NCBI RefSeq assembly: GCF_001425305.1
Contig: NZ_LMEE01000001.1
Coordinates: forward strand, 694,646-758,645
Reading direction: 5' to 3'
Origin: Phenylobacterium sp. Root1290
GTDB lineage: Bacteria > Pseudomonadota > Alphaproteobacteria > Caulobacterales > Caulobacteraceae
DNA: 64,000 bases
The position numbers were made by a program, and so were the translations under genes. Within the stretch, counting starts at the first letter, position 1, and the number at the start of each line of letters is the position of its first letter. Shown piece by piece: positions 1 through 64,000 of this stretch. The notes beneath the pieces were generated by a model that saw only the letters and a program-made list of their open reading frames with translations, made no database searches and was not told the origin of the DNA.

Positions 1-759
1 TCGGCCTATTACGAACACGCCTATCTTGCCCGTCTGATGGGTTGCCCGCTGGTCGAGGGCCGCGACCTCGTGGTGCACGACAACATGGTCTACATGCGGA
101 CCACGACCGGTCTGCGACGGATCGACGTGATCTATCGACGGGTCGACGACGATTTCATCGATCCCCTCACCTTCCGGCGGGATTCCGCGCTGGGGTCGGC
201 CGGCCTCTTCAACGCCTATCGGGCCGGCAATGTGGTGATCTGCAATGCGCCGGGGACGGGCGTCGCGGACGACAAGGCGGTCTACGCCTACGTCCCGGCC
301 ATCATCCGCTACTACCTGGGCGAAGACGCGATCCTGCCGAACATCGAGACCTATCTTTGCCGCGAGCCGACCCAGCTCGCACATGTTCTCGGCAACCTCG
401 ACAAGCTCGTCGTGAAGGCCGTGGGCGCCTCGGGCGGGTACGGGATGCTCATCGGGCCCCACGCCAGCCGCCAGGAGCGCGAGGCCTTCGCCGCGGCGAT
501 CGCCGCCGACCCGGCCAACTACATCGCTCAGCCGACCATCCAGCTGTCGACGGCGCCCTGCCTGGTCGATGGCGAGATCGAACCGCGCCACGTGGACCTG
601 CGGCCATTCATTCTTTCGGGGGAAAAGATCGTCGTGACGCCGGGCGCACTCACGCGCGTCGCTCTCAAGAAGGGTTCCCTGGTCGTCAACTCCAGCCAAG
701 GCGGGGGCTCCAAAGACACCTGGGTCCTCGAATCCGCGCCGTCGGAGACCCAGCCATGA
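1..759 (+). CDS. Circularly permuted ATP-grasp family protein, 3' part (5' end outside window)
   Basis: The frame is open from base 1 and ends with TGA at 757-759, so only the C-terminal ~252 residues are visible. The opening residues ([12 protein letters not shown], then EGRDLVV) and the later [14 protein letters not shown] and [10 protein letters not shown] segments are typical of the circularly permuted ATP-grasp proteins (DUF404/DUF407 type). These are thought to be amide-bond-forming ligases of unknown substrate. The ATG at 37 is internal to the conserved domain and is not the real start. The stop overlaps the start of the alpha-E gene, so the two are translationally coupled. The family is clear; the substrate is unknown. 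Confidence 0.88.
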
Positions 760-1688
760 TGCTCGCCCGTGTCGCCGACAGCCTCTACTGGATCGGCCGC
801 TACGTCGAACGGGCCGAGCACTTGTGCCGTCTGTCGGACGTCATGCTCAACGCCACCCTCGACCGCAACGAGGCGGCCGGCCTGGTCTCGCGCATCGTAC
901 TTTCCGCGGTCGGCGATGCTGAGCTGCACAGCGCCGACGATCCCTACCAGCTGGCCATGGCGCTTGCCTTGGACCGCAATGACGGCGGCTCCATCGTCTC
1001 CTCGCTGTCGCGCGCCCGCGAGAACGCCCGCCAGGTGCGCGACCAGATCACGACCGAGACCTGGGAGCGGCTCAACCTCGTCCACCTGCGGGTCACCGGC
1101 CATGATGCGCCCCGCGCCTTCAACGACGGCGCTTCGGCGTTCCTGCACGACATCATCGCCGACCTGCACCTCTTCAAGGGCGCTGCGGACGCCACGATGA
1201 GCCATGGCGAGGGCTGGCGCTTCCTGCTGCTTGGCGTGCACCTGGAGCGCGCGCAACTGATCGGGCGGCTGCTGGAGGCCTGTTTCGGCGTCCGCCGCGC
1301 GCCCGACGATCACATGGCGCTGATGAGTGTGCTGCGGATGAGCTGCGCGCTGGAGCCTTACCTGCGACGCTTCACGTCCGACGTTCAGGGGCGCAAGGTC
1401 CTGGAGTTCCTGCTGCTGGACGAGGAGTTTCCACGCTCGATGCGTTTCTGCACTGCGCGGATCGAGGAGTATCTGGGCTCGGCTGCCCGCCCGGCCGAGG
1501 CCAGCAGCCATACGGCGCCGGAACGGCTCGCGGGGCGTCTGCGCGCCCGGCTGCAGTATGCGGACATGGAAGAATTCGACGGGGCCAGCGGCCTGATCGC
1601 CAGCGTTCTCGACGACTGCGCCGCGCTGCATCAGTCGATCTACGATACCTTCGTCGCCTACTCCCTCGAAACCCGGCTGCCGGCTTAA
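756..1688 (+). CDS. Alpha-E domain protein (DUF403)
   Basis: A 310-residue, largely helical protein beginning [22 protein letters not shown], the family's usual N-terminus. The start was placed at the ATGATG overlapping the ATP-grasp stop because that is where family similarity begins; the frame stays open upstream without similarity. Alpha-E proteins almost always sit between a permuted ATP-grasp and a transglutaminase-like gene, as here, and are thought to act with them in a peptide ligation or peptide-tag process. No catalytic motif is evident, so its role is inferred from context. Confidence 0.9.
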
Positions 1689-1701
1689 GCGGACCTGATC
1701 A

Positions 1702-2679
1702 ATGCTTCTCGAAGTGCGGCACGTCACCCAGTATCACTACGCCGAAACCGTGCGCGAAAGCGTCATGGAGGTGTGGATGCAGCCGCAGAAGGCCGCAAGG
1801 CAGCGCCTTGTCTCATTCGACCTGGAGGTCGACCCGGCCGCGCAGCTGTTCTCGTATGCCGACCCGTTTGGAAACGCGGTCTACCACTTCGACGTGCCCC
1901 AGCCTCACGACCGCCTGCGGATAGTCGCCAGCGCCGCGGTCGAGACGCAGGCCCCTCCCGCGCTCCCAGACGCGCTCGACCTTGGGGAGTGGGATCGCCT
2001 GCGCAGCGACTTCGTCCGCGGCGAGAACTTCGATTTCCTGACTCACGGCGGGTTCGCCGTCGAGACTGACGCTCTGCGCGCCTATGTCGCCGCCCACAAT
2101 CTGGACGAACTGCGCCGTCGCGATCCACTGAGCGCGGCGCGATCGCTCTCCGAGACGATCTACACCTCGTTCGGCTATGAGCAGGGTGTCACCCATGCCG
2201 ACAGCCCGATCGACCTGGCGCTGGGAGCCGGCCGAGGCGTTTGCCAGGACTTCGCGCACATCATGATCGCGATCTGCCGCAGTTGGGGCGTGCCAGCGCG
2301 ATATGTGTCAGGCTACCTCTTCACCGACCGTCAGGCCGGAGACCGATCTGATCCCGACGCAACCCACGCCTGGGTGGAGGTCTTCCTCCCCTCGCTGCGC
2401 TGGGTCGGGTTCGATCCCACCAACAACGTCATGGCCGGTGAGCGCCACATCGCCGCCGCCGTGGGGCGCGACTATGACGACGTGCCGCCCTCGCGGGGGG
2501 TCTACAAGGGCGACGCCGAGAGCCAGTTGGTCGTGGGCGTGTCGGTGCGGCGGGCAAGAGCTGCTCCGACCGAACCTGAGTTTATCCGGATGGCGCAGCC
2601 ATCATTCGCGCGCGGCGGCCGTCGGCGACCTGCCGGCGTGCCTGCCTATGACCAGCAGCAGCAGCAACAGCAGCAGTAG
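1702..2679 (+). CDS. Transglutaminase-like cysteine peptidase family protein
   Basis: A 325-residue protein with an N-terminal beta-rich transglutaminase-associated domain (about residues 1-80) and a transglutaminase core. The likely catalytic triad is Cys181 (in GVCQDFAH), His222 (in ATHAWVEV) and Asp238 (in GFDPTN). It starts 13 bases after the alpha-E stop and completes the ATP-grasp/alpha-E/transglutaminase operon; in such systems it is the likely peptidase or amidase partner. The C-terminus ends in a run of eight or nine glutamines encoded by a CAG/CAA repeat just before the stop, which is not part of the fold. The substrate is unknown. Confidence 0.9.
   Translation: MLLEVRHVTQYHYAETVRESVMEVWMQPQKAARQRLVSFDLEVDPAAQLFSYADPFGNAVYHFDVPQPHDRLRIVASAAVETQAPPALPDALDLGEWDRLRSDFVRGENFDFLTHGGFAVETDALRAYVAAHNLDELRRRDPLSAARSLSETIYTSFGYEQGVTHADSPIDLALGAGRGVCQDFAHIMIAICRSWGVPARYVSGYLFTDRQAGDRSDPDATHAWVEVFLPSLRWVGFDPTNNVMAGERHIAAAVGRDYDDVPPSRGVYKGDAESQLVVGVSVRRARAAPTEPEFIRMAQPSFARGGRRRPAGVPAYDQQQQQQQQ
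2650..2679 (+). repeat. CAG/CAA trinucleotide run encoding a C-terminal polyglutamine tail
   Basis: Nearly uninterrupted CAG codons with one CAA form the last codons of the transglutaminase gene. The run is a candidate for slippage length variation, which would change only the tail. The stop of the convergent GNAT gene lies immediately beyond. Confidence 0.8.
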
Positions 2680-2680
2680 G

Positions 2681-3109
2681 TCAGAGGAGCGGGAACGTGA
2701 CCATCACCACGCCCGTGGTCTCCTCTCCGCCGGCCGAGCGATAAGCAGCCCGAGCGGCGGCGTTGTCCTCGTCGGTCAGGACCCAGGCCTCGGTACAGCC
2801 AAGGTCACGGCCGACCACCAGCAACGAATCCAGCATGGTTCGCGCCAGGCCTCGCCGCTGGTGCGACGGGGCGACCCCGACCTCGTTGATCCAAAGCTGG
2901 GGGGGCTTGTCGGGGTGCACGTAGTGAACCGCCGAAGCCATTCCGACGACCAGGTCGTCGTCCAGAGCGACGACCAGATGGTGGCGCGGATCTGCCAGGA
3001 ACTCCGCCCAGAATCTCGGGTCCACGGCCTCGTCGAAGACCTCGGGATCGACCCGAGCCAATACGGCCAGGTCGTTCGGGCCGAGCAGGCGAACAATGAG
3101 CTCGCCCAT
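2681..3109 (-). CDS. GNAT family N-acetyltransferase
   Basis: A 142-residue single-domain GNAT protein. The acetyl-CoA binding motif A is visible as EVGVAPSHQRRGLARTML, followed by a motif B-like segment ending in ARAAYRSAG. The overall form resembles small AAC(3)/AAC(6')-like acetyltransferases, but the substrate cannot be told from sequence. It starts five bases downstream of the cysA stop, so it is probably the last gene of the cysTWA transcript. Its 3' end abuts the transglutaminase gene tail to tail, with one base between stops. Confidence 0.85.
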   Translation of the reverse strand: MGELIVRLLGPNDLAVLARVDPEVFDEAVDPRFWAEFLADPRHHLVVALDDDLVVGMASAVHYVHPDKPPQLWINEVGVAPSHQRRGLARTMLDSLLVVGRDLGCTEAWVLTDEDNAAARAAYRSAGGEETTGVVMVTFPLL

Positions 3110-3114
3110 GCGGG

Positions 3115-4149
3115 CTACTGCGGAAACACGTAGGCGCGGCCGACCAACAGATCGAGCTTCGCGCCAGGCTGAATGTCCGCCACCGATTGCCGGGCGAAGG
3201 CTGCTTCGAGGCGCAGACCACCTGGCGTGACGCCGTCGATACGGGCCACCGCGCCCTGGGGAGCGATGTGGTTGGCGATCAGCGGGAACGTGCCCTCGCC
3301 TCTCGGCGACAGCACCAGTTCATGCGGCCTCACGAAGGCCGCGGCCCGGCCATCGGCGATCCCAGGCGCCGCAAACTCAACGTCGTTCAACCGGAAGCGC
3401 CCGCCCCTGACCTCGCCCTCGAGGCGGTTGGACTCACCGACGAAGCCGGCCACGAACGCGCCGACAGGGTTGTCGTGGATCTCCTGCGGCGTACCGACCT
3501 GTTCGATGGCGCCCTGGTTCAGGATCGCCACGCGGTCGGCCAGTTCGAGGGCCTCCTCCTGATCGTGTGTCACGAAGATCGTGGTGACGCCGGTCGCATC
3601 GTGGATGCGGCGCAATTCCTTGCGCAGCGACTTGCGGACCGTCGCGTCCAGAGCGCCGAACGGCTCGTCGAGAAGCAGAACGCTAGGGTTCACCGCCAAC
3701 GCCCGGGCCAGGGCGACGCGCTGCCTCTGGCCGCCGGACAACTGGGCCGGATAGCGCTTGCCCAGTTCGCCCAGCTCGACCAGCCGCAGCAGCTCATCGA
3801 CCCGCGAGGCGATCTCCGCCTTGCTAGGCTTGGCCGCGCCTTTCCGGACGTCGAGACCGAACGCGACGTTCTTGGCCACGGTCATGTGGCGGAACAGAGC
3901 ATACTGCTGGAACACGAAACCGACCCGCCGCTGGGCGGCGCCCGCGAAGGTCATGTCCTGCTCGCCATAGAGCACCTGGCCGCTGTCGGGGAATTCAAGG
4001 CCCGCGATGACGCGCAACAGCGTCGTCTTTCCCGATCCCGATGGCCCCAACAGAGCCAGAAGCTCGCCGTCGGCGATCTCGAGGCTGACGCTGTTCAGGG
4101 CCGGATAACGACCGAAGGTCTTCCCCACCGACCGGATGGAAATGGTCAT
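3115..4149 (-). CDS. cysA: Sulfate/thiosulfate ABC transporter, ATP-binding subunit
   Basis: ATPase of the sulfate importer, 344 residues. Walker A is GPSGSGKTT, the ABC signature is [15 protein letters not shown], Walker B is [12 protein letters not shown] and the switch histidine is in [10 protein letters not shown]-terminal regulatory (TOBE-like) domain follows from about residue 240. The ATG at 4149 ([13 protein letters not shown]) was chosen because the ABC domain starts there and a longer frame would overlap cysW. Order on the minus strand is cysT-cysW-cysA. No periplasmic sulfate-binding protein gene is present here, so it must be encoded elsewhere. Confidence 0.93.
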
Positions 4150-4165
4150 CTGCAGCGTCTCGTAA

Positions 4166-5008
4166 TCAATGACGGCCAGGCCGCGACGGCGGCTGGGCGA
4201 TTTCAAGCAAGGTCTTCAGCACCAGGGTGACGACCGCGAGGAAGCACAGCAACGCTGCGACGGCGAACGCGCCCACGAAGTCATACTCGTTGTAGAGGAT
4301 CTCGACGTGCAGCGGCATGGTGTTGGTCAGGCCGCGGATGTGACCCGACACCACCGAGACTGCCCCGAATTCGCCCATGGCACGCGCGTTGCAGAGCAGC
4401 ACGCCGTAGAGCAGACCCCAGCGGATGTTCGGCGCGGTCACGCTCCAGAACGTACGCAGGCCTGAGGCGCCCATGGAGACAGCCGCCTCCTCTTCGTCGA
4501 CGCCCTGTTCCTGCATCAGCGGGATCAGTTCGCGGGCGACGAACGGGAACGTCACGAAAATCGTGGCGAGGACGATGCCCGGAATTGCGAAGATGATCTT
4601 GATGTCGTGGTCGATCAGCCAGGGGCCAAACCAGCCCTGCGCCCCAAACACCAGGACGTAGATCAGGCCCGCGACGACCGGCGACACCGAGAACGGCAGG
4701 TCGATCAGGGTGATCAGGAACGGCTTCAGCGGAAACTCGTACTTCGCCACCGCCCACGAAGCGCAGATGCCGAACACCACGTTGAACGGCACGGTGATCG
4801 CCGCGGTGATCAAGGTAAGCTTGATCGCGTCGCGGGCGTCTTCGGTTCCGATGGCCTCGAGCGCGGCCGGCAGGCCTCTGCGAAGCGCCTCGAAGAAGAC
4901 CGTCACCATGGGCAGGATGAGCACCGACGCAAGGAACGCGGCGACGATCACGAGGATCAGCACCTTCGCCCAGATCGGATCTTCGGTGGGATGACGCAAA
5001 CGGCTCAC
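4166..5008 (-). CDS. cysW: Sulfate ABC transporter permease CysW
   Basis: Inner-membrane permease of 280 residues with about six transmembrane segments. The cytoplasmic EAA loop that docks on CysA is visible as [17 protein letters not shown]. Its start codon overlaps the 3' end of cysT by four bases, which suggests translational coupling, and cysA follows after 16 bases. The segment [15 protein letters not shown] is typical of CysW rather than of molybdate permeases. Confidence 0.93.
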
Positions 5009-5871
5009 GCTGCGAGCCTCCGCGCCCAGGCCTGGATGGCGTTGATGACGAACAGCATTAGGAAGGAGACCGACAGCATCACCACCGCGATCGTCGCGGC
5101 GCCGGCATAGTCGTACTGCTCGAGTTCAATGATGATGAGCAGCGGCGCGATCTCCGATTTGTAAGGCATGTTGCCAGCGATGAAGATCACCGAGCCGTAC
5201 TCGCCGACGGCTCGCGCGAAGGCCAGGGCGAAGCCCGTCATCCATGCCGGAGCCAAGGCGGGCAGGATCACGCGCAGGATGGTGTCGAGGCGCGTCGCAC
5301 CCAGGCTCGCCGCAGCTTCCTCGACGTCGGCAGCCAGGTCGCGCATGACCGGCTCGAGCGTGCGGACCACAAAGGGCAAGCCGATGAAGGTCAGGGCGAC
5401 GACCACGCCGAGCGGCGTATAGGCGACCTTCAGGCCCGCCGGCGCCAACAGGGCCCCGATCCAGCCGTTCGGCGCATAGAGCGTCGCCAAGGCGATGCCG
5501 GCGACAGCCGTGGGCAAGGCGAACGGCAGATCGATGATCCCGTTCACAAGGCTCTTCAAGGGAAACTGATAGCGAACCAGCGCCCAGGCCGTGAGCAGGC
5601 CGAAGACACCGTTGATCGCCGCTGCGATCAGCGCCGCGCCGAACGAGAGGCGGTAGGCGGTCAGAGCGCGTTCATTGAAGGCGGCTTGAAAAAATTCCTG
5701 CCAGGACTGCTCGGAGGCCTTCAAGGCCACGGCTGACAGCGGGATGAGGACGATCAGCGAAAGGATCGCCAACGTGACGCCCATCGTCAGGGAGAAGCCG
5801 GGAATCGCAGAGCGCCGCCGGATCAGCGGTCTTCGTGGCGCGACGCGTTCGGTCGGCGAGGTCGCCGTCAT
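5005..5871 (-). CDS. cysT: Sulfate ABC transporter permease CysT (CysU)
   Basis: First gene of the sulfate-import operon, 288 residues with about six transmembrane helices and the permease EAA loop ([18 protein letters not shown]). [18 protein letters not shown] is characteristic of CysT. A basic N-terminal stretch ([13 protein letters not shown]) precedes the first helix. About 170 bases separate it from the divergent hydroxylase-family gene; the operon promoter should lie there, but I could not identify a convincing regulator site or riboswitch. Confidence 0.93.
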
Positions 5872-6042
5872 CGTTACAGCCCCGGTTCAGACGCATAAAC
5901 GCCGAGACGCAAAGTTCGCTGCGTCCGGCCAAGCGTCTGGCTAATTCCCATCGCGCCCATCGACAATATAGTTTTTCTGACACCAGGAAACGAAAGGCTA
6001 AGCCGTTGGCCGCTAGTGTGACGGCTGGACCCCGGAATATTC

Positions 6043-6858
6043 GTGGATACGCTGCCGATGAACCTCAACCGGCTCATGGAGATAGCTCGCTCGCAGGCGA
6101 CAGAGATTCTGATCGTCGGGGTCGTCTTCGCAATCCTCGGCCTGCTGCTGCGCCGGCTGCCGAGCCGGCAGATGCGGGCCGAAACGCGGACCAACGCCGT
6201 CATTCACGTCGTGGATCTGCTCTGCATCGCGCCGCTGATCGGATTGGTGATCGTTGCATTGACGCCGATTCTCGCGACCGGCCCTCTGGCCTTCATCTGG
6301 TCCGCTGCGGGCCCCGGAGCGACCATCGTCGCCGTGCTGCTCATCGGCGACTTCGTCGGATACTGGCGTCACCGGCTGCAACACAGCCCGCTGCTATGGC
6401 CGGCGCACGCCGTTCACCACAGCGACCGAGCGCTGTCGTGGTTCAGCCTCATCCGCATGCACCCCATCGACCGGTTCGGGACCGCCCTGGACACAATCGT
6501 GCTGGCCGCACTGGGCTTTCCGGCCTGGGCGCTGGCGCTGAACGGTCTGGCCCGCCACTACTACGGCTACCTGATCCATGCCGACCTCCCCTGGACGTTC
6601 GGAAAAGTCGATCTGTTGCTGAACTCGCCGGCCATGCATCGCTGGCATCACTCGCGCGACGTTCATGGCAAGAACTTTGCGACCTTGTTCTCGCTCTGGG
6701 ATCGCGCCTTCGGCACCTACTACGCACCGGGCCCCTGCGATGGCCCGCTCGGCATCGACGCCGACATGGGCAAGGGCGTCGTCGGCCAATACCTTTACCC
6801 GCTGAAGGTCTGGTTTGCTCGAAGCGAGCCCAACTCCACGTCCAGCGCGCAACAATAG
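6043..6858 (+). CDS. Sterol desaturase / fatty acid hydroxylase family membrane protein
   Basis: A 271-residue integral membrane di-iron enzyme candidate. The histidine clusters are HRLQH, HAVHH and HRWHHSRD, as expected for the fatty acid hydroxylase superfamily, with hydrophobic segments before and between them. The start could be the GTG at 6043 (weak GGA seven bases upstream) or the ATG at 6058; both precede the first membrane helix. It is monocistronic, between the divergent cysT and the opposite-strand tRNA. The substrate is unknown; bacterial members act on lipids, carotenoids or sterol-like molecules. Confidence 0.85.
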   Translation: MDTLPMNLNRLMEIARSQATEILIVGVVFAILGLLLRRLPSRQMRAETRTNAVIHVVDLLCIAPLIGLVIVALTPILATGPLAFIWSAAGPGATIVAVLLIGDFVGYWRHRLQHSPLLWPAHAVHHSDRALSWFSLIRMHPIDRFGTALDTIVLAALGFPAWALALNGLARHYYGYLIHADLPWTFGKVDLLLNSPAMHRWHHSRDVHGKNFATLFSLWDRAFGTYYAPGPCDGPLGIDADMGKGVVGQYLYPLKVWFARSEPNSTSSAQQ

Positions 6859-6879
6859 CCAACGGCTGCTGAGGAAAGT

Positions 6880-6954
6880 TGGTAGGCCGGGTGAGGTTCG
6901 AACTCACGACCATTCGATTAAAAGTCGAATGCTCTACCACTGAGCTACCGGCCC
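6880..6954 (-). tRNA. tRNA-Lys (anticodon TTT)
   Basis: The minus strand folds into a full cloverleaf of 75 bases including an encoded CCA. It has a seven-pair acceptor stem (one G-U at the first pair), D arm GCTC/GAGC, a five-pair anticodon stem around loop CTTTTAA, and T arm GTGAG/CTCAC with loop TTCGAAC. The anticodon TTT reads lysine AAA/AAG. Confidence 0.97.
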
Positions 6955-7073
6955 ACGTCGCCTCGCCCTAAGGGCGCCGGCGAAGAGGCGCGGACCATAT
7001 GCGGGCGGCTTGTTCGGAGCAAGAGCACTGCTGCAGCTTTCCAACAGCTTGGCGTACGCCTTAGCATCGAGGC

Positions 7074-7658
7074 ATGCGCAACATCCTCCTCGCCTCGATT
7101 CCCGCCTTGCTGCTTGCTGGCTGCGTGACGCCGCCAGCCGATGGTTCGCCCAAGATTCAGACGACGTCCGAGGCCAAGCGCGAAAGCATGCAAGGCGCCG
7201 TGTCTGCGCCGCTACGCGACGTAAACCTGCTGCAGACCAAGATTCCGACGGTGCTTCTTGAAGCCATGGCGGACCCATACCAGCGGCCTCACGCGAGCAC
7301 CTGCGAAGCGATCGCCGCCGCTATCCTGCCCTTGAACGGCGCGCTCGGTGCGGATCTGGACGAGCCGGCAGTGGACGAGGACGACCTGATGGATCGCGGC
7401 AAAGGCGCCGCATTCGGCGCGGTGGCAGGCTTGGCGTCCGATGTGATTCCGTTCCGCGGCTGGGTCCGCAAGCTGTCGGGCGCCGAGCGGCATGACAGCC
7501 TGGTCACCGCCGCCATCACCGCCGGCGGCGTGCGTCGCGCCTATCTGAAGGGCCTGGGCGAGGCCCGCGGCTGTCCGCCGCCAGCGACGCCTTCGCACAT
7601 CCTGACCGGCACGCCGGTCAAGTCTCAGGAACTGAAGCCCCGCTATCCCGTCCGCTGA
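7074..7658 (+). CDS. Putative lipoprotein of unknown function
   Basis: A 194-residue protein with a lipoprotein signal peptide: short basic start, hydrophobic core, and lipobox LLAGC (Cys16). The rest has no motif I recognise. It carries an acidic stretch (DEPAVDEDD) and a glycine/alanine-rich segment around residue 115 ([19 protein letters not shown]) that resembles short membrane-associating segments in envelope proteins. The stop overlaps the 3' end of tgt on the opposite strand by 16 bases. Probably a periplasm-facing, membrane-anchored protein. Confidence 0.75.
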
Positions 7659-8758
7659 CGGGCCTTGAAGTCACGGCGGAACTGTTCGAACCGCCCTTCG
7701 GCGATGGCCGCACGCATGGCTGCGGTCAGCGCCTGGAAGTGAGCGATATTGTGCCAGGAGAGCAGCACCTGACCGAGAATTTCCTCAGCCTTAACAAGGT
7801 GATGCAGATAGGCCTTGGAGTACTGCGACGACGCCGGACAATCGCTGGTCTCGTCCAGAGGCGTATCGTCCTCGGCGAAGCGCGCGTTCTTCAGATTGAC
7901 CGCGCCTTCCCAAGTCCAGGCCTGGCCATGACGGCCTGACCGCGTCGGCAGCACGCAGTCGAACATATCGACGCCCCGCGCCACCGCCTCGACCAGGTCG
8001 ATCGGCTTGCCGACGCCCATCAGATAGCGCGGCCGATCGACCGGCAGCATGGCCGGCGCGTAGTCCAGCACCTCGCACATCGCCTCGTGCCCCTCACCGA
8101 CCGCCAGGCCGCCCAGGGCGTAGCCGTCGAAGCCGATCTCGATCAGCCGCTCTGCCGACTCGCGCCGCAGATGTTCGAAGGTGGAGCCCTGCTGGATGCC
8201 GAAGAGCGCCTGGGCGTCGCGGGCGCCAAACGCGTCTTTCGAGCGCTGGGCCCAGCGCGCCGAGAGCTGCATGGCTTGTCGGGCTCGGGCCTCTTCGGCC
8301 GGCCACGCGACGCATTCGTCGAGTTGCATGACGATGTCCGAGCCGAGCAGGTCGGCCTGGATCTCGATGGACCGCTCCGGCGTCAGAACATGCTTGGAGC
8401 CATCGATGTGGCTCTGAAACGCGACCGACTCTTCCGTGACCTTGGCGATCTTGGACAGCGACATCACCTGGAAGCCGCCGGAATCCGTCAGGATCGGGTG
8501 CTCCCAGCGCATGAACTTGTGCAAGCCGCCAAGCCGCGCCACCCGCTCGGCCGTCGGGCGAAGCATCAAGTGATAGGTGTTGCCCAGGATGATGTCGGCC
8601 CCGGTGGAGCGCACCTGATCGACCGTGAGCGCCTTAACGGTCGCAGCCGTGCCGACCGGCATGAAGGCCGGGGTGCGGATGTCCCCGCGGGCGGTCTTCA
8701 GCACGCCGGTGCGCGCCGCCCCGTCGGTGGCGGCGATCTCGAAGGGGAATGCGCCCAC
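7643..8758 (-). CDS. tgt: Queuine tRNA-guanine transglycosylase
   Basis: Exchanges guanine-34 for preQ1 in GUN-anticodon tRNAs. 371 residues with the TIM-barrel signatures: Asp92 in [10 protein letters not shown] (base recognition) and the nucleophile region Asp267 in [15 protein letters not shown]. The start is a GTG whose last base in transcript order is followed by family sequence; it overlaps the queA stop by one base, so queA-tgt is an operon. Oddity: the canonical C-x-C-x2-C zinc cluster reads Ser305-x-Cys307-x2-Ser310, with the downstream His336 kept, so two of three cysteine ligands are missing. Confidence 0.95.
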
Positions 8759-9834
8759 TAGTTGGCCCTCCAGAGCAGGCTGGCGTCGCCGTAGGAATAG
8801 AACCTGTAGCCGTCGGCGATAGCGTGCGCATAAGCCTCGCGCATGGCGCCGACGCCTGCGAAGGCGCTGACCAACATGAACAAAGTCGACTTCGGCAGAT
8901 GGAAGTTGGTCATCAGGCCGTCCGCCGCCCGGAAGCGGTAGCCGGGGGTTATGAAGATCGCCGTCTCGGCGGCGAAGGGGCGAACGACGCCGTCTTCGCC
9001 GGTCGCGCTCTCGATCAGGCGCAGCGACGTGGTGCCGACGCAGATGATCCGGCCGCCGGCGGCCTTGGCCGCGTTGAGCGCCGCGGCGGTCGCGGCGTCG
9101 ACCTCGCCGTACTCGGCGTGCATGCGATGTTCCGACAGGTTTTCGGTCTTCACCGGCAGAAACGTGCCGGCCCCGACATGAAGCGTGACGAACTGCAGCG
9201 CCACGCCCATGGCCTTCAATCGCTCGAGGAGCTGGGGCGTAAAGTGCAGGCCGGCGGTAGGCGCAGCGACCGATCCCTCCTCGTCGGCGTAGACGGTCTG
9301 ATAGTCGGCCTTGTCCTGAGCGTCCTCAGCGCGCTTGGCGGCGATGTAGGGCGGCAGGGGCATGGCGCCGCGCTCGCCGATAGCGGCGTCCAGATCGGGA
9401 CCGGCAAGATCGAAGCCGAGCGTCACCTCGCCGCCCTCGCCCTTCTCGATCACCGTGGCGTCGAGCACGCCAAGCAGGCAGGCGCGGTCGTCGGTCGAGC
9501 CGAACCGGACGCGGTCACCGGGCGCGAGCTTCTTTCCCGGACGCATGAAGGCGGTCCAGCGAGAGGGCGACAAGCGCTTGTGCAGGGTCGCCTCCACCGC
9601 AATGTCGGAGCCCTCGCGGACACGGCGGCCCTTCAATCGAGCGGGAATGACACGCGTGTCGTTCAGCACCAGCACGTCGCCGGCGCGCAGCTCCGCCGGC
9701 AGATCGACGACCGACAAGTCCTGCAACGGACGCCCGGGCGTGACGAGCAGCATGCGCGCGGCGTCGCGCGGCGTCGCCGGCCGCAACGCGATGAGGTCGT
9801 CGGGAAGTTCGAAGTCGAAATCGGCTAGCTGCAT
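8758..9834 (-). CDS. queA: S-adenosylmethionine:tRNA ribosyltransferase-isomerase
   Basis: Transfers and isomerises the ribose of SAM onto preQ1-tRNA to give epoxyqueuosine. 358 residues, near the usual length. It begins [19 protein letters not shown], a typical QueA N-terminus (family consensus FDFELPxxLIAxxP), and contains [10 protein letters not shown] and [20 protein letters not shown], both highly conserved. It is coupled to tgt by a one-base overlap, so two consecutive queuosine steps are made from one transcript. Confidence 0.96.
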
Positions 9835-9897
9835 GGACGCGCTTGAAGCGCACGGGCGAACGCACCCGTCAAGCGCTGCAGCATGTAAGCTCGCCTC

Positions 9898-10839
9898 ATG
9901 AGCCTTGTGCGATTCGTCCTTCGCGGCGTCGTCCTGCCGCTCGGCGCGCTTTGCGCCCTGGCGGCTTTAGCCGCGCAGGGCGGGCGTTTCAGCGATCATC
10001 TCGACATACTGACGCACTTCGCCCCGATCTATCTGGCCGGCGGCGTGCTGACCCTCATCGCGGCGATGTTCGCCCACCGCCGGCTGATCCCAGCCCTGCT
10101 CGGCGCCGTGGCGGTGATTGCCAGTCTGGCCCTGATGGCGCCGGAGTTCCTGCGCCCACAGAGCCCTCGCCTGCCCTCTGGCGCGCCCGGCCAGATCAAG
10201 CTGATCCAGTTCAACGCCGCCCGCGACAGTCTGGCTCTCGACCAGCGGTTGGCCTGGTTGGCGGCCGAAGACCCAGACATCCTGGTGGTTGAGGACTCCA
10301 GGGCGGTTTTCCAGACCGCAGTGACCCAGCGCCTCAATCGCCAGATGGCCTGCGGGAAAACCTGCGAAGTCGCCATTTTCACCCGGGAACCGGCCGCGCG
10401 GATCGAGAGCCCCCGACGCGGACGAATGGGCCTTGGCGCGGCCGTGGCCATCGCTCATCTCGATGGCCCGCAGGCGGGCGTCACAGTCGTCGGAACGCAC
10501 TATGTCTGGCCCACCGAAGTCGACGTCCATCGCGAGAACGGCCGACGGCTGGAAGAGCTTCTGAAGGGGCGGCCGCGCGAGCGTATGATCCTGACCGGAG
10601 ACTTCAACTCCACGCCCTGGTCGTTCTCGCGCCGGCGGCAGGATGCAGCCTTCGGCCTTGAGCGGCGAACCCGCGCACTCTCCACGTGGCCGGCGAATGG
10701 CCCGTTTGGACTTGCCCTGCTGCCGATCGATCATGTCTATGCCGGCTCCGACTGGCGCACGGTGTCGATCGCCCGCGGGCCGCAGTTGGGGTCCGACCAC
10801 TATCCCATCGTCGCCGTTCTGGCGTTGAAGCAGAACTAG
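9898..10839 (+). CDS. Membrane endonuclease/exonuclease/phosphatase (EEP) family protein, copy 1
   Basis: 313 residues. About three N-terminal transmembrane segments (to about residue 90) are followed by an EEP fold with [25 protein letters not shown] and GSDHYPI, which together supply the metal and phosphate-binding residues of the DNase I-like superfamily. The catalytic domain should face the periplasm. Copy 2 starts eight bases after its stop and shares the same layout and long identical segments, so these are tandem duplicates. Members may be nucleases or phosphodiesterases; the substrate is unknown. Confidence 0.85.
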
Positions 10840-10847
10840 CAGGCCAC

Positions 10848-11810
10848 ATGCGCTTCCTTCGCTCGCTGTTCACCAGCCTGATGGTTCTGACGGCGCTTGG
10901 GTGCGCGGCGTGGGCATTGGCGGCGCATGGCGGCCGCTGGAGCGTGCGTCTGGACGTCCTGACGCACTTCGCGCCAATGCTGCTGGCCCTGTCGCTGATC
11001 CCGGCTGTCTACGGCCTGATCTTCGAGCGGCGCGGCGCCCGCCTGGTGCTGGCCGGTCTCTCAACCGTGGCGATCGCCGCGTCCGGGCTGCTGATCTTGC
11101 CCGAGTTCCTGCGGCCAACGAGCGACCCTGCACCGGCCGGCGCGCCAGGCCAGATCAAGCTGATCCAATTCAACGCCTGGGAACGCAACGCCGATCAGAG
11201 GGAGAGCATCGGGTGGCTGAAGGCGCAGGATCCAGACATCCTCGTGGTCGAGGAAGCCAGCGTGATAGGTCCGGCCCTGCAGGACGCGTTCGAGGGCTAT
11301 CACGTCAGTTGCGGCCGCTGCAGCGTGATGATCCTCTCCAAGGCCAAGCCCATCGCCAATGACGTGCCGGCGCCGCGCTCGGCGGACCGCATTCGACCGC
11401 CGATCGCGGGGGCGACGTTCCGCGATGCGCGCGGCGAGTACAGCGTTTTCGGCACCCACTACACCTGGCCGATCTACGGCGGCTGGCAGCAGGCCCAGGG
11501 CCAGGTGATCGCCTCGGTTCTCGGCCATTTCCCAAAGGACCGGCTGATCCTGACCGGCGACTTCAACTCCACCCCGTGGTCGTTCAGTCGCCGACGCGAG
11601 GATGCGATGTTCGGTCTGGAGCGGCGCACGCGGGCGCTGTTCTCCTGGCCGGCGGATCGCGGTCCCGAAGGCCTTGGCCTGCCCATCGCACTGCTTCCGA
11701 TCGACCACGTCTACGCAGGCCCCGGCTGGCGCACCGTAGCCATCGAGCGCGGACCGCGGCTCGGCTCGGACCACTATCCGGTGATCGTCACCCTGGCGCC
11801 GTCAGCGTAG
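10848..11810 (+). CDS. Membrane endonuclease/exonuclease/phosphatase (EEP) family protein, copy 2
   Basis: 320 residues, paralogous to the preceding gene: three N-terminal membrane segments, then [38 protein letters not shown] and GSDHYPV. The ATG at 10848 (MRFLRSLFTSLMVL) was chosen because it aligns with the copy 1 start; the frame is open upstream without similarity. The 3' end overlaps the convergent coiled-coil gene by nine bases. Copy 2 has the standard VVEE glutamate where copy 1 has VVED. Confidence 0.85.
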   Translation: MRFLRSLFTSLMVLTALGCAAWALAAHGGRWSVRLDVLTHFAPMLLALSLIPAVYGLIFERRGARLVLAGLSTVAIAASGLLILPEFLRPTSDPAPAGAPGQIKLIQFNAWERNADQRESIGWLKAQDPDILVVEEASVIGPALQDAFEGYHVSCGRCSVMILSKAKPIANDVPAPRSADRIRPPIAGATFRDARGEYSVFGTHYTWPIYGGWQQAQGQVIASVLGHFPKDRLILTGDFNSTPWSFSRRREDAMFGLERRTRALFSWPADRGPEGLGLPIALLPIDHVYAGPGWRTVAIERGPRLGSDHYPVIVTLAPSA

Positions 11811-12296
11811 CGCCAATCGCGCCTTGCGCAGCGCTTCGCGCAGTTCGGAGCGACGAGAAAGGAACTGCGCCTCGCTGGCGTCGCGGCGCTGCTCCAGATC
11901 TCGTTTTTCAGCGGCGATCACGGCGAGTTCGGCGGCATGACGCTCGGCCGTAGCCTCCAATTCAGCCTCAAGCTCGGCGACCTTGCGGAGTTGCGCGGGC
12001 GTTGGCCCACGCGGCTTGGTCGGAACCGGCGGCTTGGGAGGTGGCGGCGCGGGCTTCGCGGAAGCGCGTTTGGGGGGAATCAGCGGCGTGACCGTCGACG
12101 GCCGCCGCAATACCTGCCCGGGCTGCGCGCTCGCCGCGGCGATCAGCTCAGGATCGTCGGTTTCACGCGCGCCGCCCGTCTGGAAGAGATCTTGATGCGC
12201 GCCCCACGCCGCCAGCGCCTTGGCGCGAGAGCTGACGGCGACCACGTAGTCGGTGAAGCCGTCCGAGGTGACGAAGACCTTCAAGCGCGCAGCCAC
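11802..12296 (-). CDS. Hypothetical coiled-coil protein with proline-rich linker
   Basis: 164 residues in three parts. A small N-terminal domain (about 1-60, KVFVTSDGFTDYVVAVSSRAKALAAWG) looks like a compact alpha/beta unit. A proline-rich linker follows (about 85-105, PAPPPPKPPVPTKPRGP). The C-terminus is a charged helix (about 105-164) with many Glu/Arg/Ala residues, predicted coiled coil. No known family function recognised. It is just downstream of the HD-hydrolase gene on the same strand (10 bases), so it may be the end of that operon. Confidence 0.7.
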   Translation of the reverse strand: MAARLKVFVTSDGFTDYVVAVSSRAKALAAWGAHQDLFQTGGARETDDPELIAAASAQPGQVLRRPSTVTPLIPPKRASAKPAPPPPKPPVPTKPRGPTPAQLRKVAELEAELEATAERHAAELAVIAAEKRDLEQRRDASEAQFLSRRSELREALRKARLALR

Positions 12297-12306
12297 CCGA
12301 GTCTCC

Positions 12307-12864
12307 CTAGCTCAGCGACGCAAGCTCCCGGGTGAGGTTGTCCCGCGCCTGGGCGTCCAGCCATTCGGCGAAGCCCGGATCGGGGAAGATAACCTGCGCG
12401 TCCAGAAAGCGTTGCAACACGCCTGCCCGGCCCTTGCGCCAGAGATCGTCCGGAACGTGGCCGTACTCTTCTCGGACCGCCTGCGCATAGGCGTCGTAGC
12501 GGTCCGCTGGCGCGCCGAGGATCGCAAGGTCGATGGAGACCAGAAGTTCGCCAAGGCGATCTTCTTCTTCGACCTCATGACCAGCCGTCAGCATGATCAG
12601 GCGGGCGACTTCTTCGCGGGCGTGGATGCTGATGTCGAAATCACGCAGATCGGCCTTCGCCATCGCCGCGCTCTGCGCCTCGTTGTCCGAAGCTGTCGCA
12701 TCGTAGACGGCGTCGTGCCACCAGATCGCGTAGGTCAGGATCTGGCGTTCAGTGTCTGTCAGGTCGGGAACCTGATCGAGCAGCGCCAGGCACTGCTCGA
12801 TGTGGGTCCGCGTGTGGTAGCGGCGATGCGCTTGCGCATACGCCGCCTCCAGCTTGGGCGTCAC
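12307..12864 (-). CDS. Predicted metal-dependent HD superfamily phosphohydrolase
   Basis: 185 residues matching the small HD-type predicted hydrolases (COG4339 type). The metal-binding histidines and aspartates are seen in YHTRTHIEQCL near residue 15 and AIWWHDAVYD near residue 47. The start overlaps the cyclophilin stop by four bases, so it belongs to the coaD-cyclophilin run. Members may hydrolyse nucleotides; no substrate can be assigned. Confidence 0.82.
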   Translation of the reverse strand: MTPKLEAAYAQAHRRYHTRTHIEQCLALLDQVPDLTDTERQILTYAIWWHDAVYDATASDNEAQSAAMAKADLRDFDISIHAREEVARLIMLTAGHEVEEEDRLGELLVSIDLAILGAPADRYDAYAQAVREEYGHVPDDLWRKGRAGVLQRFLDAQVIFPDPGFAEWLDAQARDNLTRELASLS

Positions 12865-13325
12865 GCGGCGTCTGCGGCGACGCGCGAAGACACGATCTTG
12901 CCCGGCGCGCGCGGGGGCTCGCCCTTGGGCAAAGCGTCGACCGCATCCATGCCTTCGACCACTTCGCCCCAGACGGTGTACTGGCCGTCGAGGAAGGTGG
13001 CGTCATCCAGGCAGATGAAGAACTGGCTGTTGGCCGAGTGCGGGGCCGAGGTGCGGGCCATCGAGCAGACGCCGCGCACGTGCGGCTCGCGCGAGAACTC
13101 CGCCTGCAGGTTCGGCTTGTCAGAGCCCGAGGTGCCGGTGCCGGTCGGATCGCCGCCCTGCGCCATGAAGCCGTCGATGACGCGGTGGAAGACCACGCCG
13201 TCATAGAAGCCCTCGCGCGACAGCTCCTTGATGCGCTCGACGTGGCCAGGCGCCAGGTCGGGGCGGAGTTTGATCGTCACCGTACCCGTGTCCAGGGTCA
13301 GGATAAGGGTGTTTTCCGGGTCCAT
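12861..13325 (-). CDS. Peptidyl-prolyl cis-trans isomerase, cyclophilin type (cytoplasmic)
   Basis: 154-residue single-domain cyclophilin without a signal peptide. Conserved core segments are FYDGVVFHRVIDGFMAQGGDPTG and SANSQFFICL, which include the catalytic Arg/Phe/Gln residues, followed by VWGEVVEGMD. The ATG at 13325 (MDPENTLIL) overlaps the upstream stop by one base and gives the normal domain start. It is one of two adjacent cyclophilin genes; this one should assist proline isomerisation in the cytoplasm. Confidence 0.92.
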   Translation of the reverse strand: MDPENTLILTLDTGTVTIKLRPDLAPGHVERIKELSREGFYDGVVFHRVIDGFMAQGGDPTGTGTSGSDKPNLQAEFSREPHVRGVCSMARTSAPHSANSQFFICLDDATFLDGQYTVWGEVVEGMDAVDALPKGEPPRAPGKIVSSRVAADAA

Positions 13326-14185
13326 CACTTCACCTCCGATGGGACTTTGATCTCGCAAACCGAGAAATTCTCACCCATCCGGGCGCGGGCGCTCTCGATC
13401 TCGGCCTTGAACCAGGCGCTGTTGGGATCGATCACACGCACCTTGGGGCGTTCGGCGGCCGGGATATCGGCCAGGATCCGCACCTTGTCCATCTTGTCCT
13501 GCGGCGGAGCCACCGGTTCGCCGACCTTGATGGCCCGCACGACCTCGAGGCCCGCGATGACGCGCCCCCAACCCGTGTAGCGCTTCTCAAGCGAGGGATA
13601 GGTCTGACGCATCAGGAAGAACTGACTATTGGCGCTGTCGTCGCCCTGGCCGCGGGCCATCGCCGCGACTCCCGGACAATACAGCGGCCAGGCCGAAATC
13701 TTGCCGTCGGCGGTCATGGCCATGAGCATCGGGCTCTGGCTCATCACCGGCAGGGACTTGATGAAGCCCACCTGGCTGACATTCAGGTCCTTGGCCTGGA
13801 CGAAGCCGGCGTCGCCACCCAGTCGGAACAGGAACTCCTGCTGCAGGTCGGGTTTGTCGCTGCCGCCGGTGCCCCGGTCCTCCGGATCGCCGGTCTGCGC
13901 CATGAACTCGTCAATGACGCGGAAAAAGGTCCGGCCGTCGTAAAAGCCCGCGCGCGCCAGTTCCTTGACGCGTTGCACGTGGGTCGGCGCGACCTCGGGC
14001 AGCATCTCGACGATGATGCGTCCCTTGTTGGTGTCGATCACCAGAAGGTCGTCGGGGTTGGGCGTGCGCCAATCGGCGGACGTAGGCGCCGGGGCGGCGG
14101 CGGGGGCCTTGGCAGCAGGCGACTGAGCGGCGGCAGGCGCCGCCATCGCCAGGACGGCGGCGGTGAGCAACAGAGTTCGGATCAT
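13325..14185 (-). CDS. Peptidyl-prolyl cis-trans isomerase, cyclophilin type (exported)
   Basis: 286 residues with a cleavable signal peptide (hydrophobic core followed by AAPAAAQ), an alanine/proline-rich linker and a cyclophilin domain from about residue 45 (FYDGRTFFRVIDEFMAQTGDP, then SANSQFFLM). It carries a longer insert (about residues 140-180) and a roughly 50-residue C-terminal extension absent from its cytoplasmic neighbour. Probably a periplasmic protein-folding isomerase. It is directly upstream of, and overlaps, the cytoplasmic cyclophilin gene; both follow coaD. Confidence 0.92.
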   Translation of the reverse strand: MIRTLLLTAAVLAMAAPAAAQSPAAKAPAAAPAPTSADWRTPNPDDLLVIDTNKGRIIVEMLPEVAPTHVQRVKELARAGFYDGRTFFRVIDEFMAQTGDPEDRGTGGSDKPDLQQEFLFRLGGDAGFVQAKDLNVSQVGFIKSLPVMSQSPMLMAMTADGKISAWPLYCPGVAAMARGQGDDSANSQFFLMRQTYPSLEKRYTGWGRVIAGLEVVRAIKVGEPVAPPQDKMDKVRILADIPAAERPKVRVIDPNSAWFKAEIESARARMGENFSVCEIKVPSEVK

Positions 14186-14240
14186 GGGGCACTCGTAGCG
14201 GGCAAAGCCCGAGATCGCCAGTCGTCAGCCGCAGGAAAGG

Positions 14241-14735
14241 TCAGGCCTTGCCGACCTTCGCCAACAGCGCCTCCTTGATGCGCGGGCTCACGAACTTGCT
14301 GATGTCGCCGCCAAGCAGGGCGATCTCCTTGACCAGCTTCGACGAGATCGCCTGGTGCCGCGGATCGGCCATTAGGAACACCGTCTCGACCTCGCGGTCG
14401 AGTTGCTGGTTCATGGCGGTCATCTGGAATTCGTACTCGAAGTCGGCCACGGCGCGCAGGCCACGGACTATCACCTGAGCGCCGATCTCGCGGGCATAGT
14501 GCATCAGGAGCCCTTCGAACGGCTGCACGATGATCTCGGCGCGGTCGGTCAGATGCTGGGTCTCGGCCCGGAGGATCGCCACACGCTCCTCAAGCTCGAA
14601 AAGGGGGCCTTTGCCGACATTGATCGCGACGCCGATGACCAGCTTGTCGACCAGCTTCACGGCCCGGCCGATGATATCGGTGTGGCCGTTGTGGATCGGA
14701 TCGAAGGTCCCGGGATAAAGCCCCACGCGCGTCAT
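14241..14735 (-). CDS. coaD: Phosphopantetheine adenylyltransferase
   Basis: Penultimate step of coenzyme A synthesis: 4'-phosphopantetheine plus ATP gives dephospho-CoA. 164 residues, the usual length. The nucleotidyltransferase motif T/HxGH is in GTFDPIHNGHTDII, and the C-terminal ISSKLVKEIALLGGDIS segment is typical. The ATG at 14735 (MTRVGLYPG) is the standard family start; a longer open frame upstream has no family similarity. It lies downstream of gyrA on the same strand, as in Caulobacter. Confidence 0.96.
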   Translation of the reverse strand: MTRVGLYPGTFDPIHNGHTDIIGRAVKLVDKLVIGVAINVGKGPLFELEERVAILRAETQHLTDRAEIIVQPFEGLLMHYAREIGAQVIVRGLRAVADFEYEFQMTAMNQQLDREVETVFLMADPRHQAISSKLVKEIALLGGDISKFVSPRIKEALLAKVGKA

Positions 14736-14861
14736 TCGACGTCTCCCCCCTGTTGCGGTGCAGCAGGATTTCACCGGCACCGGCAGCGAAAGCAAGCCCA
14801 AATCTCACGCGCAACCGCCCGTTGAACCAGCGGTTGCGCGTTGGAGTGATGCGCGGCGGGA

Positions 14862-17618
14862 CTATTCCGCCACGTCACCTTCGATTTCGGAATCGTCCGC
14901 TTCCTCGCCACCGCCCTGGTCGGCCAGCCGCTCGACCGAGACGACGTGCTCGTCCTTGCTGGTGCGGAAGATGGTGACGCCCGAGGTGTTACGTCCAACC
15001 ATGCGGACCTGGTTGACCGGGGTGCGGATGAGCTGGCCCTGATCGGTGACCAACAGGATCTCGTCGAATTCCTCGACCGGGAACGAAGCAGCCAGGCGGC
15101 CGCCCTTCTTGGTGAGATCCTGAGCGAGAAGCCCCTGCCCGCCGCGTCCGGTGCGACGGAACTCGTAGGCCGAGGTCCGCTTGCCGAAGCCCTCGGTCGA
15201 GACGGTGAGGATGACCTCTTCGGCGGCGCCGAGTTCGGCGATGCGCTCGACGCTGAGCGTAACATCGCCCTCCGCCTCGTCATCGTCAGGCGCGGAGACC
15301 TCTTCGATATCGTCGCCAGTCGCCCGGCGCATGGCGTTGGCATGTTTGACGTAGGCGGCGCGTTCAGCGGGCGAAGCCTCGACCGAGCGAAGGATCGCCA
15401 TCGAGATCACCTTGTCGCCGTCAGCCAGGCGAATGCCGCGGACGCCGGTCGAATCGCGCCCGGCGAACACCCGGACCTCTTCGGTCGCAAAGCGGATGCA
15501 ACGGCCCAGCGCGGTCGTCAGCAGGATGTCGTTCTGCTGGGCGTTGCAGAGACCGACGCCGATGATCTGATCGCCCTCATCCAGCTTCATGGCGATCTTG
15601 CCGTTGCGCTTGATGCCCTGGAAGTCTGAGAGCTTGTTCCGCCGCACGCCGCCCGACTTGGTGGCGAACATCACGTCGTACTGCGCCCAGGCGGCCTCGT
15701 CTTCCGGCACCGGCAGGATCGAGGTGATGCTTTCGCCCGGCTCGATCGGCAGCAGGTTCACGAACGCCTTGCCGCGCGAGTTGGGGTTGCCGACCGGCAG
15801 ACGCCAGACCTTGAGCTGATAGACCTTGCCGCCCGACGAGAAGAACAGCATCGGCGTATGAGTGTTGGCCGAGAACACGCGGGTGACCGCATCCTCGTCC
15901 TTGGTCGCCATGCCAGAGCGGCCTTTGCCGCCGCGATGCTGGGTCCGATACGTGGTCAGCGGCGTGCGCTTCACATAGCCGCCGTGCGTGACGGTGATGA
16001 CCATGTCCTCGCGGGCGATCAGGTCCTCGTCCTCGACGTCGGCGTCGCCGTCGACGATCTCGGAGCGGCGCGGCACGGCGAAGGCGTCGCGCACCGCCAC
16101 CAGTTCCTCGCGGACGATCGACATGACGTTGGCGCGCGCCGACAGGATGGTCAGGTGGCCCTGGATGGTGTCGGCCAGTTCGCGGGCCTCGCCGAAGATC
16201 TCGTCTCGGCCCAGACCGGTCAGACGCGACAGGGTCAAGGCCAGGATGGCGCGGGCCTGCTCTTCCGACAGCCGGATCAGCGCGCCGTCGATCACCAGGG
16301 TGCGCGGGTCGGCGATCAATTCCACCAGCGGCAGCATGTCGCCAGCCGGCCAATCCTTGGCCACCAGGCGCTCACGCGCCTCGGCGGGGTCTTTGGAGGA
16401 CCGGATGATGTGGATGAACTCGTCGATGTTGGCCACGGCGATGGCCAGGCCGACCAAGACGTGACCGCGGTCACGGGCCTTGGACAGCTCGAACTTGACG
16501 CGCCGGACGACCACTTCCTCGCGGAAGTCGACGAAGGCGACGACCAGGTCGCGCAGGTTCATCTCGCGCGGCCGGCCGCGGTCCAGCGCCAGCATGTTGA
16601 CGGCGAACGAGGACTGCAGCGGCGTGTAGCGATAGAGCTGGTTCAGAACGACGTCGGGCGAGGCGTCACGCTTCATCTCGACGACGACGCGCATGCCGTC
16701 ACGGTCGCTTTCGTCGCGGAGGTCGGCGATGCCCTCGATCTTCTTCTCGCGCACCAGCTCGGCGATGCGCTCGACCATCGCGGCCTTGTTCACCTGATAC
16801 GGGATCGAGTTGATGATGATGGCTTCGCGATCCTTGCGAAGCTCCTGAATCTCGGCCTTGCCGCGCATCACGACCGAACCGCGGCCGGTCATCAGCGCGT
16901 TGCGCGCGCCCGAGCGGCCGATGATCTCGCCGCCGGTCGGGAAGTCAGGTCCAGGGACGATGTCGAGCAGCGCGTCGAGCGAGACCTCGGGATCGTCCAC
17001 ATAGGCCAGGCAGGCGTCGATAATCTCGCCTAGGTTATGCGGCGGTATGTTGGTCGCCATGCCGACGGCGATGCCGCCCGCGCCGTTGACCAGCAGATTG
17101 GGAATCCGCGACGGGAGAACGATCGGCTCCTGCTCGGTGCCGTCGTAGTTCTCCTTGAAGTCGACCGTGTCCTTGTCGAGATCGGCCACCACCATCATGG
17201 CGGCCTTGCTCATCCGGCTCTCGGTGTAGCGCATCGCCGCCGGCGGATCGTTATCCACCGAGCCGAAGTTGCCCTGACCGTCGATCAGCAACAGCCCCAT
17301 GGAGAACGGCTGCGCCATCCGGACCATGGTGAAGTAGATCGAGGCGTCGCCGTGCGGGTGATATTTACCCATCACGTCCCCGACCACGCGGGCCGACTTC
17401 ACATATGAACGGTCGGGCGTATGGCCCTGCTCGTTCATCGAGAACAGGATTCGGCGGTGCACGGGCTTGAGGCCGTCGCGCGCGTCCGGCAGGGCGCGGC
17501 TGACGATCACGCTCATCGCGTAATCGAGATAAGAGCGCTTCAGCTCGTCTTCGATGGCGATAGGGGCAATGCCCCCACGCCGATCACCGTCCGGCGGGGT
17601 ATGGGTTTCGTCGGTCAA
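14862..17618 (-). CDS. gyrA: DNA gyrase subunit A
   Basis: 918 residues. The active-site tyrosine is Tyr131 (MRYTESRMS), equal to E. coli Tyr122, which gives an offset of nine. At the quinolone-determining positions the sequence reads [15 protein letters not shown]: Ala92 in place of E. coli Ser83 and Phe96 in place of Asp87. The C-terminal beta-pinwheel has a GyrA box in the form QHRGGKG instead of the usual QRRGGKG, and the protein ends in an acidic tail. It supercoils DNA together with GyrB, which is not in the window. Confidence 0.97.
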
Positions 17619-17729
17619 GGAGAGGATTTAGCCGTTTAGAATCGGACACAAAGCTAGGTTCTGTTGTTACCATCCCGGAGGCCGCTAGGCCAAATGTCCG
17701 TACAGTTTCGAACCCAGGTGCTGGATCCC

Positions 17730-18257
17730 ATGAAATATGCCTTCGTCGCCCTCGCCGCCACCCTTTTCGCCGGGACGGCGACTGCCGCAGACGCGCCGGC
17801 CAACCAACGGATCGAACTGAAGAATTCGACCGGAGCCGCGATCGGCTCGGCCACCCTGACCAACGCGCCCAAGGGCGTGCTGCTGAAGGTCGAGCTGAAG
17901 GGCGTCGCTCCGGGTTGGCACGGACTCCACTTCCACGAGAAGGGCGACTGCTCGAAGTCGGACTTCACCTCGGCCGGCGGTCACGTCCATGGCGGCCCCA
18001 CGATGGTGCACGGCCTGTTGAACCCCGACGCCAACGAAGCCGGCGATCTGCCGAACATCTTCGTGGCCGCTGACGGCAGCGCGAACGCCGAGATCTTCAC
18101 CACCTTCGTTTCGCTGGGCGGCGTCGACGGTCGCCAGGACCTGACCGACAAGGACGGATCGGCGATCGTGGTCCACGCCAACGCCGACGACCACAAGACC
18201 CAGCCCATCGGCGGCGCCGGCGCGCGCATCGCCTGCGGCGTCATCGCCGGCGGCTGA
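17730..18257 (+). CDS. sodC: Superoxide dismutase (Cu-Zn), periplasmic
   Basis: 175 residues with a signal peptide (to ATAADA, about residue 21). The copper and zinc histidines are in WHGLHFHEKGDC and GGHVHG, and the later HANADDH and GGAGARIACGVI segments match the Cu-Zn family, including the disulfide cysteines. The ATG at 17730 was chosen over upstream starts because it opens the signal peptide. It lies divergent from gyrA with about 110 bases between, and a strong terminator hairpin follows. Confidence 0.94.
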   Translation: MKYAFVALAATLFAGTATAADAPANQRIELKNSTGAAIGSATLTNAPKGVLLKVELKGVAPGWHGLHFHEKGDCSKSDFTSAGGHVHGGPTMVHGLLNPDANEAGDLPNIFVAADGSANAEIFTTFVSLGGVDGRQDLTDKDGSAIVVHANADDHKTQPIGGAGARIACGVIAGG

Positions 18258-18277
18258 TCGACGCCCACATGACCTGA

Positions 18278-18312
18278 ACGCGTCGCCGCGGCCACGGCCT
18301 GCGGCGACGCGT
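18278..18312 (+). terminator. Terminator hairpin after sodC
   Basis: A perfect 12-base-pair stem (18278-18289 with 18301-18312, sequence ACGCGTCGCCGC and its complement) is followed by a short T-rich stretch. It ends the sodC transcript and overlaps a possible GTG start of the next gene, which supports the later ATG at 18341. Confidence 0.75.
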
Positions 18313-18340
18313 GTCTTTCCAGCCCACCGGAACGCGCCCA

Positions 18341-20158
18341 ATGCTGAACCGCCGAGACCTTCTGCTTGCAGGGGCCGCGTCGCTGGCCGCGCCCGTGACC
18401 GCATCATCCCAAACCCCGGCGCCCGACGGCCTGCGGCTGACCGCGTTGCTCGACAGAGCGATGCAGGACGCACTGATGGCGTCGCCGCAACTGATGACGC
18501 TGACGGGGCTCGACGCCGGGCCAGCCAAGCATCGGCTCGACGACCGTTCAGAAGCCAGCTTCGCCAAGATGAAGGCGCTGTTCGTGAAGATGGCGGCCGA
18601 CCTGCGCCAGTTCGACCCGGCGGCCCTGCAAGGCGGCGACCTGCTCAACTATCGGACCGCGGACTACCTCGCCCAGGTGACTCTGCAGAGCTACGACTTC
18701 GCCTACGGCGATCCCGGGGTCGGCGGCGCCGTGCCTTACACGATCTCCCAGCTCACCGGAAACTACCGCGCCATCCCGACCTTCCTGGGCAGCCAGCACA
18801 CCATCACGAAGAACGAGGACGCGGAGGCCTATCTCGACCGGCTCGCCGCGTTCGGCCCCTCGCTCGACCAGGAGACCGTGCGGGCGCGCGCCCACTTCGC
18901 GCTCGGCGCCGCGCCCCCCGACTTCATTCTACGTACCACGTCCGGGCAGATCTCCGCCCTGCTCTCCCCCGCGCCAGGGGCGTCCGAGCTCGTCGCGAAC
19001 CTTACGCGCCGCACCACTGATAAGGCCCTGCCCGGCGACTGGCAGGCGCGGGCGGCGAAGATCGTTGAAACCAGTGTCTATCCGGCGCTGCGCCGGCAAC
19101 TGGAACTGCAGCAGCAAGCCCTGGAAGGCGCCACGCACGACGCCGGCTGCTGGCGACTCCCGGAGGGCGAGGCCTACTACCGCTTCGCCGTACGCTCCTT
19201 CACGACCACGGATATGAGCGGCGACGAAATTCATCGCCTGGGACTCGAAAGGGTCGCCGAACTCAGCGCCGAGGCCGACGCGATCCTCAAGGCGCGCGGG
19301 CTCACCAAGGGCTCGGTCGGACAACGCATCGCCGCCCTGCGCAGCCGTCCAGACCAGATCTACCCAGACACCGACGTGGGCCGCGCCCAACTGCTAACCG
19401 ACATGAACGTCATGGCCGATGTGATGCGGAAGCGGCTGCCGGCGTACTTCGGCGCCCTGCCCAAGGCGCCCGTCGAGATCGCACGAGTACCCGTCACCAT
19501 CGAAGCGGGCGCGCCTGGCGGCTCGTATCAACCCGGTTCGGTCGACGGCAAGCGACCGGGCGTCTTCTATATCAACCTGCGCGACACGGCCGAGCAGCCG
19601 CGCCTGGATCTGCCCACCCTGGTCCACCACGAGGTGCTGCCGGGTCACCATCTCCAGATCGCCCTGGCCATGGAAGCTAAGGGCCTGCCGCTGCTCCGGC
19701 GCATGCCGTTGTTCTCGGGCTATTCGGAGGGCTGGGCGCTATACGCCGAACAACTCTCCGACGAGATGGGCGCCTACCAGGACGATCCGCTCGCGCGGCT
19801 GGGCTATCTCGCCTCATTGCTCTTCAGGGCATCGCGGCTGGTGGTCGACTCAGGCCTCCACCACAAGCGATGGAGCCGTGAAAAGGCGATCCACTACATG
19901 GTCGACACCCTTGGCGACAAGGAGACCAGCGTCACACGAGAGGTAGAGCGCTACTGCGTGCAGCCAGGCCAGGCGTCGAGCTACATGCTCGGCCATCAGG
20001 CGTGGGTGGAAGCACGGGAGCGCGCCAAGGCCCAACTGGGTCCTGAGTTCGACATCCGCGGCTTCCACGACGCCGGCCTGCTCTACGGCGCCATGCCGCT
20101 CTCGGTCCTGGGCGGCCATCTGGACGACTGGGCCAAGAACGGCGGGCGCGTCGCCTGA
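18341..20158 (+). CDS. DUF885 family metallopeptidase-like protein, exported
   Basis: 605 residues. The start has a twin-arginine-like signal (NRRDLLLAGAASLAAP). The DUF885 hallmark HHEVLPGHH sits at about residues 429-437, followed by GYSEGWALYAEQL, which together suggest a zinc peptidase fold. DUF885 proteins are usually secreted or lipoprotein hydrolases of unknown substrate. The ATG at 18341 lies beyond the sodC terminator. The gene is convergent with the M20 amidohydrolase gene, with four bases between stops. Confidence 0.88.
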   Translation: MLNRRDLLLAGAASLAAPVTASSQTPAPDGLRLTALLDRAMQDALMASPQLMTLTGLDAGPAKHRLDDRSEASFAKMKALFVKMAADLRQFDPAALQGGDLLNYRTADYLAQVTLQSYDFAYGDPGVGGAVPYTISQLTGNYRAIPTFLGSQHTITKNEDAEAYLDRLAAFGPSLDQETVRARAHFALGAAPPDFILRTTSGQISALLSPAPGASELVANLTRRTTDKALPGDWQARAAKIVETSVYPALRRQLELQQQALEGATHDAGCWRLPEGEAYYRFAVRSFTTTDMSGDEIHRLGLERVAELSAEADAILKARGLTKGSVGQRIAALRSRPDQIYPDTDVGRAQLLTDMNVMADVMRKRLPAYFGALPKAPVEIARVPVTIEAGAPGGSYQPGSVDGKRPGVFYINLRDTAEQPRLDLPTLVHHEVLPGHHLQIALAMEAKGLPLLRRMPLFSGYSEGWALYAEQLSDEMGAYQDDPLARLGYLASLLFRASRLVVDSGLHHKRWSREKAIHYMVDTLGDKETSVTREVERYCVQPGQASSYMLGHQAWVEARERAKAQLGPEFDIRGFHDAGLLYGAMPLSVLGGHLDDWAKNGGRVA

Positions 20159-20162
20159 CCGG

Positions 20163-21482
20163 CTATTTCGAAGCGACGTTCATCACGGCCAGGCTCATCG
20201 CCATGACGCCGGTGCGGATCGAGGGCTCCGGGACCGGCGCAAAGAAGGGCGAGTGATTGACCGGCAAGGCAGCCCCTGGCTTCTGCGCGTCGGCGAACGT
20301 CTTGGCGTCGAATCCGCCAATGCCGAAATAGACCGAGGGCGTGCCGGCGATGATGAACTCCGAATAGTCCTCGCTGGCCGAACCGGCCTGCGGCTGGACG
20401 ACGGCGTTGTCGCCGAACGCGGCCTGGAACACCTTGGCGGTCCGCTCGGTCAGTTCGGCGTCGTTGATCACCGCCTTGCCGCCAGGGGCGATCGTGACCG
20501 TGGGCGCGGGCGCGCCGGCCATGTCGGCAACGGCGTTGGCGGTACGGTTGACGCCGCTGATGATCTTGTCGCGAACGGCGCCGTCTTGAGTGCGGATGGT
20601 CCCACGCAGGTGAGCGCTGTCGGGAATGATGTTGCCCGCGCTGCCCGCCTGGAAGGATCCGACTGTCACCACTCCGAAGGCTGCAGGGTCCTTCTCGCGG
20701 CTGATCACGCTTTGCACATCGACGACGAAGCGCGATCCCATCATCACGGGATCGATCGTCGAGGCCGGCATCGAGCCATGCCCGCCTCGCCCGGTGAAGA
20801 CGACATCGAGGCCGTCCGACGTCGAGCTGACCGCGCCCGGTTTGTAATAGACTTGTCCGGCCAGGCCCGGCCCCACGTGCAAGGCGAAGCCATAGTCGGC
20901 CTTGCCGAAGCGCTTGATAAAGCCGTCGTCCAGCATGGCCTTGGCGCCATTGACGGTCTCCTCGGACGGCTGCGCCACGAAGATCACCGTGCCGCTCCAG
21001 CGCGCCTTGGATGCGATCAGCGCCCGGGCCGTGCCGATCCACGCCGCCATGTGCACATCGTGACCGCAGGAGTGCGCGACGAAAGTGTCCTTGCCGTTCC
21101 AGGTCGCCATGGCGCGGCTCGCGTAGGGCAGGCCGGTCTTTTCTTCCATCGGCAGAGCGTCGAGTTCGGTGCGAACCAACACGCTGGGGCCGGCTCCGTT
21201 CTTTAGCACAGCCACCACGCCAGTGCCGCCGACGCCTTCGGTCACCTCAAGCCCCAGGCTGCGCATCTCGGCCGCCAGCTTCGCGGCGGTCCGCTTCTCC
21301 TGGAACCCCAACTCGGGATGAGCGTGCAGGTCCTTGTAGAGCGCGTCCAGCTGTCCGTAGTCGCGATCCAGGACCGCCGCGACTTCGGCCTTGGCCGCCG
21401 GCACATCCAGCGGGGCGGCCAGGGCCGGCGCCGACACCAGACCCAAAACGACCGCCGACGCGGCGCAGAACAGCTTCTTCAT
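20163..21482 (-). CDS. M20 family metallo-amidohydrolase, exported
   Basis: 439 residues with an N-terminal signal peptide (MKKLFCAASAVVLGLVSAP to ALAAPLD). The M20D core has RTELDALPMEEKTGLPYAS, HSCGHDVHMAAWIGTA (metal-binding Cys/His) and a dimerisation domain with GRGGHGSMP. Relatives split N-acyl amino acids or hippurate-like amides. The ATG at 21482 starts the signal peptide; the open frame continues upstream without similarity. It runs in the same direction as ssb but is separated from it by a terminator, so it is probably transcribed on its own. Confidence 0.9.
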   Translation of the reverse strand: MKKLFCAASAVVLGLVSAPALAAPLDVPAAKAEVAAVLDRDYGQLDALYKDLHAHPELGFQEKRTAAKLAAEMRSLGLEVTEGVGGTGVVAVLKNGAGPSVLVRTELDALPMEEKTGLPYASRAMATWNGKDTFVAHSCGHDVHMAAWIGTARALIASKARWSGTVIFVAQPSEETVNGAKAMLDDGFIKRFGKADYGFALHVGPGLAGQVYYKPGAVSSTSDGLDVVFTGRGGHGSMPASTIDPVMMGSRFVVDVQSVISREKDPAAFGVVTVGSFQAGSAGNIIPDSAHLRGTIRTQDGAVRDKIISGVNRTANAVADMAGAPAPTVTIAPGGKAVINDAELTERTAKVFQAAFGDNAVVQPQAGSASEDYSEFIIAGTPSVYFGIGGFDAKTFADAQKPGAALPVNHSPFFAPVPEPSIRTGVMAMSLAVMNVASK

Positions 21483-21557
21483 GGCTATGCCCCCGGGGAA
21501 AAGAACTGGCCCTGGTCTAGCTTGGCCGAAACACCAATCCCATCCCCGGAACAGCAA

Positions 21558-21583
21558 AAGGGCCAGCCTTTCGGCCGGCCCTT
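21558..21583 (-). terminator. Intrinsic terminator after ssb
   Basis: An 11-base-pair stem with one mismatch (21558-21568 with 21573-21583) and a four-base loop, followed on the minus strand by TTTT. It lies 22 bases past the ssb stop. Confidence 0.8.
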
Positions 21584-21604
21584 CGTGTCTAAGAGTATTC
21601 CGCT

Positions 21605-22138
21605 CTAGAACGGGATTTCGTCGTCCAGATCGGCCGAAAAGTCCTCGCGCGGGCCGGAGCTCTGATTGCGTTGGCCGCCGCCGAAGCCGCCGCCGCCGCC
21701 GCCATAGCCACCACCGCCACTTCCGCCACCGCTGCCGCCGCCATAGTCGCCGCCGAAGTCACCGCCGCCGCCGCCCGCGTTGTCGCCGCGGCCGTCGAGC
21801 ATGGTCAGTTCGCCACGGAATTTCTGCAGGACAATCTCAGTGGAGTACTTTTCCTGGCCGGACTGATCGGTCCACTTCCGGGTCTGGATCGAGCCCTCGA
21901 TATAGACCTTCGAGCCCTTGCGCAGGTACTGCTCGGCGACCTTCACGAGATTGTCGTTGAAGATCACAACCCGGTGCCACTCGGTCTTTTCCTTACGCTC
22001 GCCGGAGCTGCGGTCACGCCAGGTTTCCGAGGTGGCGATGCGCAGATTGGCGACGCGGTCGCCAGAATTGAGGCTGCGAATTTCGGGGTCGGCGCCCAGA
22101 TTGCCGACCAGAATGACCTTGTTGACGCTGCCCGCCAT
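21605..22138 (-). CDS. ssb: Single-stranded DNA-binding protein
   Basis: 177 residues. The OB-fold (1-110) begins [20 protein letters not shown] and includes [10 protein letters not shown] and [11 protein letters not shown] very glycine-rich linker (about 120-160) leads to the acidic C-terminal tip DDEIPF, which binds partner proteins. It coats single-stranded DNA in replication and repair. A perfect LexA-type box (GTTC-N7-GTTC) lies 87 bases upstream, consistent with SOS induction. Confidence 0.96.
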
Positions 22139-22224
22139 GAGCTTGTCCCTTGCTTTCCGTGCTATGCGGCCCAGCGGCCTAAGCGCGGGACGCTAGACGA
22201 GGGCAAGATGCGGATCAAGTTAAT

Positions 22225-22239
22225 GTTCCGCATTCGTTC
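22225..22239 (-). promoter_or_regulatory. LexA (SOS) box upstream of ssb
   Basis: GTTC (22225-22228), seven bases, GTTC (22236-22239), an exact match to the alphaproteobacterial LexA direct repeat. It lies in the 148-base gap upstream of ssb and 87 bases from its start, so it probably controls ssb. Confidence 0.7.
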
Positions 22240-22286
22240 ACGGCGTTCGGCGCTTCGTCCACAGACGTTTTGCCGCCCCGATTGAA

Positions 22287-22688
22287 CTATTGCCCGGGAG
22301 CCGGGGCCTGTTCGCGCGGCATCGCGCCGGGCACCGCGAGGCGGCCGTCGCCGGTCCGCACGAGCGCCAGGTAAGGCGCCTGCTCCAGCGAAGGCGCGGT
22401 GAAGATTCCGCGGCGCTCGACGAAGATAAAGTTGCCCTTGTATGCGCCGGTGACCTCGCGGACAGAACCGCCCATCCGCAGGAACCGGACGCGCATGCCT
22501 TCCAACTCGGCGGCGCAGTGCTCCAGGTCGGGAACGCCTTCCTTGAGCTTGTTGAACTTCAATTCGCCATCCGCGGTCTTCGACACGCTCCAACAGATCC
22601 CCTCGCCGCCCGGCGGCATGGTGCGCTTGGAACACGCCGCCAGAGCGACAACTGAGAGACCGGCGACGAGGGCGAAGCGAAGCAGCAT
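22287..22688 (-). CDS. Small putative lipoprotein of unknown function
   Basis: 133 residues. A signal peptide ends in lipobox VALAAC (Cys19). The mature part (about 115 residues) has two cysteines (Cys32 and Cys58) that could form a disulfide, and a segment NFIFVERRGIFTAPSLEQAPY, with a proline/alanine-rich tail. I do not recognise the family. It lies between the membrane-anchored gene upstream and ssb downstream, on the same strand. Confidence 0.7.
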   Translation of the reverse strand: MLLRFALVAGLSVVALAACSKRTMPPGGEGICWSVSKTADGELKFNKLKEGVPDLEHCAAELEGMRVRFLRMGGSVREVTGAYKGNFIFVERRGIFTAPSLEQAPYLALVRTGDGRLAVPGAMPREQAPAPGQ

Positions 22689-22733
22689 GGAGATCAGCCT
22701 ATGGTCGCGAATGCGGCAGCGGCAGGGCGAGGC

Positions 22734-23414
22734 CTAGCCAATGGAAGAGATGGAGCAATTCTGCGCCTGTTCGGCCAGCGGACGGAAGCTGCGATTATCG
22801 CCTGAAACCTCGACCTTGCCCGGCACCAGGCGCAGCGTTTGCTGCATCCAGCGCCCGTAGGTGGCGCCGCCGGGTCGCTCGCAGCGCCCTGCGAACAGCG
22901 TCTGAACGCAAGCATTGAGCGTCAGGTCGCTGGGCAGCTTGCGCCATCCGCCGTCCACATAGCGCCAGCAGCCCCCTGTCGGCGCGTTGCTGGCGGTCGG
23001 GGCTTGGTTCGGCGCCGTGGGCGCCGGATTGAGGGGAACCACAGCCTCCGGCTGCGGCGGCAGCGGGGTCAACATCGTTCCGGCCTGATCGGCGGCCGCC
23101 AGATTTCCAGCCTCATCGACACCGACGTCGAGCGCCCCGGTCGCCACGCCATTGCGCTTAGCGCAATCGGCCAGGGTCATCTCGCCGACGTACTGACCGG
23201 CGACGAAGCAGCGCAGCGGTTTGGCGGGATCAAGCCGGCCATCGTCCGGGGCGCCGGTTTCGACGACGAGCCCACCTTGGGAGGCCGGAGGCGGCGACGT
23301 CTTCTCATCGCGCCCCTTGTTGACCATCACGCTGGCGATGACCACGCCGGCCAACAGGGCGAGCGCGCCGCCGACGAGGGCCAGAAGCGTGCGCCGATCT
23401 TTCAGGAATTCCAT
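22734..23414 (-). CDS. Hypothetical membrane-anchored protein
   Basis: 226 residues. One N-terminal transmembrane helix (about 10-33, LLALVGGALALLAGVVIASV) is followed by a periplasmic region with a proline-rich linker and six cysteines, including CWRYVDGGWRKLP and CVQTLFAGRCERPGGATYGRW. Paired small cysteine-containing modules on either side of the linker suggest an internal duplication. Function unknown. It runs 45 bases upstream of the lipoprotein gene and may be co-transcribed. Confidence 0.7.
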   Translation of the reverse strand: MEFLKDRRTLLALVGGALALLAGVVIASVMVNKGRDEKTSPPPASQGGLVVETGAPDDGRLDPAKPLRCFVAGQYVGEMTLADCAKRNGVATGALDVGVDEAGNLAAADQAGTMLTPLPPQPEAVVPLNPAPTAPNQAPTASNAPTGGCWRYVDGGWRKLPSDLTLNACVQTLFAGRCERPGGATYGRWMQQTLRLVPGKVEVSGDNRSFRPLAEQAQNCSISSIG

Positions 23415-23462
23415 ACGCCCTCGCTAGACCGTGCGTGTGACGGTTTCAAGCGCGCGTCTGGA

Positions 23463-26279
23463 TCAGCCGCCCCCGGTCAAGCGGTTGAGCCCCGCCTGAT
23501 AGTTGGCGAGTTGGTTCTTCAGGTAGGCAGGAACCTCGCCCGTGGCCTTCTTTGTCTCGCTGGCGGGCTTCATGCCCTGCTCAAGATCACGATAGGCGGT
23601 GCGGAGCACTGACATCGCCATGGTCAGCTTGTCGATGGTCGCCTTGATCTCGTCCTTCGTGGAGAGCGACAGGTCGCGCGGCATCTTGAGGCCGTACATG
23701 GCTGACCCGCCGTCGCCAGGGGTCATTTGGCCGTCCGTCATCACCGTGCTGCGCACGAATCCTTCGTTCAGGCCGAGCGCCTCAAGCGCGTCGAGGCCCC
23801 CCTTCCCGCCCAGAATTTCGAGGCTGGATCGGCTGTTCTGCGGCCGAATCTGGAGCTTGCGGACATCGCCGTCCGAAACCACCTCGGCCTTCACGCCGAA
23901 CGACGTCGCGCGCTGGATCTTCTTGGCCAGCGTTTCCAGCGTATCTGTCGCTTCGATGGTGATCGTGACCGCCGGGCCGCCGATTCGCCGACGAATCTGG
24001 AACGTGTCCCCCGGACGGGCCGACGTCGCCGAAGTTACAAGTTGAGAGTCCGAGTACTCGATCTTGCCCGTTGGCAGCCCGAGACGGTCCAGGGCGCTGG
24101 CGCCGCCCACATCGACCGCGATCGAGGTCGGCGTCGTCATCTTTTCTGAGCCGGTGAAGCGCTGCGACCAGGCGATCGCGCCGGTGCCGATATCCAGCCC
24201 CACCGCAAAGCCATCGACCTTGCCGACCGCATTGTCCATTCCCGGCAAGTCGGTCTTGGTCGTGCCGGTCAGCCAGACCTTGCCGTCCGCCACGGTAATG
24301 GCTGTGGCGCGATCATCGCCGCTGCCGCCGTAATAGGCGATGGCGTCCGAGCCGGACGACAGATCGGCCGATATGCGCGCAGCGAAAGCGTCCACGCTGC
24401 CCGACGACGCCCGCGTCGTGTTGCCGACGCCGAGCGTGGCGCCCGTCGAGCCTGCGATCACGATGTTGCCGCCGTCCATGGTCACGCCGGCGATCGAGCC
24501 GCCGCCGAGGGTGCCCAGGCTACGCGTCGCGGTGAGCGTCGGGACCTTGGGATCGGTCATGTCGAAGCGGCGGAGTTGCACCTCGCTGGCCTCTACCGAG
24601 GCGACGACGACGCTGGTCCCATCAACGATCAGCCCAACCGGCTTGTCTTCACCCGAGGTTCCGAACTGCGTCGTCGACTTCAGACGGCCGTCCGCGTCGA
24701 AAGTGCGAAGATAGTTGTCCCAGTTGCCGCTCGAGGTCTGGCCGGGCATCGCGCCCTTGGCGCGCCCCAGCACGTAAAGCGAGCCGTCCGAACCGAAGGC
24801 GACGCTCGTCGCTTCATCGTCATCACGCGCGCCCGTTCGCTGCGACCACACCTCATCCCCCGCCGCGCTGAACACGGCGACGAAGCTGTCGGGCTTGGTT
24901 TCATCAATGCCGTTGTCGGCCTTTACGACCTTGGGGATGGTCTCGAGCGTTCCGCTGCCGATCGGCACGCCGCTGGCCGCGAACCCGCCCGTCACGGAAC
25001 CGGACACCGCGATCTGCCCGTCCGGCCCCACGGCCAGGCCCAGGCCTGTGGCGTCGGCCGAAGCGCCCAGCGTCCGCGCATAGACCAGCTTGCCTGCCGA
25101 ATCGAACTTCATCAGCGCGACGTCGCCGGCGCCCTTGATGGTTTGCCCATCGATCGCGTCATTCACATCGGCGAGCATATAGAGCGCGCCGTCGGGCCCG
25201 CTCACGGTCTTGTGGACCTTCTCGACCCCTTCCGGCAGCGCGACATTGAACACGCGGCCTTCGACCCAGTTCACGTCGCCAGGCCGCCGCACGGCGTCCG
25301 CCGAGGTCCCGGTCTCGAACTTCACCAACTCTTCGACGAGTTTGGGTTCGGGCGTGACGGTTACGACTTTGCCGTCCTCGACCTTGGTCGTCTTGGCCGG
25401 CTTCGGATCGCCCGCCGTCTGGGTGATGTAGACCGCCGGCGACGTGCTCGGGGCGGAGAAGGTCAGGATTTCAGTCGTATCGCCCTGGATCTTCAGGCCG
25501 AACTTGTCCGGCTCCTTGCCGAGCTTGATCGTCCGACCATTGACCTCGGTCGTCTTGTCGGCGCCGGCGATCTTGTCGACGGCGAAGCGTGTGCTGAAGC
25601 CCGAAGCGCTGAGCTTGGTGTTGATGTATTTCACGACCTCGTTCATCGAGCGGGTCGTCGAACCCATCTCGGCGAGGTCGAAGTCAATCGTCGTTTCGAC
25701 CTTGTTGGGCAGGCGAATCTTGACGCTGAACTTCATATCGCCCTGGAACGCCTCGACCGGGTCGGTCGCCGTGCCCTGGTGCAGAGGCGACGTCACATAC
25801 CTCGGAGTCGTCTTTGGCACGCCGACGACCGACTTGGCCTTGTCGTTTACGTCGCCATAGGTCAGGCGCAGCTTGTCGAAATTCGCATCGTCGATGTAGC
25901 CCGACACCTCCGCCATGCCGCGGGTGAAGGCGGCCTGAATTCGCTTCAGTTCGGCGGAGCTGGTGTCCTTGTCATCGGCTTTGCGCGCCATGGCTTCCAG
26001 CGTCGCCAGGCCCTGATGGATCGCGAAGAGCTGCCGGTAGTCCTCGCTGGCGCCCTTCACATCGAGCTGAGTCTGGTACCCGTCGATAAACTTGCGCCCC
26101 ATGAGGACGCTCTTGAGCATCTCGTCGGCCTTCGGGGCCGCCGACAGCGTGCTCCATGGGGGCGTCGGGGCCTTCGCCACCGAAGACGCGACGGTGGTCG
26201 ATGTTCCGCCCACGGAGGCGCTCAGGCCGTTACGCGCCTGAAAGTAGCCTAGCAGCAGATTGGTATCGAGGCCGATCAC
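23463..26279 (-). CDS. flaEY: FlaEY-like flagellin regulatory protein
   Basis: 938 residues. Two segments resemble the flagellin IN motif (about 188-240 and 755-830, the latter with FQIRRRIGGPAVTITIEATDTL). Between them is a repeat region (about 340-740) with SBBP/beta-propeller-like strands such as GPDGQIAVSGSVTGGF. The C-terminal helix is coiled-coil-like. The position beside flagellin genes and this flagellin-like architecture match Caulobacter FlaEY, which affects flagellin assembly and expression. The start is a GTG at 26279, and a later start is possible. Function is from homology recalled by pattern and position. Confidence 0.72.
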   Translation of the reverse strand: MIGLDTNLLLGYFQARNGLSASVGGTSTTVASSVAKAPTPPWSTLSAAPKADEMLKSVLMGRKFIDGYQTQLDVKGASEDYRQLFAIHQGLATLEAMARKADDKDTSSAELKRIQAAFTRGMAEVSGYIDDANFDKLRLTYGDVNDKAKSVVGVPKTTPRYVTSPLHQGTATDPVEAFQGDMKFSVKIRLPNKVETTIDFDLAEMGSTTRSMNEVVKYINTKLSASGFSTRFAVDKIAGADKTTEVNGRTIKLGKEPDKFGLKIQGDTTEILTFSAPSTSPAVYITQTAGDPKPAKTTKVEDGKVVTVTPEPKLVEELVKFETGTSADAVRRPGDVNWVEGRVFNVALPEGVEKVHKTVSGPDGALYMLADVNDAIDGQTIKGAGDVALMKFDSAGKLVYARTLGASADATGLGLAVGPDGQIAVSGSVTGGFAASGVPIGSGTLETIPKVVKADNGIDETKPDSFVAVFSAAGDEVWSQRTGARDDDEATSVAFGSDGSLYVLGRAKGAMPGQTSSGNWDNYLRTFDADGRLKSTTQFGTSGEDKPVGLIVDGTSVVVASVEASEVQLRRFDMTDPKVPTLTATRSLGTLGGGSIAGVTMDGGNIVIAGSTGATLGVGNTTRASSGSVDAFAARISADLSSGSDAIAYYGGSGDDRATAITVADGKVWLTGTTKTDLPGMDNAVGKVDGFAVGLDIGTGAIAWSQRFTGSEKMTTPTSIAVDVGGASALDRLGLPTGKIEYSDSQLVTSATSARPGDTFQIRRRIGGPAVTITIEATDTLETLAKKIQRATSFGVKAEVVSDGDVRKLQIRPQNSRSSLEILGGKGGLDALEALGLNEGFVRSTVMTDGQMTPGDGGSAMYGLKMPRDLSLSTKDEIKATIDKLTMAMSVLRTAYRDLEQGMKPASETKKATGEVPAYLKNQLANYQAGLNRLTGGG

Positions 26280-26369
26280 CTAGCCCACCATGCTCACGCA
26301 GTTTCCCAACCGCAGATTGCGCCACAAGGGCTGACGAGGTGTTAAGGCCTGCCGCTCGGGCGAAAATAA

Positions 26370-26400
26370 AAGGCCCCGGAGCCAGAAGCTCCAGGGCCTT
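26370..26400 (-). terminator. Intrinsic terminator after flagellin 1
   Basis: A 13-base-pair stem with one mismatch (26370-26382 with 26388-26400), a five-base loop, then TTTTATTTT on the minus strand. It is 23 bases past the flagellin 1 stop and separates it from flaEY. Confidence 0.88.
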
Positions 26401-26423
26401 GAGACACTCCCCTCAGACTGCCG

Positions 26424-27257
26424 TCAGCCCTTGAACAGTTGCAGGATCACCTGCGGCTGCGAGTTGGCGATGGATAGAGCCTGCGCGCCCAGTTGCTGCT
26501 GCACCTGCAGCGCCTGCAGTCGCGCGCTTTCCTTAGCGATGTCCGCGTCCACCAGGTTGCCGATCCCGGTTTCGAGAACGTCCTGCAGCTTGGAGACGAA
26601 GGTGACGTGCTTCTCGATCTGCTTGGCCTGCGCGCCCATTTCAGCGAGGGCGGCGGTGACCTTGCCGATGGCGAGGTCAAGCGAGGCGAGCACCGACTTG
26701 GTCGAGCTCGTCGTACCGGTCAGGCCGGTGCCGTCGAGATTGATGATCGAACCGGAGATCGTGAAATCCTGCGGCGTCAGCGCGATGTAGCTGTCGCCGT
26801 CCGAGTTCGCGAGGAAGTTGAGGTCGCCCGACAAAGTCCCGTTCAGGACGGAAACTCCGTCGAACTCGGCCGACGAGGAGAATTGGCTGATCGCCTGGAG
26901 CAGAGTCTGGAACTCGTCGTCGAAGGCCTTGCGGGTCGATGGCGAGGCCGAGTCTTCGGCGGCGCCGACAACCTTTTCCCGCATCTGAACGAGGATGTCG
27001 CTGATCTGCTGGCCGGCGCTCAAGGCGACGTCGGTAATGGAGGTGGCCCGGTCGAGGCTCATCTTCACGGCGCCGAGCGAGCTGAAGTCAGCGCGCTGCT
27101 TCTGCGCGATCGCATAGACGGCCGCGTTATCCTTGGCGCTCGACACCCGCAGGCCGGTGTTGATCTTGTTCTGAACCTGCTCCAACCGCTCGTTGGTGGT
27201 GTTGAGGTTCTGGAGCGCGATCAGCGCCGACTTGTTCGTATTTACGCTCATCGCCAT
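26424..27257 (-). CDS. Flagellin 1 (divergent, FljJ-like)
   Basis: 277 residues, the filament subunit. It has the conserved N-terminal D0/D1 helix (MSVNTNKSALIALQNLNTTN, INTGLRVSSAKDNAA) and the C-terminal helix (LVDADIAKESARLQALQVQQQLGAQALSIAN). The start at 27257 (MAMSVNTNKS) is fixed by a GAAGGAGA site nine bases upstream. It differs from flagellin 2 throughout the middle and has a C-terminal SQPQVILQLFKG instead of QSSSSLLGLF. I found no sigma-54 site upstream, so it may be regulated differently. Confidence 0.93.
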   Translation of the reverse strand: MAMSVNTNKSALIALQNLNTTNERLEQVQNKINTGLRVSSAKDNAAVYAIAQKQRADFSSLGAVKMSLDRATSITDVALSAGQQISDILVQMREKVVGAAEDSASPSTRKAFDDEFQTLLQAISQFSSSAEFDGVSVLNGTLSGDLNFLANSDGDSYIALTPQDFTISGSIINLDGTGLTGTTSSTKSVLASLDLAIGKVTAALAEMGAQAKQIEKHVTFVSKLQDVLETGIGNLVDADIAKESARLQALQVQQQLGAQALSIANSQPQVILQLFKG

Positions 27258-27451
27258 GGCGCCAATCTCCTTCAGAGAACCCATGATTGACGCGCGACTC
27301 GCACGCCGAAACTATGGTTAACGCTAGGAAGCGCATGGTTTCCGAAAGATTAACGCGGGCGCGCCAGTAGCCGCAGATCCCTCACCCAGGCTGCGGTTGC
27401 GCCCTGTGGATGAAGGCGCGGTGCAGGCCCGTCGAGCGGGCATGGACGTCG

Positions 27452-27727
27452 TCAGGCCTGGGTCGCGATCACCGCTCCGGCCACGTAGGCCTCGGCGTCC
27501 CGCATCCGCAGCACTTCTTCACGCGGCAGTTGCAGCACCACCTCGCCCGTGCGGCGATCGATGGTCTTGTAGACGAAACTGCCCGCCTGCCCTTCTTCGA
27601 TCACCAGCCGCAGATCCGGCTCCGCCGAGGGCGGCGCGACGGGCGCGGGGGCGACGAACGGCCTTGCGGGCGCCTGAACCGGCTCGATGTCCGGTAGCGC
27701 CGCCACGGCTGAAAGCTTGTTCTCCAT
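27452..27727 (-). CDS. flaG: FlaG-like flagellar protein
   Basis: 91 residues: a proline/alanine-rich N-terminus, then the FlaG-type domain (about 40-80) with FVYKTIDRRTGEVVLQLPREEVL. This matches the FlaG pattern of a beta-hairpin ending in GEVxxQxPxEEVL. FlaG proteins influence filament length. It sits between the two flagellin genes on the same strand, with 116 bases between it and flagellin 2 upstream. Confidence 0.8.
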   Translation of the reverse strand: MENKLSAVAALPDIEPVQAPARPFVAPAPVAPPSAEPDLRLVIEEGQAGSFVYKTIDRRTGEVVLQLPREEVLRMRDAEAYVAGAVIATQA

Positions 27728-27813
27728 GGTCCCATCCGCCCGAGACTTGCGCGCTCAGGCGACCCCAATTGCGCGGTGACGGCGGAGAGGTCTCCCTCCC
27801 CGCCGCCGACGCA

Positions 27814-27835
27814 GGGCGCGGCCGAAGCCGCGCCC
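27814..27835 (-). terminator. Hairpin between flagellin 2 and flaG
   Basis: A perfect nine-base-pair GC stem (27814-27822 with 27827-27835) with a four-base loop, eight bases past the flagellin 2 stop. No T-tract follows, so it may instead protect the 3' end of abundant flagellin mRNA. Confidence 0.4.
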
Positions 27836-27843
27836 CATTCGGC

Positions 27844-28623
27844 TTATCGGAACAGGCCGAGCAGGCTGCTCGACGATTGGTTCGCGATGCTGAGGGCCTG
27901 CACCCCAAGCTGTTGCTTGGTCTGCAGGGCTTGCAGCCGCGCGCTTTCCTTCGCCAGGTCGGCGTCGACCAGGTTGCCGACACCGGCGTCCAGGGTGTCC
28001 TGGAGCTTCATGACGTTGGTCATGTGGGTGTCGAGCGCTTCCACTTCCTTCACGTCCGCCGAACCCACGGTGCCAGTCAGCGAGGTCAGCGTCGCGGCGA
28101 TCTTGGTGTTCGACTTCGACAGGTCCACGTGGGCGATGTCGATGGTCGCGGTCGCGTCGGCGTTGGCGATCGACTTGATGCTCGAGCTGTTGACCGAGGC
28201 CGCCGAGATCAGGTTGACGCCGTCGAAGCTGGCGTTGTTGGCGATCGTGTTGATCTGGTCGCGCAGCGCCGTGTACTCGTCGCTGAGCGCCTGCTTGGAG
28301 GCGGTCGACAGGCCCGCTTCAGTCGCCGCCAGGACCTTTTCCTTCATCTGGACGAGAATGTCCGAGATGGCGGTGCCGGCCGACATGGCGACGTCAGCCA
28401 CCGACTGGCCGCGTTGCAGCGACGAGACGACGGAGTTGAGCGAAGCCGATTCGGCGCGCTGGTTCTGGGCGATGGCCCAGATGGCGCCGTTGTCCTTGGC
28501 CGACGAGATCTTCAGGCCGGTGTTGATCCGGTTCTGAACGACGCCGAGGTCTTTGTTGGTGGTGTTGAGGTTCTGCAGGGCGATCATCGCGCCCTGGTTG
28601 GTATTAACCGAATTCATGGCCAT
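27844..28623 (-). CDS. Flagellin 2 (FljK/FljL-like)
   Basis: 259 residues, close to Caulobacter 25/27-kDa flagellins. The N-terminus MAMNSVNTNQGAMIALQNLN and C-terminus LAKESARLQALQTKQQLG then QALSIANQSSSSLLGLF are nearly identical to the FljK type. It starts 10 bases after AAAAGGAA. A sigma-54 promoter (28693-28709) and two GGCAA-type dyads upstream indicate late, FlbD-controlled expression. It is probably a main filament subunit and a target of the nearby FlmG-like glycosyltransferases. Confidence 0.95.
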   Translation of the reverse strand: MAMNSVNTNQGAMIALQNLNTTNKDLGVVQNRINTGLKISSAKDNGAIWAIAQNQRAESASLNSVVSSLQRGQSVADVAMSAGTAISDILVQMKEKVLAATEAGLSTASKQALSDEYTALRDQINTIANNASFDGVNLISAASVNSSSIKSIANADATATIDIAHVDLSKSNTKIAATLTSLTGTVGSADVKEVEALDTHMTNVMKLQDTLDAGVGNLVDADLAKESARLQALQTKQQLGVQALSIANQSSSSLLGLFR

Positions 28624-28692
28624 ACGCGTGGTTCCTTTTCTCGGAGACCGGCGTCGTTTTGACTGCCGGAGGCATTTTGCCCGCCCCTAACA

Positions 28693-28709
28693 AAGCAATT
28701 GCGGGGCCA
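28693..28709 (-). promoter_or_regulatory. Sigma-54 promoter for flagellin 2
   Basis: On the minus strand TGGCCC, five bases, TTGCTT gives the -24 GG and -12 GC at the correct 10-base spacing. The predicted transcript starts near 28682, about 60 bases before the flagellin 2 ATG. Confidence 0.85.
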
Positions 28710-28801
28710 CCCCGACGACAGGCCAACCAATTGAAATAACTTATGTTTTGGCGTTTACCCGAGGTAAACCACGCCCTGATGAGCAATTCCCGGCCGCGCC
28801 C

Positions 28802-28814
28802 GGCAATATTTGCC
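28802..28814. promoter_or_regulatory. FlbD-type enhancer (ftr) site 1
   Basis: GGCAATATTTGCC, a near-palindrome about 95 bases upstream of the sigma-54 -24 element. Its reverse complement is exactly the core of site 2, 23 bases away. Resemblance to Caulobacter ftr elements is recalled, not computed. Confidence 0.65.
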
Positions 28815-28824
28815 CAGTACGCCC

Positions 28825-28837
28825 GGCAAATATTGCC
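28825..28837. promoter_or_regulatory. FlbD-type enhancer (ftr) site 2
   Basis: GGCAAATATTGCC, the reverse complement of site 1, centred 23 bases from it. Two dyads at enhancer distance from a sigma-54 promoter fit FlbD control of flagellin 2. Confidence 0.65.
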
Positions 28838-28880
28838 GCCAGGCAGATATCACCGAGCGGCTGGCGTGGGCCAAAACGCA

Positions 28881-28907
28881 AAGCGCCGACCACGAGGGCC
28901 GGCGCTT
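28881..28907 (-). terminator. Terminator after flbT-flaF
   Basis: An 11-base-pair stem with one mismatch (28881-28891 with 28897-28907) and loop ACGAG. A weak T-rich stretch follows on the minus strand. It lies 44 bases past the flaF stop and isolates the flagellin 2 promoter region from flbT-flaF transcription. Confidence 0.65.
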
Positions 28908-28951
28908 GAAACGATAGTGAAATTAACCAGATCGCCCGAAGGCGGAACGAG

Positions 28952-29323
28952 TCAGGCCGCGGCCGGAGCGTCAGCTTTCTGCGACAGCGCTTGCATCATC
29001 ATCTTGTTGATCTCGATGAGCGTGTCGAAGTTGTCCTCCCCGCGCATCACTTCACTGGAGTGACGCCCGACGAACAGGCTCAACGAGATGATGCCCGCGC
29101 GGATCTGCGGCGTAAGCTTGTTGTCCGGCTCGGAGCAATCACGAGCCAGCGTCGACCAAAGCCGCCGATTCCAATCGATCGCATCGATTCGAACCGCAAA
29201 ATCACTGGCCGGGGCCTCTGACGCCGTAATCAGCGCCCGCGTCACCTGCCCAAACAGCCGGTATTCAGCATCCTTGGGCGCCTCAGCCCGGCTCGCCGCC
29301 TGCTGGTAAGCTCGAAGCGACAT
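28952..29323 (-). CDS. flaF: Flagellar protein FlaF
   Basis: 123 residues, the usual FlaF length, starting [28 protein letters not shown] and containing [11 protein letters not shown] and [12 protein letters not shown], all typical. FlaF is needed for flagellin synthesis or secretion in Caulobacter and acts with FlbT. Its 5' end overlaps flbT by 41 bases. An alanine-rich tail ends the protein. Confidence 0.93.
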
Positions 29324-29708
29324 TCCCCAACCTCTCGTCTTCGTACTCGATCAACTTCCGGCACAACATGAGCGCCTTGTAGTACTCGCGCGCCATGGCG
29401 TGTTTTGAGATAGCGACGCAGTCCGTCAGCACCTCCGGATTCCGGATGACGCCCATGAACTCGGTCAGGCGCTGAACAAACTCGTCGTAGTAACGAGTAG
29501 CTCCACCATCATCGAGGTACATCATCATCATCGGGAAGTAGATGCGACGGGCCGGCGTTCCAGCGTCTTCAGGCTGCATGATGTCCTTCTCGCGAAGGAC
29601 CGACGCCTTGTTCTGCAGCACCAGGGTCGTACGGCGATCGCCGTTCTGAACCACCGCACCGTTGAGAACGAACTTCTCTCCGGGCTTCAGGGACAGCTTA
29701 AGCGGCAT
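29283..29708 (-). CDS. flbT: Flagellin post-transcriptional regulator FlbT
   Basis: 141 residues, starting [20 protein letters not shown] at 29708, the standard FlbT N-terminus; upstream codons of the open frame have no similarity. FlbT binds flagellin mRNA 5' regions and lowers their stability. Conserved [11 protein letters not shown] and [15 protein letters not shown] segments are present. It overlaps flaF by 41 bases. A CtrA-like box lies 118 bases upstream in the divergent region shared with the FlmG-like genes. Confidence 0.95.
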
Positions 29709-29825
29709 TCCTCGGTCTCCAATAGAGGCGTGTCGCCCAATTCGCCTGCGCTCAGCAGTTCGATTGGGCAAGGCTAGATGCGAGGGGTTAACCGGACCTT
29801 GCACACCCCTGTCGCCCCCAGGTCA

Positions 29826-29840
29826 TTAGCAGACCGTTAA
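29826..29840. promoter_or_regulatory. Possible CtrA box between flbT and the FlmG-like genes
   Basis: TTAG, seven bases, TTAA (on the minus strand TTAA-N7-CTAA) differs by one base from the CtrA consensus TTAA-N7-TTAA. It is in the divergent region between flbT and the first FlmG-like gene and could serve either. Such near-matches also occur by chance. Confidence 0.35.
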
Positions 29841-29886
29841 GCATAATTTTTCAAGATTGCGGCATGCGGGATGCTGGGGCTGCGTA

Positions 29887-31683
29887 ATGAGTGAAACTTC
29901 GGATCCAGCTGGCTCTGTTCGCCGCATTCAGACGCCGCGAGGTGGGCCGGCCGGCGACTCGGCCTCCAAGGAATCGGTCAACAGACTGCGCGATGAGCTT
30001 GGGGCCCTCAAGGCCGCCAAGGCGGCGTTGCCCCATCTGAAGCGCGCCCTCGCCCACATTGCTAGCAAAGACTATCCGGCCGCGCGCGGCGCCGCCCAGA
30101 AGGCGGTCGATCGCGACCCCAGCCTCATTCACGCCTGGCATCTCCTGGCCATCGCACGCGAGCAACTCGGCGATTGGCCCGCCGCACTCGCTGCCTATGA
30201 GCGCGGGCTCTCACTTGACCCGGCCAATCCGCCGATCGCCAACGACCTCGGTCGGCTCGCGTTCAAGATGGAGATGCTGCCCCAGGCCGAAGCGCTCTTC
30301 CGCCACTACCTCGCCTTCCGACCCAACGCCCCCGAGAGCACGAACAACCTTGCTTGCGTGCTGCGAAGTCAGATGCGCTACGACGAGGCGATCGAGGTGC
30401 TCAAGCCCGCGCTGCAGGCTCATCCCGAGAAGGTCATGCTCTGGAACACCCTGGGCACGGTCATGGAGGACATGGGCGAGTCCGAGCAGGCGGGGCTGTT
30501 CTACGGCGAGGCCCTGCGTCTCGACCCGCACCAGGCCAAGGCGCGCTACAACCTAGCCAACACCCTCTTCGCCGCCGGCCAGCAGCAAGAGGCGATCGCG
30601 CAATGCCGCGAGGCGATGGCCGGCAGCCGGTCGGCCGAAGATCTGACAATGATGCGTTTCGCCCTGGCGACGATGCAGTTGGCGACGGGTGAACTTGGCG
30701 AAGGCTGGGACAACTACACCGCGCGCCTGGAACCGACCTATTACGACCCGGTGGACTTCATGGTCCCCCGCCCGCGTTGGGAGCCCGGGACCGATCTGGC
30801 CGGTCGGCGCCTGCTGCTGGTCGGTGAACAGGGCTTGGGCGACGAGATCCTGTTCGCCAACGTCCTCAACGACGTGATCGAAGCCCTGGGCCCTGGCGGC
30901 GAGCTGACCCTGGCGGTCACGAACCGGTTGGTCAGCCTGTTCTCGCGAACCTATCCACGGGCTCATGTTGGCGCTCACGCCAGCGTCAAGCTGCAGGGAC
31001 GGACCGCGCGCCGCGTTCCGTTCATAGAAGACTGGTCGCAGATCGATGTCTGGGCGCCTCTTGGCGAGATGCTCCGTCACTTCCGGCGATCGATCGACTC
31101 CTATCCGGACCGTCCCGGCGGCTTCATGGCCGCCGACCCGGCGCGCGTGCGCCACTGGCAGGACAATCTCGGACATCTGCCGGGCCAGAAAGTGGGGCTG
31201 TTGTGGACCAGCATGGTCATCGACTCGACGCGCCACAAACACTTCGCGCCGTTCGAGAAGTGGGCGCCGGTGCTGCGCACGCCTGGCGTCAGCTTCGTCA
31301 ACTTGCAGTACGGCGACCAAAGCGAGGCGATTGAACGCGCCCAGCGTGAATTCGGCGTCGAGATCCATCAGCCGGAAGGCATCGACCTGAAGAACGATCT
31401 GGACGACGTTGCGGCGCTGGCCTGCGCGCTGGACCTGACAATCGGCTTCTCCAACGCCAGTTTCAACCTGGCCGCCGCGTGCGGGGCCTCGTCCTGGCTG
31501 CTGACCTCGTCGGACAACTGGGCGCGCCTCGGGGCGGACCACTACGCCTGGTACAGCCAGGTGCGGATGCTGTGGCCGCGAGCGGCGGCCGACTGGGACA
31601 ATCTAATGCAAGATCTCGCCGGCGCTCTGGCTGAACATGTCGTCGCCGCCGAAGGGCCCGCGGCGGTGCGAGCGCGAGGCTGA
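29887..31683 (+). CDS. flmG: FlmG-like TPR/glycosyltransferase, copy 1 (flagellin modification)
   Basis: 598 residues. TPR repeats occupy about 50-255 (for example ALAAYERGLSLDPANPPIAN and AGLFYGEALRLDPHQAKARY). A C-terminal glycosyltransferase-like domain (about 265-590) carries LLLVGEQGLGDEILFANVL near residue 312, VGLLWTSMV and ALDLTIGFSNASFNLAAACG, the sugar-nucleotide binding region of TPR glycosyltransferases. This matches the architecture of Caulobacter FlmG, whose TPR part binds flagellin and whose catalytic part attaches pseudaminic-acid-type sugar. The ATG at 29887 was chosen at the start of similarity. Confidence 0.82.
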   Translation: MSETSDPAGSVRRIQTPRGGPAGDSASKESVNRLRDELGALKAAKAALPHLKRALAHIASKDYPAARGAAQKAVDRDPSLIHAWHLLAIAREQLGDWPAALAAYERGLSLDPANPPIANDLGRLAFKMEMLPQAEALFRHYLAFRPNAPESTNNLACVLRSQMRYDEAIEVLKPALQAHPEKVMLWNTLGTVMEDMGESEQAGLFYGEALRLDPHQAKARYNLANTLFAAGQQQEAIAQCREAMAGSRSAEDLTMMRFALATMQLATGELGEGWDNYTARLEPTYYDPVDFMVPRPRWEPGTDLAGRRLLLVGEQGLGDEILFANVLNDVIEALGPGGELTLAVTNRLVSLFSRTYPRAHVGAHASVKLQGRTARRVPFIEDWSQIDVWAPLGEMLRHFRRSIDSYPDRPGGFMAADPARVRHWQDNLGHLPGQKVGLLWTSMVIDSTRHKHFAPFEKWAPVLRTPGVSFVNLQYGDQSEAIERAQREFGVEIHQPEGIDLKNDLDDVAALACALDLTIGFSNASFNLAAACGASSWLLTSSDNWARLGADHYAWYSQVRMLWPRAAADWDNLMQDLAGALAEHVVAAEGPAAVRARG

Positions 31684-31684
31684 C

Positions 31685-33433
31685 ATGGCGGTATTTGATG
31701 AAAGCGCCGCCGGCGACGCGGCTGCGCCCGAAAAGCTGGCCCGTCTGAGCGCCGACATCGCCTCGGCCACTGCGATGCGCGAGGCCCTGAAGGCCCTGCA
31801 GGTCGCCCTGACCCACGCACACGAGAACCGGTTCGCAGAAGCGTGCACCTTTGCCGAAGAGGCGCTGACCCACGACCCGAGCCTCGTCTTCGGCTGGCAC
31901 CTGCTGGGGATCGGGCGCGACAAGCTCAACCAGCGCAGCCAGGCTCTCGACGCCTATGAGCGCGCCTTCGCCCTGTCGCCGGCCGATCCGGACATCGCTC
32001 ACGATCTCGGCCGCCTGGCCTTCAAGATGGACATGCTGCCCCAGGCCGAGGCGCTGTTCCGCCATTGCCTCAGCTACAAGATCGGCGCGCGCGAACCTTC
32101 GAACAATCTCGGCGCGCTGCTCCGCCGCCAGATGCGGTTCGACGAGGCGATTGAGGTCCTTCGCCTGGCTCTCATGGCCGAGCCGGAAGCTCCGATGCTC
32201 TGGCTGACCCTGGGCACCATCGTCGGCGACAAGGGCGATATCGACCAGGCCGAGATCTTCTACAGCGAGGCGCTGCGTCTCGATCCGTCCTATGCCAAGG
32301 CGCACTACAACCTGGCCAACATCCTCTTCACCAAGCACCGCCACGACGAGGCGCTCAGCCATTGCCACAAGGCGATCGAGCTGTCGGATGTCCCTGAGGA
32401 CTCCTCGATGATGCGCTTCGCGCTCTCGACCATGCTGCTGGCGCGCAGCGAGCTCACCCAAGGTTGGGCCTACTACGACGCGCGGCTCGAACCGACCTAC
32501 GCCGAACCGATCCACTTCGTCGTCGACCGCCCGCGTTGGACGCCGGGCACGAGCATCGCCGGACGTCATCTCATGCTGTTTGGCGAACAAGGCTTGGGGG
32601 ACGAGATCCTGTTCGCCAACGTGCTCGACGACGTCCTGGCGGACCTCGGGCCGGAAGGCCGCCTCACGGTCGCGGTCACCGACCGGCTGCTGCCGTTCTT
32701 CCAGCGCAGCTTCCCGAGCGTCACGTTCGGCAGCCACGCGACGCTCAAGGGCTCCGGCCGCGCATTCCGCGGCGCGCAGTTCATCAAGGACTGGTCCGAC
32801 ATCGACCTCTGGGCCCCCTTGGGGGCGATGCTCAAGTCGTATCGCGGCGCGATCTCGCAGTTCCCTGACCGGCCCAAGGGCTACATGAAGGCCGACCCCA
32901 GTCGCGCCCAACACTGGCGGAACACGCTGGCGCACCTACCCGGCCTAAAGGTCGGCGTGCTCTGGACGAGCCTCGTCATCGACTCGAGCCGCCACCTATA
33001 CTTCTCGCCGTTTGAGGACTGGCGCGCCGTTCTGCAAACTCCGGGAGTCAGCTTCGTCAATCTCCAGTACGGAGATCAGTCCGAGGCCATCGCCCACGCA
33101 AGGGATGCCTTCGGCGTTGAGATTCACCAGCCCCCAGGCATCGACCTCAGAAACGACCTGGACGACGTCGCGGCGCTGTCGGGCGCGCTCGACCTCGTCA
33201 TCGGCTTCTCCAACGCGTCGTTCAACATCGCCGCGGCGAGCGGTACGCCAGCCTGGCTGATCGCGGTCGAGACGGCGTGGACCCGCCTGGGGACCGATCA
33301 CTATCCCTGGTACAGTCAGGTCAGGACCTACGCGCCCGCAACTCATGGCGACTGGGCGGCAGTCATGGCGAAGGTCGCAGAGGATCTGACGCAGGAAGCT
33401 GCGCGGGGAACGGGAGTCGCCGCGACGGGTTGA
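31685..33433 (+). CDS. FlmG-like TPR/glycosyltransferase, copy 2
   Basis: 582 residues, separated from copy 1 by one base and with the same TPR-plus-glycosyltransferase layout (LMLFGEQGLGDEILFANVL near residue 299, VGVLWTSLVIDSSRHLYFSPF, ALDLVIGFSNASFNIAAASG). Several blocks are nearly identical to copy 1, while the N-terminal 45 residues and the TPR loops differ. Tandem duplicates with divergent TPR regions could modify different flagellins. An alternative is a related modifier of other surface proteins. Confidence 0.8.
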   Translation: MAVFDESAAGDAAAPEKLARLSADIASATAMREALKALQVALTHAHENRFAEACTFAEEALTHDPSLVFGWHLLGIGRDKLNQRSQALDAYERAFALSPADPDIAHDLGRLAFKMDMLPQAEALFRHCLSYKIGAREPSNNLGALLRRQMRFDEAIEVLRLALMAEPEAPMLWLTLGTIVGDKGDIDQAEIFYSEALRLDPSYAKAHYNLANILFTKHRHDEALSHCHKAIELSDVPEDSSMMRFALSTMLLARSELTQGWAYYDARLEPTYAEPIHFVVDRPRWTPGTSIAGRHLMLFGEQGLGDEILFANVLDDVLADLGPEGRLTVAVTDRLLPFFQRSFPSVTFGSHATLKGSGRAFRGAQFIKDWSDIDLWAPLGAMLKSYRGAISQFPDRPKGYMKADPSRAQHWRNTLAHLPGLKVGVLWTSLVIDSSRHLYFSPFEDWRAVLQTPGVSFVNLQYGDQSEAIAHARDAFGVEIHQPPGIDLRNDLDDVAALSGALDLVIGFSNASFNIAAASGTPAWLIAVETAWTRLGTDHYPWYSQVRTYAPATHGDWAAVMAKVAEDLTQEAARGTGVAATG

Positions 33434-33475
33434 TGGCGAGAAGCGTCCGCGGGACGCGAAGCCAGGAGAGCCGCT

Positions 33476-34018
33476 ATGCCGGGCCTGCGTGAAGACGACG
33501 GCTACGACGACCAGGACAACGCCGAGGCGTTTGACGAAGCCAATCTCGACGAGCGCGAGCAGATCGGTGAGATGCGGACATTCGAGGAGATGCCCGATCT
33601 CTTTGACGCCACCCGCGCCGACGGCGACCGCGACGACGACGAAGGCGCCTCTCTCGACGCGGCGGAGTTCGACGAGGACGAGTTCGACGACGACGGGCTG
33701 GAAGAGGACGACGAGCTCGACTACCGAGCCTCAGCGGACGATCTCGATGATGAGGACGAGGACGCCTTCGACGAAGATCAGATCGAAACCGATTCGATTG
33801 ATGGCCTCGAAGAAGTCGGAGACGCCGACCTCGTCGCCGGCGGCGAAGACGATTTCACCAATTTCCAATCGAAGGCCGTAGGCGACGACGACCTGCGCCG
33901 TATGGGCTATGCGCGCAGCGATGATGCTGAACGGCGAGCTGAAAAGGCGCTGGAGATTGGCCTTGAGGACACCTTCCCGGCTTCGGACCCGGTCTCGGCC
34001 ACCCGCGACCGACGCTAG
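33476..34018 (+). CDS. Very acidic hypothetical protein
   Basis: 180 residues, of which more than a third are Asp/Glu, with long acidic runs in the middle (about 60-120). It has no signal peptide or membrane helix, and is probably intrinsically disordered. The C-terminal portion is conserved-looking: EKALEIGLEDTFPASDPVSATRDRR, and its DTFPASDP motif is one I recall at the end of many small proteobacterial proteins. AGGAGA lies upstream of the ATG. Function unknown. Confidence 0.75.
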   Translation: MPGLREDDGYDDQDNAEAFDEANLDEREQIGEMRTFEEMPDLFDATRADGDRDDDEGASLDAAEFDEDEFDDDGLEEDDELDYRASADDLDDEDEDAFDEDQIETDSIDGLEEVGDADLVAGGEDDFTNFQSKAVGDDDLRRMGYARSDDAERRAEKALEIGLEDTFPASDPVSATRDRR

Positions 34019-34162
34019 GTAAGCCCCGCGACCTTTGCGACAAAGGCCGCCGAACGATGCTCAATCAGCTTGAATGTCCCGCTTGTGTCTCTAGTTTGGA
34101 CCCAGGTTGAAACATTTGTTCGAAAATACGGGCGTCATATTCGTCCGTCGCGAGGAGCGCGA

Positions 34163-35035
34163 ATGAGCCAGCGTTTTGAAGGCACCGAGAATTACGTCGC
34201 CACCGAAGACCTGAAGGTAGCCGTCAACGCCGCTGTTGCGCTGGAACGGCCCCTGCTGATCAAGGGTGAACCCGGCACAGGCAAGACCGTGCTGGCCTAT
34301 GAGATCGCCAAGGCGCTCGACGCCGAGTTGATCACTTGGCACATCAAGTCGACCACGAAGGCTCAGCAGGGCCTGTACGAGTACGACGCTGTCACCCGCC
34401 TGCGCGACAGCCAGTTGGGCGACGAGCGGGTCAAGGACGTCCGCAACTACATCAAGAAGGGCAAGCTCTGGGAGGCGTTCACCGCCGGCAAGCGCCCGAT
34501 CCTGCTGATCGACGAGATCGACAAGGCCGACATCGAGTTCCCGAACGACCTCCTGCAGGAGCTCGATCGCATGGAATTCTACGTCTACGAGACTAATGAG
34601 ACGATCAAGGCCGTGATCCGTCCGATCGTGATCATCACCTCGAACAACGAGAAGGAACTGCCGGACGCATTCCTGCGCCGCTGCTTCTTCCACTACATCC
34701 GCTTCCCGGACGCCGACACGATGAACGAGATCGTGGAAGTCCACTATCCGGGCATCAAGCAGAAGCTGGTCGCCGAGGCGCTGCGCATCTTCTACGACAT
34801 GCGCAAGGTTCCGGGCCTGAAGAAGAAGCCGTCGACCTCGGAACTGCTCGACTGGCTGAAGCTGCTGATGGTCGAGGACATCGACGAGAACGCGCTGAAG
34901 GAAAAGGATCCGACGAAGCTGATCCCGCCCCTGCACGGCGCGCTGCTGAAGAACGAACAGGACGTCCACCTGTTCGAGCGCCTCGCCTTCCTCGCCCGTC
35001 GCGAGGGCGCTGGGAGCCGGCCCGGCCAGCAATAG
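34163..35035 (+). CDS. MoxR-family AAA ATPase
   Basis: 290 residues. Walker A is GEPGTGKTVLAYEIA, Walker B is PILLIDEIDKADIEF, sensor 1 is VIITSNNEKELPDAFLRRC, and ALLKNEQDV follows near the C-terminus. The start at 34163 (MSQRFEGTENYVATEDL) is family-typical. MoxR ATPases usually lie beside a von Willebrand factor A gene and assist metalloprotein assembly. Here the next gene is a lipoprotein with no vWA features, so the partner is either elsewhere or not needed. Confidence 0.9.
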   Translation: MSQRFEGTENYVATEDLKVAVNAAVALERPLLIKGEPGTGKTVLAYEIAKALDAELITWHIKSTTKAQQGLYEYDAVTRLRDSQLGDERVKDVRNYIKKGKLWEAFTAGKRPILLIDEIDKADIEFPNDLLQELDRMEFYVYETNETIKAVIRPIVIITSNNEKELPDAFLRRCFFHYIRFPDADTMNEIVEVHYPGIKQKLVAEALRIFYDMRKVPGLKKKPSTSELLDWLKLLMVEDIDENALKEKDPTKLIPPLHGALLKNEQDVHLFERLAFLARREGAGSRPGQQ

Positions 35036-35062
35036 GCTTACGGCGAATTCACTCGACGTTTC

Positions 35063-35105
35063 AAAGCGCTCCGGTCACCGTCGCAAGACATGACCGGAGC
35101 GTTTT
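35063..35105 (+). terminator. Strong hairpin after the AAA ATPase gene, masking the next gene's ribosome site
   Basis: A 15-pair stem with one G-U pair (35063-35077 with 35091-35105) and a 13-base loop, ending in TTTT. The right arm contains CGGAG, the ribosome-binding site of the gene at 35110. It can act as a terminator, and if read through would hide that ribosome site. Confidence 0.75.
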
Positions 35106-35109
35106 ACGT

Positions 35110-35898
35110 ATGAGGACCACCCTTCTGCTCGCTGCGTCGGCCCTGGTGCTGACGGCCTGCAATCGCGACGTATCGCACGCAGTTTCCAAGCTCGATTGCC
35201 CGAGCACTGAAGGCGAACTCACCCGCGTCAGCGCGGCTCCGGATAGGAAGTCCTGCATCTACCGATCGTCCGACGGCGCCGAGGTCAGCCTGGAACTGAC
35301 CCCCATCGTCGGATCGGCCCAGGCGACCTTGGCCAAGATCGAAGCCGACCTGCGCAGCACGCCAGGCCCGATGACCCCCGACGCCGAAGCCGCCCAGGCC
35401 GAGGTCGGCGCGAAGATCGCCGAGACCGCGGCCATGAAAGCCAATGTCGGCGCCATCGCAGCCGAGGTCGCGCGCGTCCAGGCCGAGGCCGCCGCCGACG
35501 CGGGGATCAGCCAAGCGTCGAAAGGCGGAGGGGCCGATCCTGGCAGCAACCGCATCGACCTGCCGGGCGTCCATGTGTCCGAGGAAGGCGATAGCGCGAA
35601 CGTCCGGATCGGGCCGCTGCGGGTGGACGCCGACGGCGAGGACACCACGGTCAACATCTACCGCGACGTGCGGATGCGGGGCGAAGCGCTGTCGCGCGAG
35701 AAGCGCGGCCTGCGGGCGACCTTCATCTACACCGGCAAGGACCTTCCGGCGGGCTACCGGTACGTCGGCTTCGAGGCTGGCGGGCCGAAGACCGGGCCGC
35801 TGACGGTCGCCAGGGTTCGCTCCAAGCTCGATACGGAGTCCGGGGACAAGATCTATCACGACGTGCAGGAACTGGTTCGCCGCAACGGCGGGGTCTGA
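35110..35898 (+). CDS. Putative lipoprotein of unknown function
   Basis: 262 residues. A signal peptide with lipobox VLTAC (Cys17) is followed by a region with two cysteines (KLDCPSTEG and KSCIYRSSDG), an alanine/glutamate-rich coiled-coil-like stretch (about 90-140), and a C-terminal beta-rich domain (about 150-262; IDLPGVHVSEEGDSANVRIG and FIYTGKDLPAGYRYVGFEAG). It begins five bases after a stable hairpin that covers its CGGAG ribosome site. I do not recognise the family; it is probably an envelope protein. Confidence 0.75.
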   Translation: MRTTLLLAASALVLTACNRDVSHAVSKLDCPSTEGELTRVSAAPDRKSCIYRSSDGAEVSLELTPIVGSAQATLAKIEADLRSTPGPMTPDAEAAQAEVGAKIAETAAMKANVGAIAAEVARVQAEAAADAGISQASKGGGADPGSNRIDLPGVHVSEEGDSANVRIGPLRVDADGEDTTVNIYRDVRMRGEALSREKRGLRATFIYTGKDLPAGYRYVGFEAGGPKTGPLTVARVRSKLDTESGDKIYHDVQELVRRNGGV

Positions 35899-35902
35899 GC
35901 CC

Positions 35903-36277
35903 CTATCCCGCCGGCTGGACCTCAACGACCTTGTAGGTCAGCGGGCGGCCGTCTTCATCGGTGACCGTGACGTACTCGCCCACCGCGAAGCGATGCTCGC
36001 CGAGCCGATGCACCGGCTCATCGTCCAACGAATCCGAGTCGTCATAATCGAAGAACCAGCGGGCGCCGCGGCGCGACAGGCGGCCATCGGCGGCGTCCTC
36101 GTCCGGCGCGAAGCGGCGCACGACGCACTCGGATCGGGCCTTCGCATAGGCGTCGGCGTCGAGCATGCCGTCAGCCGTCAGCGGCGCGGTCAGCGCATAG
36201 CCGCGATGGTCGTCGCCGCCAGCGAACTCAGTGCCAGGATTGCGGGCGAGCCGCATCACGATGCGCGACAGGGTCAT
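35903..36277 (-). CDS. Conserved hypothetical protein
   Basis: 124 residues without a signal peptide or membrane helix. The C-terminal half (RFAVGEYVTVTDEDGRPLTYKVVEVQPAG) looks like a small beta-barrel with an acidic loop (FDYDDSDSLDDEP) in front. I recall similar short proteins in alphaproteobacteria but no function. It is convergent with the lipoprotein gene (five bases apart) and 17 bases downstream of the universal stress protein gene, so it is probably co-transcribed with that. Confidence 0.7.
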   Translation of the reverse strand: MTLSRIVMRLARNPGTEFAGGDDHRGYALTAPLTADGMLDADAYAKARSECVVRRFAPDEDAADGRLSRRGARWFFDYDDSDSLDDEPVHRLGEHRFAVGEYVTVTDEDGRPLTYKVVEVQPAG

Positions 36278-36294
36278 GACCTGAACCTCAAGTT

Positions 36295-37107
36295 CTAGTG
36301 TGAAAGGAAGAGCGACGGCTGGTCGGCCGACAGCAAGGTCCGCGTCGTGCCGCCGAAGATGAACTCCTGCAGCCGCGGGTGACCGAAGGCGCCGGCGACC
36401 AGGATCCCCGCTCCGGCCTTGCTGGCCGCGTAGAGCAGCAGGGGCGCGGCGTCGCCGCTGTCGGGCAGGACGTCGACCTCCGCCTTCACGCCCCGTGCGG
36501 CGTAGTAGGCCTGCAGACGATGGGGATCAAAACTGCGCGAGGTCGCCTTCGGGGCGGCCAGGATGACCACGTGGGGCGCCTTTTCGAGCAACGGCATGGC
36601 CAGCCGCGCGGCGCGCGAAGCCTCCTTGCCGCCGTCCCAGGCGACCGCCACGGGACCGCCGACGGCGAAGCCTTCTCGGGCCACCAGGACCGGACGCTGT
36701 TCGTCGGCGACCATTTGCTGGAACGCCTCGGCCAGCGGCCCGCGGCCACGCGCCGAGTCATTGTTGAACACGACCACGTCGGAGAGCCGGCTCTCCGCCG
36801 ACAGCCCGGCCCAGACGGGGGTCTGCAGCGAGATGAACTGACCCTTGGCGTAGGGCGTCGCGGCGACCGCGGCGCGGGCGTTCTTCTCGCCGGCGATGGC
36901 CGCTTCCTTCAGCGACTCCAGGGCGGTGGTCTGGACGCCGCCGAGGAACCCCTCGCCCATCCAGGGCATTACGTCCGCCACATCCGCGGGCGTGTAGACG
37001 CACGCCAGTTCGGCGCCGAAGGGCTCGGCGAGTTTGGCCGCAGCGGCTATCACGGCCTTGTCGCCTTCCCCACCCGACAGAGGCGCCATGATCCTAGCCC
37101 AGCTCAT
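36295..37107 (-). CDS. Universal stress protein family, two tandem domains
   Basis: 270 residues formed of two USP-like domains. The second has the ATP-binding pattern G-x2-G-x9-G-(S/T) in GAFGHPRLQEFIFGGTTRT. The first domain is more degenerate and may serve dimerisation. UspA proteins act in stress survival, but the exact role here is not shown. It is monocistronic or leads into the hypothetical gene at 36277; the divergent HD gene starts beyond 37200. Confidence 0.87.
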   Translation of the reverse strand: MSWARIMAPLSGGEGDKAVIAAAAKLAEPFGAELACVYTPADVADVMPWMGEGFLGGVQTTALESLKEAAIAGEKNARAAVAATPYAKGQFISLQTPVWAGLSAESRLSDVVVFNNDSARGRGPLAEAFQQMVADEQRPVLVAREGFAVGGPVAVAWDGGKEASRAARLAMPLLEKAPHVVILAAPKATSRSFDPHRLQAYYAARGVKAEVDVLPDSGDAAPLLLYAASKAGAGILVAGAFGHPRLQEFIFGGTTRTLLSADQPSLFLSH

Positions 37108-37225
37108 CGTAGTTCCTTTCTCGACCCGGCCTCGCGTCCATCTGGAGCCTCAATCGCACGCCGCGCATTGATCTTTGGCAAGTCCTGGGTCAGTTCACGA
37201 CCTTGACCATGGAAGGAACGCATCG

Positions 37226-37876
37226 GTGAGGAAAGGGCTGCGTACATCACGCAACGAACCGCGCGCCTGGCAGCGGATGCTTTCGGGTCGCAGGCTGGAC
37301 CTGCTCGACCCCTCGCCCATGGACATCGAGATCGAGGACATCGCCCACGGCCTGGCCCGGGTCGCGCGCTGGAACGGGCAGACCATTGGCGAGCACGCCT
37401 TCTCGGTGGCCCAGCATTCGGTGGTGGTCGAGGAGATCTGCGCGCACATCCAGCCGGACCTCGAGCCGCGCTGGCGGTTGGCCGCTCTGCTGCACGACGC
37501 CTCGGAGTATGTGATCGGTGACATGATCAGCCCGTTCAAGGCGGCGCTGGGGGTGGATTATCGGAAATTCGAGGAGCGCCTGGAAACGGCGATCCACGTC
37601 CGCTTCGGGATCCCGGCCAAGGCGCCGCTGGCGGTCAAGAAGCTGATCAAGCAGGCCGACCGCGCCTGCGCCTTCTTCGAGGCCACCCAACTGGCAGGTT
37701 TCAGCAAGGCCGAGGCGCTGGAGTTCTTCGACGCCCCGCCGCCCGGCTACGACCTGGTCATCGAGCCGCTGTCGCCCGCCCAGGCGCAAAGCCGTTACAT
37801 TCAGCGCTACAATGTCCTGTCCGAGGCGGCGGGATTCGCATCCTCCTCCGCGGACGCGGCTTTCGACACCGAGTAG
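37226..37876 (+). CDS. HD-domain phosphohydrolase, YfbR-like 5'-nucleotidase
   Basis: 216 residues. The HD motifs of YfbR deoxynucleotidases are present: GEHAFSVAQHSVVVEEI and AALLHDASEYVIGDMISPFK. The start was set at the GTG at 37226 because GGAAGG lies about eight bases upstream and the following residues (RNEPRAWQRMLSGRRLDLL) are the usual N-terminus. It is the first of three tightly spaced genes: HD hydrolase, tyrosine-phosphatase-like, NUDIX-related regulator. Probably cytoplasmic nucleotide turnover. Confidence 0.85.
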   Translation: MRKGLRTSRNEPRAWQRMLSGRRLDLLDPSPMDIEIEDIAHGLARVARWNGQTIGEHAFSVAQHSVVVEEICAHIQPDLEPRWRLAALLHDASEYVIGDMISPFKAALGVDYRKFEERLETAIHVRFGIPAKAPLAVKKLIKQADRACAFFEATQLAGFSKAEALEFFDAPPPGYDLVIEPLSPAQAQSRYIQRYNVLSEAAGFASSSADAAFDTE

Positions 37877-37880
37877 CGCC

Positions 37881-38393
37881 ATGACCCTGATCGTCTGCGG
37901 ATTGTCCGAGGTGCCTGCGATCATCGCCGCCCGCGCGCCCTCGCACATGGTCACGCTGCTGGACGCCGCCAGCATGATCGATACCCCCGCCGGCCTGGCC
38001 GCCGACCGCCACCTGCGCCTGTCGGTCAACGACATCGCCGAGCCCACCGAGGGCCTGATCCTGCCCAGCGAGGCCCTGGTCCAGCAACTGCTGGCGTTCG
38101 GCCGCGCCTGGGACGCCAGCGCCCCGATGGTCGTGCACTGCTGGGCCGGCATCAGCCGTTCGAGCGCCAGCGCCTTCATCCTCGCCTGCGACCGCAATCC
38201 GCACGTCGACGAGAAGATGATCGCCATGCGGATGCGCCGCGCGGCCAAGCACGCCTATCCCAACCGGCGCATCGTCGCCCTGGCCGACGACATCCTGCGC
38301 CGCCACGGCCGCATGGTCGACGCCGTCGAGGCCATGGGCGACTACGAGTACAGCGGTTACGGCGTACCCTTCGACTTCTCGGCCGCACATTGA
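37881..38393 (+). CDS. Protein-tyrosine phosphatase-like protein
   Basis: 170 residues with the Cys-x5-Arg signature VVHCWAGISRSSA (Cys87, Arg93) and a possible general acid Asp51 (VNDIAEP). It could dephosphorylate proteins or small phosphoesters. It starts four bases after the HD gene stop and overlaps the NUDIX-like gene by one base, so the three form an operon. Substrate not determinable. Confidence 0.85.
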   Translation: MTLIVCGLSEVPAIIAARAPSHMVTLLDAASMIDTPAGLAADRHLRLSVNDIAEPTEGLILPSEALVQQLLAFGRAWDASAPMVVHCWAGISRSSASAFILACDRNPHVDEKMIAMRMRRAAKHAYPNRRIVALADDILRRHGRMVDAVEAMGDYEYSGYGVPFDFSAAH

Positions 38394-39346
38394 TGGAGCA
38401 GGCCGCGGTGGTCATTGGGCTGTCGGCGGTGGTGGTCGCCGTCCGCGACGGCGACGCCGTGGTGCTGACCGTCCGCCGCGAAGGCCAGCTGGCCGGCCTG
38501 CCCTTCGGCCCCTTCGACCCCGACGGCCACCGCACGTTCGAGCTGGCCCTGCGCGCCTTCGTGACCGCCCAGACGAGGTTCGACCTCGGCTATGTCGAGC
38601 AGCTCTACACGTTTGGAGACCGTGGCCGCGACGCCCCGCTGGCCGACATGGGCCAGGGCGGCGCGGCGCGGGTGCTGTCGGTGGGCTACCTGGCGCTGAC
38701 CCCGACGCCGGTCGACACCACCGGGCCCGACACCGCCTGGGCCGACTGGTCGCGGTTCTTCCCCTACGAGGACTGGCGCGAGGGCCGCCCCGCCGCCCTG
38801 GACGAGCTGGAGCCGGCGCTGCGCCGCTGGGCCGCCGGCCGGCCGGAGAAACTGGCTCGCGCCCGACTGCTGTTCGCCCTGGAAGGCGCGCCCTGGAACG
38901 AGGAGCGGGTGCTGGAGCGCTACGAGCTGCTCTACGAGGCGGGCCTGGCCCCCGAAGCCGCCCGCGACCGCGCCGAGGCGCCGGGCACGCCATCCGAGGC
39001 CCTGGCCGCGGCGCTGGGCGAGCCGATGCTGTCCGACCACCGCCGGATCCTGGCCACCGCCCTCTCCCGCCTGCGCGGCAAGCTGAAGTACCGCCCGGTG
39101 GTGTTCGAACTGATGCCGGACGCCTTCACGCTCTCGGCGCTGCAGCGGGCGGTGGAGGCGATCGCCGGGGTGCCGCTGCACAAGCAGAACTTCCGGCGGG
39201 CGCTGGAGCGGGCCGAACTGGTCGAGGGCCTGGGCCGCGTCGACTCCGAGACCGGCGGGCGCCCGGCCGAACTCTTCCGCTTCCGCCGCGAGGCGCTGAG
39301 CGCCCGCCCGGTCTCGGGCCTGGCCCTGCCGCTGCTGCGCGACTAG
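38393..39346 (+). CDS. NUDIX-related transcriptional regulator (NrtR-like)
   Basis: 317 residues. The N-terminal half (about 1-140) is NUDIX-like but the typical catalytic box is not seen, as expected for regulators. The C-terminal half has a winged-helix-like region with PLHKQNFRRALERAELVEGLG and GRPAELFRFRREAL, resembling NrtR proteins that sense ADP-ribose and regulate NAD genes. The ATG at 38393 overlaps the phosphatase stop by one base. Its place in a nucleotide-hydrolase operon fits NAD or nucleotide control, but its operator was not identified. Confidence 0.78.
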   Translation: MEQAAVVIGLSAVVVAVRDGDAVVLTVRREGQLAGLPFGPFDPDGHRTFELALRAFVTAQTRFDLGYVEQLYTFGDRGRDAPLADMGQGGAARVLSVGYLALTPTPVDTTGPDTAWADWSRFFPYEDWREGRPAALDELEPALRRWAAGRPEKLARARLLFALEGAPWNEERVLERYELLYEAGLAPEAARDRAEAPGTPSEALAAALGEPMLSDHRRILATALSRLRGKLKYRPVVFELMPDAFTLSALQRAVEAIAGVPLHKQNFRRALERAELVEGLGRVDSETGGRPAELFRFRREALSARPVSGLALPLLRD

Positions 39347-39451
39347 TCCGAAATAAATGTAATCACTGTTCAGTTTACCCTGCGGCGCCCCCTTGAAGCG
39401 CGCCGCGATGGGCTCACTATGCCTCCAAAATAGACATAGGGAGCGAGGCCG

Positions 39452-40663
39452 ATGACCGATCAGCGTCCGTGGAGCATTGTGGAGACCTCCGCCTTCGACC
39501 CCGTCGCGCGGGTCGATCCGCACGGCCGGCTGAGGGACCTGCGCGAGCAATGCCCGGTGCACCGCGACGAGCCGGTGAAGACCTGGTTCCTCACCCGCTA
39601 TGGCGATGTGCGCGAGACCGTCAACGACCGCGACCTGTGGCGCCACTGGAGCCGCTCGGAGGAAGGCGCGCTGCTGCGGCGCATGGACCGCGATCCCGAC
39701 GCCCCGCGCACCGACAGCATCCTCTCGCTCGACGAGCCCGACCACAGCCGCGTGCGGCTGCCGCTGGCCAAGGCCTTCTACGCCCGCATCAACGCCATGA
39801 AGCCGCAGATCGAGGCGATCATCGACAAGGTGATCGACGAGGCGCCGGCCGACGCGCCGTTCGACCTGATCGCCGACCTGGCCATTCCGATCCCGATCCT
39901 GGTGATCGCCGCCATCCTCGGGGTCGAGGAGCAGCGCTTCCGGGAGTTCCGCGAGTGGTCGGAGGCCTCGATCCTCGGCCTCAACCCGCTGCGCACGCCC
40001 CAGGAGACCGAGCGCATGGAATGGGGCTCGGCCATGCTGATGGACTATTTCAGCGAGCTTATGGCCGCACGCCGCGCCGCGCCGCAGGACGACCTGATCA
40101 GCGACATGGTCAAGCTGCAGGCCGAAGGCGCGCCGCTGTCGGACGACGAGGTGCGGGTCAATCTCTCGGCCCTGCTGATCGGCGGCAACCTGACCACCAC
40201 CGACCTGATCGGCAACGGCGTCTGGCTGTTGCTGAACCATCCGCAGGAACTGGCCAAGCTGAAGGCCGACCCCAGCCTGGCGGCCGCCACGGTCGAGGAG
40301 ATCCTGCGCTTTGAATCGCCGGTGGCGATCACCAACCGGGTGATCTCAGGCGAGCGGCAGGTCGGCGGCTGCCCGATGCACGCCCATCAGTCGGTGATCA
40401 CCTCGCTGCACGCCGCCAACCGCGACCCGGAGGTGTTCGAGGACCCCGACCGCTTCGACATCACCCGCAAGCACGTGCCCCACGTCGCCTTCGGCGGCGG
40501 CAGCCACATCTGCATCGGCGCCCCCCTGGCCCGGATCGAGGCCAAGCAGGCCCTGGTGCGCCTGTTCGACCGCTTCCCCGACCTGCGCCTGGCCGGCGAC
40601 GAGCCGACGTGGCGGGCGCTGCCGTTCTTCCGGGGGATGGAGGCGTTGGTGGTGGCGGGGTGA
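39452..40663 (+). CDS. Cytochrome P450, first copy
   Basis: 403 residues, a class I soluble bacterial P450. The heme-binding segment is [19 protein letters not shown] with the axial Cys354. The I-helix is the [13 protein letters not shown] region (the usual acidic/Thr pair reads TTTD), and the E-x-x-R motif is in [10 protein letters not shown]. Ferredoxin and reductase partners are not nearby. About 105 bases separate it from the NrtR-like gene; no obvious operator repeat is present. Substrate unknown. Confidence 0.92.
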
Positions 40664-40718
40664 TGGCGCCTCGCGGGTTTGCGCCAGTTCCGGACATTTA
40701 GCGGCCGCCCGGCTCCGA

Positions 40719-41045
40719 TCAGGTGCGATCACCCTCGTCGGAGTCTTCCCGGAACTCGGCGGCCGGGACAAAAGAGGCGCTGTCGTCGTTAAGAACCCAG
40801 ACGCCGATTAGTGCGGGGTGGGCAGGATCGACGTCTTCATCAATCAAGTCTCCGGCGTATAGGCCGACGTTGCTGTAGTCGAAGTCCAGTGAAAGCTGAT
40901 GAGCAAGCCCCATCATTTCGTCGGCCATGCGGCGCGAATACCCCATGGCTTCGCTCTCGCTGCTGAACTCGTCGGTCAAGGTGTTCACCTCGGCCGCATC
41001 GCTGTCTTGAGCCGCTGTGGTGGTGACAATGGTGTACGCGGGCAT
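40719..41045 (-). CDS. Small acidic hypothetical protein
   Basis: 108 residues, soluble and acidic, with no known motif. The ATG at 41045 ([20 protein letters not shown]) was preferred to an upstream in-frame start. The segment [29 protein letters not shown] is helix-like. It stands alone between the P450 and a 252-base stretch without a convincing gene (41046-41296). Confidence 0.6.
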
Positions 41046-41296
41046 GGGGACCTCTTTCAACTTCGCCCCACGCATACCCTGTTTATCTCCGCAGGCGGGG
41101 CATATTCCGCAAAAAGCATCGCGGGCTCCCAGTCAGTCGGCGCGGTCGCGAATGCGCCAGAAGCGGAAGTTGGGTGCGGAGCAGTAAGCGGACACAGCCG
41201 TCCGTCTGCCTTTAGGGTCGGCTCCTGACCCTCCGATCTCGAAATGACAGGCCGCTTCGCTTCGGCTAAGAGCGCCGCGTGATCAGAGCGGGGGCC

Positions 41297-41698
41297 ATGT
41301 CCGGACGTCTGCCGCGCCACGTCTTCTTGACGCTGGCCGCGCTGGCGGTCGCGCTGAAGGTCCTCATACCGCAGGGGATGATGGTCGCCGCCGAGCCGCG
41401 GAACGACCTGCCGTTCCCGCTGGTGCTCTGCACCGCTCAAGGCGCGGTCAGCGTCGCGCCCGGCGCGCCGCTATCGACGCATGACCAACACGAAGACGCC
41501 AAGCTCAAGCATGAGCCGCCTTGCGTCTTCGCCGGCCACGGCGTTGGCGCGGCGAGCCCCGCCCCGGTTGAGATCGGCCGCGTCGAGTTCATCGCCTTCG
41601 AACAAACGACGCCGCGTCCTGCGCCGGCCGTCGCGCCCGGCCGGGGCGTTTCCGGGCCGCCGCTACCTGCCCGCGGACCTCCTGCTTCGCTGATCTGA
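41297..41698 (+). CDS. DUF2946 family protein
   Basis: 133 residues. An N-terminal hydrophobic helix (LPRHVFLTLAALAVALKVLIPQG) is followed by FPLVLCTAQG and a cysteine/histidine-containing KHEPPCVFAGHG, as in DUF2946 proteins found before TonB receptor and PepSY genes in metal-uptake clusters. The ATG at 41297 was used; a GTG at 41279 would add six residues. It leads into the TonB receptor gene after about 100 bases. The His/Cys residues suggest a metal link, unproven. Confidence 0.75.
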   Translation: MSGRLPRHVFLTLAALAVALKVLIPQGMMVAAEPRNDLPFPLVLCTAQGAVSVAPGAPLSTHDQHEDAKLKHEPPCVFAGHGVGAASPAPVEIGRVEFIAFEQTTPRPAPAVAPGRGVSGPPLPARGPPASLI

Positions 41699-41801
41699 TC
41701 CCGGCGCCATTGAGCGTCCGCCACCGGCCGCGCGCCTGCGCGAGCGCCGGTTCGCACACATCTCAGTTCAGCACGGCGCCGACGGCGTCGAAGGATTCGC
41801 C

Positions 41802-43952
41802 ATGAAGTCTCTCCTGCTCGCCACCAGCGCCCTGATCGGCGCCCTGGTCCCCGCCGCCGCATTCGCCGAAGCCGACGCCGCCCCGTCCGCCGTCGAAGGC
41901 GTCGTCGTCACCGGCCGTCCATTCGCAATCGAGGCCGAAGTCGCCGGGCGCCTCGGACTGACCGAGCGCGAAACGCCCGCCACGATCGACATCATCACCC
42001 AGCAGGACATGCAGGCTCAGGGCCTGCGCAATGCGATCGAGACGATGAACGCGGCCCCCGGCGTGGCGTCTGGAAACCTGCCAGGTTCCGTGGGTTCGGT
42101 CTCGATGCGTGGCTTCCACCGGGCCGTGAACTATCTCTATGATGGAGTGCGGGTGGCCAATTCCGACGCTGGCGTCCGCAACTGGGACGCCTGGTCGTTC
42201 GAGCGCATCGAAGTGATCAAGGGCCCGGCCTCGGTGACCTCCGGAGAGGGCGCTCTGGCCGGCGCCATCAACTTCGTGCCGCGTCGGCCGGTCCTCGGCA
42301 AGATGTTCGGCGAAGCCTTCGCCAGCGTCGGATCGCAGAACAGCTATCGGATCGCCGGTGATCTGAACGCACCGCTCAGCGACAACGCCGCGGTTCGCGG
42401 CGACCTCGTCTATTCGAGCTCGGACGGTTGGGTCGACGACACCGATTCCCAGGCGTTCGGCGCAAATCTGGCGGTGCTGCTGCGCCCAAGCGACGCGCTC
42501 TCGGTCACCTTGTCGGCGGACTATTACGAGGACGAGTTCACCACGGCCTATTATGGCTCGCCGCTGGTCCCGGCCACCTCGGCGCGGCGGCCCAGCTCAA
42601 TCGTGTCGGGGTCCGGCGGGCTGGTGTTCGACGAAGCGCTGCGTGACCGCAACTACGATGTCGAAGACGGCCGCATGGATTCCCAGTCGGTGTGGTTGCG
42701 TGCGCGCGCCGATTACCAGTTGAACGAGGCCTGGAAGATCGTCAGCGACACCAGCTGGTACACGGCCGATCGTTTGTGGCGCGATTCCGACGACTACAGC
42801 TTCAACAGCCGGACCGGGCTCATCGACCGCCTGACGTCGCTGATCAGCCACGACCACCAGATCTGGAACCAGCGCCTGAACGCGACCTATGACGGCGCGC
42901 TGGCCGGCCGCCGCAACCGGTTCACCGCTGGGGTCGAGTTCGGCGGCACAGATTTCTTCACCAAGCGCCGTTTCGGCTCGACCACCTCGGTCGATCCGTA
43001 CGCCCCGGTGCGCGGGCTGTTCCCTGCCGACACCCCGGCCAACTTCACGACTCGGCAGAACGTCTCCGCCGAGGTGGAGTCCCGCGCCGTCTTCGTCGAG
43101 GACGCCTACAACCTCACGCCGGAGCTGCTGCTGGTCGCCGGCGCGCGGTGGGACAGCTTCAGCCTCGACCGGCGCGTGCTGAACGTCACTAGCTCCGCGA
43201 TCCAGGCCTATTCCCAGGACTATGATCCGGTCTCCTGGCGGATCGGCGCGGTCTACAGCCTGCGGCCGCAGACGCAGCTCTACGGGCAGTTCACGCGAGC
43301 GGCGACACCGATCAGCGGCATCCTGTTCATGAGTGCAACCAACGCTTCCTTCGAAGTCAGCATGGGCGAGTCCTACGAGGTCGGGATCAAGACCTCGCTG
43401 CTGGACGATCGCCTGCAGCTCACGGCCTCGGTGTTCGACATTCGCCAGGACGATATCCTGACCCGCGATCCGGCCAATCCGGCGGTCACCGTTCAAGGGG
43501 GCAGCCAGACCTCGCGGGGGATCGAGGTTTCGCTCGATTGGTCGGTGACTGACGAGCTGCGTCTGGAGTTGGGGGCAAGCGCGCTCGACGCCGAATTCGA
43601 CAGGCTGATCGAAGCCGGAGGCGCCAACCGCTCGGGCAACCGGCCCGCGAATACGCCTGAGCAGCTGGTGGACCTGGTCGCGACCTACTCGCCCAACTCG
43701 CTGCCGCTCACCTTCACCGGCGCGGTCCGTCACAACGGCGACTTCTTCACCTCCAACGCCAATACGGTGAAGGTCGACGGTTTCACGACCCTGGACGCAT
43801 CGGTGACGTGGCAGGCGCCGTTCGGATCGGTCTCGCTCCGCGGTCGCAACCTGACCGACGAGCTGTACGCCGACTGGTCGGGGTACTCGTCGTATCTGGT
43901 GTTCATCGGCCAGCCGCGCAGCTTCGAGCTGTCGCTGTCGCGTAAGTTCTGA
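41802..43952 (+). CDS. TonB-dependent outer-membrane receptor
   Basis: 716 residues. A signal peptide (MKSLLLATSALIGALVPAAA) precedes the plug domain (about 40-170; TPATIDIITQQDM, VSMRGFHRAVNYLYDGVR, IEVIKGPASV), then a 22-strand barrel ending in aromatic LSLSRKF. The plug pattern fits ferric-siderophore receptors. It is followed by a PepSY membrane protein and preceded by a DUF2946 gene, a common iron or metal-chelate uptake trio. The ligand cannot be told from sequence. Confidence 0.92.
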   Translation: MKSLLLATSALIGALVPAAAFAEADAAPSAVEGVVVTGRPFAIEAEVAGRLGLTERETPATIDIITQQDMQAQGLRNAIETMNAAPGVASGNLPGSVGSVSMRGFHRAVNYLYDGVRVANSDAGVRNWDAWSFERIEVIKGPASVTSGEGALAGAINFVPRRPVLGKMFGEAFASVGSQNSYRIAGDLNAPLSDNAAVRGDLVYSSSDGWVDDTDSQAFGANLAVLLRPSDALSVTLSADYYEDEFTTAYYGSPLVPATSARRPSSIVSGSGGLVFDEALRDRNYDVEDGRMDSQSVWLRARADYQLNEAWKIVSDTSWYTADRLWRDSDDYSFNSRTGLIDRLTSLISHDHQIWNQRLNATYDGALAGRRNRFTAGVEFGGTDFFTKRRFGSTTSVDPYAPVRGLFPADTPANFTTRQNVSAEVESRAVFVEDAYNLTPELLLVAGARWDSFSLDRRVLNVTSSAIQAYSQDYDPVSWRIGAVYSLRPQTQLYGQFTRAATPISGILFMSATNASFEVSMGESYEVGIKTSLLDDRLQLTASVFDIRQDDILTRDPANPAVTVQGGSQTSRGIEVSLDWSVTDELRLELGASALDAEFDRLIEAGGANRSGNRPANTPEQLVDLVATYSPNSLPLTFTGAVRHNGDFFTSNANTVKVDGFTTLDASVTWQAPFGSVSLRGRNLTDELYADWSGYSSYLVFIGQPRSFELSLSRKF

Positions 43953-43958
43953 CACGCC

Positions 43959-43990
43959 TGCTCGGCGGCCCTACTGCGGGCCGCCGAGCA
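43959..43990 (+). terminator. Intergenic hairpin between the TonB receptor and PepSY genes
   Basis: A perfect 13-base-pair stem (43959-43971 with 43978-43990) with a six-base loop, seven bases after the receptor stop and 20 before the PepSY start. No T-tract follows. It may cause partial termination or stabilise the receptor mRNA. Confidence 0.6.
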
Positions 43991-44009
43991 GCACATCGAG
44001 GACTGAACC

Positions 44010-45158
44010 ATGCCGATGCATGTCAGACCCCTTCTGCGGCAGCTGCACCTCTGGATGGGCCTGATCCTGGGCCTGCCGTTTGCGGTGCTAGCGCTCACCG
44101 GCGCCCTGCTCGTGTTCTACATCGAGATCGACGCCGCGCTGCACCCGGCCATGCGCGCGCAGACTAGCCTGCCGCCGCCCGGCTGGACCTCCCAGGCCTG
44201 GGACCAGGCGCTGGACACCGCGCATGCGCAGTGGCCGCACGCGCACGGCAAGTGGTCGTTCGAGGTGACCGGTCGTCAGGGCGCGATTCCGGCCCGCTAC
44301 TACCCGCCGACTAGCGGACACGCGGCCGGCCACCATGGGCCCGACCCGATGATGATCTGGCTCAGCCCCGATGGCCGCCAAGTGCTGCGGCAGGACCAGT
44401 GGGGCGACTATCTGATGACCTTCATTTACGACATCCACCGCAACCTGCTGGCCGGGGATGTCGGCAATTACGTGGTCGGCTGGATCGGAGTGGCGACGCT
44501 ATTCCTGCTGCTCACCGGCATCATGGCGTGGTGGCCGCGCGGAAGCTGGCGCAAGGCGCTCGCACTAAAGCCTCGCGCCTCGTCGATCCGCCGGCTCTAC
44601 GACCTGCACAAGCTGTTGGGCCTTTCTAGCGCCCTGTTGTTGTTCATCCTTACCGGCACTGGGGCGCTGCTGGCCCTGCCGGCGGAGAAGACCTGGCTGC
44701 TCGACAAGCTGGTGGCGCCCGTCGTCCCTGTGCCCTCCCCGGTCTCGACGGCGGCCCGCGGCGTACAGGTCCCTATCGCCCAGGTGCTTGCGGCCGGCCA
44801 AGCGGCGCTGCCCGAAGCGCGGCTGGCCTGGATCGACATCCCTGGCCCCGGCGACGGCGTGTTCAGGCTTCGCGCGCAGGTGGCTGGCGATCCGACCGAG
44901 CGCTTCCCCTACAGCTTCGTCTTCGTCGATCAGTATTCGGGCAAGGTCCTGGCCGTCCACGACGCGCGCCAAGGCACCGCCTCGACCACGGTCAGCAACT
45001 GGATCCGCCCGCTGCATGACGCATCGGTCGGCGGCTTGCCGACACGGATCCTGGGAGTGGTCATCGGTCTCTTTCCGGTCGCGCTGCTGGCGACAGGCTT
45101 CCTGCGTTGGCGTCAACGCGCGTCGAGCCGGCGTATGCACCGGGCGGGAAGGCGGTAG
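44010..45158 (+). CDS. PepSY-associated transmembrane protein
   Basis: 382 residues with four transmembrane helices: RQLHLWMGLILGLPFAVLALTGALLVFY near the N-terminus, GWIGVATLFLLLTGIMAWW, LHKLLGLSSALLLFILTGTGALLAL, and LGVVIGLFPVALLATGFL near the end. These and HxxH-type histidines fit PepSY-TM proteins, several of which reduce or handle ferric siderophores in the inner membrane. It is the third gene of the DUF2946/TonB/PepSY cluster. Confidence 0.88.
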   Translation: MPMHVRPLLRQLHLWMGLILGLPFAVLALTGALLVFYIEIDAALHPAMRAQTSLPPPGWTSQAWDQALDTAHAQWPHAHGKWSFEVTGRQGAIPARYYPPTSGHAAGHHGPDPMMIWLSPDGRQVLRQDQWGDYLMTFIYDIHRNLLAGDVGNYVVGWIGVATLFLLLTGIMAWWPRGSWRKALALKPRASSIRRLYDLHKLLGLSSALLLFILTGTGALLALPAEKTWLLDKLVAPVVPVPSPVSTAARGVQVPIAQVLAAGQAALPEARLAWIDIPGPGDGVFRLRAQVAGDPTERFPYSFVFVDQYSGKVLAVHDARQGTASTTVSNWIRPLHDASVGGLPTRILGVVIGLFPVALLATGFLRWRQRASSRRMHRAGRR

Positions 45159-45399
45159 CTGGTCGACGCAAAGCGGACGTCGCCATGGACCGCTACGAGC
45201 CCTTTACGGAAACAACTGGGTCGTGTCCGCCCCGCCCGACTGCTCCAACACCACATACATTGCGCCCTCCCCCTCCCGGGTTGGGTCTCGGCCGCATGGG
45301 CCTGAGCGAAGCCGCTCAGCATCGCCTGCAGGGCGGTCTGGCCTATGGCGAAGGCAACCTCGACGAGGCGAATCGCGGCTGGCCCCGCCAAGGCCGTTG

Positions 45400-45972
45400 T
45401 CAGCCCGCCGACCGCGGGGAGAGGAGGAAGGCCAGGCCGCGCAGGACCGCCTGCTCCAGGCGTTCGGCGGAGTCCGTGTCCTCCTGCATGTGGACGCTGA
45501 GCGCGATGCCGCGTCCCAGGACCCAGAACACGCGGGCGATGTCCTCGACCCGATCGGGCGGGGCCCTGTCGTCGCCGAGCAAGGAGCTCTGGAACACCTC
45601 GAACGCCCCCTGCTCGGCTTGGCGCACCGCGAGGTTCGGCTCCATCTGCATGAGGGCGTAAAGGTGCGGCCGGCGGCGGATGAACGTCAGCAAGGCGGCC
45701 GAGGCGGCGTCGATGCGGCGCGGGAACTTGCCGCTCGCCATGGACCGCTCGATCGTCTGGGCGAGCTCGCGCCAGCCTTCGACCGCCACCGCCGCCAGCA
45801 GTTCGTCCTTGTTGGCGAAATGGTAGTAGAGGCTGGCGACCCCGCTGCCGACTTCAGCGGCGATGAGCCTGAGCTGCAAGGCCTCCGCCCCGCCCTTGTC
45901 GACCAGGCGGCGCGCAGCCTCCAGGGCCCGACGGCGCAACGTTCCGGGGCTTGCGATCGCCAAGCGCGTCAT
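45400..45972 (-). CDS. TetR family transcriptional regulator
   Basis: 190 residues. The N-terminal helix-turn-helix (about 12-60; ALQLRLIAAEVGSGVASLYYHFANKDELL) is typical of TetR. The ligand domain follows (ELAQTIERSMASGKFP onwards). It is on the same strand and 61 bases downstream of the second P450 gene, so it may regulate that gene. The ligand is unknown. Confidence 0.88.
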   Translation of the reverse strand: MTRLAIASPGTLRRRALEAARRLVDKGGAEALQLRLIAAEVGSGVASLYYHFANKDELLAAVAVEGWRELAQTIERSMASGKFPRRIDAASAALLTFIRRRPHLYALMQMEPNLAVRQAEQGAFEVFQSSLLGDDRAPPDRVEDIARVFWVLGRGIALSVHMQEDTDSAERLEQAVLRGLAFLLSPRSAG

Positions 45973-46033
45973 CTCATGCCGTCCCCTGGAAGACAGCCTC
46001 GATCATGGACGATGAGCGTCGCCGCAACCAGCC

Positions 46034-47320
46034 TCAGTGGCGGGTCGGCAGCACCACGGTCATGTCTTCGTAGCCCTTCACGAAGGTCGAGTAGCTGCGC
46101 TTCGGCTCGGCCTGAAGTTGGATGTCGGGGAAGCGCTTGAGAATCTCTTCCCAGATAATGGTCAGCTGCAGCTCGGCCAGGCGGTTGCCGACGCAGCGAT
46201 GGATGCCGAAGCCGAACGACATGTGCTGGCGCGGGCGGGCGCGGTCGACGATGTAGCTGTTGGGGTGCTCGATCACCCGTTCGTCGCGATTGCCCGAGAC
46301 GTACCACATGACCACCTTGTCGCCTTCGCGGATGGTCTTGCCGCCCATCTCGAAGTCCTGGGTGGCGGTGCGCGACATGTGGGCCAGCGGGGTCTGCCAG
46401 CGGATGGTTTCGGAGACCATCGAGGTGATCAGACCCTGATCGGCCCGCAGCTTGGCGTACTGGTCGGGGTTCTGGTTGAGGGCGTAGACCGATCCGCTGA
46501 TGGTGTTCCGCGTGGTGTCGTTGCCGCCGATGATCAGCAGGCCGACATTGGCGTGGAACTCGGCCATGGTCATGTTCCGGGTCTCCTCGCCGTGGGCCAG
46601 CATGGAGATCAGGTCGCCGGCCGGCTCGGCGTTCACCCGCTGGTTCCACAGCTCGGTGAAGTAGCCGAAGCACTCGTTCATCGTCGCGCGCAGGTCCTGC
46701 AGGCTGGCCGCGCCGCCGGGATAGCCGGGCGGCGTGGTCATGGCGTCGGACCAGCGGGTCAGCTTGCGGCGCTCCTCGAACGGGAAGTCGAACAGGGTCG
46801 CCAAGGTCATGGTGGTCAGTTCCTTCGACACCAGGTCGACCCAGTCGAAGGCCTCGCCGATCGGCAGCGAGTCGAGGATCAGGCCGGCCCGTTCGCGGAT
46901 CTGTGGGGCCATGACGGTCAGGGCGTGGGGCGACAGCGCCGGGCTGACCGTCTTGCGCTGCACGTCGTGGCGCGGCGGGTCCATGGCGATGAAGTTGGTG
47001 GCGGTGTTGGCCGGGTCGCGGAACCCTTGGGCGGCCTTGGGGGTGAGCGAGATGCCCTTGGCCGAGGAGAACACCTGATGGTTGGAATCCACCGACATGA
47101 TGTCGTTGTAGCGGGTGATCGACCAATAGGGCCCGTAGTTGCTGTCGGGCGTGAAGTGGACCGGGGATTCGTCGCGCAGGCGCTGGAAGATCGGCCACAT
47201 GGCGTTGTCGCGGAACAGCGAGGCGCGGGCCGGATTCAGGTCCTCCAGCGGCGTTTCGTAGGCGGCCTTGTGCGCGGCGGCGCGCTTGTCCTTCAGGATG
47301 TCCGCGGTTGCGTCAGCCAT
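46034..47320 (-). CDS. Cytochrome P450, second copy
   Basis: 428 residues. The heme segment is FGFGIHRCVGNRLAELQL with Cys376, the I-helix is LLIIGGNDTTRNTISGSV, and the E-x-x-R motif is in SETIRWQTPLAHMSRTA. FMAMDPPRHDVQRK resembles P450s that act on terpene or steroid-like compounds (CYP108-like pattern recalled). The ATG at 47320 starts at MADATADILKDKRAAAHK. A TetR gene follows downstream. It is unlike the first P450 in length and sequence. Confidence 0.92.
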   Translation of the reverse strand: MADATADILKDKRAAAHKAAYETPLEDLNPARASLFRDNAMWPIFQRLRDESPVHFTPDSNYGPYWSITRYNDIMSVDSNHQVFSSAKGISLTPKAAQGFRDPANTATNFIAMDPPRHDVQRKTVSPALSPHALTVMAPQIRERAGLILDSLPIGEAFDWVDLVSKELTTMTLATLFDFPFEERRKLTRWSDAMTTPPGYPGGAASLQDLRATMNECFGYFTELWNQRVNAEPAGDLISMLAHGEETRNMTMAEFHANVGLLIIGGNDTTRNTISGSVYALNQNPDQYAKLRADQGLITSMVSETIRWQTPLAHMSRTATQDFEMGGKTIREGDKVVMWYVSGNRDERVIEHPNSYIVDRARPRQHMSFGFGIHRCVGNRLAELQLTIIWEEILKRFPDIQLQAEPKRSYSTFVKGYEDMTVVLPTRH

Positions 47321-47420
47321 GACCGTTCCCTCGCCCTTAAACGCCCACGCTCGGGGCGACGGGTGATCGGACCCTTTCGAACAAGGTTCCACAAGGGATT
47401 AAGACGCACGCCCATCGGCG

Positions 47421-48092
47421 CTACTGGATCCCCGACCATCCGGCATAGGCCAGGACCACAGCCAGGATGATCGCCAGGGCCTTGAGCCATTGCCAGACGA
47501 CGATGCCGAACGCGCGCCAGCGACGTTTGTCGGCATGGCTGATCCAGGCGGTCTGCAAGGCGACGTACCAAACGCTCGCGGCCAGGGCGAGCAGCCCGCC
47601 CGCCACGCGCGCGTGGGGCGAGGCGTTGGCGACCGTCAGCCCCGCCCCGACCAGAAGCGCGAACACGGCGGCAGGGTAGCACTCGATGAAGAACGGCCCG
47701 CGCAGGGTCGAGCGCGACAGCTGGAGGCCGGACGCCTTGACGTGATGCAGCGCGAACATGAGCGGGAACACCGCGAAGACCAGCGCCCGGAAGGCGATGA
47801 GGTTCTGCTGCGAAAGCCTGGGCATCTCGCCCCCGCTGGCCGCGAACGGGTCGTAGTGCAGTCCGATCTCGACGGCATGGGACAGCAGGAGACTTAGGAG
47901 CAGGAACAGCGGCGGGGAGAGCGACTGGTCGAACTGCTGGTCTTCGGGCCTGTGGAGCTGGTCGCGGCTATATTCCAGGGTCCGGATCGGCTGCGTCAGC
48001 GTCATAATGAGCGTGCGTGGATAGAAGACGAGCCAGGTCATCACCTCGTAGAGCAGCTCCTCAAGGGAGCGGAGCATCTTCATGAAGTCCAT
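47421..48092 (-). CDS. Hypothetical integral membrane protein
   Basis: 223 residues with about five transmembrane segments (PPLFLLLSLLLSHAVEIGL, ALVFAVFPLMFALHHV, FFIECYPAAVFALLVGAGL, VAGGLLALAASVWYVAL and WLKALAIILAVVLAYAGW). The cytoplasmic N-terminus is amphipathic, containing TLTQPIRTLEYSRDQLHRP. I recognise no specific family; it resembles small Yip1-like membrane proteins only in general form. It lies upstream of the P450, 100 bases before its start. Confidence 0.72.
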   Translation of the reverse strand: MDFMKMLRSLEELLYEVMTWLVFYPRTLIMTLTQPIRTLEYSRDQLHRPEDQQFDQSLSPPLFLLLSLLLSHAVEIGLHYDPFAASGGEMPRLSQQNLIAFRALVFAVFPLMFALHHVKASGLQLSRSTLRGPFFIECYPAAVFALLVGAGLTVANASPHARVAGGLLALAASVWYVALQTAWISHADKRRWRAFGIVVWQWLKALAIILAVVLAYAGWSGIQ

Positions 48093-48125
48093 GCGCAGGG
48101 TCCTCTGCGTGTTCCGAGCCCTACG

Positions 48126-48767
48126 CTAGCGCGCCAACACCACGTGCGTCGCGCCCTCGCCCGCCACGTGCTCGACGACGCCAAACCCCAGCGCCGGCAG
48201 GTCGAGGCCCGCCAGCAGCGGCTCGCCCTGGCCGAGGAGGACCGGCGAGAGGGCCAGGTGCATCTCGTCGACGGCGCCGGCGCGCAGGTACTGGCGCACG
48301 GTCTCGACGCCGCCGCCGATCTTGACGTCGAGGTCGCCGGCCGCGGCCTTGGCCTGGTCCAGCGCCGCCTCGATCCCCTCGGTCACGAAATGGAAGGTCG
48401 TGCCGCCGGCCATTTCGATCGGGTCGCGGGGGTGGTGGGTGAGGACGAAGGTCGGGGCGTGATAGGGCGGATCGTCGCCCCACCAGCCCTTCCAGCTCTC
48501 GTCGGCCCAAGGGCCGCGGACCGGGCCGAACATGTTGCGCCCCAGGATGAAGGCGCCGAAGCCGCGCATGGCGCGGTCGGCATAGGCCTGGTCGACGCCG
48601 TCGGAGCCGCCGGGCTGGCCGATCATCTCGTGGAAGAAGCGGGTTCCGAACAGCCACTCGTGCAGCTCCTGCCCGCGCAGGCCGAGGGGGTTCTCCAGGC
48701 TCTGCTCGGGCCCGGCGCCGAAGCCGTCGAGCGAGATCGAAAAGCCCCCTACCCGCACCCGTGACAT
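48126..48767 (-). CDS. Dihydrofolate reductase-like protein (RibD C-terminal family)
   Basis: 213 residues with the RibD_C/DHFR-like fold: N-terminal SRVRVGGFSISLDGFGAG, a FMMG-equivalent FILGRNMFGPVRG, then KIGGGVETVRQYLRAGAVDEMHLALSPVLLGQGEPLL. These proteins reduce pyrimidine-like or other substrates with NADPH. The ATG at 48767 is the family start. It is monocistronic or runs into the membrane protein gene; its function is inferred from fold. Confidence 0.86.
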   Translation of the reverse strand: MSRVRVGGFSISLDGFGAGPEQSLENPLGLRGQELHEWLFGTRFFHEMIGQPGGSDGVDQAYADRAMRGFGAFILGRNMFGPVRGPWADESWKGWWGDDPPYHAPTFVLTHHPRDPIEMAGGTTFHFVTEGIEAALDQAKAAAGDLDVKIGGGVETVRQYLRAGAVDEMHLALSPVLLGQGEPLLAGLDLPALGFGVVEHVAGEGATHVVLAR

Positions 48768-48965
48768 GCCGCCTCCGCCCATTCGCCGCCCGCCGAACCG
48801 GGCCCGGCATCCTAGGACGAAGGAGAGGAGCGTGGGCAGTCCCTTTGAGGCGGAGAGGCATCGACTTCGCCGGCCTCGGGAATTCTACTGATGGCGGATC
48901 GCGCCTGCGGCTGTCCCACTGCGGCGGCGGCAGGCGCGACGCCAGCCTAGTCTCAGGAGCGCCCG

Positions 48966-51320
48966 ATGCCCCTCCAGGAGTACGATCCGCATGGCCGGTT
49001 CACCGGCCTCATCGGGCGTACGCCCGACGTTTCCTCGCCCGCCTGGCCGCGGCCGACGCAGACCCGCGAGGGGGCGCCCAACGTCCTCTTCATCGTGCTG
49101 GACGATGTCGGGTACAGCCACCTGGGCTGCTATGGCGGCCAGATCGCCACCCCGAACATCGACGCCCTGGCGGCCGACGGGCTGCTGTTCAGCAACATGC
49201 ACACGACGGCGCTGTGTTCGCCGTCGCGGTCCTGCATCCTGACCGGGCGCAACCACCACTCCAACCACATGGGCTGCCTCTCGAACGGGTCGACCGGCTT
49301 TCCGGGGTCCGACGGCTACATGCCGTTCGAGAACGGCATGCTGTCGGAGATCCTCAAGGGCGAGGGCTACAGCACCTACTGCGTCGGCAAGTGGCACCTG
49401 TCGCCGGAAGAGACCAACACGCCGGCCGGACCGTACGACCGCTGGCCGCTGGGCCGGTCGTTCGAGCGCTATTTCGGCTTCCTCGGGGGCGACACCAACC
49501 AGTGGTACCCGGAGCTGATGTACGACAATCACCAGGTCGAGCCCGAGGGCACGCCTGAAGAGGGTTACCACCTGACCCCGGACCTGGTCGACAAGGCCAA
49601 GTCGTTCATCGCCGACGCCAAGCAGATCGCGCCCAACAAGCCGTTCTTCATGTACTTCGCCACCGGCGCGGGCCACTCGCCGCACCATGTCCCCAAGGAG
49701 TGGGCCGACAAGTACAAGGGCAAGTTCGACGACGGCTGGGAGGCTTACCGCCAGCGGGCGTTCAAGGCGCTCAAGGACCGCAAGATCATTCCGCCGACCA
49801 CGGAGCTGTCACGTCCCGACCCGGACGTGCAGGACTGGGACAACCTGCCCGCGGACGACCGGCGGCTCTATGCGCGGATGATGGAGGTGTTCGCCGGCTT
49901 CATGGAGCACACCGATCACTATATCGGCGAGCTGATCGGCTTCCTGAAAGAGATCGGCGAGTACGACAACACCCTGATCATGCTGATCTCGGACAACGGC
50001 TCCAGCGCGGAGGGCGGACCGACCGGATCGGTCAACGAGTGCCGGTTCTTCAACAACGTCGCCGACACCGTCGAGGACGGACTCAAGCACATCGAGGAGA
50101 TCGGCGGCCCGACCACCTTCAACCACTTCCCTTGGGGCTGGACGCACGCCGGCAACACCCCTTTCCGGCGCTGGAAGCGCGAGACCTATCGCGGCGGGGC
50201 CACCGACCCGTTCATCGTCTCCTGGCCCCAGGGCATCAAGGCCAGGGGCGAGGTGCGCAGCCAGTACGCGCACATCATCGACATGGTCCCCACGGTGCTT
50301 GAAGCGCTGGCGGTGGAGCCTCGGCAGAGCATCAAGGGCGTCACCCAGGCGCCGATGGAGGGCGTCAGCCTCACCTCCACGTTCGCAGACGCGGCCGCGC
50401 CGGCCACGCACCTGACGCAGTATTTCGAGATGCTGGGCCACCGCTCGATCTATCACGACGGCTGGCGGGCGGTGTGCCCCTGGCCCGGAGCATCGTTCGT
50501 CGAGTCCGGCCGCAAGTTCGGCGACGAGATCAGCCATGACATGCTGGCCGACCTCGACGCTCACGGCTGGGAGCTCTACCACGTGGCCGAGGACTTCGCC
50601 GAAGCCCGCAACGTCGCCGACCAGAACCGCGAGCGCCTGATCGCCATGATCGGCACGTGGTACAACGAGGCAGGCAAGTACAACGTCCTGCCGATCGACA
50701 GCCGCGGCACCCAGCGGATCGCGCTGGAGCGGCCGCAGATCGCCAGCACCCTCACGCGCTACACGCTCTATCCAAACACCCAGTCGATCGTCGCGGCCGC
50801 CGCGCCCAAGACCCTCAATCGCCCGCATAGCTTCACCGCCGAGGTGGAGATCCCGCAGGGCGGCGCGGACGGGGCGTTGCTTTCGTTCGGCGGCAACGAC
50901 GGCGGCTTCTCGTTCTACGTCCAGGACGGCAGGCTCTGCTATCTGCACAACTACCTGGCCATCGACTACTTCTACGTCAAAGCCGACACGCCGCTGCCCG
51001 CTGGCAAGCATCTCGTCAGCATGCAATTTGAACCGACCGGCAAGCCGGATGTGAAGAACGGCAAGGGCGTCCCGGCCAGGGTGACCTTGCTGGTCGATGG
51101 CAAGCCCATCGCCAGCGGAGATCTGCCGCACACCGTCCCGATCCGGCTAGGCCAGGGCGGCGCGATGCTGGTCGGCATGGATGCGGGCTCGCCGGTATGC
51201 CCCGAGTACAAGCCGCCGTTCCGCTACCAAGGTCGCCTGAAACGCGTGATCGTCGACCTCAGCGGCGAAGAGGTCGCCGACCATGAGGCCGAGATGCGGG
51301 CGTTCATGCGCAAACAGTAG
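48966..51320 (+). CDS. Sulfatase (arylsulfatase family)
   Basis: 784 residues. The N-terminal catalytic domain has NVLFIVLDDVGYSHLGCYGG (metal-binding aspartates) and the sulfatase signature CSPSRSCILTGRN with Cys84 as the residue that must be converted to formylglycine. A long C-terminal non-catalytic domain (about 580-784) follows. No signal peptide is seen. It cleaves sulfate esters; the substrate is not identifiable. A formylglycine-generating enzyme is needed and is not in this window. It could supply sulfate, and cysTWA is on this chromosome segment, but far away. Confidence 0.9.
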   Translation: MPLQEYDPHGRFTGLIGRTPDVSSPAWPRPTQTREGAPNVLFIVLDDVGYSHLGCYGGQIATPNIDALAADGLLFSNMHTTALCSPSRSCILTGRNHHSNHMGCLSNGSTGFPGSDGYMPFENGMLSEILKGEGYSTYCVGKWHLSPEETNTPAGPYDRWPLGRSFERYFGFLGGDTNQWYPELMYDNHQVEPEGTPEEGYHLTPDLVDKAKSFIADAKQIAPNKPFFMYFATGAGHSPHHVPKEWADKYKGKFDDGWEAYRQRAFKALKDRKIIPPTTELSRPDPDVQDWDNLPADDRRLYARMMEVFAGFMEHTDHYIGELIGFLKEIGEYDNTLIMLISDNGSSAEGGPTGSVNECRFFNNVADTVEDGLKHIEEIGGPTTFNHFPWGWTHAGNTPFRRWKRETYRGGATDPFIVSWPQGIKARGEVRSQYAHIIDMVPTVLEALAVEPRQSIKGVTQAPMEGVSLTSTFADAAAPATHLTQYFEMLGHRSIYHDGWRAVCPWPGASFVESGRKFGDEISHDMLADLDAHGWELYHVAEDFAEARNVADQNRERLIAMIGTWYNEAGKYNVLPIDSRGTQRIALERPQIASTLTRYTLYPNTQSIVAAAAPKTLNRPHSFTAEVEIPQGGADGALLSFGGNDGGFSFYVQDGRLCYLHNYLAIDYFYVKADTPLPAGKHLVSMQFEPTGKPDVKNGKGVPARVTLLVDGKPIASGDLPHTVPIRLGQGGAMLVGMDAGSPVCPEYKPPFRYQGRLKRVIVDLSGEEVADHEAEMRAFMRKQ

Positions 51321-51362
51321 CGCCGCTGGCTCGCCCGACGCCGCATTCGCCCTGTCGAGACG

Positions 51363-52181
51363 CTAAGGAAACAGCCAGCGCAACAGCGGCCTGATGGCGT
51401 TCCAGAGCCGGTCCTTGAGCTGGATACGCAGCGGGGGATCGGCCTGCGTGGGGACGGCCGGGGCGGCGCCGCCGCCGGCGGTCAGGACCAGCATCTCGAT
51501 CTCGCCGTCGGTGAAGTAGCGATCGCCCTCGCCGTTGCGTCCGGCCAGGGTGGGCCCCACGCCCGAGACCTGATAGGCGCTGGTCGCCCGGTCGGCCGAC
51601 AGCATCTGCTGCGCAAGCAGGTCGCGCTCGGCGTCGATGTCCGGCGCGATGTCGTGGGTGACCTGGCCGGTGTCGGCGCTGAGGCCGACGCCGCGGTCGA
51701 AGGTGGCCGAGCCGAGCCAGACGGGCCGGCCCTCGGCCCCGACGTCCAGCACCTTCCACAGCCGCACGTGATGGCGCCGCCGCGCGCTGGCCCCGCTGGC
51801 GCGCTCGAAGGCCAGATCCTGCCTGCGGCCGTCGTAGAACAAGGCGCTGACCGGGGCGCGCGGATCGGGCTTGTCGATCAGCACGCTGCGCACGATGCCC
51901 AGGCTCGAGCGCACCGTGACCGGATCGGCGGGCTGCCAGCCGATCGCCTGCATGGCGGCGGCGACATCGCCGCGCGCGCCGACCAGGCCGATGTTCAGCG
52001 GATCGCCGGGAATGTCCGCCGAGGTGCGGGTGACCATCGGACGTCCGGCCAGCTTCGGCTGGCGCTCATGGTGGCGCCAGACCATCGGCAGCAGGGCGTA
52101 GGCCGCGAGCCCATAGAGCGTCAGGCCGATGAGGGCGGCGACGGCGAGGCGCGCAAACCTGCTGGTTCGAGGCGTTTCCAC
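51363..52181 (-). CDS. LssY C-terminal domain protein, membrane-anchored
   Basis: 272 residues. An N-terminal transmembrane helix (about 10-34, RFARLAVAALIGLTLYGLAAYALLP) precedes an LssY-C domain with VGARGDVAAAMQAIGWQPADP, SALFYDGRRQDLAFE and FDRGVGLSADTGQVTHDIAPDIDAERD. LssY-C proteins are often linked to membrane phosphatase or DedA-like units, but here stand alone. The start is uncertain: a GTG at 52181 gives a short tail before the helix, and a GTG at 52244 would add 21 residues. It is convergent with the sulfatase. Confidence 0.82.
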   Translation of the reverse strand: METPRTSRFARLAVAALIGLTLYGLAAYALLPMVWRHHERQPKLAGRPMVTRTSADIPGDPLNIGLVGARGDVAAAMQAIGWQPADPVTVRSSLGIVRSVLIDKPDPRAPVSALFYDGRRQDLAFERASGASARRRHHVRLWKVLDVGAEGRPVWLGSATFDRGVGLSADTGQVTHDIAPDIDAERDLLAQQMLSADRATSAYQVSGVGPTLAGRNGEGDRYFTDGEIEMLVLTAGGGAAPAVPTQADPPLRIQLKDRLWNAIRPLLRWLFP

Positions 52182-52312
52182 GGGCGGAGACTCGCACTCT
52201 TTTGGCTGGAAGTCCGTCGCTCGCTGGCCGGTGCGGCGACGCACAGCTTGCCTTCACCCTCTCAATCTAGGATCAGGACCACCCGAGCCTAGTTCGATCG
52301 AACGGAACCGTC

Positions 52313-53656
52313 TTGCGCACCGCCATTGTTCACCCCGGAGCCGACAACCTCCGCTACGAAATCCGCCAGATCGTGGAGGTCGCCAAGGCCATCGCAGCCA
52401 CCGGGCAGCCCATCCGCTGGGAGAACATCGGCGACCCGATCGCCAAGGGCGAACGGCCGCCGGCCTGGATCAAGGAAATCGTCGGCGAGGTCGCCCAGAA
52501 CGACCTGAGCTTCGCCTATTCGCCGACCAAGGGCCTGGACGATACGCGCGCCTACATCGCCGGCGAGCGGAACCTGGAAGGCGGCATCCAGATCACCGCC
52601 GAGGACATCCTGTTCTTCAACGGCCTGGGCGACGCCATCTCGACCATCTATGGCGCGCTGCATCCGGCCGCTCGGGTGATCGGCCCCAATCCGGCCTATC
52701 CGACTCACTCCTCGGCCGAGGCCGCCCATGCGGGCGCGCCGCACATCACCTATCGCCTCGATCCGCAGAACGGCTGGAAGCCGGACCTGGCGGACCTCGA
52801 ATCGAAGGTGGCGGCCAATCCGCAGATCGCCGCCATCCTGATCATCAATCCCGACAATCCGACCGGCTTCGTCTATCCGCAGGAGACCCTGGCCGCGATC
52901 GTCGACATCGCCCGCCGCCACGGCCTGTTCCTGATCTCCGACGAGATCTACTCGAACCTCGCCTACCCCGGCTCGGGCATGCACAAGCTGGCCTCGGTGA
53001 TCGGGCAGGTGCCGGCCATCGCCATGCGCGGCATTTCCAAGGAATTCCCCTGGCCGGGCGCCCGGTGCGGCTGGATCGAGATCTACAACCGCGACCAGGA
53101 CGCCGACTTCGACCGGTTCGCGCGCTCGCTGCTCGAGACCAAGATGCTGGAGGTCTGCGCCACCACCCTGCCCCAGCAGGTGCTGCCGCGGGTGATGGGC
53201 GATGCCCGTTACTATCCGTACCTGGAGCAGCGGGTGAGCGCCTATGACCGCCGCGCCCGGCGCGCGGCCGAGGTGCTGTCGGCCATCCCCGAGATCACCA
53301 TCCACCCGGCCCGCGGCGCCTTCTACATGACCGCGGTGTTCCGGCACGGCGCCCTGAACCTGGAGCAATCGCTGCCCGCGCCGCAGAGCGCCACGGCGAT
53401 CATCACGCCGCACCTGAGCGCGGCGCTGGACCAGCGGTTCGTGCTGCACCTGCTGGCCGGCACGGGCATCTGCGTGGTGCCGCTGTCCACCGGCTTCAAT
53501 TCGGACCTGCAGGGCTTCCGTTTCACCCTGCTGGAGGCCGACGAGGCGAAGTTCGAGACCCTGCTCGTCGACCTGGCCGCAGCTCTGCGCGCCTATCTCG
53601 CCAGCGGCAAGGTCCAGGCCGAAGGCGCCCTGTCGCCGAGCGTCTCGGCGGCCTAG
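52313..53656 (+). CDS. Pyridoxal-phosphate aminotransferase, class I/II
   Basis: 447 residues, fold type I. The PLP lysine is Lys243 in RGISKEFPWPGARCG; Asn182 (NPDNPTG), Asp210 and Tyr213 (SDEIYSN) bind the cofactor. The start is TTG at 52313 (TTG-CGC-ACC), since no ATG precedes conserved LRYEIRQIVEVAKAI. It faces away from the LssY-C gene, with about 130 bases between. The amino donor and acceptor are not predictable; the C-terminal 20 residues are family-atypical. Confidence 0.88.
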   Translation: MRTAIVHPGADNLRYEIRQIVEVAKAIAATGQPIRWENIGDPIAKGERPPAWIKEIVGEVAQNDLSFAYSPTKGLDDTRAYIAGERNLEGGIQITAEDILFFNGLGDAISTIYGALHPAARVIGPNPAYPTHSSAEAAHAGAPHITYRLDPQNGWKPDLADLESKVAANPQIAAILIINPDNPTGFVYPQETLAAIVDIARRHGLFLISDEIYSNLAYPGSGMHKLASVIGQVPAIAMRGISKEFPWPGARCGWIEIYNRDQDADFDRFARSLLETKMLEVCATTLPQQVLPRVMGDARYYPYLEQRVSAYDRRARRAAEVLSAIPEITIHPARGAFYMTAVFRHGALNLEQSLPAPQSATAIITPHLSAALDQRFVLHLLAGTGICVVPLSTGFNSDLQGFRFTLLEADEAKFETLLVDLAAALRAYLASGKVQAEGALSPSVSAA

Positions 53657-53660
53657 GGCG

Positions 53661-53990
53661 TCAGCCGCCGGTCTCGTCGACCTCGATGGCGACGGTCTTG
53701 CCGCGAGACAGCGGCTCCCAGCCGGCCGAGACGGCGGAGGTGATCGCCCTGGCCACCAGTTCCCGCGCGATGTGCGAGGGCTGGAGCTGCGGGGCGCCGA
53801 ACCGGCGCTGCGGGCCGGGCGGGAATTCGACCACGGCTTCGCGCTGCCCTTCCTTGTGACGCACGGCGAGCGCCATGCCGCGCCACTTGGCGGTGTCGCT
53901 GGACCATTGCGGCTGCCGGTGAAGCCGCCAGAGATAGGGCTCGCCGCCGACTTCGATCTCGAACTCTGGGCTTTGATTGTTTCGTGCCAT
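53661..53990 (-). CDS. Conserved hypothetical protein
   Basis: 109 residues, soluble, beta-rich, without signal or membrane segments. Tryptophan-rich blocks (EPYLWRLHRQPQWSSDTAKWRGMALAV) and QPSHIARELVARAITSAVSAGW are recognisable as a family I have seen in alphaproteobacteria but cannot name. Convergent with the aminotransferase gene, four bases apart. Its start lies 134 bases from the divergent nitroreductase gene. Confidence 0.7.
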   Translation of the reverse strand: MARNNQSPEFEIEVGGEPYLWRLHRQPQWSSDTAKWRGMALAVRHKEGQREAVVEFPPGPQRRFGAPQLQPSHIARELVARAITSAVSAGWEPLSRGKTVAIEVDETGG

Positions 53991-54124
53991 GCGAGGGAGT
54001 TAGCCCGGCAAGAGCGTCCAGGCCACCCCGGCGGCGAAACGCGGTCAGCGACGGAACCGGAGATTGGCTTTCGCAGCGGAAAGCTGACAGTGCTCTACCG
54101 ATTGAAAAAGCCCAGGGGTCATTC

Positions 54125-54802
54125 ATGAAGTTTGACGACGTCATCCTCGGTCGCCGGAGTATCCGGGGCTACAAGCCCGATCCCGTTCCCCGGGCGCTGA
54201 TCGAGGAAATCATCGGCCTGGCGATGCGCGCGCCGTCGTCGATGAACACCCAGCCATGGAATTTCTACATCATCTCCGGCGAGCCGCTGGACAAGATTCG
54301 CGCCGGCAACACCGAGCGGAACCTGGCCGGCGTGCCGCATTCGCGCGAGTTCCGGACCGGCGAGGCCTTTGCCGGCCACCACCGCGACCGGCAGATCGGC
54401 GTCGCCAAGCAGCTGTTCTCCGCCATGGGGATCGCGCGCGAGGACAAGGAGATGCGCCAAGACTGGGTGCTGCGCGGCTTCCGCCAATTCGACGCCCCGG
54501 TCTGCGTCATCGTCACCTATGACCGCGTCCTGGCCAGCAGCGACGATACGCCCTTCGATTGCGGCGCGGTGACCACCGCCCTGGTCAACGCGGCCTGGTC
54601 GCGCGGCCTGGGCGCGGTGATCAACAGCCAGGGCATCATGCAGTCGCCGGTGGTTCGCGAACACGCCGGGATCGCCGAGGACCAGGTGATCATGAAGAGC
54701 ATCGCCTTAGGCTGGCCCGACGAGAGCTTCCCGGCCAATGCGGTGGTGTCGGAGCGCAAGTCGGTGGCCGAGGCCACCGTGTTCGTCGGGTTCGACGACT
54801 AG
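54125..54802 (+). CDS. Nitroreductase family protein
   Basis: 225 residues, flavin-dependent NAD(P)H oxidoreductase. The FMN-binding start is typical: VILGRRSIRGYKPDPVPRAL and MRAPSSMNTQPWNFYII, with later SRGLGAVINSQGIM and IALGWPDESFPANAV. Reduces nitro groups or quinones. The ATG at 54125 begins the family sequence; the open frame upstream is unrelated. The 3' end is 11 bases from the convergent regulator gene stop. Confidence 0.9.
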   Translation: MKFDDVILGRRSIRGYKPDPVPRALIEEIIGLAMRAPSSMNTQPWNFYIISGEPLDKIRAGNTERNLAGVPHSREFRTGEAFAGHHRDRQIGVAKQLFSAMGIAREDKEMRQDWVLRGFRQFDAPVCVIVTYDRVLASSDDTPFDCGAVTTALVNAAWSRGLGAVINSQGIMQSPVVREHAGIAEDQVIMKSIALGWPDESFPANAVVSERKSVAEATVFVGFDD

Positions 54803-54813
54803 GCGGAATTCGT

Positions 54814-55812
54814 TCAGCGCGGCCCTTCGAAAGCCTGGCGTGCGGCCGGCGCCTGTCGGGCGTCGGTCTCAAGCGCCACCCCAAGCGCCTCCAACTGGCG
54901 AAACAGCTCATACAGACGCTTGAGGTTCGCCACCGCCAGACGGCTCACCTCGGGTTCCATCGCCGCTGCGGGACGGGCGTCAAAGCCGGATCCCTGGGCG
55001 GTGACCAGGCCACGAGCCATCAGGGTCTGGACGCGTCGGCGGATGCTTGGGATCGGCTGATTGAGGGACCTGGCCAGAGACGACGTCCGCAGGGACGGCC
55101 AAACGTCGTCCGTGGCGCCGCGTCCGGTCGCCTCGACAACGCCCATATAGACCAAGGCCTCGCCATAGCCGCCGGACAGGTCGGCGAACCGGCGCAGGGT
55201 GTCGATGGCGAAAACGGCGCAGCGACGGTTCACCAGCCTTAGCGGCGGATCCTCGGTCTTGGCCTCGGCGGCCTCAGCCATTGGCCAGCCGATCTCCGGC
55301 GCCCTGGTCTGGAGGTCCCGCAGAAGGGTCCGGACCGCGGCGTAGTTGGCCTGGGAGCCCGCATGGTGGCGCGGTTCGTCGAGCAGACGCGCATGGATCC
55401 CGTGTTCGGTCCGCACGCACCGCCCCTGGGCGATCAGACCATCGACCCGCCGCCGGGTCGTTTCGTAGGCCAGCCCCAGACGCTCGGCCAATGCACTGAC
55501 CGTGATCGGACGGCGATAGCCTTCCGGCGGACCGGCCGCATAGGTCGCGTGCCGCCAGGTCAGGGCGGGATTGTCGTCGAGATAGCCGATGTTCGCATCC
55601 ATGATCGTGGTCAGGATCACCGCGTCGACGACATCGCCCCCTGCCCCGTCGACGCCCGCAAGGATGGCGCGCAGCAGGTAGCGGCAAGACGCATAGAGGG
55701 TGGCGCGAAGCGCGTCCGGGCTGGCCCGCGGCGCCTGCTTGAGCGGAGCGAGCGGCGCTTCGGCTAGCGACAAGCCAAGCCATGGCTCCAGGCTTGGTCG
55801 GACCGTTGGCAT
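54814..55812 (-). CDS. Putative DNA-binding regulator with two winged-helix segments
   Basis: 332 residues. One helix-turn-helix region lies near residue 110-150 (PITVSALAERLGLAYETTRRRVDGLIAQGR) and a second near 240-275 (SSLARSLNQPIPSIRRRVQTLMARGLV). No ligand motif or enzyme signature is seen. The start was set at 55812 (MPTVRPSLEPWLG) where the conserved-looking part begins. A perfect inverted repeat (55846-55861) lies just upstream of its start, a good candidate for an autoregulatory operator shared with the divergent response regulator. Confidence 0.7.
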   Translation of the reverse strand: MPTVRPSLEPWLGLSLAEAPLAPLKQAPRASPDALRATLYASCRYLLRAILAGVDGAGGDVVDAVILTTIMDANIGYLDDNPALTWRHATYAAGPPEGYRRPITVSALAERLGLAYETTRRRVDGLIAQGRCVRTEHGIHARLLDEPRHHAGSQANYAAVRTLLRDLQTRAPEIGWPMAEAAEAKTEDPPLRLVNRRCAVFAIDTLRRFADLSGGYGEALVYMGVVEATGRGATDDVWPSLRTSSLARSLNQPIPSIRRRVQTLMARGLVTAQGSGFDARPAAAMEPEVSRLAVANLKRLYELFRQLEALGVALETDARQAPAARQAFEGPR

Positions 55813-55845
55813 GGCGAATCCCCGCGGCCCCTGCGCCGTAAATCC

Positions 55846-55861
55846 GGTATGCTCACATACC
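55846..55861. promoter_or_regulatory. Inverted repeat operator candidate
   Basis: GGTATG, CTCA, CATACC: a perfect six-base inverted repeat with four-base spacer in the 142-base region between the wHTH regulator and the response regulator. Probably an operator for one of them. Confidence 0.5.
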
Positions 55862-55954
55862 CCGAATTGTTCGATTTGGGTACGATGCTCGATCCTGGCC
55901 GTAACCTGGTAACCCTGCCTGCCTACCTCTGGCCCAAGGGTTTGGGGAACAGCA

Positions 55955-56464
55955 ATGGCTAGCGGACTGGCGGCGCTTCGCATCCTGGTCGTCGACGACA
56001 ACCCGCAGATGCGCACGATCGTCGGCACGGTTCTGGCCGCAGCCGGGGTGGGCCGGATCTTCTACGCCCAGAACGGCCGCGAGGGCCTGTCGGCGCTGAT
56101 GCTCCACCAGCCGGACATCACCTTCGTCGACTACGAGATGCCCCAGATGAACGGCCTGGATTTCATCTCTCGGGTTCGCACCCTGGACTCCGACCTGCGG
56201 ATGACCCCGCTGATCATGCTGACCGGGCATTCGGACGCCCCGCGCCTGCATGCCGCGCGCGATCGGGGCGTGAACGAATTCCTCGCCAAGCCGGTCGCCG
56301 CCCGGACCATCCTGTCCCGGCTGCAGGCGGTGATCCTGCATCCGCGGCCGTTCATTCTCACCAAGAGCTACTTCGGGCCAGATCGCCGTCGTCGCAACGC
56401 CGAGGCCTATGCCGGCCCGCGGCGGCGCGCGAGCGACGCGCGAAGCGACATGATTGAGATCTGA
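55955..56464 (+). CDS. Single-domain response regulator
   Basis: 169 residues. CheY-like receiver (about 8-130): acidic pair Asp14/Asp15, phospho-acceptor Asp59 (ITFVDYEMPQMNG), Thr90 (MLTGHS) and Lys112 (FLAKPV). The C-terminal tail (FGPDRRRRNAEAYAGPRRRA) is arginine-rich and has no output domain, so it may act by protein contact. No kinase gene is adjacent. It lies divergent from the two-wHTH regulator. Confidence 0.88.
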   Translation: MASGLAALRILVVDDNPQMRTIVGTVLAAAGVGRIFYAQNGREGLSALMLHQPDITFVDYEMPQMNGLDFISRVRTLDSDLRMTPLIMLTGHSDAPRLHAARDRGVNEFLAKPVAARTILSRLQAVILHPRPFILTKSYFGPDRRRRNAEAYAGPRRRASDARSDMIEI

Positions 56465-56528
56465 CCGCCGCCAGACGCCATGATGGCGGCATGAGCCAAC
56501 CCTGGCGGCGCGCTCGCGCCCTGAGCCC

Positions 56529-57425
56529 TCAAGCCTTGCGGCCCATTCGGGCGTAGGCCTGGCGGGGGATGTCGCCGGGCGCCAGCTTCGACGCCCTCGC
56601 CAAGGCCGTCAGGGTGAACTTTGCGGCCGCCAGTCGCGCCGGCCGCTGACGCAGGCCCAGGCGATCGCGGATGCTGGCCGGAAGCAGATCGATGCTCGCC
56701 TCGACGACAAGCGGCTGAAGCGCCCTGCCCGCCAGGCCCATGGGCGAGGTCGTGGCGACGATGCCCAGGAACTCGTCGATGATCGGATGCGGCTCCAGCG
56801 AGGTCTCCATGGCCGAGATCCGGGCGGCCGCCTTCGCCGCCGAGGTCGCCGGATCGGCCGCACCGAACGCGCGCCCCACCGCCGCGCCTTCGGCATAGTA
56901 GCGGTCCTGGTCCGCGGCGCTGATGGCAGGATGGACGTAGCGGCGATAGGCGTTGAGGAAGCCATAGGCCGCAGTCAGGTGGACCCAGTCGGCGAGCTCC
57001 GGATCGCGAGCGTGATAGGCTTGGCCGTCGGGCGTGGCGCCGCTCACCCGCTCGTGCATCCGGGTGACCATGGCGATCCGGGCGTCGGCCTCGGCTGTGG
57101 GGCCATAGGTGGTGATCATGGTCGCCTCGCCGGTGCGCCGCATCCGGGTCAGCGGGTCCTTGGCGAAGATCGAATGTTCCCAGACGCCCGAGCGGACCCT
57201 GGGCTCGCCCAGTTCGAGGATCACGGCCGCGACGCCGCCGACGGCGAGCGCGATGGGGTTGGCGTGCACGCGCCAGGCCACCGAGTCAGGGCCATAGAGC
57301 CCGGGGTCGCCCTTCGGCTGCGCGTAGTCGATACGGGAGGGACCAAAGACCCGGCGGTCGAGCGCCCCGGCCAGCCGTTCAGCGCCTTCGCCAAGAACCG
57401 CTCTTGCTGAACTGTCGAAGGTCAT
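56529..57425 (-). CDS. Oxygenase MpaB-like / DUF2236 family protein
   Basis: 298 residues. Family features are WRVHANPIALAVGGVAAVILELGEPRVRSGVWEHS, where a heme- or metal-binding His is expected, and TTYGPTAEADARIAMVTRMHERVSG and TAAYGFLNAYRRYV. Members include MpaB-like oxygenases and latex-clearing proteins. The start is either 57425 (MTFDSSARA) or 57437 (MRGEM). A heme protein of unknown substrate in the same strand block as the sterol desaturase family gene, whose product ends near 57504 upstream. Confidence 0.8.
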   Translation of the reverse strand: MTFDSSARAVLGEGAERLAGALDRRVFGPSRIDYAQPKGDPGLYGPDSVAWRVHANPIALAVGGVAAVILELGEPRVRSGVWEHSIFAKDPLTRMRRTGEATMITTYGPTAEADARIAMVTRMHERVSGATPDGQAYHARDPELADWVHLTAAYGFLNAYRRYVHPAISAADQDRYYAEGAAVGRAFGAADPATSAAKAAARISAMETSLEPHPIIDEFLGIVATTSPMGLAGRALQPLVVEASIDLLPASIRDRLGLRQRPARLAAAKFTLTALARASKLAPGDIPRQAYARMGRKA

Positions 57426-57503
57426 CTCGCCTCGCATCTGGCCGCCCCGCAACCTAGCGAGCATCTAAACGGGCGAACAACCTGACGGTTCTGACAGGGC
57501 GCC

Positions 57504-58412
57504 TCAGGCCACCTTGGAAGCGACCTCGTCCATCTGCTGCTCGGCCTCCCATTGGGCCTTGAGCTTGTGGCTGGTGTCGCGGCTGCCGTCGTGGCTCCAG
57601 CCCGGGGGGCCGAAGACATAGCCGGCCGCGTGCCGGGGATGGCGCGCCACGTCCTTCGCCATCGCCGCCCACTCGTGGAAAGCCACGCGCAGGATGTTGA
57701 AGTCCCCGAGGTTCTTCACGATCCCGTAGCGGCAAGGCTCTTCCTCCAGTTCAGGTTGGAAGGTGCCGAACAGCTTGTCCCAGACGATCAGGATTCCGGC
57801 GTAGTTGCGGTCGAGGTAGCGCGGATTGCGCGCGTGATGGACCCGGTGGTGCGAGGGCGTGTTGAACACCGCCTCGAACCAACGCGGCATCCGGCCGATG
57901 GCCTCGGTGTGGATCCAGAACTGATAGACCAGGCTCACGCCCTTCTGGATGGCGATCATCGCCGGCGGGAACCCCAGGAAGGCCAGCGGCAGCCACAGCG
58001 CCCAGGTCCCGGCCACGCCGCCGGTCCAGGTCTGCCGCAGCGCCGTCGACAGGTTGTAGTGCTGGGATGAGTGATGGTTCACGTGGGCCGCCCACCAGAA
58101 CCGCCGCTCGTGGCTGAGCCGATGGAACCAGTAGTAGGTCAGATCCTCCAACAGGAAGATCGCCACCCAGGCCCAGATCGCCGTCATCGGGATGTCGAAC
58201 AAGCGGTGCTGATAGACCAGCAGGGTCGCGGCGGCGACGAGGCCGCCGACCAGAAGTCCGGCGATGGTGCTGCCCAGGCCCATGACCAGCGACGCGGCGG
58301 TGTCGCGAGCCTCGTAGTTGGTCCTGGTCCGGTTCATCCTGGCCAGCACCACCTCCAGGATGATCGCCAGGATGAAGAAGGGCGTTGCGAGCGTAACGGG
58401 ATCGAACGTCAT
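57504..58412 (-). CDS. Fatty acid hydroxylase / sterol desaturase family membrane protein
   Basis: 302 residues with the three histidine clusters HRLSHERRF, HVNHHSSQHYN and HRVHHARN (di-iron site), and about four membrane segments. It is the second such enzyme in the window. The start overlaps the upstream small membrane gene (58409-58816) by four bases, so the two are coupled. Function: lipid hydroxylation or desaturation of unknown substrate. Confidence 0.88.
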   Translation of the reverse strand: MTFDPVTLATPFFILAIILEVVLARMNRTRTNYEARDTAASLVMGLGSTIAGLLVGGLVAAATLLVYQHRLFDIPMTAIWAWVAIFLLEDLTYYWFHRLSHERRFWWAAHVNHHSSQHYNLSTALRQTWTGGVAGTWALWLPLAFLGFPPAMIAIQKGVSLVYQFWIHTEAIGRMPRWFEAVFNTPSHHRVHHARNPRYLDRNYAGILIVWDKLFGTFQPELEEEPCRYGIVKNLGDFNILRVAFHEWAAMAKDVARHPRHAAGYVFGPPGWSHDGSRDTSHKLKAQWEAEQQMDEVASKVA

Positions 58413-58816
58413 GCCGCCCTGCGGTCGTGGTCGGAACCGGGAGCCGGCGGCCAGTTCTGCAAAGCCAGCCGCGCGACCGGCGCGGCGACGTCAGAAAGAT
58501 CGAGCCTGACCACGCCGTCGCGGAATGACGAGGCGACCGCCTGCGTCCAGGGGATGTGCCGGGCGACGTAGCCGTCGCCGACCTCGCACAGCACGAGCGC
58601 CGCCGCCCCCGACTTGGCCAGGGCGCCGCGGCCGTCGACGGCGACCCAGATCCTATCGATCGGGCGTCCGGGAAACTCCTCGGCGAGCAGGCTTGCGGCC
58701 CGCGCATCGGTCAAAGGGGTCATGGGCTTGGCGATCTTCGCCCACGCGGCCAGCGCCACCAGGACGGCGATCGCGGCCGCGGATGCGGCGAACTGCACAA
58801 AAAAGGCTTGCGACAC
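58409..58816 (-). CDS. Small membrane-anchored hypothetical protein
   Basis: 135 residues. An N-terminal helix (about 5-30, FVQFAASAAAIAVLVALAAWAKIA) anchors a soluble part with ALAKSGAAALVLCEVGDGYVARHIPW. Overlaps the hydroxylase gene by four bases (ATGA). I do not recognise the family; co-translation suggests it is a helper or partner of the hydroxylase. Confidence 0.72.
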   Translation of the reverse strand: MSQAFFVQFAASAAAIAVLVALAAWAKIAKPMTPLTDARAASLLAEEFPGRPIDRIWVAVDGRGALAKSGAAALVLCEVGDGYVARHIPWTQAVASSFRDGVVRLDLSDVAAPVARLALQNWPPAPGSDHDRRAA

Positions 58817-58877
58817 TAGCGGTCCTCCCCGGCCAGCAGGGTCCGCCCGTGGGACGGGACCGTCAAGTCACGGCTAC

Positions 58878-59537
58878 TTAGAGGCGAGGCTCCGCCAGCA
58901 CAGGGGGCGCAGCCGCGGCCGCGCGGCGACGCAGGACCTCGCGGGCGACCAGGCCGATGACCACGATCCCGGCCAGGGTGATGGCGCCGATGGTGACCAG
59001 ATGCGCCTCGCCCAGAGCTTCCAGCTCCGCCAGGCCCCTGGCGGCGAAGTAGCCCGGCGCGAGGATCGCCAGCACCCAGACGACGGCCGACACCGCGTTG
59101 GCCAGTTGGAAAGTTCGGCGACGCATCTGCAGCAGGCCGGCGACCAGCGGCACGAAAGCGCGCAGCGGACCGAAGAAGCGGCCGAAGAAGATCGAGGCGG
59201 CGCCGTATCGGCGATTGAACAGGCGCGTGCGCGCGACCTTGCGGCGGTGACCGCGGAAGGCTGGATGGCGCAGGGCGCGGGGGCCCAGGCGACGTCCCAA
59301 CTCGAACGACACCGCATCGCCGACGATGGCGCCGGCGACGCACCACAGCACCACTTCCATCGGATCGAGGACGCCGGCCGCGATCAGACCGCCGGCCATC
59401 ACCATCAAGGCGGTGGCGGGAATGAAGGCGCCGATCAGCACCAGCGATTCCAGAAGCGTCACAATGCCCAGCACCATGCCCGCCCAGGCCGAATGGCGGG
59501 CGATGAAATCGGCAAGGCTTTGGATGAACGCTTCCAT
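58878..59537 (-). CDS. DedA family membrane protein
   Basis: 219 residues, DedA family lipid scramblase-like membrane protein. It has LGIVTLLESLVLIGAFIPATALMVMAGGLI, the ExxxPxPGE-equivalent region, FFGRFFGPLRAFVPLVAGLLQMRRR and a C-terminal helix (GAITLAGIVVIGLVAREVL). The ATG at 59537 (MEAFIQSLADFIARH) was selected; upstream sequence of the open frame has no similarity. The LexA box at 59654 lies 117 bases from its start and could affect it, but is nearer the terminase-like gene. Confidence 0.9.
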   Translation of the reverse strand: MEAFIQSLADFIARHSAWAGMVLGIVTLLESLVLIGAFIPATALMVMAGGLIAAGVLDPMEVVLWCVAGAIVGDAVSFELGRRLGPRALRHPAFRGHRRKVARTRLFNRRYGAASIFFGRFFGPLRAFVPLVAGLLQMRRRTFQLANAVSAVVWVLAILAPGYFAARGLAELEALGEAHLVTIGAITLAGIVVIGLVAREVLRRRAAAAAPPVLAEPRL

Positions 59538-59653
59538 GGGAGGAGCCCGATATGGGGCCGTTCCGCGCCGTCCGCGAGTGGGCGCAAGGCCGCGGCAGGC
59601 AAGTTTTTCGGCTTGTGGCGCAGATGCCGCAGACCCGTGGGCCAGAACCATAT

Positions 59654-59668
59654 GTTCTTGCTTTGTTC
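59654..59668 (+). promoter_or_regulatory. LexA (SOS) box upstream of terminase-like gene
   Basis: GTTC (59654-59657), seven bases, GTTC (59665-59668): exact match to the alphaproteobacterial LexA motif, 24 bases before the ATG at 59693, where a promoter would be covered. Confidence 0.65.
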
Positions 59669-59692
59669 TTAGCGACGGGATAGGCTTGGTGA

Positions 59693-60388
59693 ATGCATGA
59701 ACCCACCGAAACGCCGGCGCCCGGCCCCCGCGCCGCGATCCCCTTTTGTGAGGAGATGGCGACGAGCATCTGCGCACGCGTCGAGGGCGGCGAAAGCCTG
59801 CGCGCGATCTGCAAGCCGCGCGACATGCCGGGCGCGGCGACCGTCCACCGCTGGGCCGCGGTGCGGCCGGAGTTCGGAAAGGCGTTGCGCCGCGCCCAGG
59901 CCGCATCGCAGGCCGCCCGCCGCGACGCCTATCGCGCCGGAACCGCCGATCGGGCCTGGAAGCGCGCTCGCCCCTGGGCCCGGCCCGACGCCTATCAAAC
60001 CGAAATCGGCGAGGAAATCTGTCGGCGGCTGGCCAGCGGCCTGAGCCTGCTGGAAGTCTGCGGCCAGGACGACATGCCGGCCACCGGGACCGTCTATGAG
60101 TGGCTGCGCGCCCACGACGACTTCACGCGCATGTATCGGGAGGCCAGGCGGATGCAGGCCGAGATGCTGGCCGATCTGGCCTGGGCCATCGCCCGCGATG
60201 CACAGGACCACGACATCAAGGTCGCGCGGTTGCAGTTCGACGTGCTGCGCTGGCGCGCCTCGCGGCTAGCGCCGAAGGTTCATCGTGAGGATGACGACAA
60301 GCGCGAGCAGGTCATGGAGGTCTATCTGCAGGACTTCACGAGCGGCGCTATTCTGTCTGGCCCCCGGCGGGTTGGGCCCGGAGCGTAA
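59693..60388 (+). CDS. Terminase-small-subunit-like protein with two repeats (orphan)
   Basis: 231 residues. Two related helix-turn-helix repeats are visible: about 25-69 (ATSICARVEGGESLRAICK) and 105-151 (GEEICRRLASGLSLLEVC), sharing IC-R, G-S-L, C, DMP, TVxxW and F residues. A C-terminal segment (about 175-197, ARLQFDVLRWRASRLAPKVH) matches the Sf6-type small terminase signature. Phage terminase subunits recognise DNA for packaging, but no large subunit, portal or other phage gene is near. A perfect LexA box lies 24 bases upstream, so it may be SOS-controlled. The first repeat is diverged. Confidence 0.78.
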   Translation: MHEPTETPAPGPRAAIPFCEEMATSICARVEGGESLRAICKPRDMPGAATVHRWAAVRPEFGKALRRAQAASQAARRDAYRAGTADRAWKRARPWARPDAYQTEIGEEICRRLASGLSLLEVCGQDDMPATGTVYEWLRAHDDFTRMYREARRMQAEMLADLAWAIARDAQDHDIKVARLQFDVLRWRASRLAPKVHREDDDKREQVMEVYLQDFTSGAILSGPRRVGPGA

Positions 60389-60657
60389 AAGTCTCGAGGC
60401 CGCGTCGCTATTAGGGGAACTCCAAGCGGGTTTCTTGCTTTCTGAGGTAGCGAAACGGCGGTCAGGCACTATCTGTGCTGTCGTTACGGTAGAGCCAGCG
60501 AGCGACGCACATGTGTCGATGTCATCTTAAACAGGACCGAATGTCGGCCTGACCTCGCCCAGCGGCGGTCATGCGATGGCCGTCCGCACGCTCGATCGTG
60601 AGACCCCAGAAGGGGCGTCACGAACCCCGAAAGTAAGTTGAGTAAAAAGGAGCTCAC

Positions 60658-60876
60658 ATGGCTCTGCAGATTCTTGTGTCGCCCGCCGGTCAAGGTTGGG
60701 CTGTTCGTTCCGAAGCCTTCGACAACGATCTTCTCTTTGAAGCCGGCGGCCGCGCCGAAGCCGCCGCCCGCGCCCTCGCCGACCGCTATGCGCGCGCCGG
60801 AAGCGCCGCCGAGGTGAGCATCTTCCTGCGCAATGGCGACCTGGCCGGCCGCTTCCTTCACAGCGCCGCCGCCTGA
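60658..60876 (+). CDS. Small conserved-looking hypothetical protein
   Basis: 72 residues, soluble: ILVSPAGQGWAVRSEAFDNDLLFEAGG, then an alanine-rich helix and AEVSIFLRNGDLAGRF. The fold resembles small DUF2188-like proteins (beta-helix-beta). A strong AAGGAG ribosome site is eight bases upstream. It is separated by 270 bases from the terminase-like gene (no clear feature seen there) and is followed by a bidirectional terminator. Confidence 0.72.
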   Translation: MALQILVSPAGQGWAVRSEAFDNDLLFEAGGRAEAAARALADRYARAGSAAEVSIFLRNGDLAGRFLHSAAA

Positions 60877-60902
60877 TCCACGCCGAGGCGAGCGCGCATG
60901 AA

Positions 60903-60934
60903 AAAGGGCCGCCCCCGCAAGGAGGCGGCCCTTT
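60903..60934. terminator. Bidirectional terminator
   Basis: A perfect 11-base-pair stem (60903-60913 with 60924-60934) with AAA/TTT flanks on both sides. It ends the small gene on the plus strand and the beta-barrel gene on the minus strand. Confidence 0.88.
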
Positions 60935-60956
60935 CCATTTGGGCTAGACCCGGGGC

Positions 60957-61487
60957 CTAGAACTTGCGGACGTAGCCGACCGACCAGACGTCGGCCGTGC
61001 CGGCGTCGTCCTCGAAGTCGTGACGGGTGTAGTCGGCCCGCACGCCGTTCTTGTCGTCGAGGAAGTACTGGCCGCCGACGCCGTAGTTCCAGCTGTTGCC
61101 GTCAGCCTCGGCGCTGACGCCCGGGATCGAGACCTTGCCCTCGCTCTTGCCGTAACCCAGGCGTGCGTAGAGATCGGCGTTCGGGGCCACCGGCAGGAAA
61201 CCGACGCCATAGATGGCCGCAGAGTTCTTCAGCTCGGCCTTGCCGTTCACGCCGCCGATGTTGACGTCGTCCTTCTTCACCCCGAAGCCGAGTTCGCCTT
61301 CGACGCCGAGATAGGGATTGAAACGCGCGCCCAGGCGGCCTTGGATCGCGCCGACGTCGGCGCCTTCCAGGTCGTGGTGGCTGTAACCCAGCGAGCCGTA
61401 GCCGGTGACCGGCTGGGCGGTGGCGGCGGCCGGGACCACGACGGCAGCGGCGGCGATGGCGGCGACGAGAGACATCTTGTTGTTCAT
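60957..61487 (-). CDS. Outer-membrane beta-barrel protein
   Basis: 176 residues. A signal peptide (MNNKMSLVAAIAAAAVVVPAAATA) is followed by an eight-strand-type barrel: alternating polar/nonpolar strands such as GYGSLGYSHHDLEG, GVEGELGFGVKKDD, ADLYARLGYGKSE and ending WSVGYVRKF with C-terminal Phe. OmpA-membrane-domain/opacity-like family. A porin or adhesion role is possible; function not known. Confidence 0.85.
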   Translation of the reverse strand: MNNKMSLVAAIAAAAVVVPAAATAQPVTGYGSLGYSHHDLEGADVGAIQGRLGARFNPYLGVEGELGFGVKKDDVNIGGVNGKAELKNSAAIYGVGFLPVAPNADLYARLGYGKSEGKVSIPGVSAEADGNSWNYGVGGQYFLDDKNGVRADYTRHDFEDDAGTADVWSVGYVRKF

Positions 61488-61712
61488 TTTTTCTACTCCG
61501 TACTAAAGCGTGGCGATCTCCAGCCACACGGCTAGGTCGCGCCTAAACGGGGCGAGAAAGGGTCGCTCAGCGGACCATCCCGAGACGAATTATGTCTGTT
61601 GCCTTGCGGCCACATCACGCGCTGACGCCGTAAACGAACGTGCTATCACTGTCGCTCAAAGCTCCCCCGGGAAGGATTCCGGACGAGAGGAGCGGTTGTC
61701 GGAGACAGCGTT

Positions 61713-62828
61713 TTGCATCAAGCCGTGATCGCGGCCACGGGCCTCTACACCCCGCCGCACAGCCTCTCGAACGCCGAGTTGGTCGAGACTTTCAACGCCT
61801 ATGTCGAGCGGTTCAACGCCGCCAACGCCGAGGCCATCGCCGCCGGCGAGGTCGCCGCCCTCACCCAGTCCTCGGCCGAGTTCATCGAGAAGGCTTCGGG
61901 CATCAAGTCCCGCTTCGTGATGAACAAGACCGGTCTGGTCGATCCGGACGTCATGCACCCCATGCTGCCGGAACGGCCGAACGACCAGATCTCCATCCTG
62001 GCCGAGATCGCGGTCGAGGCCGCCAAGCAGGCGATCGAGCGCTGGGGCAAGGATCCCTCGCAGATCGACGCGGTGATCTGCGCGGCCTCGAACATGCAGC
62101 GCGCCTATCCGGCCATGGCCATCGAGGTGCAGCAGGCGCTGGGCATCGAGGGCTTCGCCTTCGACATGAACGTGGCCTGTTCGTCGGCGACGTTCGGGAT
62201 CAAGACCGCCGCGGACTTCGTCGGCTCCGGCTCGGCGCGAGCCGTGCTGATGGTCAATCCTGAGATCTGCTCGGGCCACCTGAACTTCCGCGACCGCGAC
62301 AGCCACTTCATCTTCGGCGACGTCGCGACCGCGGTGATCGTCGAACGGGCCGAGGACGCGGTCGGCGGCTGGGAGATCCTGGGCACGCGCCTGAAGACCC
62401 AGTTCTCCAACAACATCCGCAACAACTTCGGCTTCCTGAACCGCGCCGCGCCCGAAGGCGTGGGAGCCAGCGACAAGCTCTTCGTGCAGGAAGGCCGCAA
62501 GGTCTTCCGCGAGGTGGTGCCGATGGTCTCGGAAATGATCGTCGCCCATGCCGGCGACCTGGGCATCGATCCGACCGGCCTGAAGCGCATGTGGCTGCAC
62601 CAGGCCAACATCAACATGAACGAGCTGATCGGGAAGCGCGTGCTCGGCCGCGAGCCGGGTCCGGAGGAAAACGTGATCATCCTGGACGAGTACGCCAACA
62701 CCTCCTCGGCCGGATCGATCATCGCCTTCCACAAGGCCAGCGACGACTTCCAGAGCGGCGAGACGGGCCTGATCTGCTCGTTCGGCGCGGGCTATTCGGC
62801 GGGCACGGTCTTCGTCCGCAAGCGCTAG
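61713..62828 (+). CDS. Beta-ketoacyl-ACP synthase III-like enzyme
   Basis: 371 residues, thiolase-fold KAS III family. The catalytic triad is Cys156 (NVACSSATFG), His296 (WLHQANINMN) and Asn329 (YANTSSAG). The start is TTG at 61713 (TTG-CAT-CAA) with GGAG eight bases upstream. Residues 25-95 include an insertion compared with compact FabH. It is probably an initiation-type condensing enzyme for fatty acid or secondary metabolism; no ACP or other fab gene adjoins it. Confidence 0.9.
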   Translation: MHQAVIAATGLYTPPHSLSNAELVETFNAYVERFNAANAEAIAAGEVAALTQSSAEFIEKASGIKSRFVMNKTGLVDPDVMHPMLPERPNDQISILAEIAVEAAKQAIERWGKDPSQIDAVICAASNMQRAYPAMAIEVQQALGIEGFAFDMNVACSSATFGIKTAADFVGSGSARAVLMVNPEICSGHLNFRDRDSHFIFGDVATAVIVERAEDAVGGWEILGTRLKTQFSNNIRNNFGFLNRAAPEGVGASDKLFVQEGRKVFREVVPMVSEMIVAHAGDLGIDPTGLKRMWLHQANINMNELIGKRVLGREPGPEENVIILDEYANTSSAGSIIAFHKASDDFQSGETGLICSFGAGYSAGTVFVRKR

Positions 62829-62902
62829 CGCGGCGCCATGACGCGTCGGTCCCCGGGGAGCTGAAGGCTAAGCTCCGGCCCTAGTTCCTCGGGGATTCAG
62901 AC

Positions 62903-63124
62903 ATGGCCTATGACGACGTTCCGGGCGGCGATCCGCGCGGCCGTTGGTGTCCGAAATGCAAGCTGCCGATCCGCAGCGGCGAGCCGACCACCAACATGCA
63001 CTTTCATGAAGATCCCGACGGCGTCCGCGGCCTGAGCGGGCCGTGGCATGGCGAGTGCGCCCGTCCCTACTGGGACACCATCACGCCGGCCCTGGAGAAG
63101 ATGCGCCGCGCCTTCGGCGGCTAA
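62903..63124 (+). CDS. Small putative zinc-binding protein
   Basis: 73 residues. The N-terminus has RWCPKCKLPIRSGEPTT, then FHEDPDG and WHGECARPYWD, giving a C-x2-C plus His/Cys pattern typical of a small zinc ribbon. Function unknown. Its stop overlaps the opposite-strand DUF488 gene by four bases. Confidence 0.75.
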   Translation: MAYDDVPGGDPRGRWCPKCKLPIRSGEPTTNMHFHEDPDGVRGLSGPWHGECARPYWDTITPALEKMRRAFGG

Positions 63125-63555
63125 AGATGCTCGATCGGGCAGCCCAGGTCCTCGCAGATCAGATCAGCGAGGATCTTGCGGTGGCAGCCGCGATGATCGG
63201 CCTCGAAGCATAGCAGCGCCACCTTGCGCTCGGCGGCCAGCTCCTTGGCTGCGGCCAGTTGGAGCTGCGCGGCCGGCTCGGCCAGATGCTCCTCGAAGAT
63301 GGCGGTCATCTCCGCGATCCTGCCCTTGCGCGCCGCCTCCCGGCCCGGCTTGGGCGTTCCCAGCTGACGAAGATGGACGTAGTCGATGCCCGCCTGCGCG
63401 AGGCTGGCGGCGAGCAGGGTCTTGGAGAAGCCGGCGCGGCGCGAGGCTGCGATCGCGCGGACATCGACCAGCAGCTCCACCCCGGCCGCCTTGAGGCGCG
63501 CAATCACCGCGTCCTGGGTGCTCGCCTCATAGCCGATGGTGGCGAGCGGCTTCAC
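63121..63555 (-). CDS. DUF488 family protein
   Basis: 144 residues. It begins PLATIGYEASTQDAVIARL and contains LLVDVRAIAASRRAGFSK, VHLRQLGTPKPGREAA and ALLCFEADHRGCHRKILAD, all family hallmarks. DUF488 proteins are of uncertain enzymatic role; a cysteine/histidine pair (CFEADHRGCHR) may bind metal. The start overlaps the MscS gene's stop by four bases (63552-63555), so it is co-transcribed with it. Confidence 0.88.
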   Translation of the reverse strand: MKPLATIGYEASTQDAVIARLKAAGVELLVDVRAIAASRRAGFSKTLLAASLAQAGIDYVHLRQLGTPKPGREAARKGRIAEMTAIFEEHLAEPAAQLQLAAAKELAAERKVALLCFEADHRGCHRKILADLICEDLGCPIEHL

Positions 63556-64000
63556 CTCGCCTTAGGCCGAGCGGCCCCAGCGGCCGCGTCCTGGGCGGCG
63601 CCGCGGGCGAGATCCTCGGCGGCGTCATTGGTGCTGGCCCTGGCCCGCTTCGGCCGGGCGCCCACGGCGTGGCCGGCGAGCCCAAGGGTCTGGAGCGCGT
63701 CCTCGCCCTCTTCGCCGAAGACAGAGCGGACCCGCACCTCGCGTTGGGCCAGGGGGATCTCGAAGCCGCCGCTGCGAAGCGCATCCTCGATCGCCCAGGT
63801 ATAGGCGGCGTGGGTGGCGTTGGGGCGCTTGACCGCCTCCAGCGCGGGCCAGACCACCAGCTCGAACGACAGCCCGCTTTCGCCAAAGCCGATGAGCCAG
63901 ACCTGGGTCTTGCGGACCGAGGTGTCCTTCATCGTGAACGGAACCGCGTGGGCCGCGCGCAGCACCGCCTCGCGCACCGCCTCCTTGTCGACGCCGTAGG
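63552..64000 (-). CDS. MscS-type mechanosensitive channel, 3' part (5' end outside window)
   Basis: The open frame runs off the right edge. About 150 C-terminal residues are visible: YGVDKEAVREAVLRAAHAVP, FGESGLSFELVVWP, RPNATHAAYTWAIEDALRSGGFEIPLAQREVRVRS. These are the MscS beta-domain and C-terminal region that forms the cytoplasmic cage. An alanine-rich tail (about 110-149 of the visible part) is unusual. The pore helices lie beyond the window. Confidence 0.85.
   Translation of the reverse strand, partial: YGVDKEAVREAVLRAAHAVPFTMKDTSVRKTQVWLIGFGESGLSFELVVWPALEAVKRPNATHAAYTWAIEDALRSGGFEIPLAQREVRVRSVFGEEGEDALQTLGLAGHAVGARPKRARASTNDAAEDLARGAAQDAAAGAARPKAR

Follow-up and report, generated by a model that had tools for sequence, protein, structure and literature searches.

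The 64,000-nucleotide window analysed here (C1:694646-758645 of the 4.26-Mb genome G000, Phenylobacterium sp. Root1290) contains an open reading frame (59693-60388, + strand) for a 231-aa protein that resembles phage small terminases (TerS) and carries tandem helix-turn-helix (HTH) units. As the initial annotation stated, a perfect GTTC-N7-GTTC box, GTTCTTGCTTTGTTC (59654-59668, + strand), ends 24 nucleotides before its ATG at 59693. The motif GTTCN7GTTC is the published LexA box of Caulobacter (PMC12700426). Between box and start codon, GATAGGCT (59679-59686, + strand) is a possible -10 region, inferred from G.TA..CT columns kept in five orthologs and not from any promoter experiment. If it is real, its spacing would place the transcript start at or beside the ATG, and the mRNA would be leaderless.

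The gene is flanked by a DedA/VTT family gene upstream (58878-59537, - strand; PF09335, 1.7e-17) and by a gene for a 72-aa, weakly DUF2188-like protein downstream (60658-60876, + strand; PF09954, E 0.081). The same neighbours are found on both sides of its orthologs in P. haematophilum (L001), L003, G098 and G123. When five ortholog promoters are aligned, the box stands out as an island of identity amid diverged DNA, followed by G.TA..CT and then by the ATG. It lies at -38/-39 in L001, L003 and L045, and has one end mismatch in G098/L044; a broader group of homologs beside one same sterol-desaturase gene (L111, L115, L124, L126) is boxed too. The reading under study would have fallen had the box not been conserved in related genomes, but it is kept in orthologs and recurs in distant paralogs. 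It would also have fallen had the gene belonged to an unrecognised prophage. This we reject, since the gene sits in a syntenic chromosomal block common to several other Phenylobacterium genomes and the window, as already noticed, has no large terminase (TerL). The whole genome has a single weak match to the TerL family (a 254-aa ORF on another contig) and lacks a TerL partner of the type endemic to the genus.

In L218, L219 and L228, dedA and the DUF2188-like gene are present, with nothing TerS-like between them. From blastn of the flanks and synteny, the sister genome L228 lacks an 851-bp cassette of operator and gene (59595-60445, + strand), and its equivalent intergenic place, of about 97 bp, is a clean empty site. 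A look for terminal repeats and transposon ends at the cassette borders gave nothing convincing, and a conserved upstream 24-mer (GGCAAGTTTTTC...) was not found at other loci. In L004 (1283-2759), a boxed homolog of 58% identity lies between dedA and the gene of a 135-aa protein, and the dedA/DUF2188 gap is empty; this appears to be a neighbouring but different insertion place. Among the closest orthologs dN/dS is 0.13-0.28, about twice that of the neighbours yet clearly purifying (0.2-0.4 in a wider set), with similar constraint on both HTHs.

The encoded protein

Pfam family PF20901 (Sf6_terminase) matches the protein in two stretches (E 5.9e-47), and the TerS family PHROG 1482 matches it at 9.2e-47. 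E-values here and elsewhere in this text are specific to the tool that gave them. A repeat profile delimits two HTH units, at residues 18-74 and 100-158. In the N-terminal, extra unit the HTH proper occupies residues 18-57 (59744-59863, + strand, from the repeat profile), and its motif GESLRAICKPR.MPGAATVHRWA is invariant bar one residue in the aligned orthologs. The second HTH, residues 100-140 (59990-60112, + strand), corresponds to the DNA-binding domain of TerS according to PF20901, the repeat profile, the alignment with Sf6 gp1 and the structural model. It is followed by a helical oligomerisation core, residues 141-198 (60113-60286, + strand), placed by alignment with Sf6 gp1 (3hef), and by a C-terminal strand-like motif, EVYLQDF, residues 209-215 (60317-60337, + strand), recognised by motif comparison. 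Such a V.V..F-type tail is common to TerL-partnered TerS and to orphan homologs with a box: it is present in 33 of 54 boxed orphans, against a mean of 7.5 after shuffling.

Sf6 gp1 (PDB 3hef and mutants) aligns with residues 96-198 at E 1.5e-16 and 28-30% identity, spanning both the DNA-binding and the oligomerisation domains, and was the sole Foldseek match in the PDB at E<=1e-3. An AlphaFold2 model built from four orthologs has a mean pLDDT of 77, with mostly 85-95 in the HTH blocks and lower values in the core and tail. It shows two three-helix HTHs (helices 20-31, 36-39 and 48-57 in the N-terminal one), long helices and a short C-terminal strand. The protein thus appears to be a whole TerS with one added N-terminal HTH, because residues 96-198 cover the domains of Sf6 gp1 and residues 18-74 repeat the HTH only. 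This amends the initial annotation, which described tandem small-terminase segments: there are two HTH units and a complete C-terminal TerS, but not two full TerS copies. Ring formation is inferred from homology. No curated name could be assigned from NCBIfam or PADLOC, and PADLOC matched none of the four tandem paralogs in the genome to a defence family.

LexA-type boxes and relatives across the genus

Within the window, a second box, GTTCCGCATTCGTTC (22225-22239, + strand), serves as a comparison site upstream of ssb (22138-21605, - strand). The two had been called identical; their eight fixed bases do match, but their spacers differ. A third match (22893-22907) falls inside an ORF. Chance had been estimated to yield about one box in 64 kb; we count three against 1.64 expected, and 24 of 100 shuffles reach three, so that the number of boxes is not significant alone. 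The significance of the box upstream of the TerS-like gene comes from homologs, not from this count. Elsewhere in the genome, exact boxes also precede recA (PF00154), a dnaE-type polymerase gene, a RecN-like gene, radC and comM. The genome has 113 exact boxes versus 64 occurrences of the reversed pattern, that is, roughly 50 above chance. Exact boxes also adjoin the starts of a RhuM-family gene (PF13310; L174 427-1545, - strand) and of a HATPase_c_3 (HSP90-like) gene (L179 1-1434, - strand).

Four genes of this genome have two PF20901 repeats, and three of them are preceded by exact boxes (C1:754299, the gene described here, C1:616043 and C2:318392). Just before a boxed paralog (C1:615413-615898) we observed a second exact box (C1:616370, locus L051) ahead of a small cysteine-rich ORF (MKNNDRGDMQREPLLACVGSDRHLVAHCASPGCQ...), possibly another SOS gene.

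Phenylobacterium species inhabit soil and water. PF20901 matches are present in 74 of the 101 genomes of the genus, with at most 20 per genome. We considered two sets of homologs: set 1 was collected with our gene as the query of a family-wide search, and set 2 comprised the next 60 best PF20901 matches in the genus, picked by score before their upstream DNA was seen. Because it is uncertain where translation of many homologs starts, boxes were sought relative to the first repeat, within the 350 bp that precede it. In set 2, an exact box was present at 39 of the 51 two-repeat genes, and in set 1 at 24 of the 41 multi-repeat genes, versus 2 of 60 and 1 of 58, respectively, for the reversed pattern in the same interval. 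They mostly point one way (60 versus 5), and the spacers of set 1 are AT-rich.

Using a TerL profile made from three phage TerLs, and one Pfam Terminase_6C neighbour, we classed 21 homologs as TerL-partnered. None of these has an exact box in that interval, versus 63 of the 84 tandem genes that have no TerL next to them, where about two were expected (Fisher p 8e-11; binomial p about 1e-85 against the background rate of set-1 loci, uncorrected for relatedness). The statistic draws on related sequences, and cluster-level figures are safer: with a clustering threshold of 50% identity, a box is found in at least one member of 19 of the 23 orphan clusters, and at 12 of the 14 singletons. Because boxes do occur in certain phage-like modules, 1-3 kb upstream of the TerS, the lack of a box in TerL-partnered homologs means only that there is none at the TerS promoter.

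Within the HTH, the columns of the recognition helix rank among those that vary most between paralogs, with 57 different nonamers among 69 genes, and they are invariant inside the ortholog group of our gene, which suggests that each ortholog group may read a DNA sequence of its own. In relatives with four HTHs (L088, L092, L098, L102; ORFs of 288-475 aa), the unit seems to have been multiplied further, and each of the four genes starts at an exact LexA-type box.

In a tree of the C-terminal unit, two-repeat genes largely cluster together. The TerL-partnered tandem TerS (L050, L072, L077, L079, L085, L103, L125, L138) form one subclade with support 0.979, and single-domain TerL-partnered TerS fall elsewhere. 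Deep nodes are weak, so the tree does not decide whether descent ran from phage to orphan or in reverse. We found no tandem genes outside the genus: matches in other Caulobacteraceae (6 genomes) are single-domain or broken, and 387 Alphaproteobacteria genomes yielded no further one. Phage and plasmid records gave only partial matches, none covering 80% of the protein, and a scan of viral contigs found no close relative. Outside the genus, single-domain TerS-like genes in L198 (G357) and L089 (G013) have exact upstream boxes, GTTCTGTTTATGTTC and GTTCCGCCTTTGTTC (- strand); these could be independent cases or chance.

About half of the 101 genomes of the genus (TerL in 54, portal in 48) carry, essentially once each, a podovirus-type head module of TerS, TerL, portal, scaffold, capsid and other structural genes, about 15 kb long in L085 (head module loci L085 7794-16254 and L211 1-7486; relatives in L072, L077, L079, L050, L063, L067, L083, L096, L103, L138 and L214-L216). 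Its flanks are partly shared, with an S24/HTH repressor-like gene nearby, and several LexA-type boxes go with it, located in L085 where the scaffold ORF begins. No integrase was recognised among the head-module genes scanned. The module is a candidate SOS-controlled domesticated phage or element resembling a gene transfer agent (GTA).

Possible roles

The initial annotation proposed a domesticated phage DNA-binding protein under LexA control. As a reading of the sequence this stands, given the conserved box, the syntenic chromosomal locus and the absence of TerL, and the gene very probably belongs to a LexA-controlled family of domesticated TerS. Homology to TerS, the extra HTH, the operator, its conservation, the missing TerL and purifying selection are observed. 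Oligomerisation, sequence-specific DNA binding and any contact with TerL are inferred, as are LexA binding and induction by DNA damage, for which there are no binding or expression data.

What might such a protein do? In undamaged cells, LexA would sit on the operator, which would overlap the promoter. DNA damage would lead to LexA cleavage and to synthesis of the tandem TerS, which would oligomerise through its TerS core, use its two HTHs to bind one particular DNA sequence and retain a TerS-like tail. As a TerS mimic it could then poison or retarget the TerL of a phage that has been induced or is just entering, and fewer phages would be produced. Our best guess ranks this interference with packaging ahead of a role as co-opted SOS regulator, its close rival, then of a self-transducing parasite, and last of a role in the endemic module or a GTA.

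Two further explanations are less likely. That the gene is ordinary prophage debris beside a chance LexA-like box is hardly credible. The three boxes of the window are near chance and some family members are damaged (L003/L104 are frameshifted), but the counts at orphan genes and their clusters, on which we reject a chance box, speak against it, as do the footprint in orthologs and a dN/dS well below 1. We also think it quite improbable that the orphans are extra packaging-specificity subunits of the genus-endemic podovirus-like module or of a resident gene transfer agent. The TerL-partnered TerS of the module do include the tandem architecture, their subclade lies inside the tandem tree, and the module has LexA-type boxes of its own. 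It is, however, absent from 26 genomes with at least four PF20901 matches, including the one studied here, and tandem genes are lacking in the other Caulobacteraceae genera sampled. Orphan count is unrelated to its presence (Mann-Whitney p 0.89), and for want of association we rejected dependence on the module.

We tentatively suggest that the protein interferes with, or retargets, the packaging of phage DNA when SOS induces prophages. We put this first because more than DNA binding has been kept: the whole TerS is retained, as the Sf6 gp1 alignment and fold matches indicate, and so, in most boxed orphans, is the tail of TerL-partnered TerS. The timing would suit, as SOS coincides with prophage induction, boxes at the TerS promoter are found at most tandem genes without TerL partners and at none of the TerL-partnered homologs, and the same exact box is found at recA and the other accepted SOS genes listed above. 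Variation of the recognition helix between paralogs is as expected for a repertoire of specificities, presence or absence varies at a fixed locus, and there are precedents in the TerS of SaPI operon I, in Ppi (PMC5052747) and in Rpp (PMC6739421). The strongest objection is that the genome has no Sf6-type TerL of the endemic kind and that orphan number is independent of the module. Moreover, no PADLOC defence family matches, the dN/dS values do not betray a fast arms race, and contact with TerL is only inferred, since the strand motif of the tail could serve oligomerisation instead. There is a real, if somewhat weaker, possibility that the packaging role was lost and that the protein is now a LexA-induced DNA-binding protein for secondary SOS genes, replication or nucleoid structure: the genes are chromosomal and stand alone, they persist where Sf6-type TerL is absent and show no association with the phage-like module, and the extra HTH is strongly conserved, with purifying selection on both HTHs. 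A simple regulator would nevertheless have no need of the oligomerisation core and TerS-type tail that most members keep, and many matches per genome, diverging recognition helices and variable presence look more like a repertoire. It is unlikely, finally, that the cassette is selfish, released by LexA together with prophages and directing the TerL of such an SOS-induced prophage to begin packaging at the cassette's own locus so that flanking chromosome and cassette are transduced. It would be in effect a one-gene satellite without integrase, which damages the phage and transduces itself. This would explain the many dispersed boxed copies, and it fits a self-contained operator and gene of 0.85 kb with a clean empty site and no integrase, and the L004 homolog, which flanks dedA on its opposite side. 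It is established that many pac sites are located within terS or close by. No pac-like site was identified here, however, and the fixed position of the ortholog group in several species suggests that its descent was mainly vertical.

Relation to known systems

We found no link between orphan TerS and LexA outside phage satellites, and no SOS work in Phenylobacterium, in the open-access literature searched (subscription papers were not covered). This points to the orphan, LexA-boxed tandem TerS being an undescribed gene family. The novelty claimed for the gene thus holds to the extent that no earlier description was found there, and the observation is larger than first seen, as the gene is one member of a multi-copy, genus-wide family. 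It would add to one bacterial genus a large, lineage-specific and undescribed branch of the SOS regulon, made of dispersed genes, one per locus, that descend from a viral packaging protein and are very probably under LexA control. If its members act on packaging, they would represent a host-level check on prophages timed by damage, or a class of very small packaging parasites. If they are regulators, they would show TerS turned into a transcription or chromosome factor of the DNA damage response. Either way the family would be used by bacteria, or would be using bacteria, when DNA is damaged.

The Caulobacter SOS regulon (PMC12700426) has the same operator type and promoter position, whereas the text of that paper includes no terminase. 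Sf6 gp1, the PF20901 TerS of a Shigella phage, shares the HTH and helical oligomerisation core; our protein differs in its extra N-terminal HTH, and its gene in its LexA operator, lack of a TerL neighbour, chromosomal location and multiple copies. The TerS of GTAs (RcGTA) is likewise maintained by the host, but is reported to lack a DNA-binding domain (PMC11841831), where ours has two. The nearest described case is the terS of SaPI operon I, which is also under LexA control and outside the phage late operon (PMC5052747). That gene resides, however, in an island that also encodes an integrase and replication functions, and it shares its operon with interference genes; our cassette, an operator and one gene, meets none of the features of PICI/SaPI satellites (integrase, att sites, replication module). 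In mechanism, the nearest systems are SaPI Ppi, which binds phage TerS (PMC5052747), and PICI Rpp, which forms a heterocomplex with TerS and so blocks phage packaging (PMC6739421). The likeness lies in the proposed interference with packaging at the level of TerS. Rpp and Ppi bind the phage TerS, whereas the protein described here is itself a TerS homolog, for which any such interaction is only proposed.
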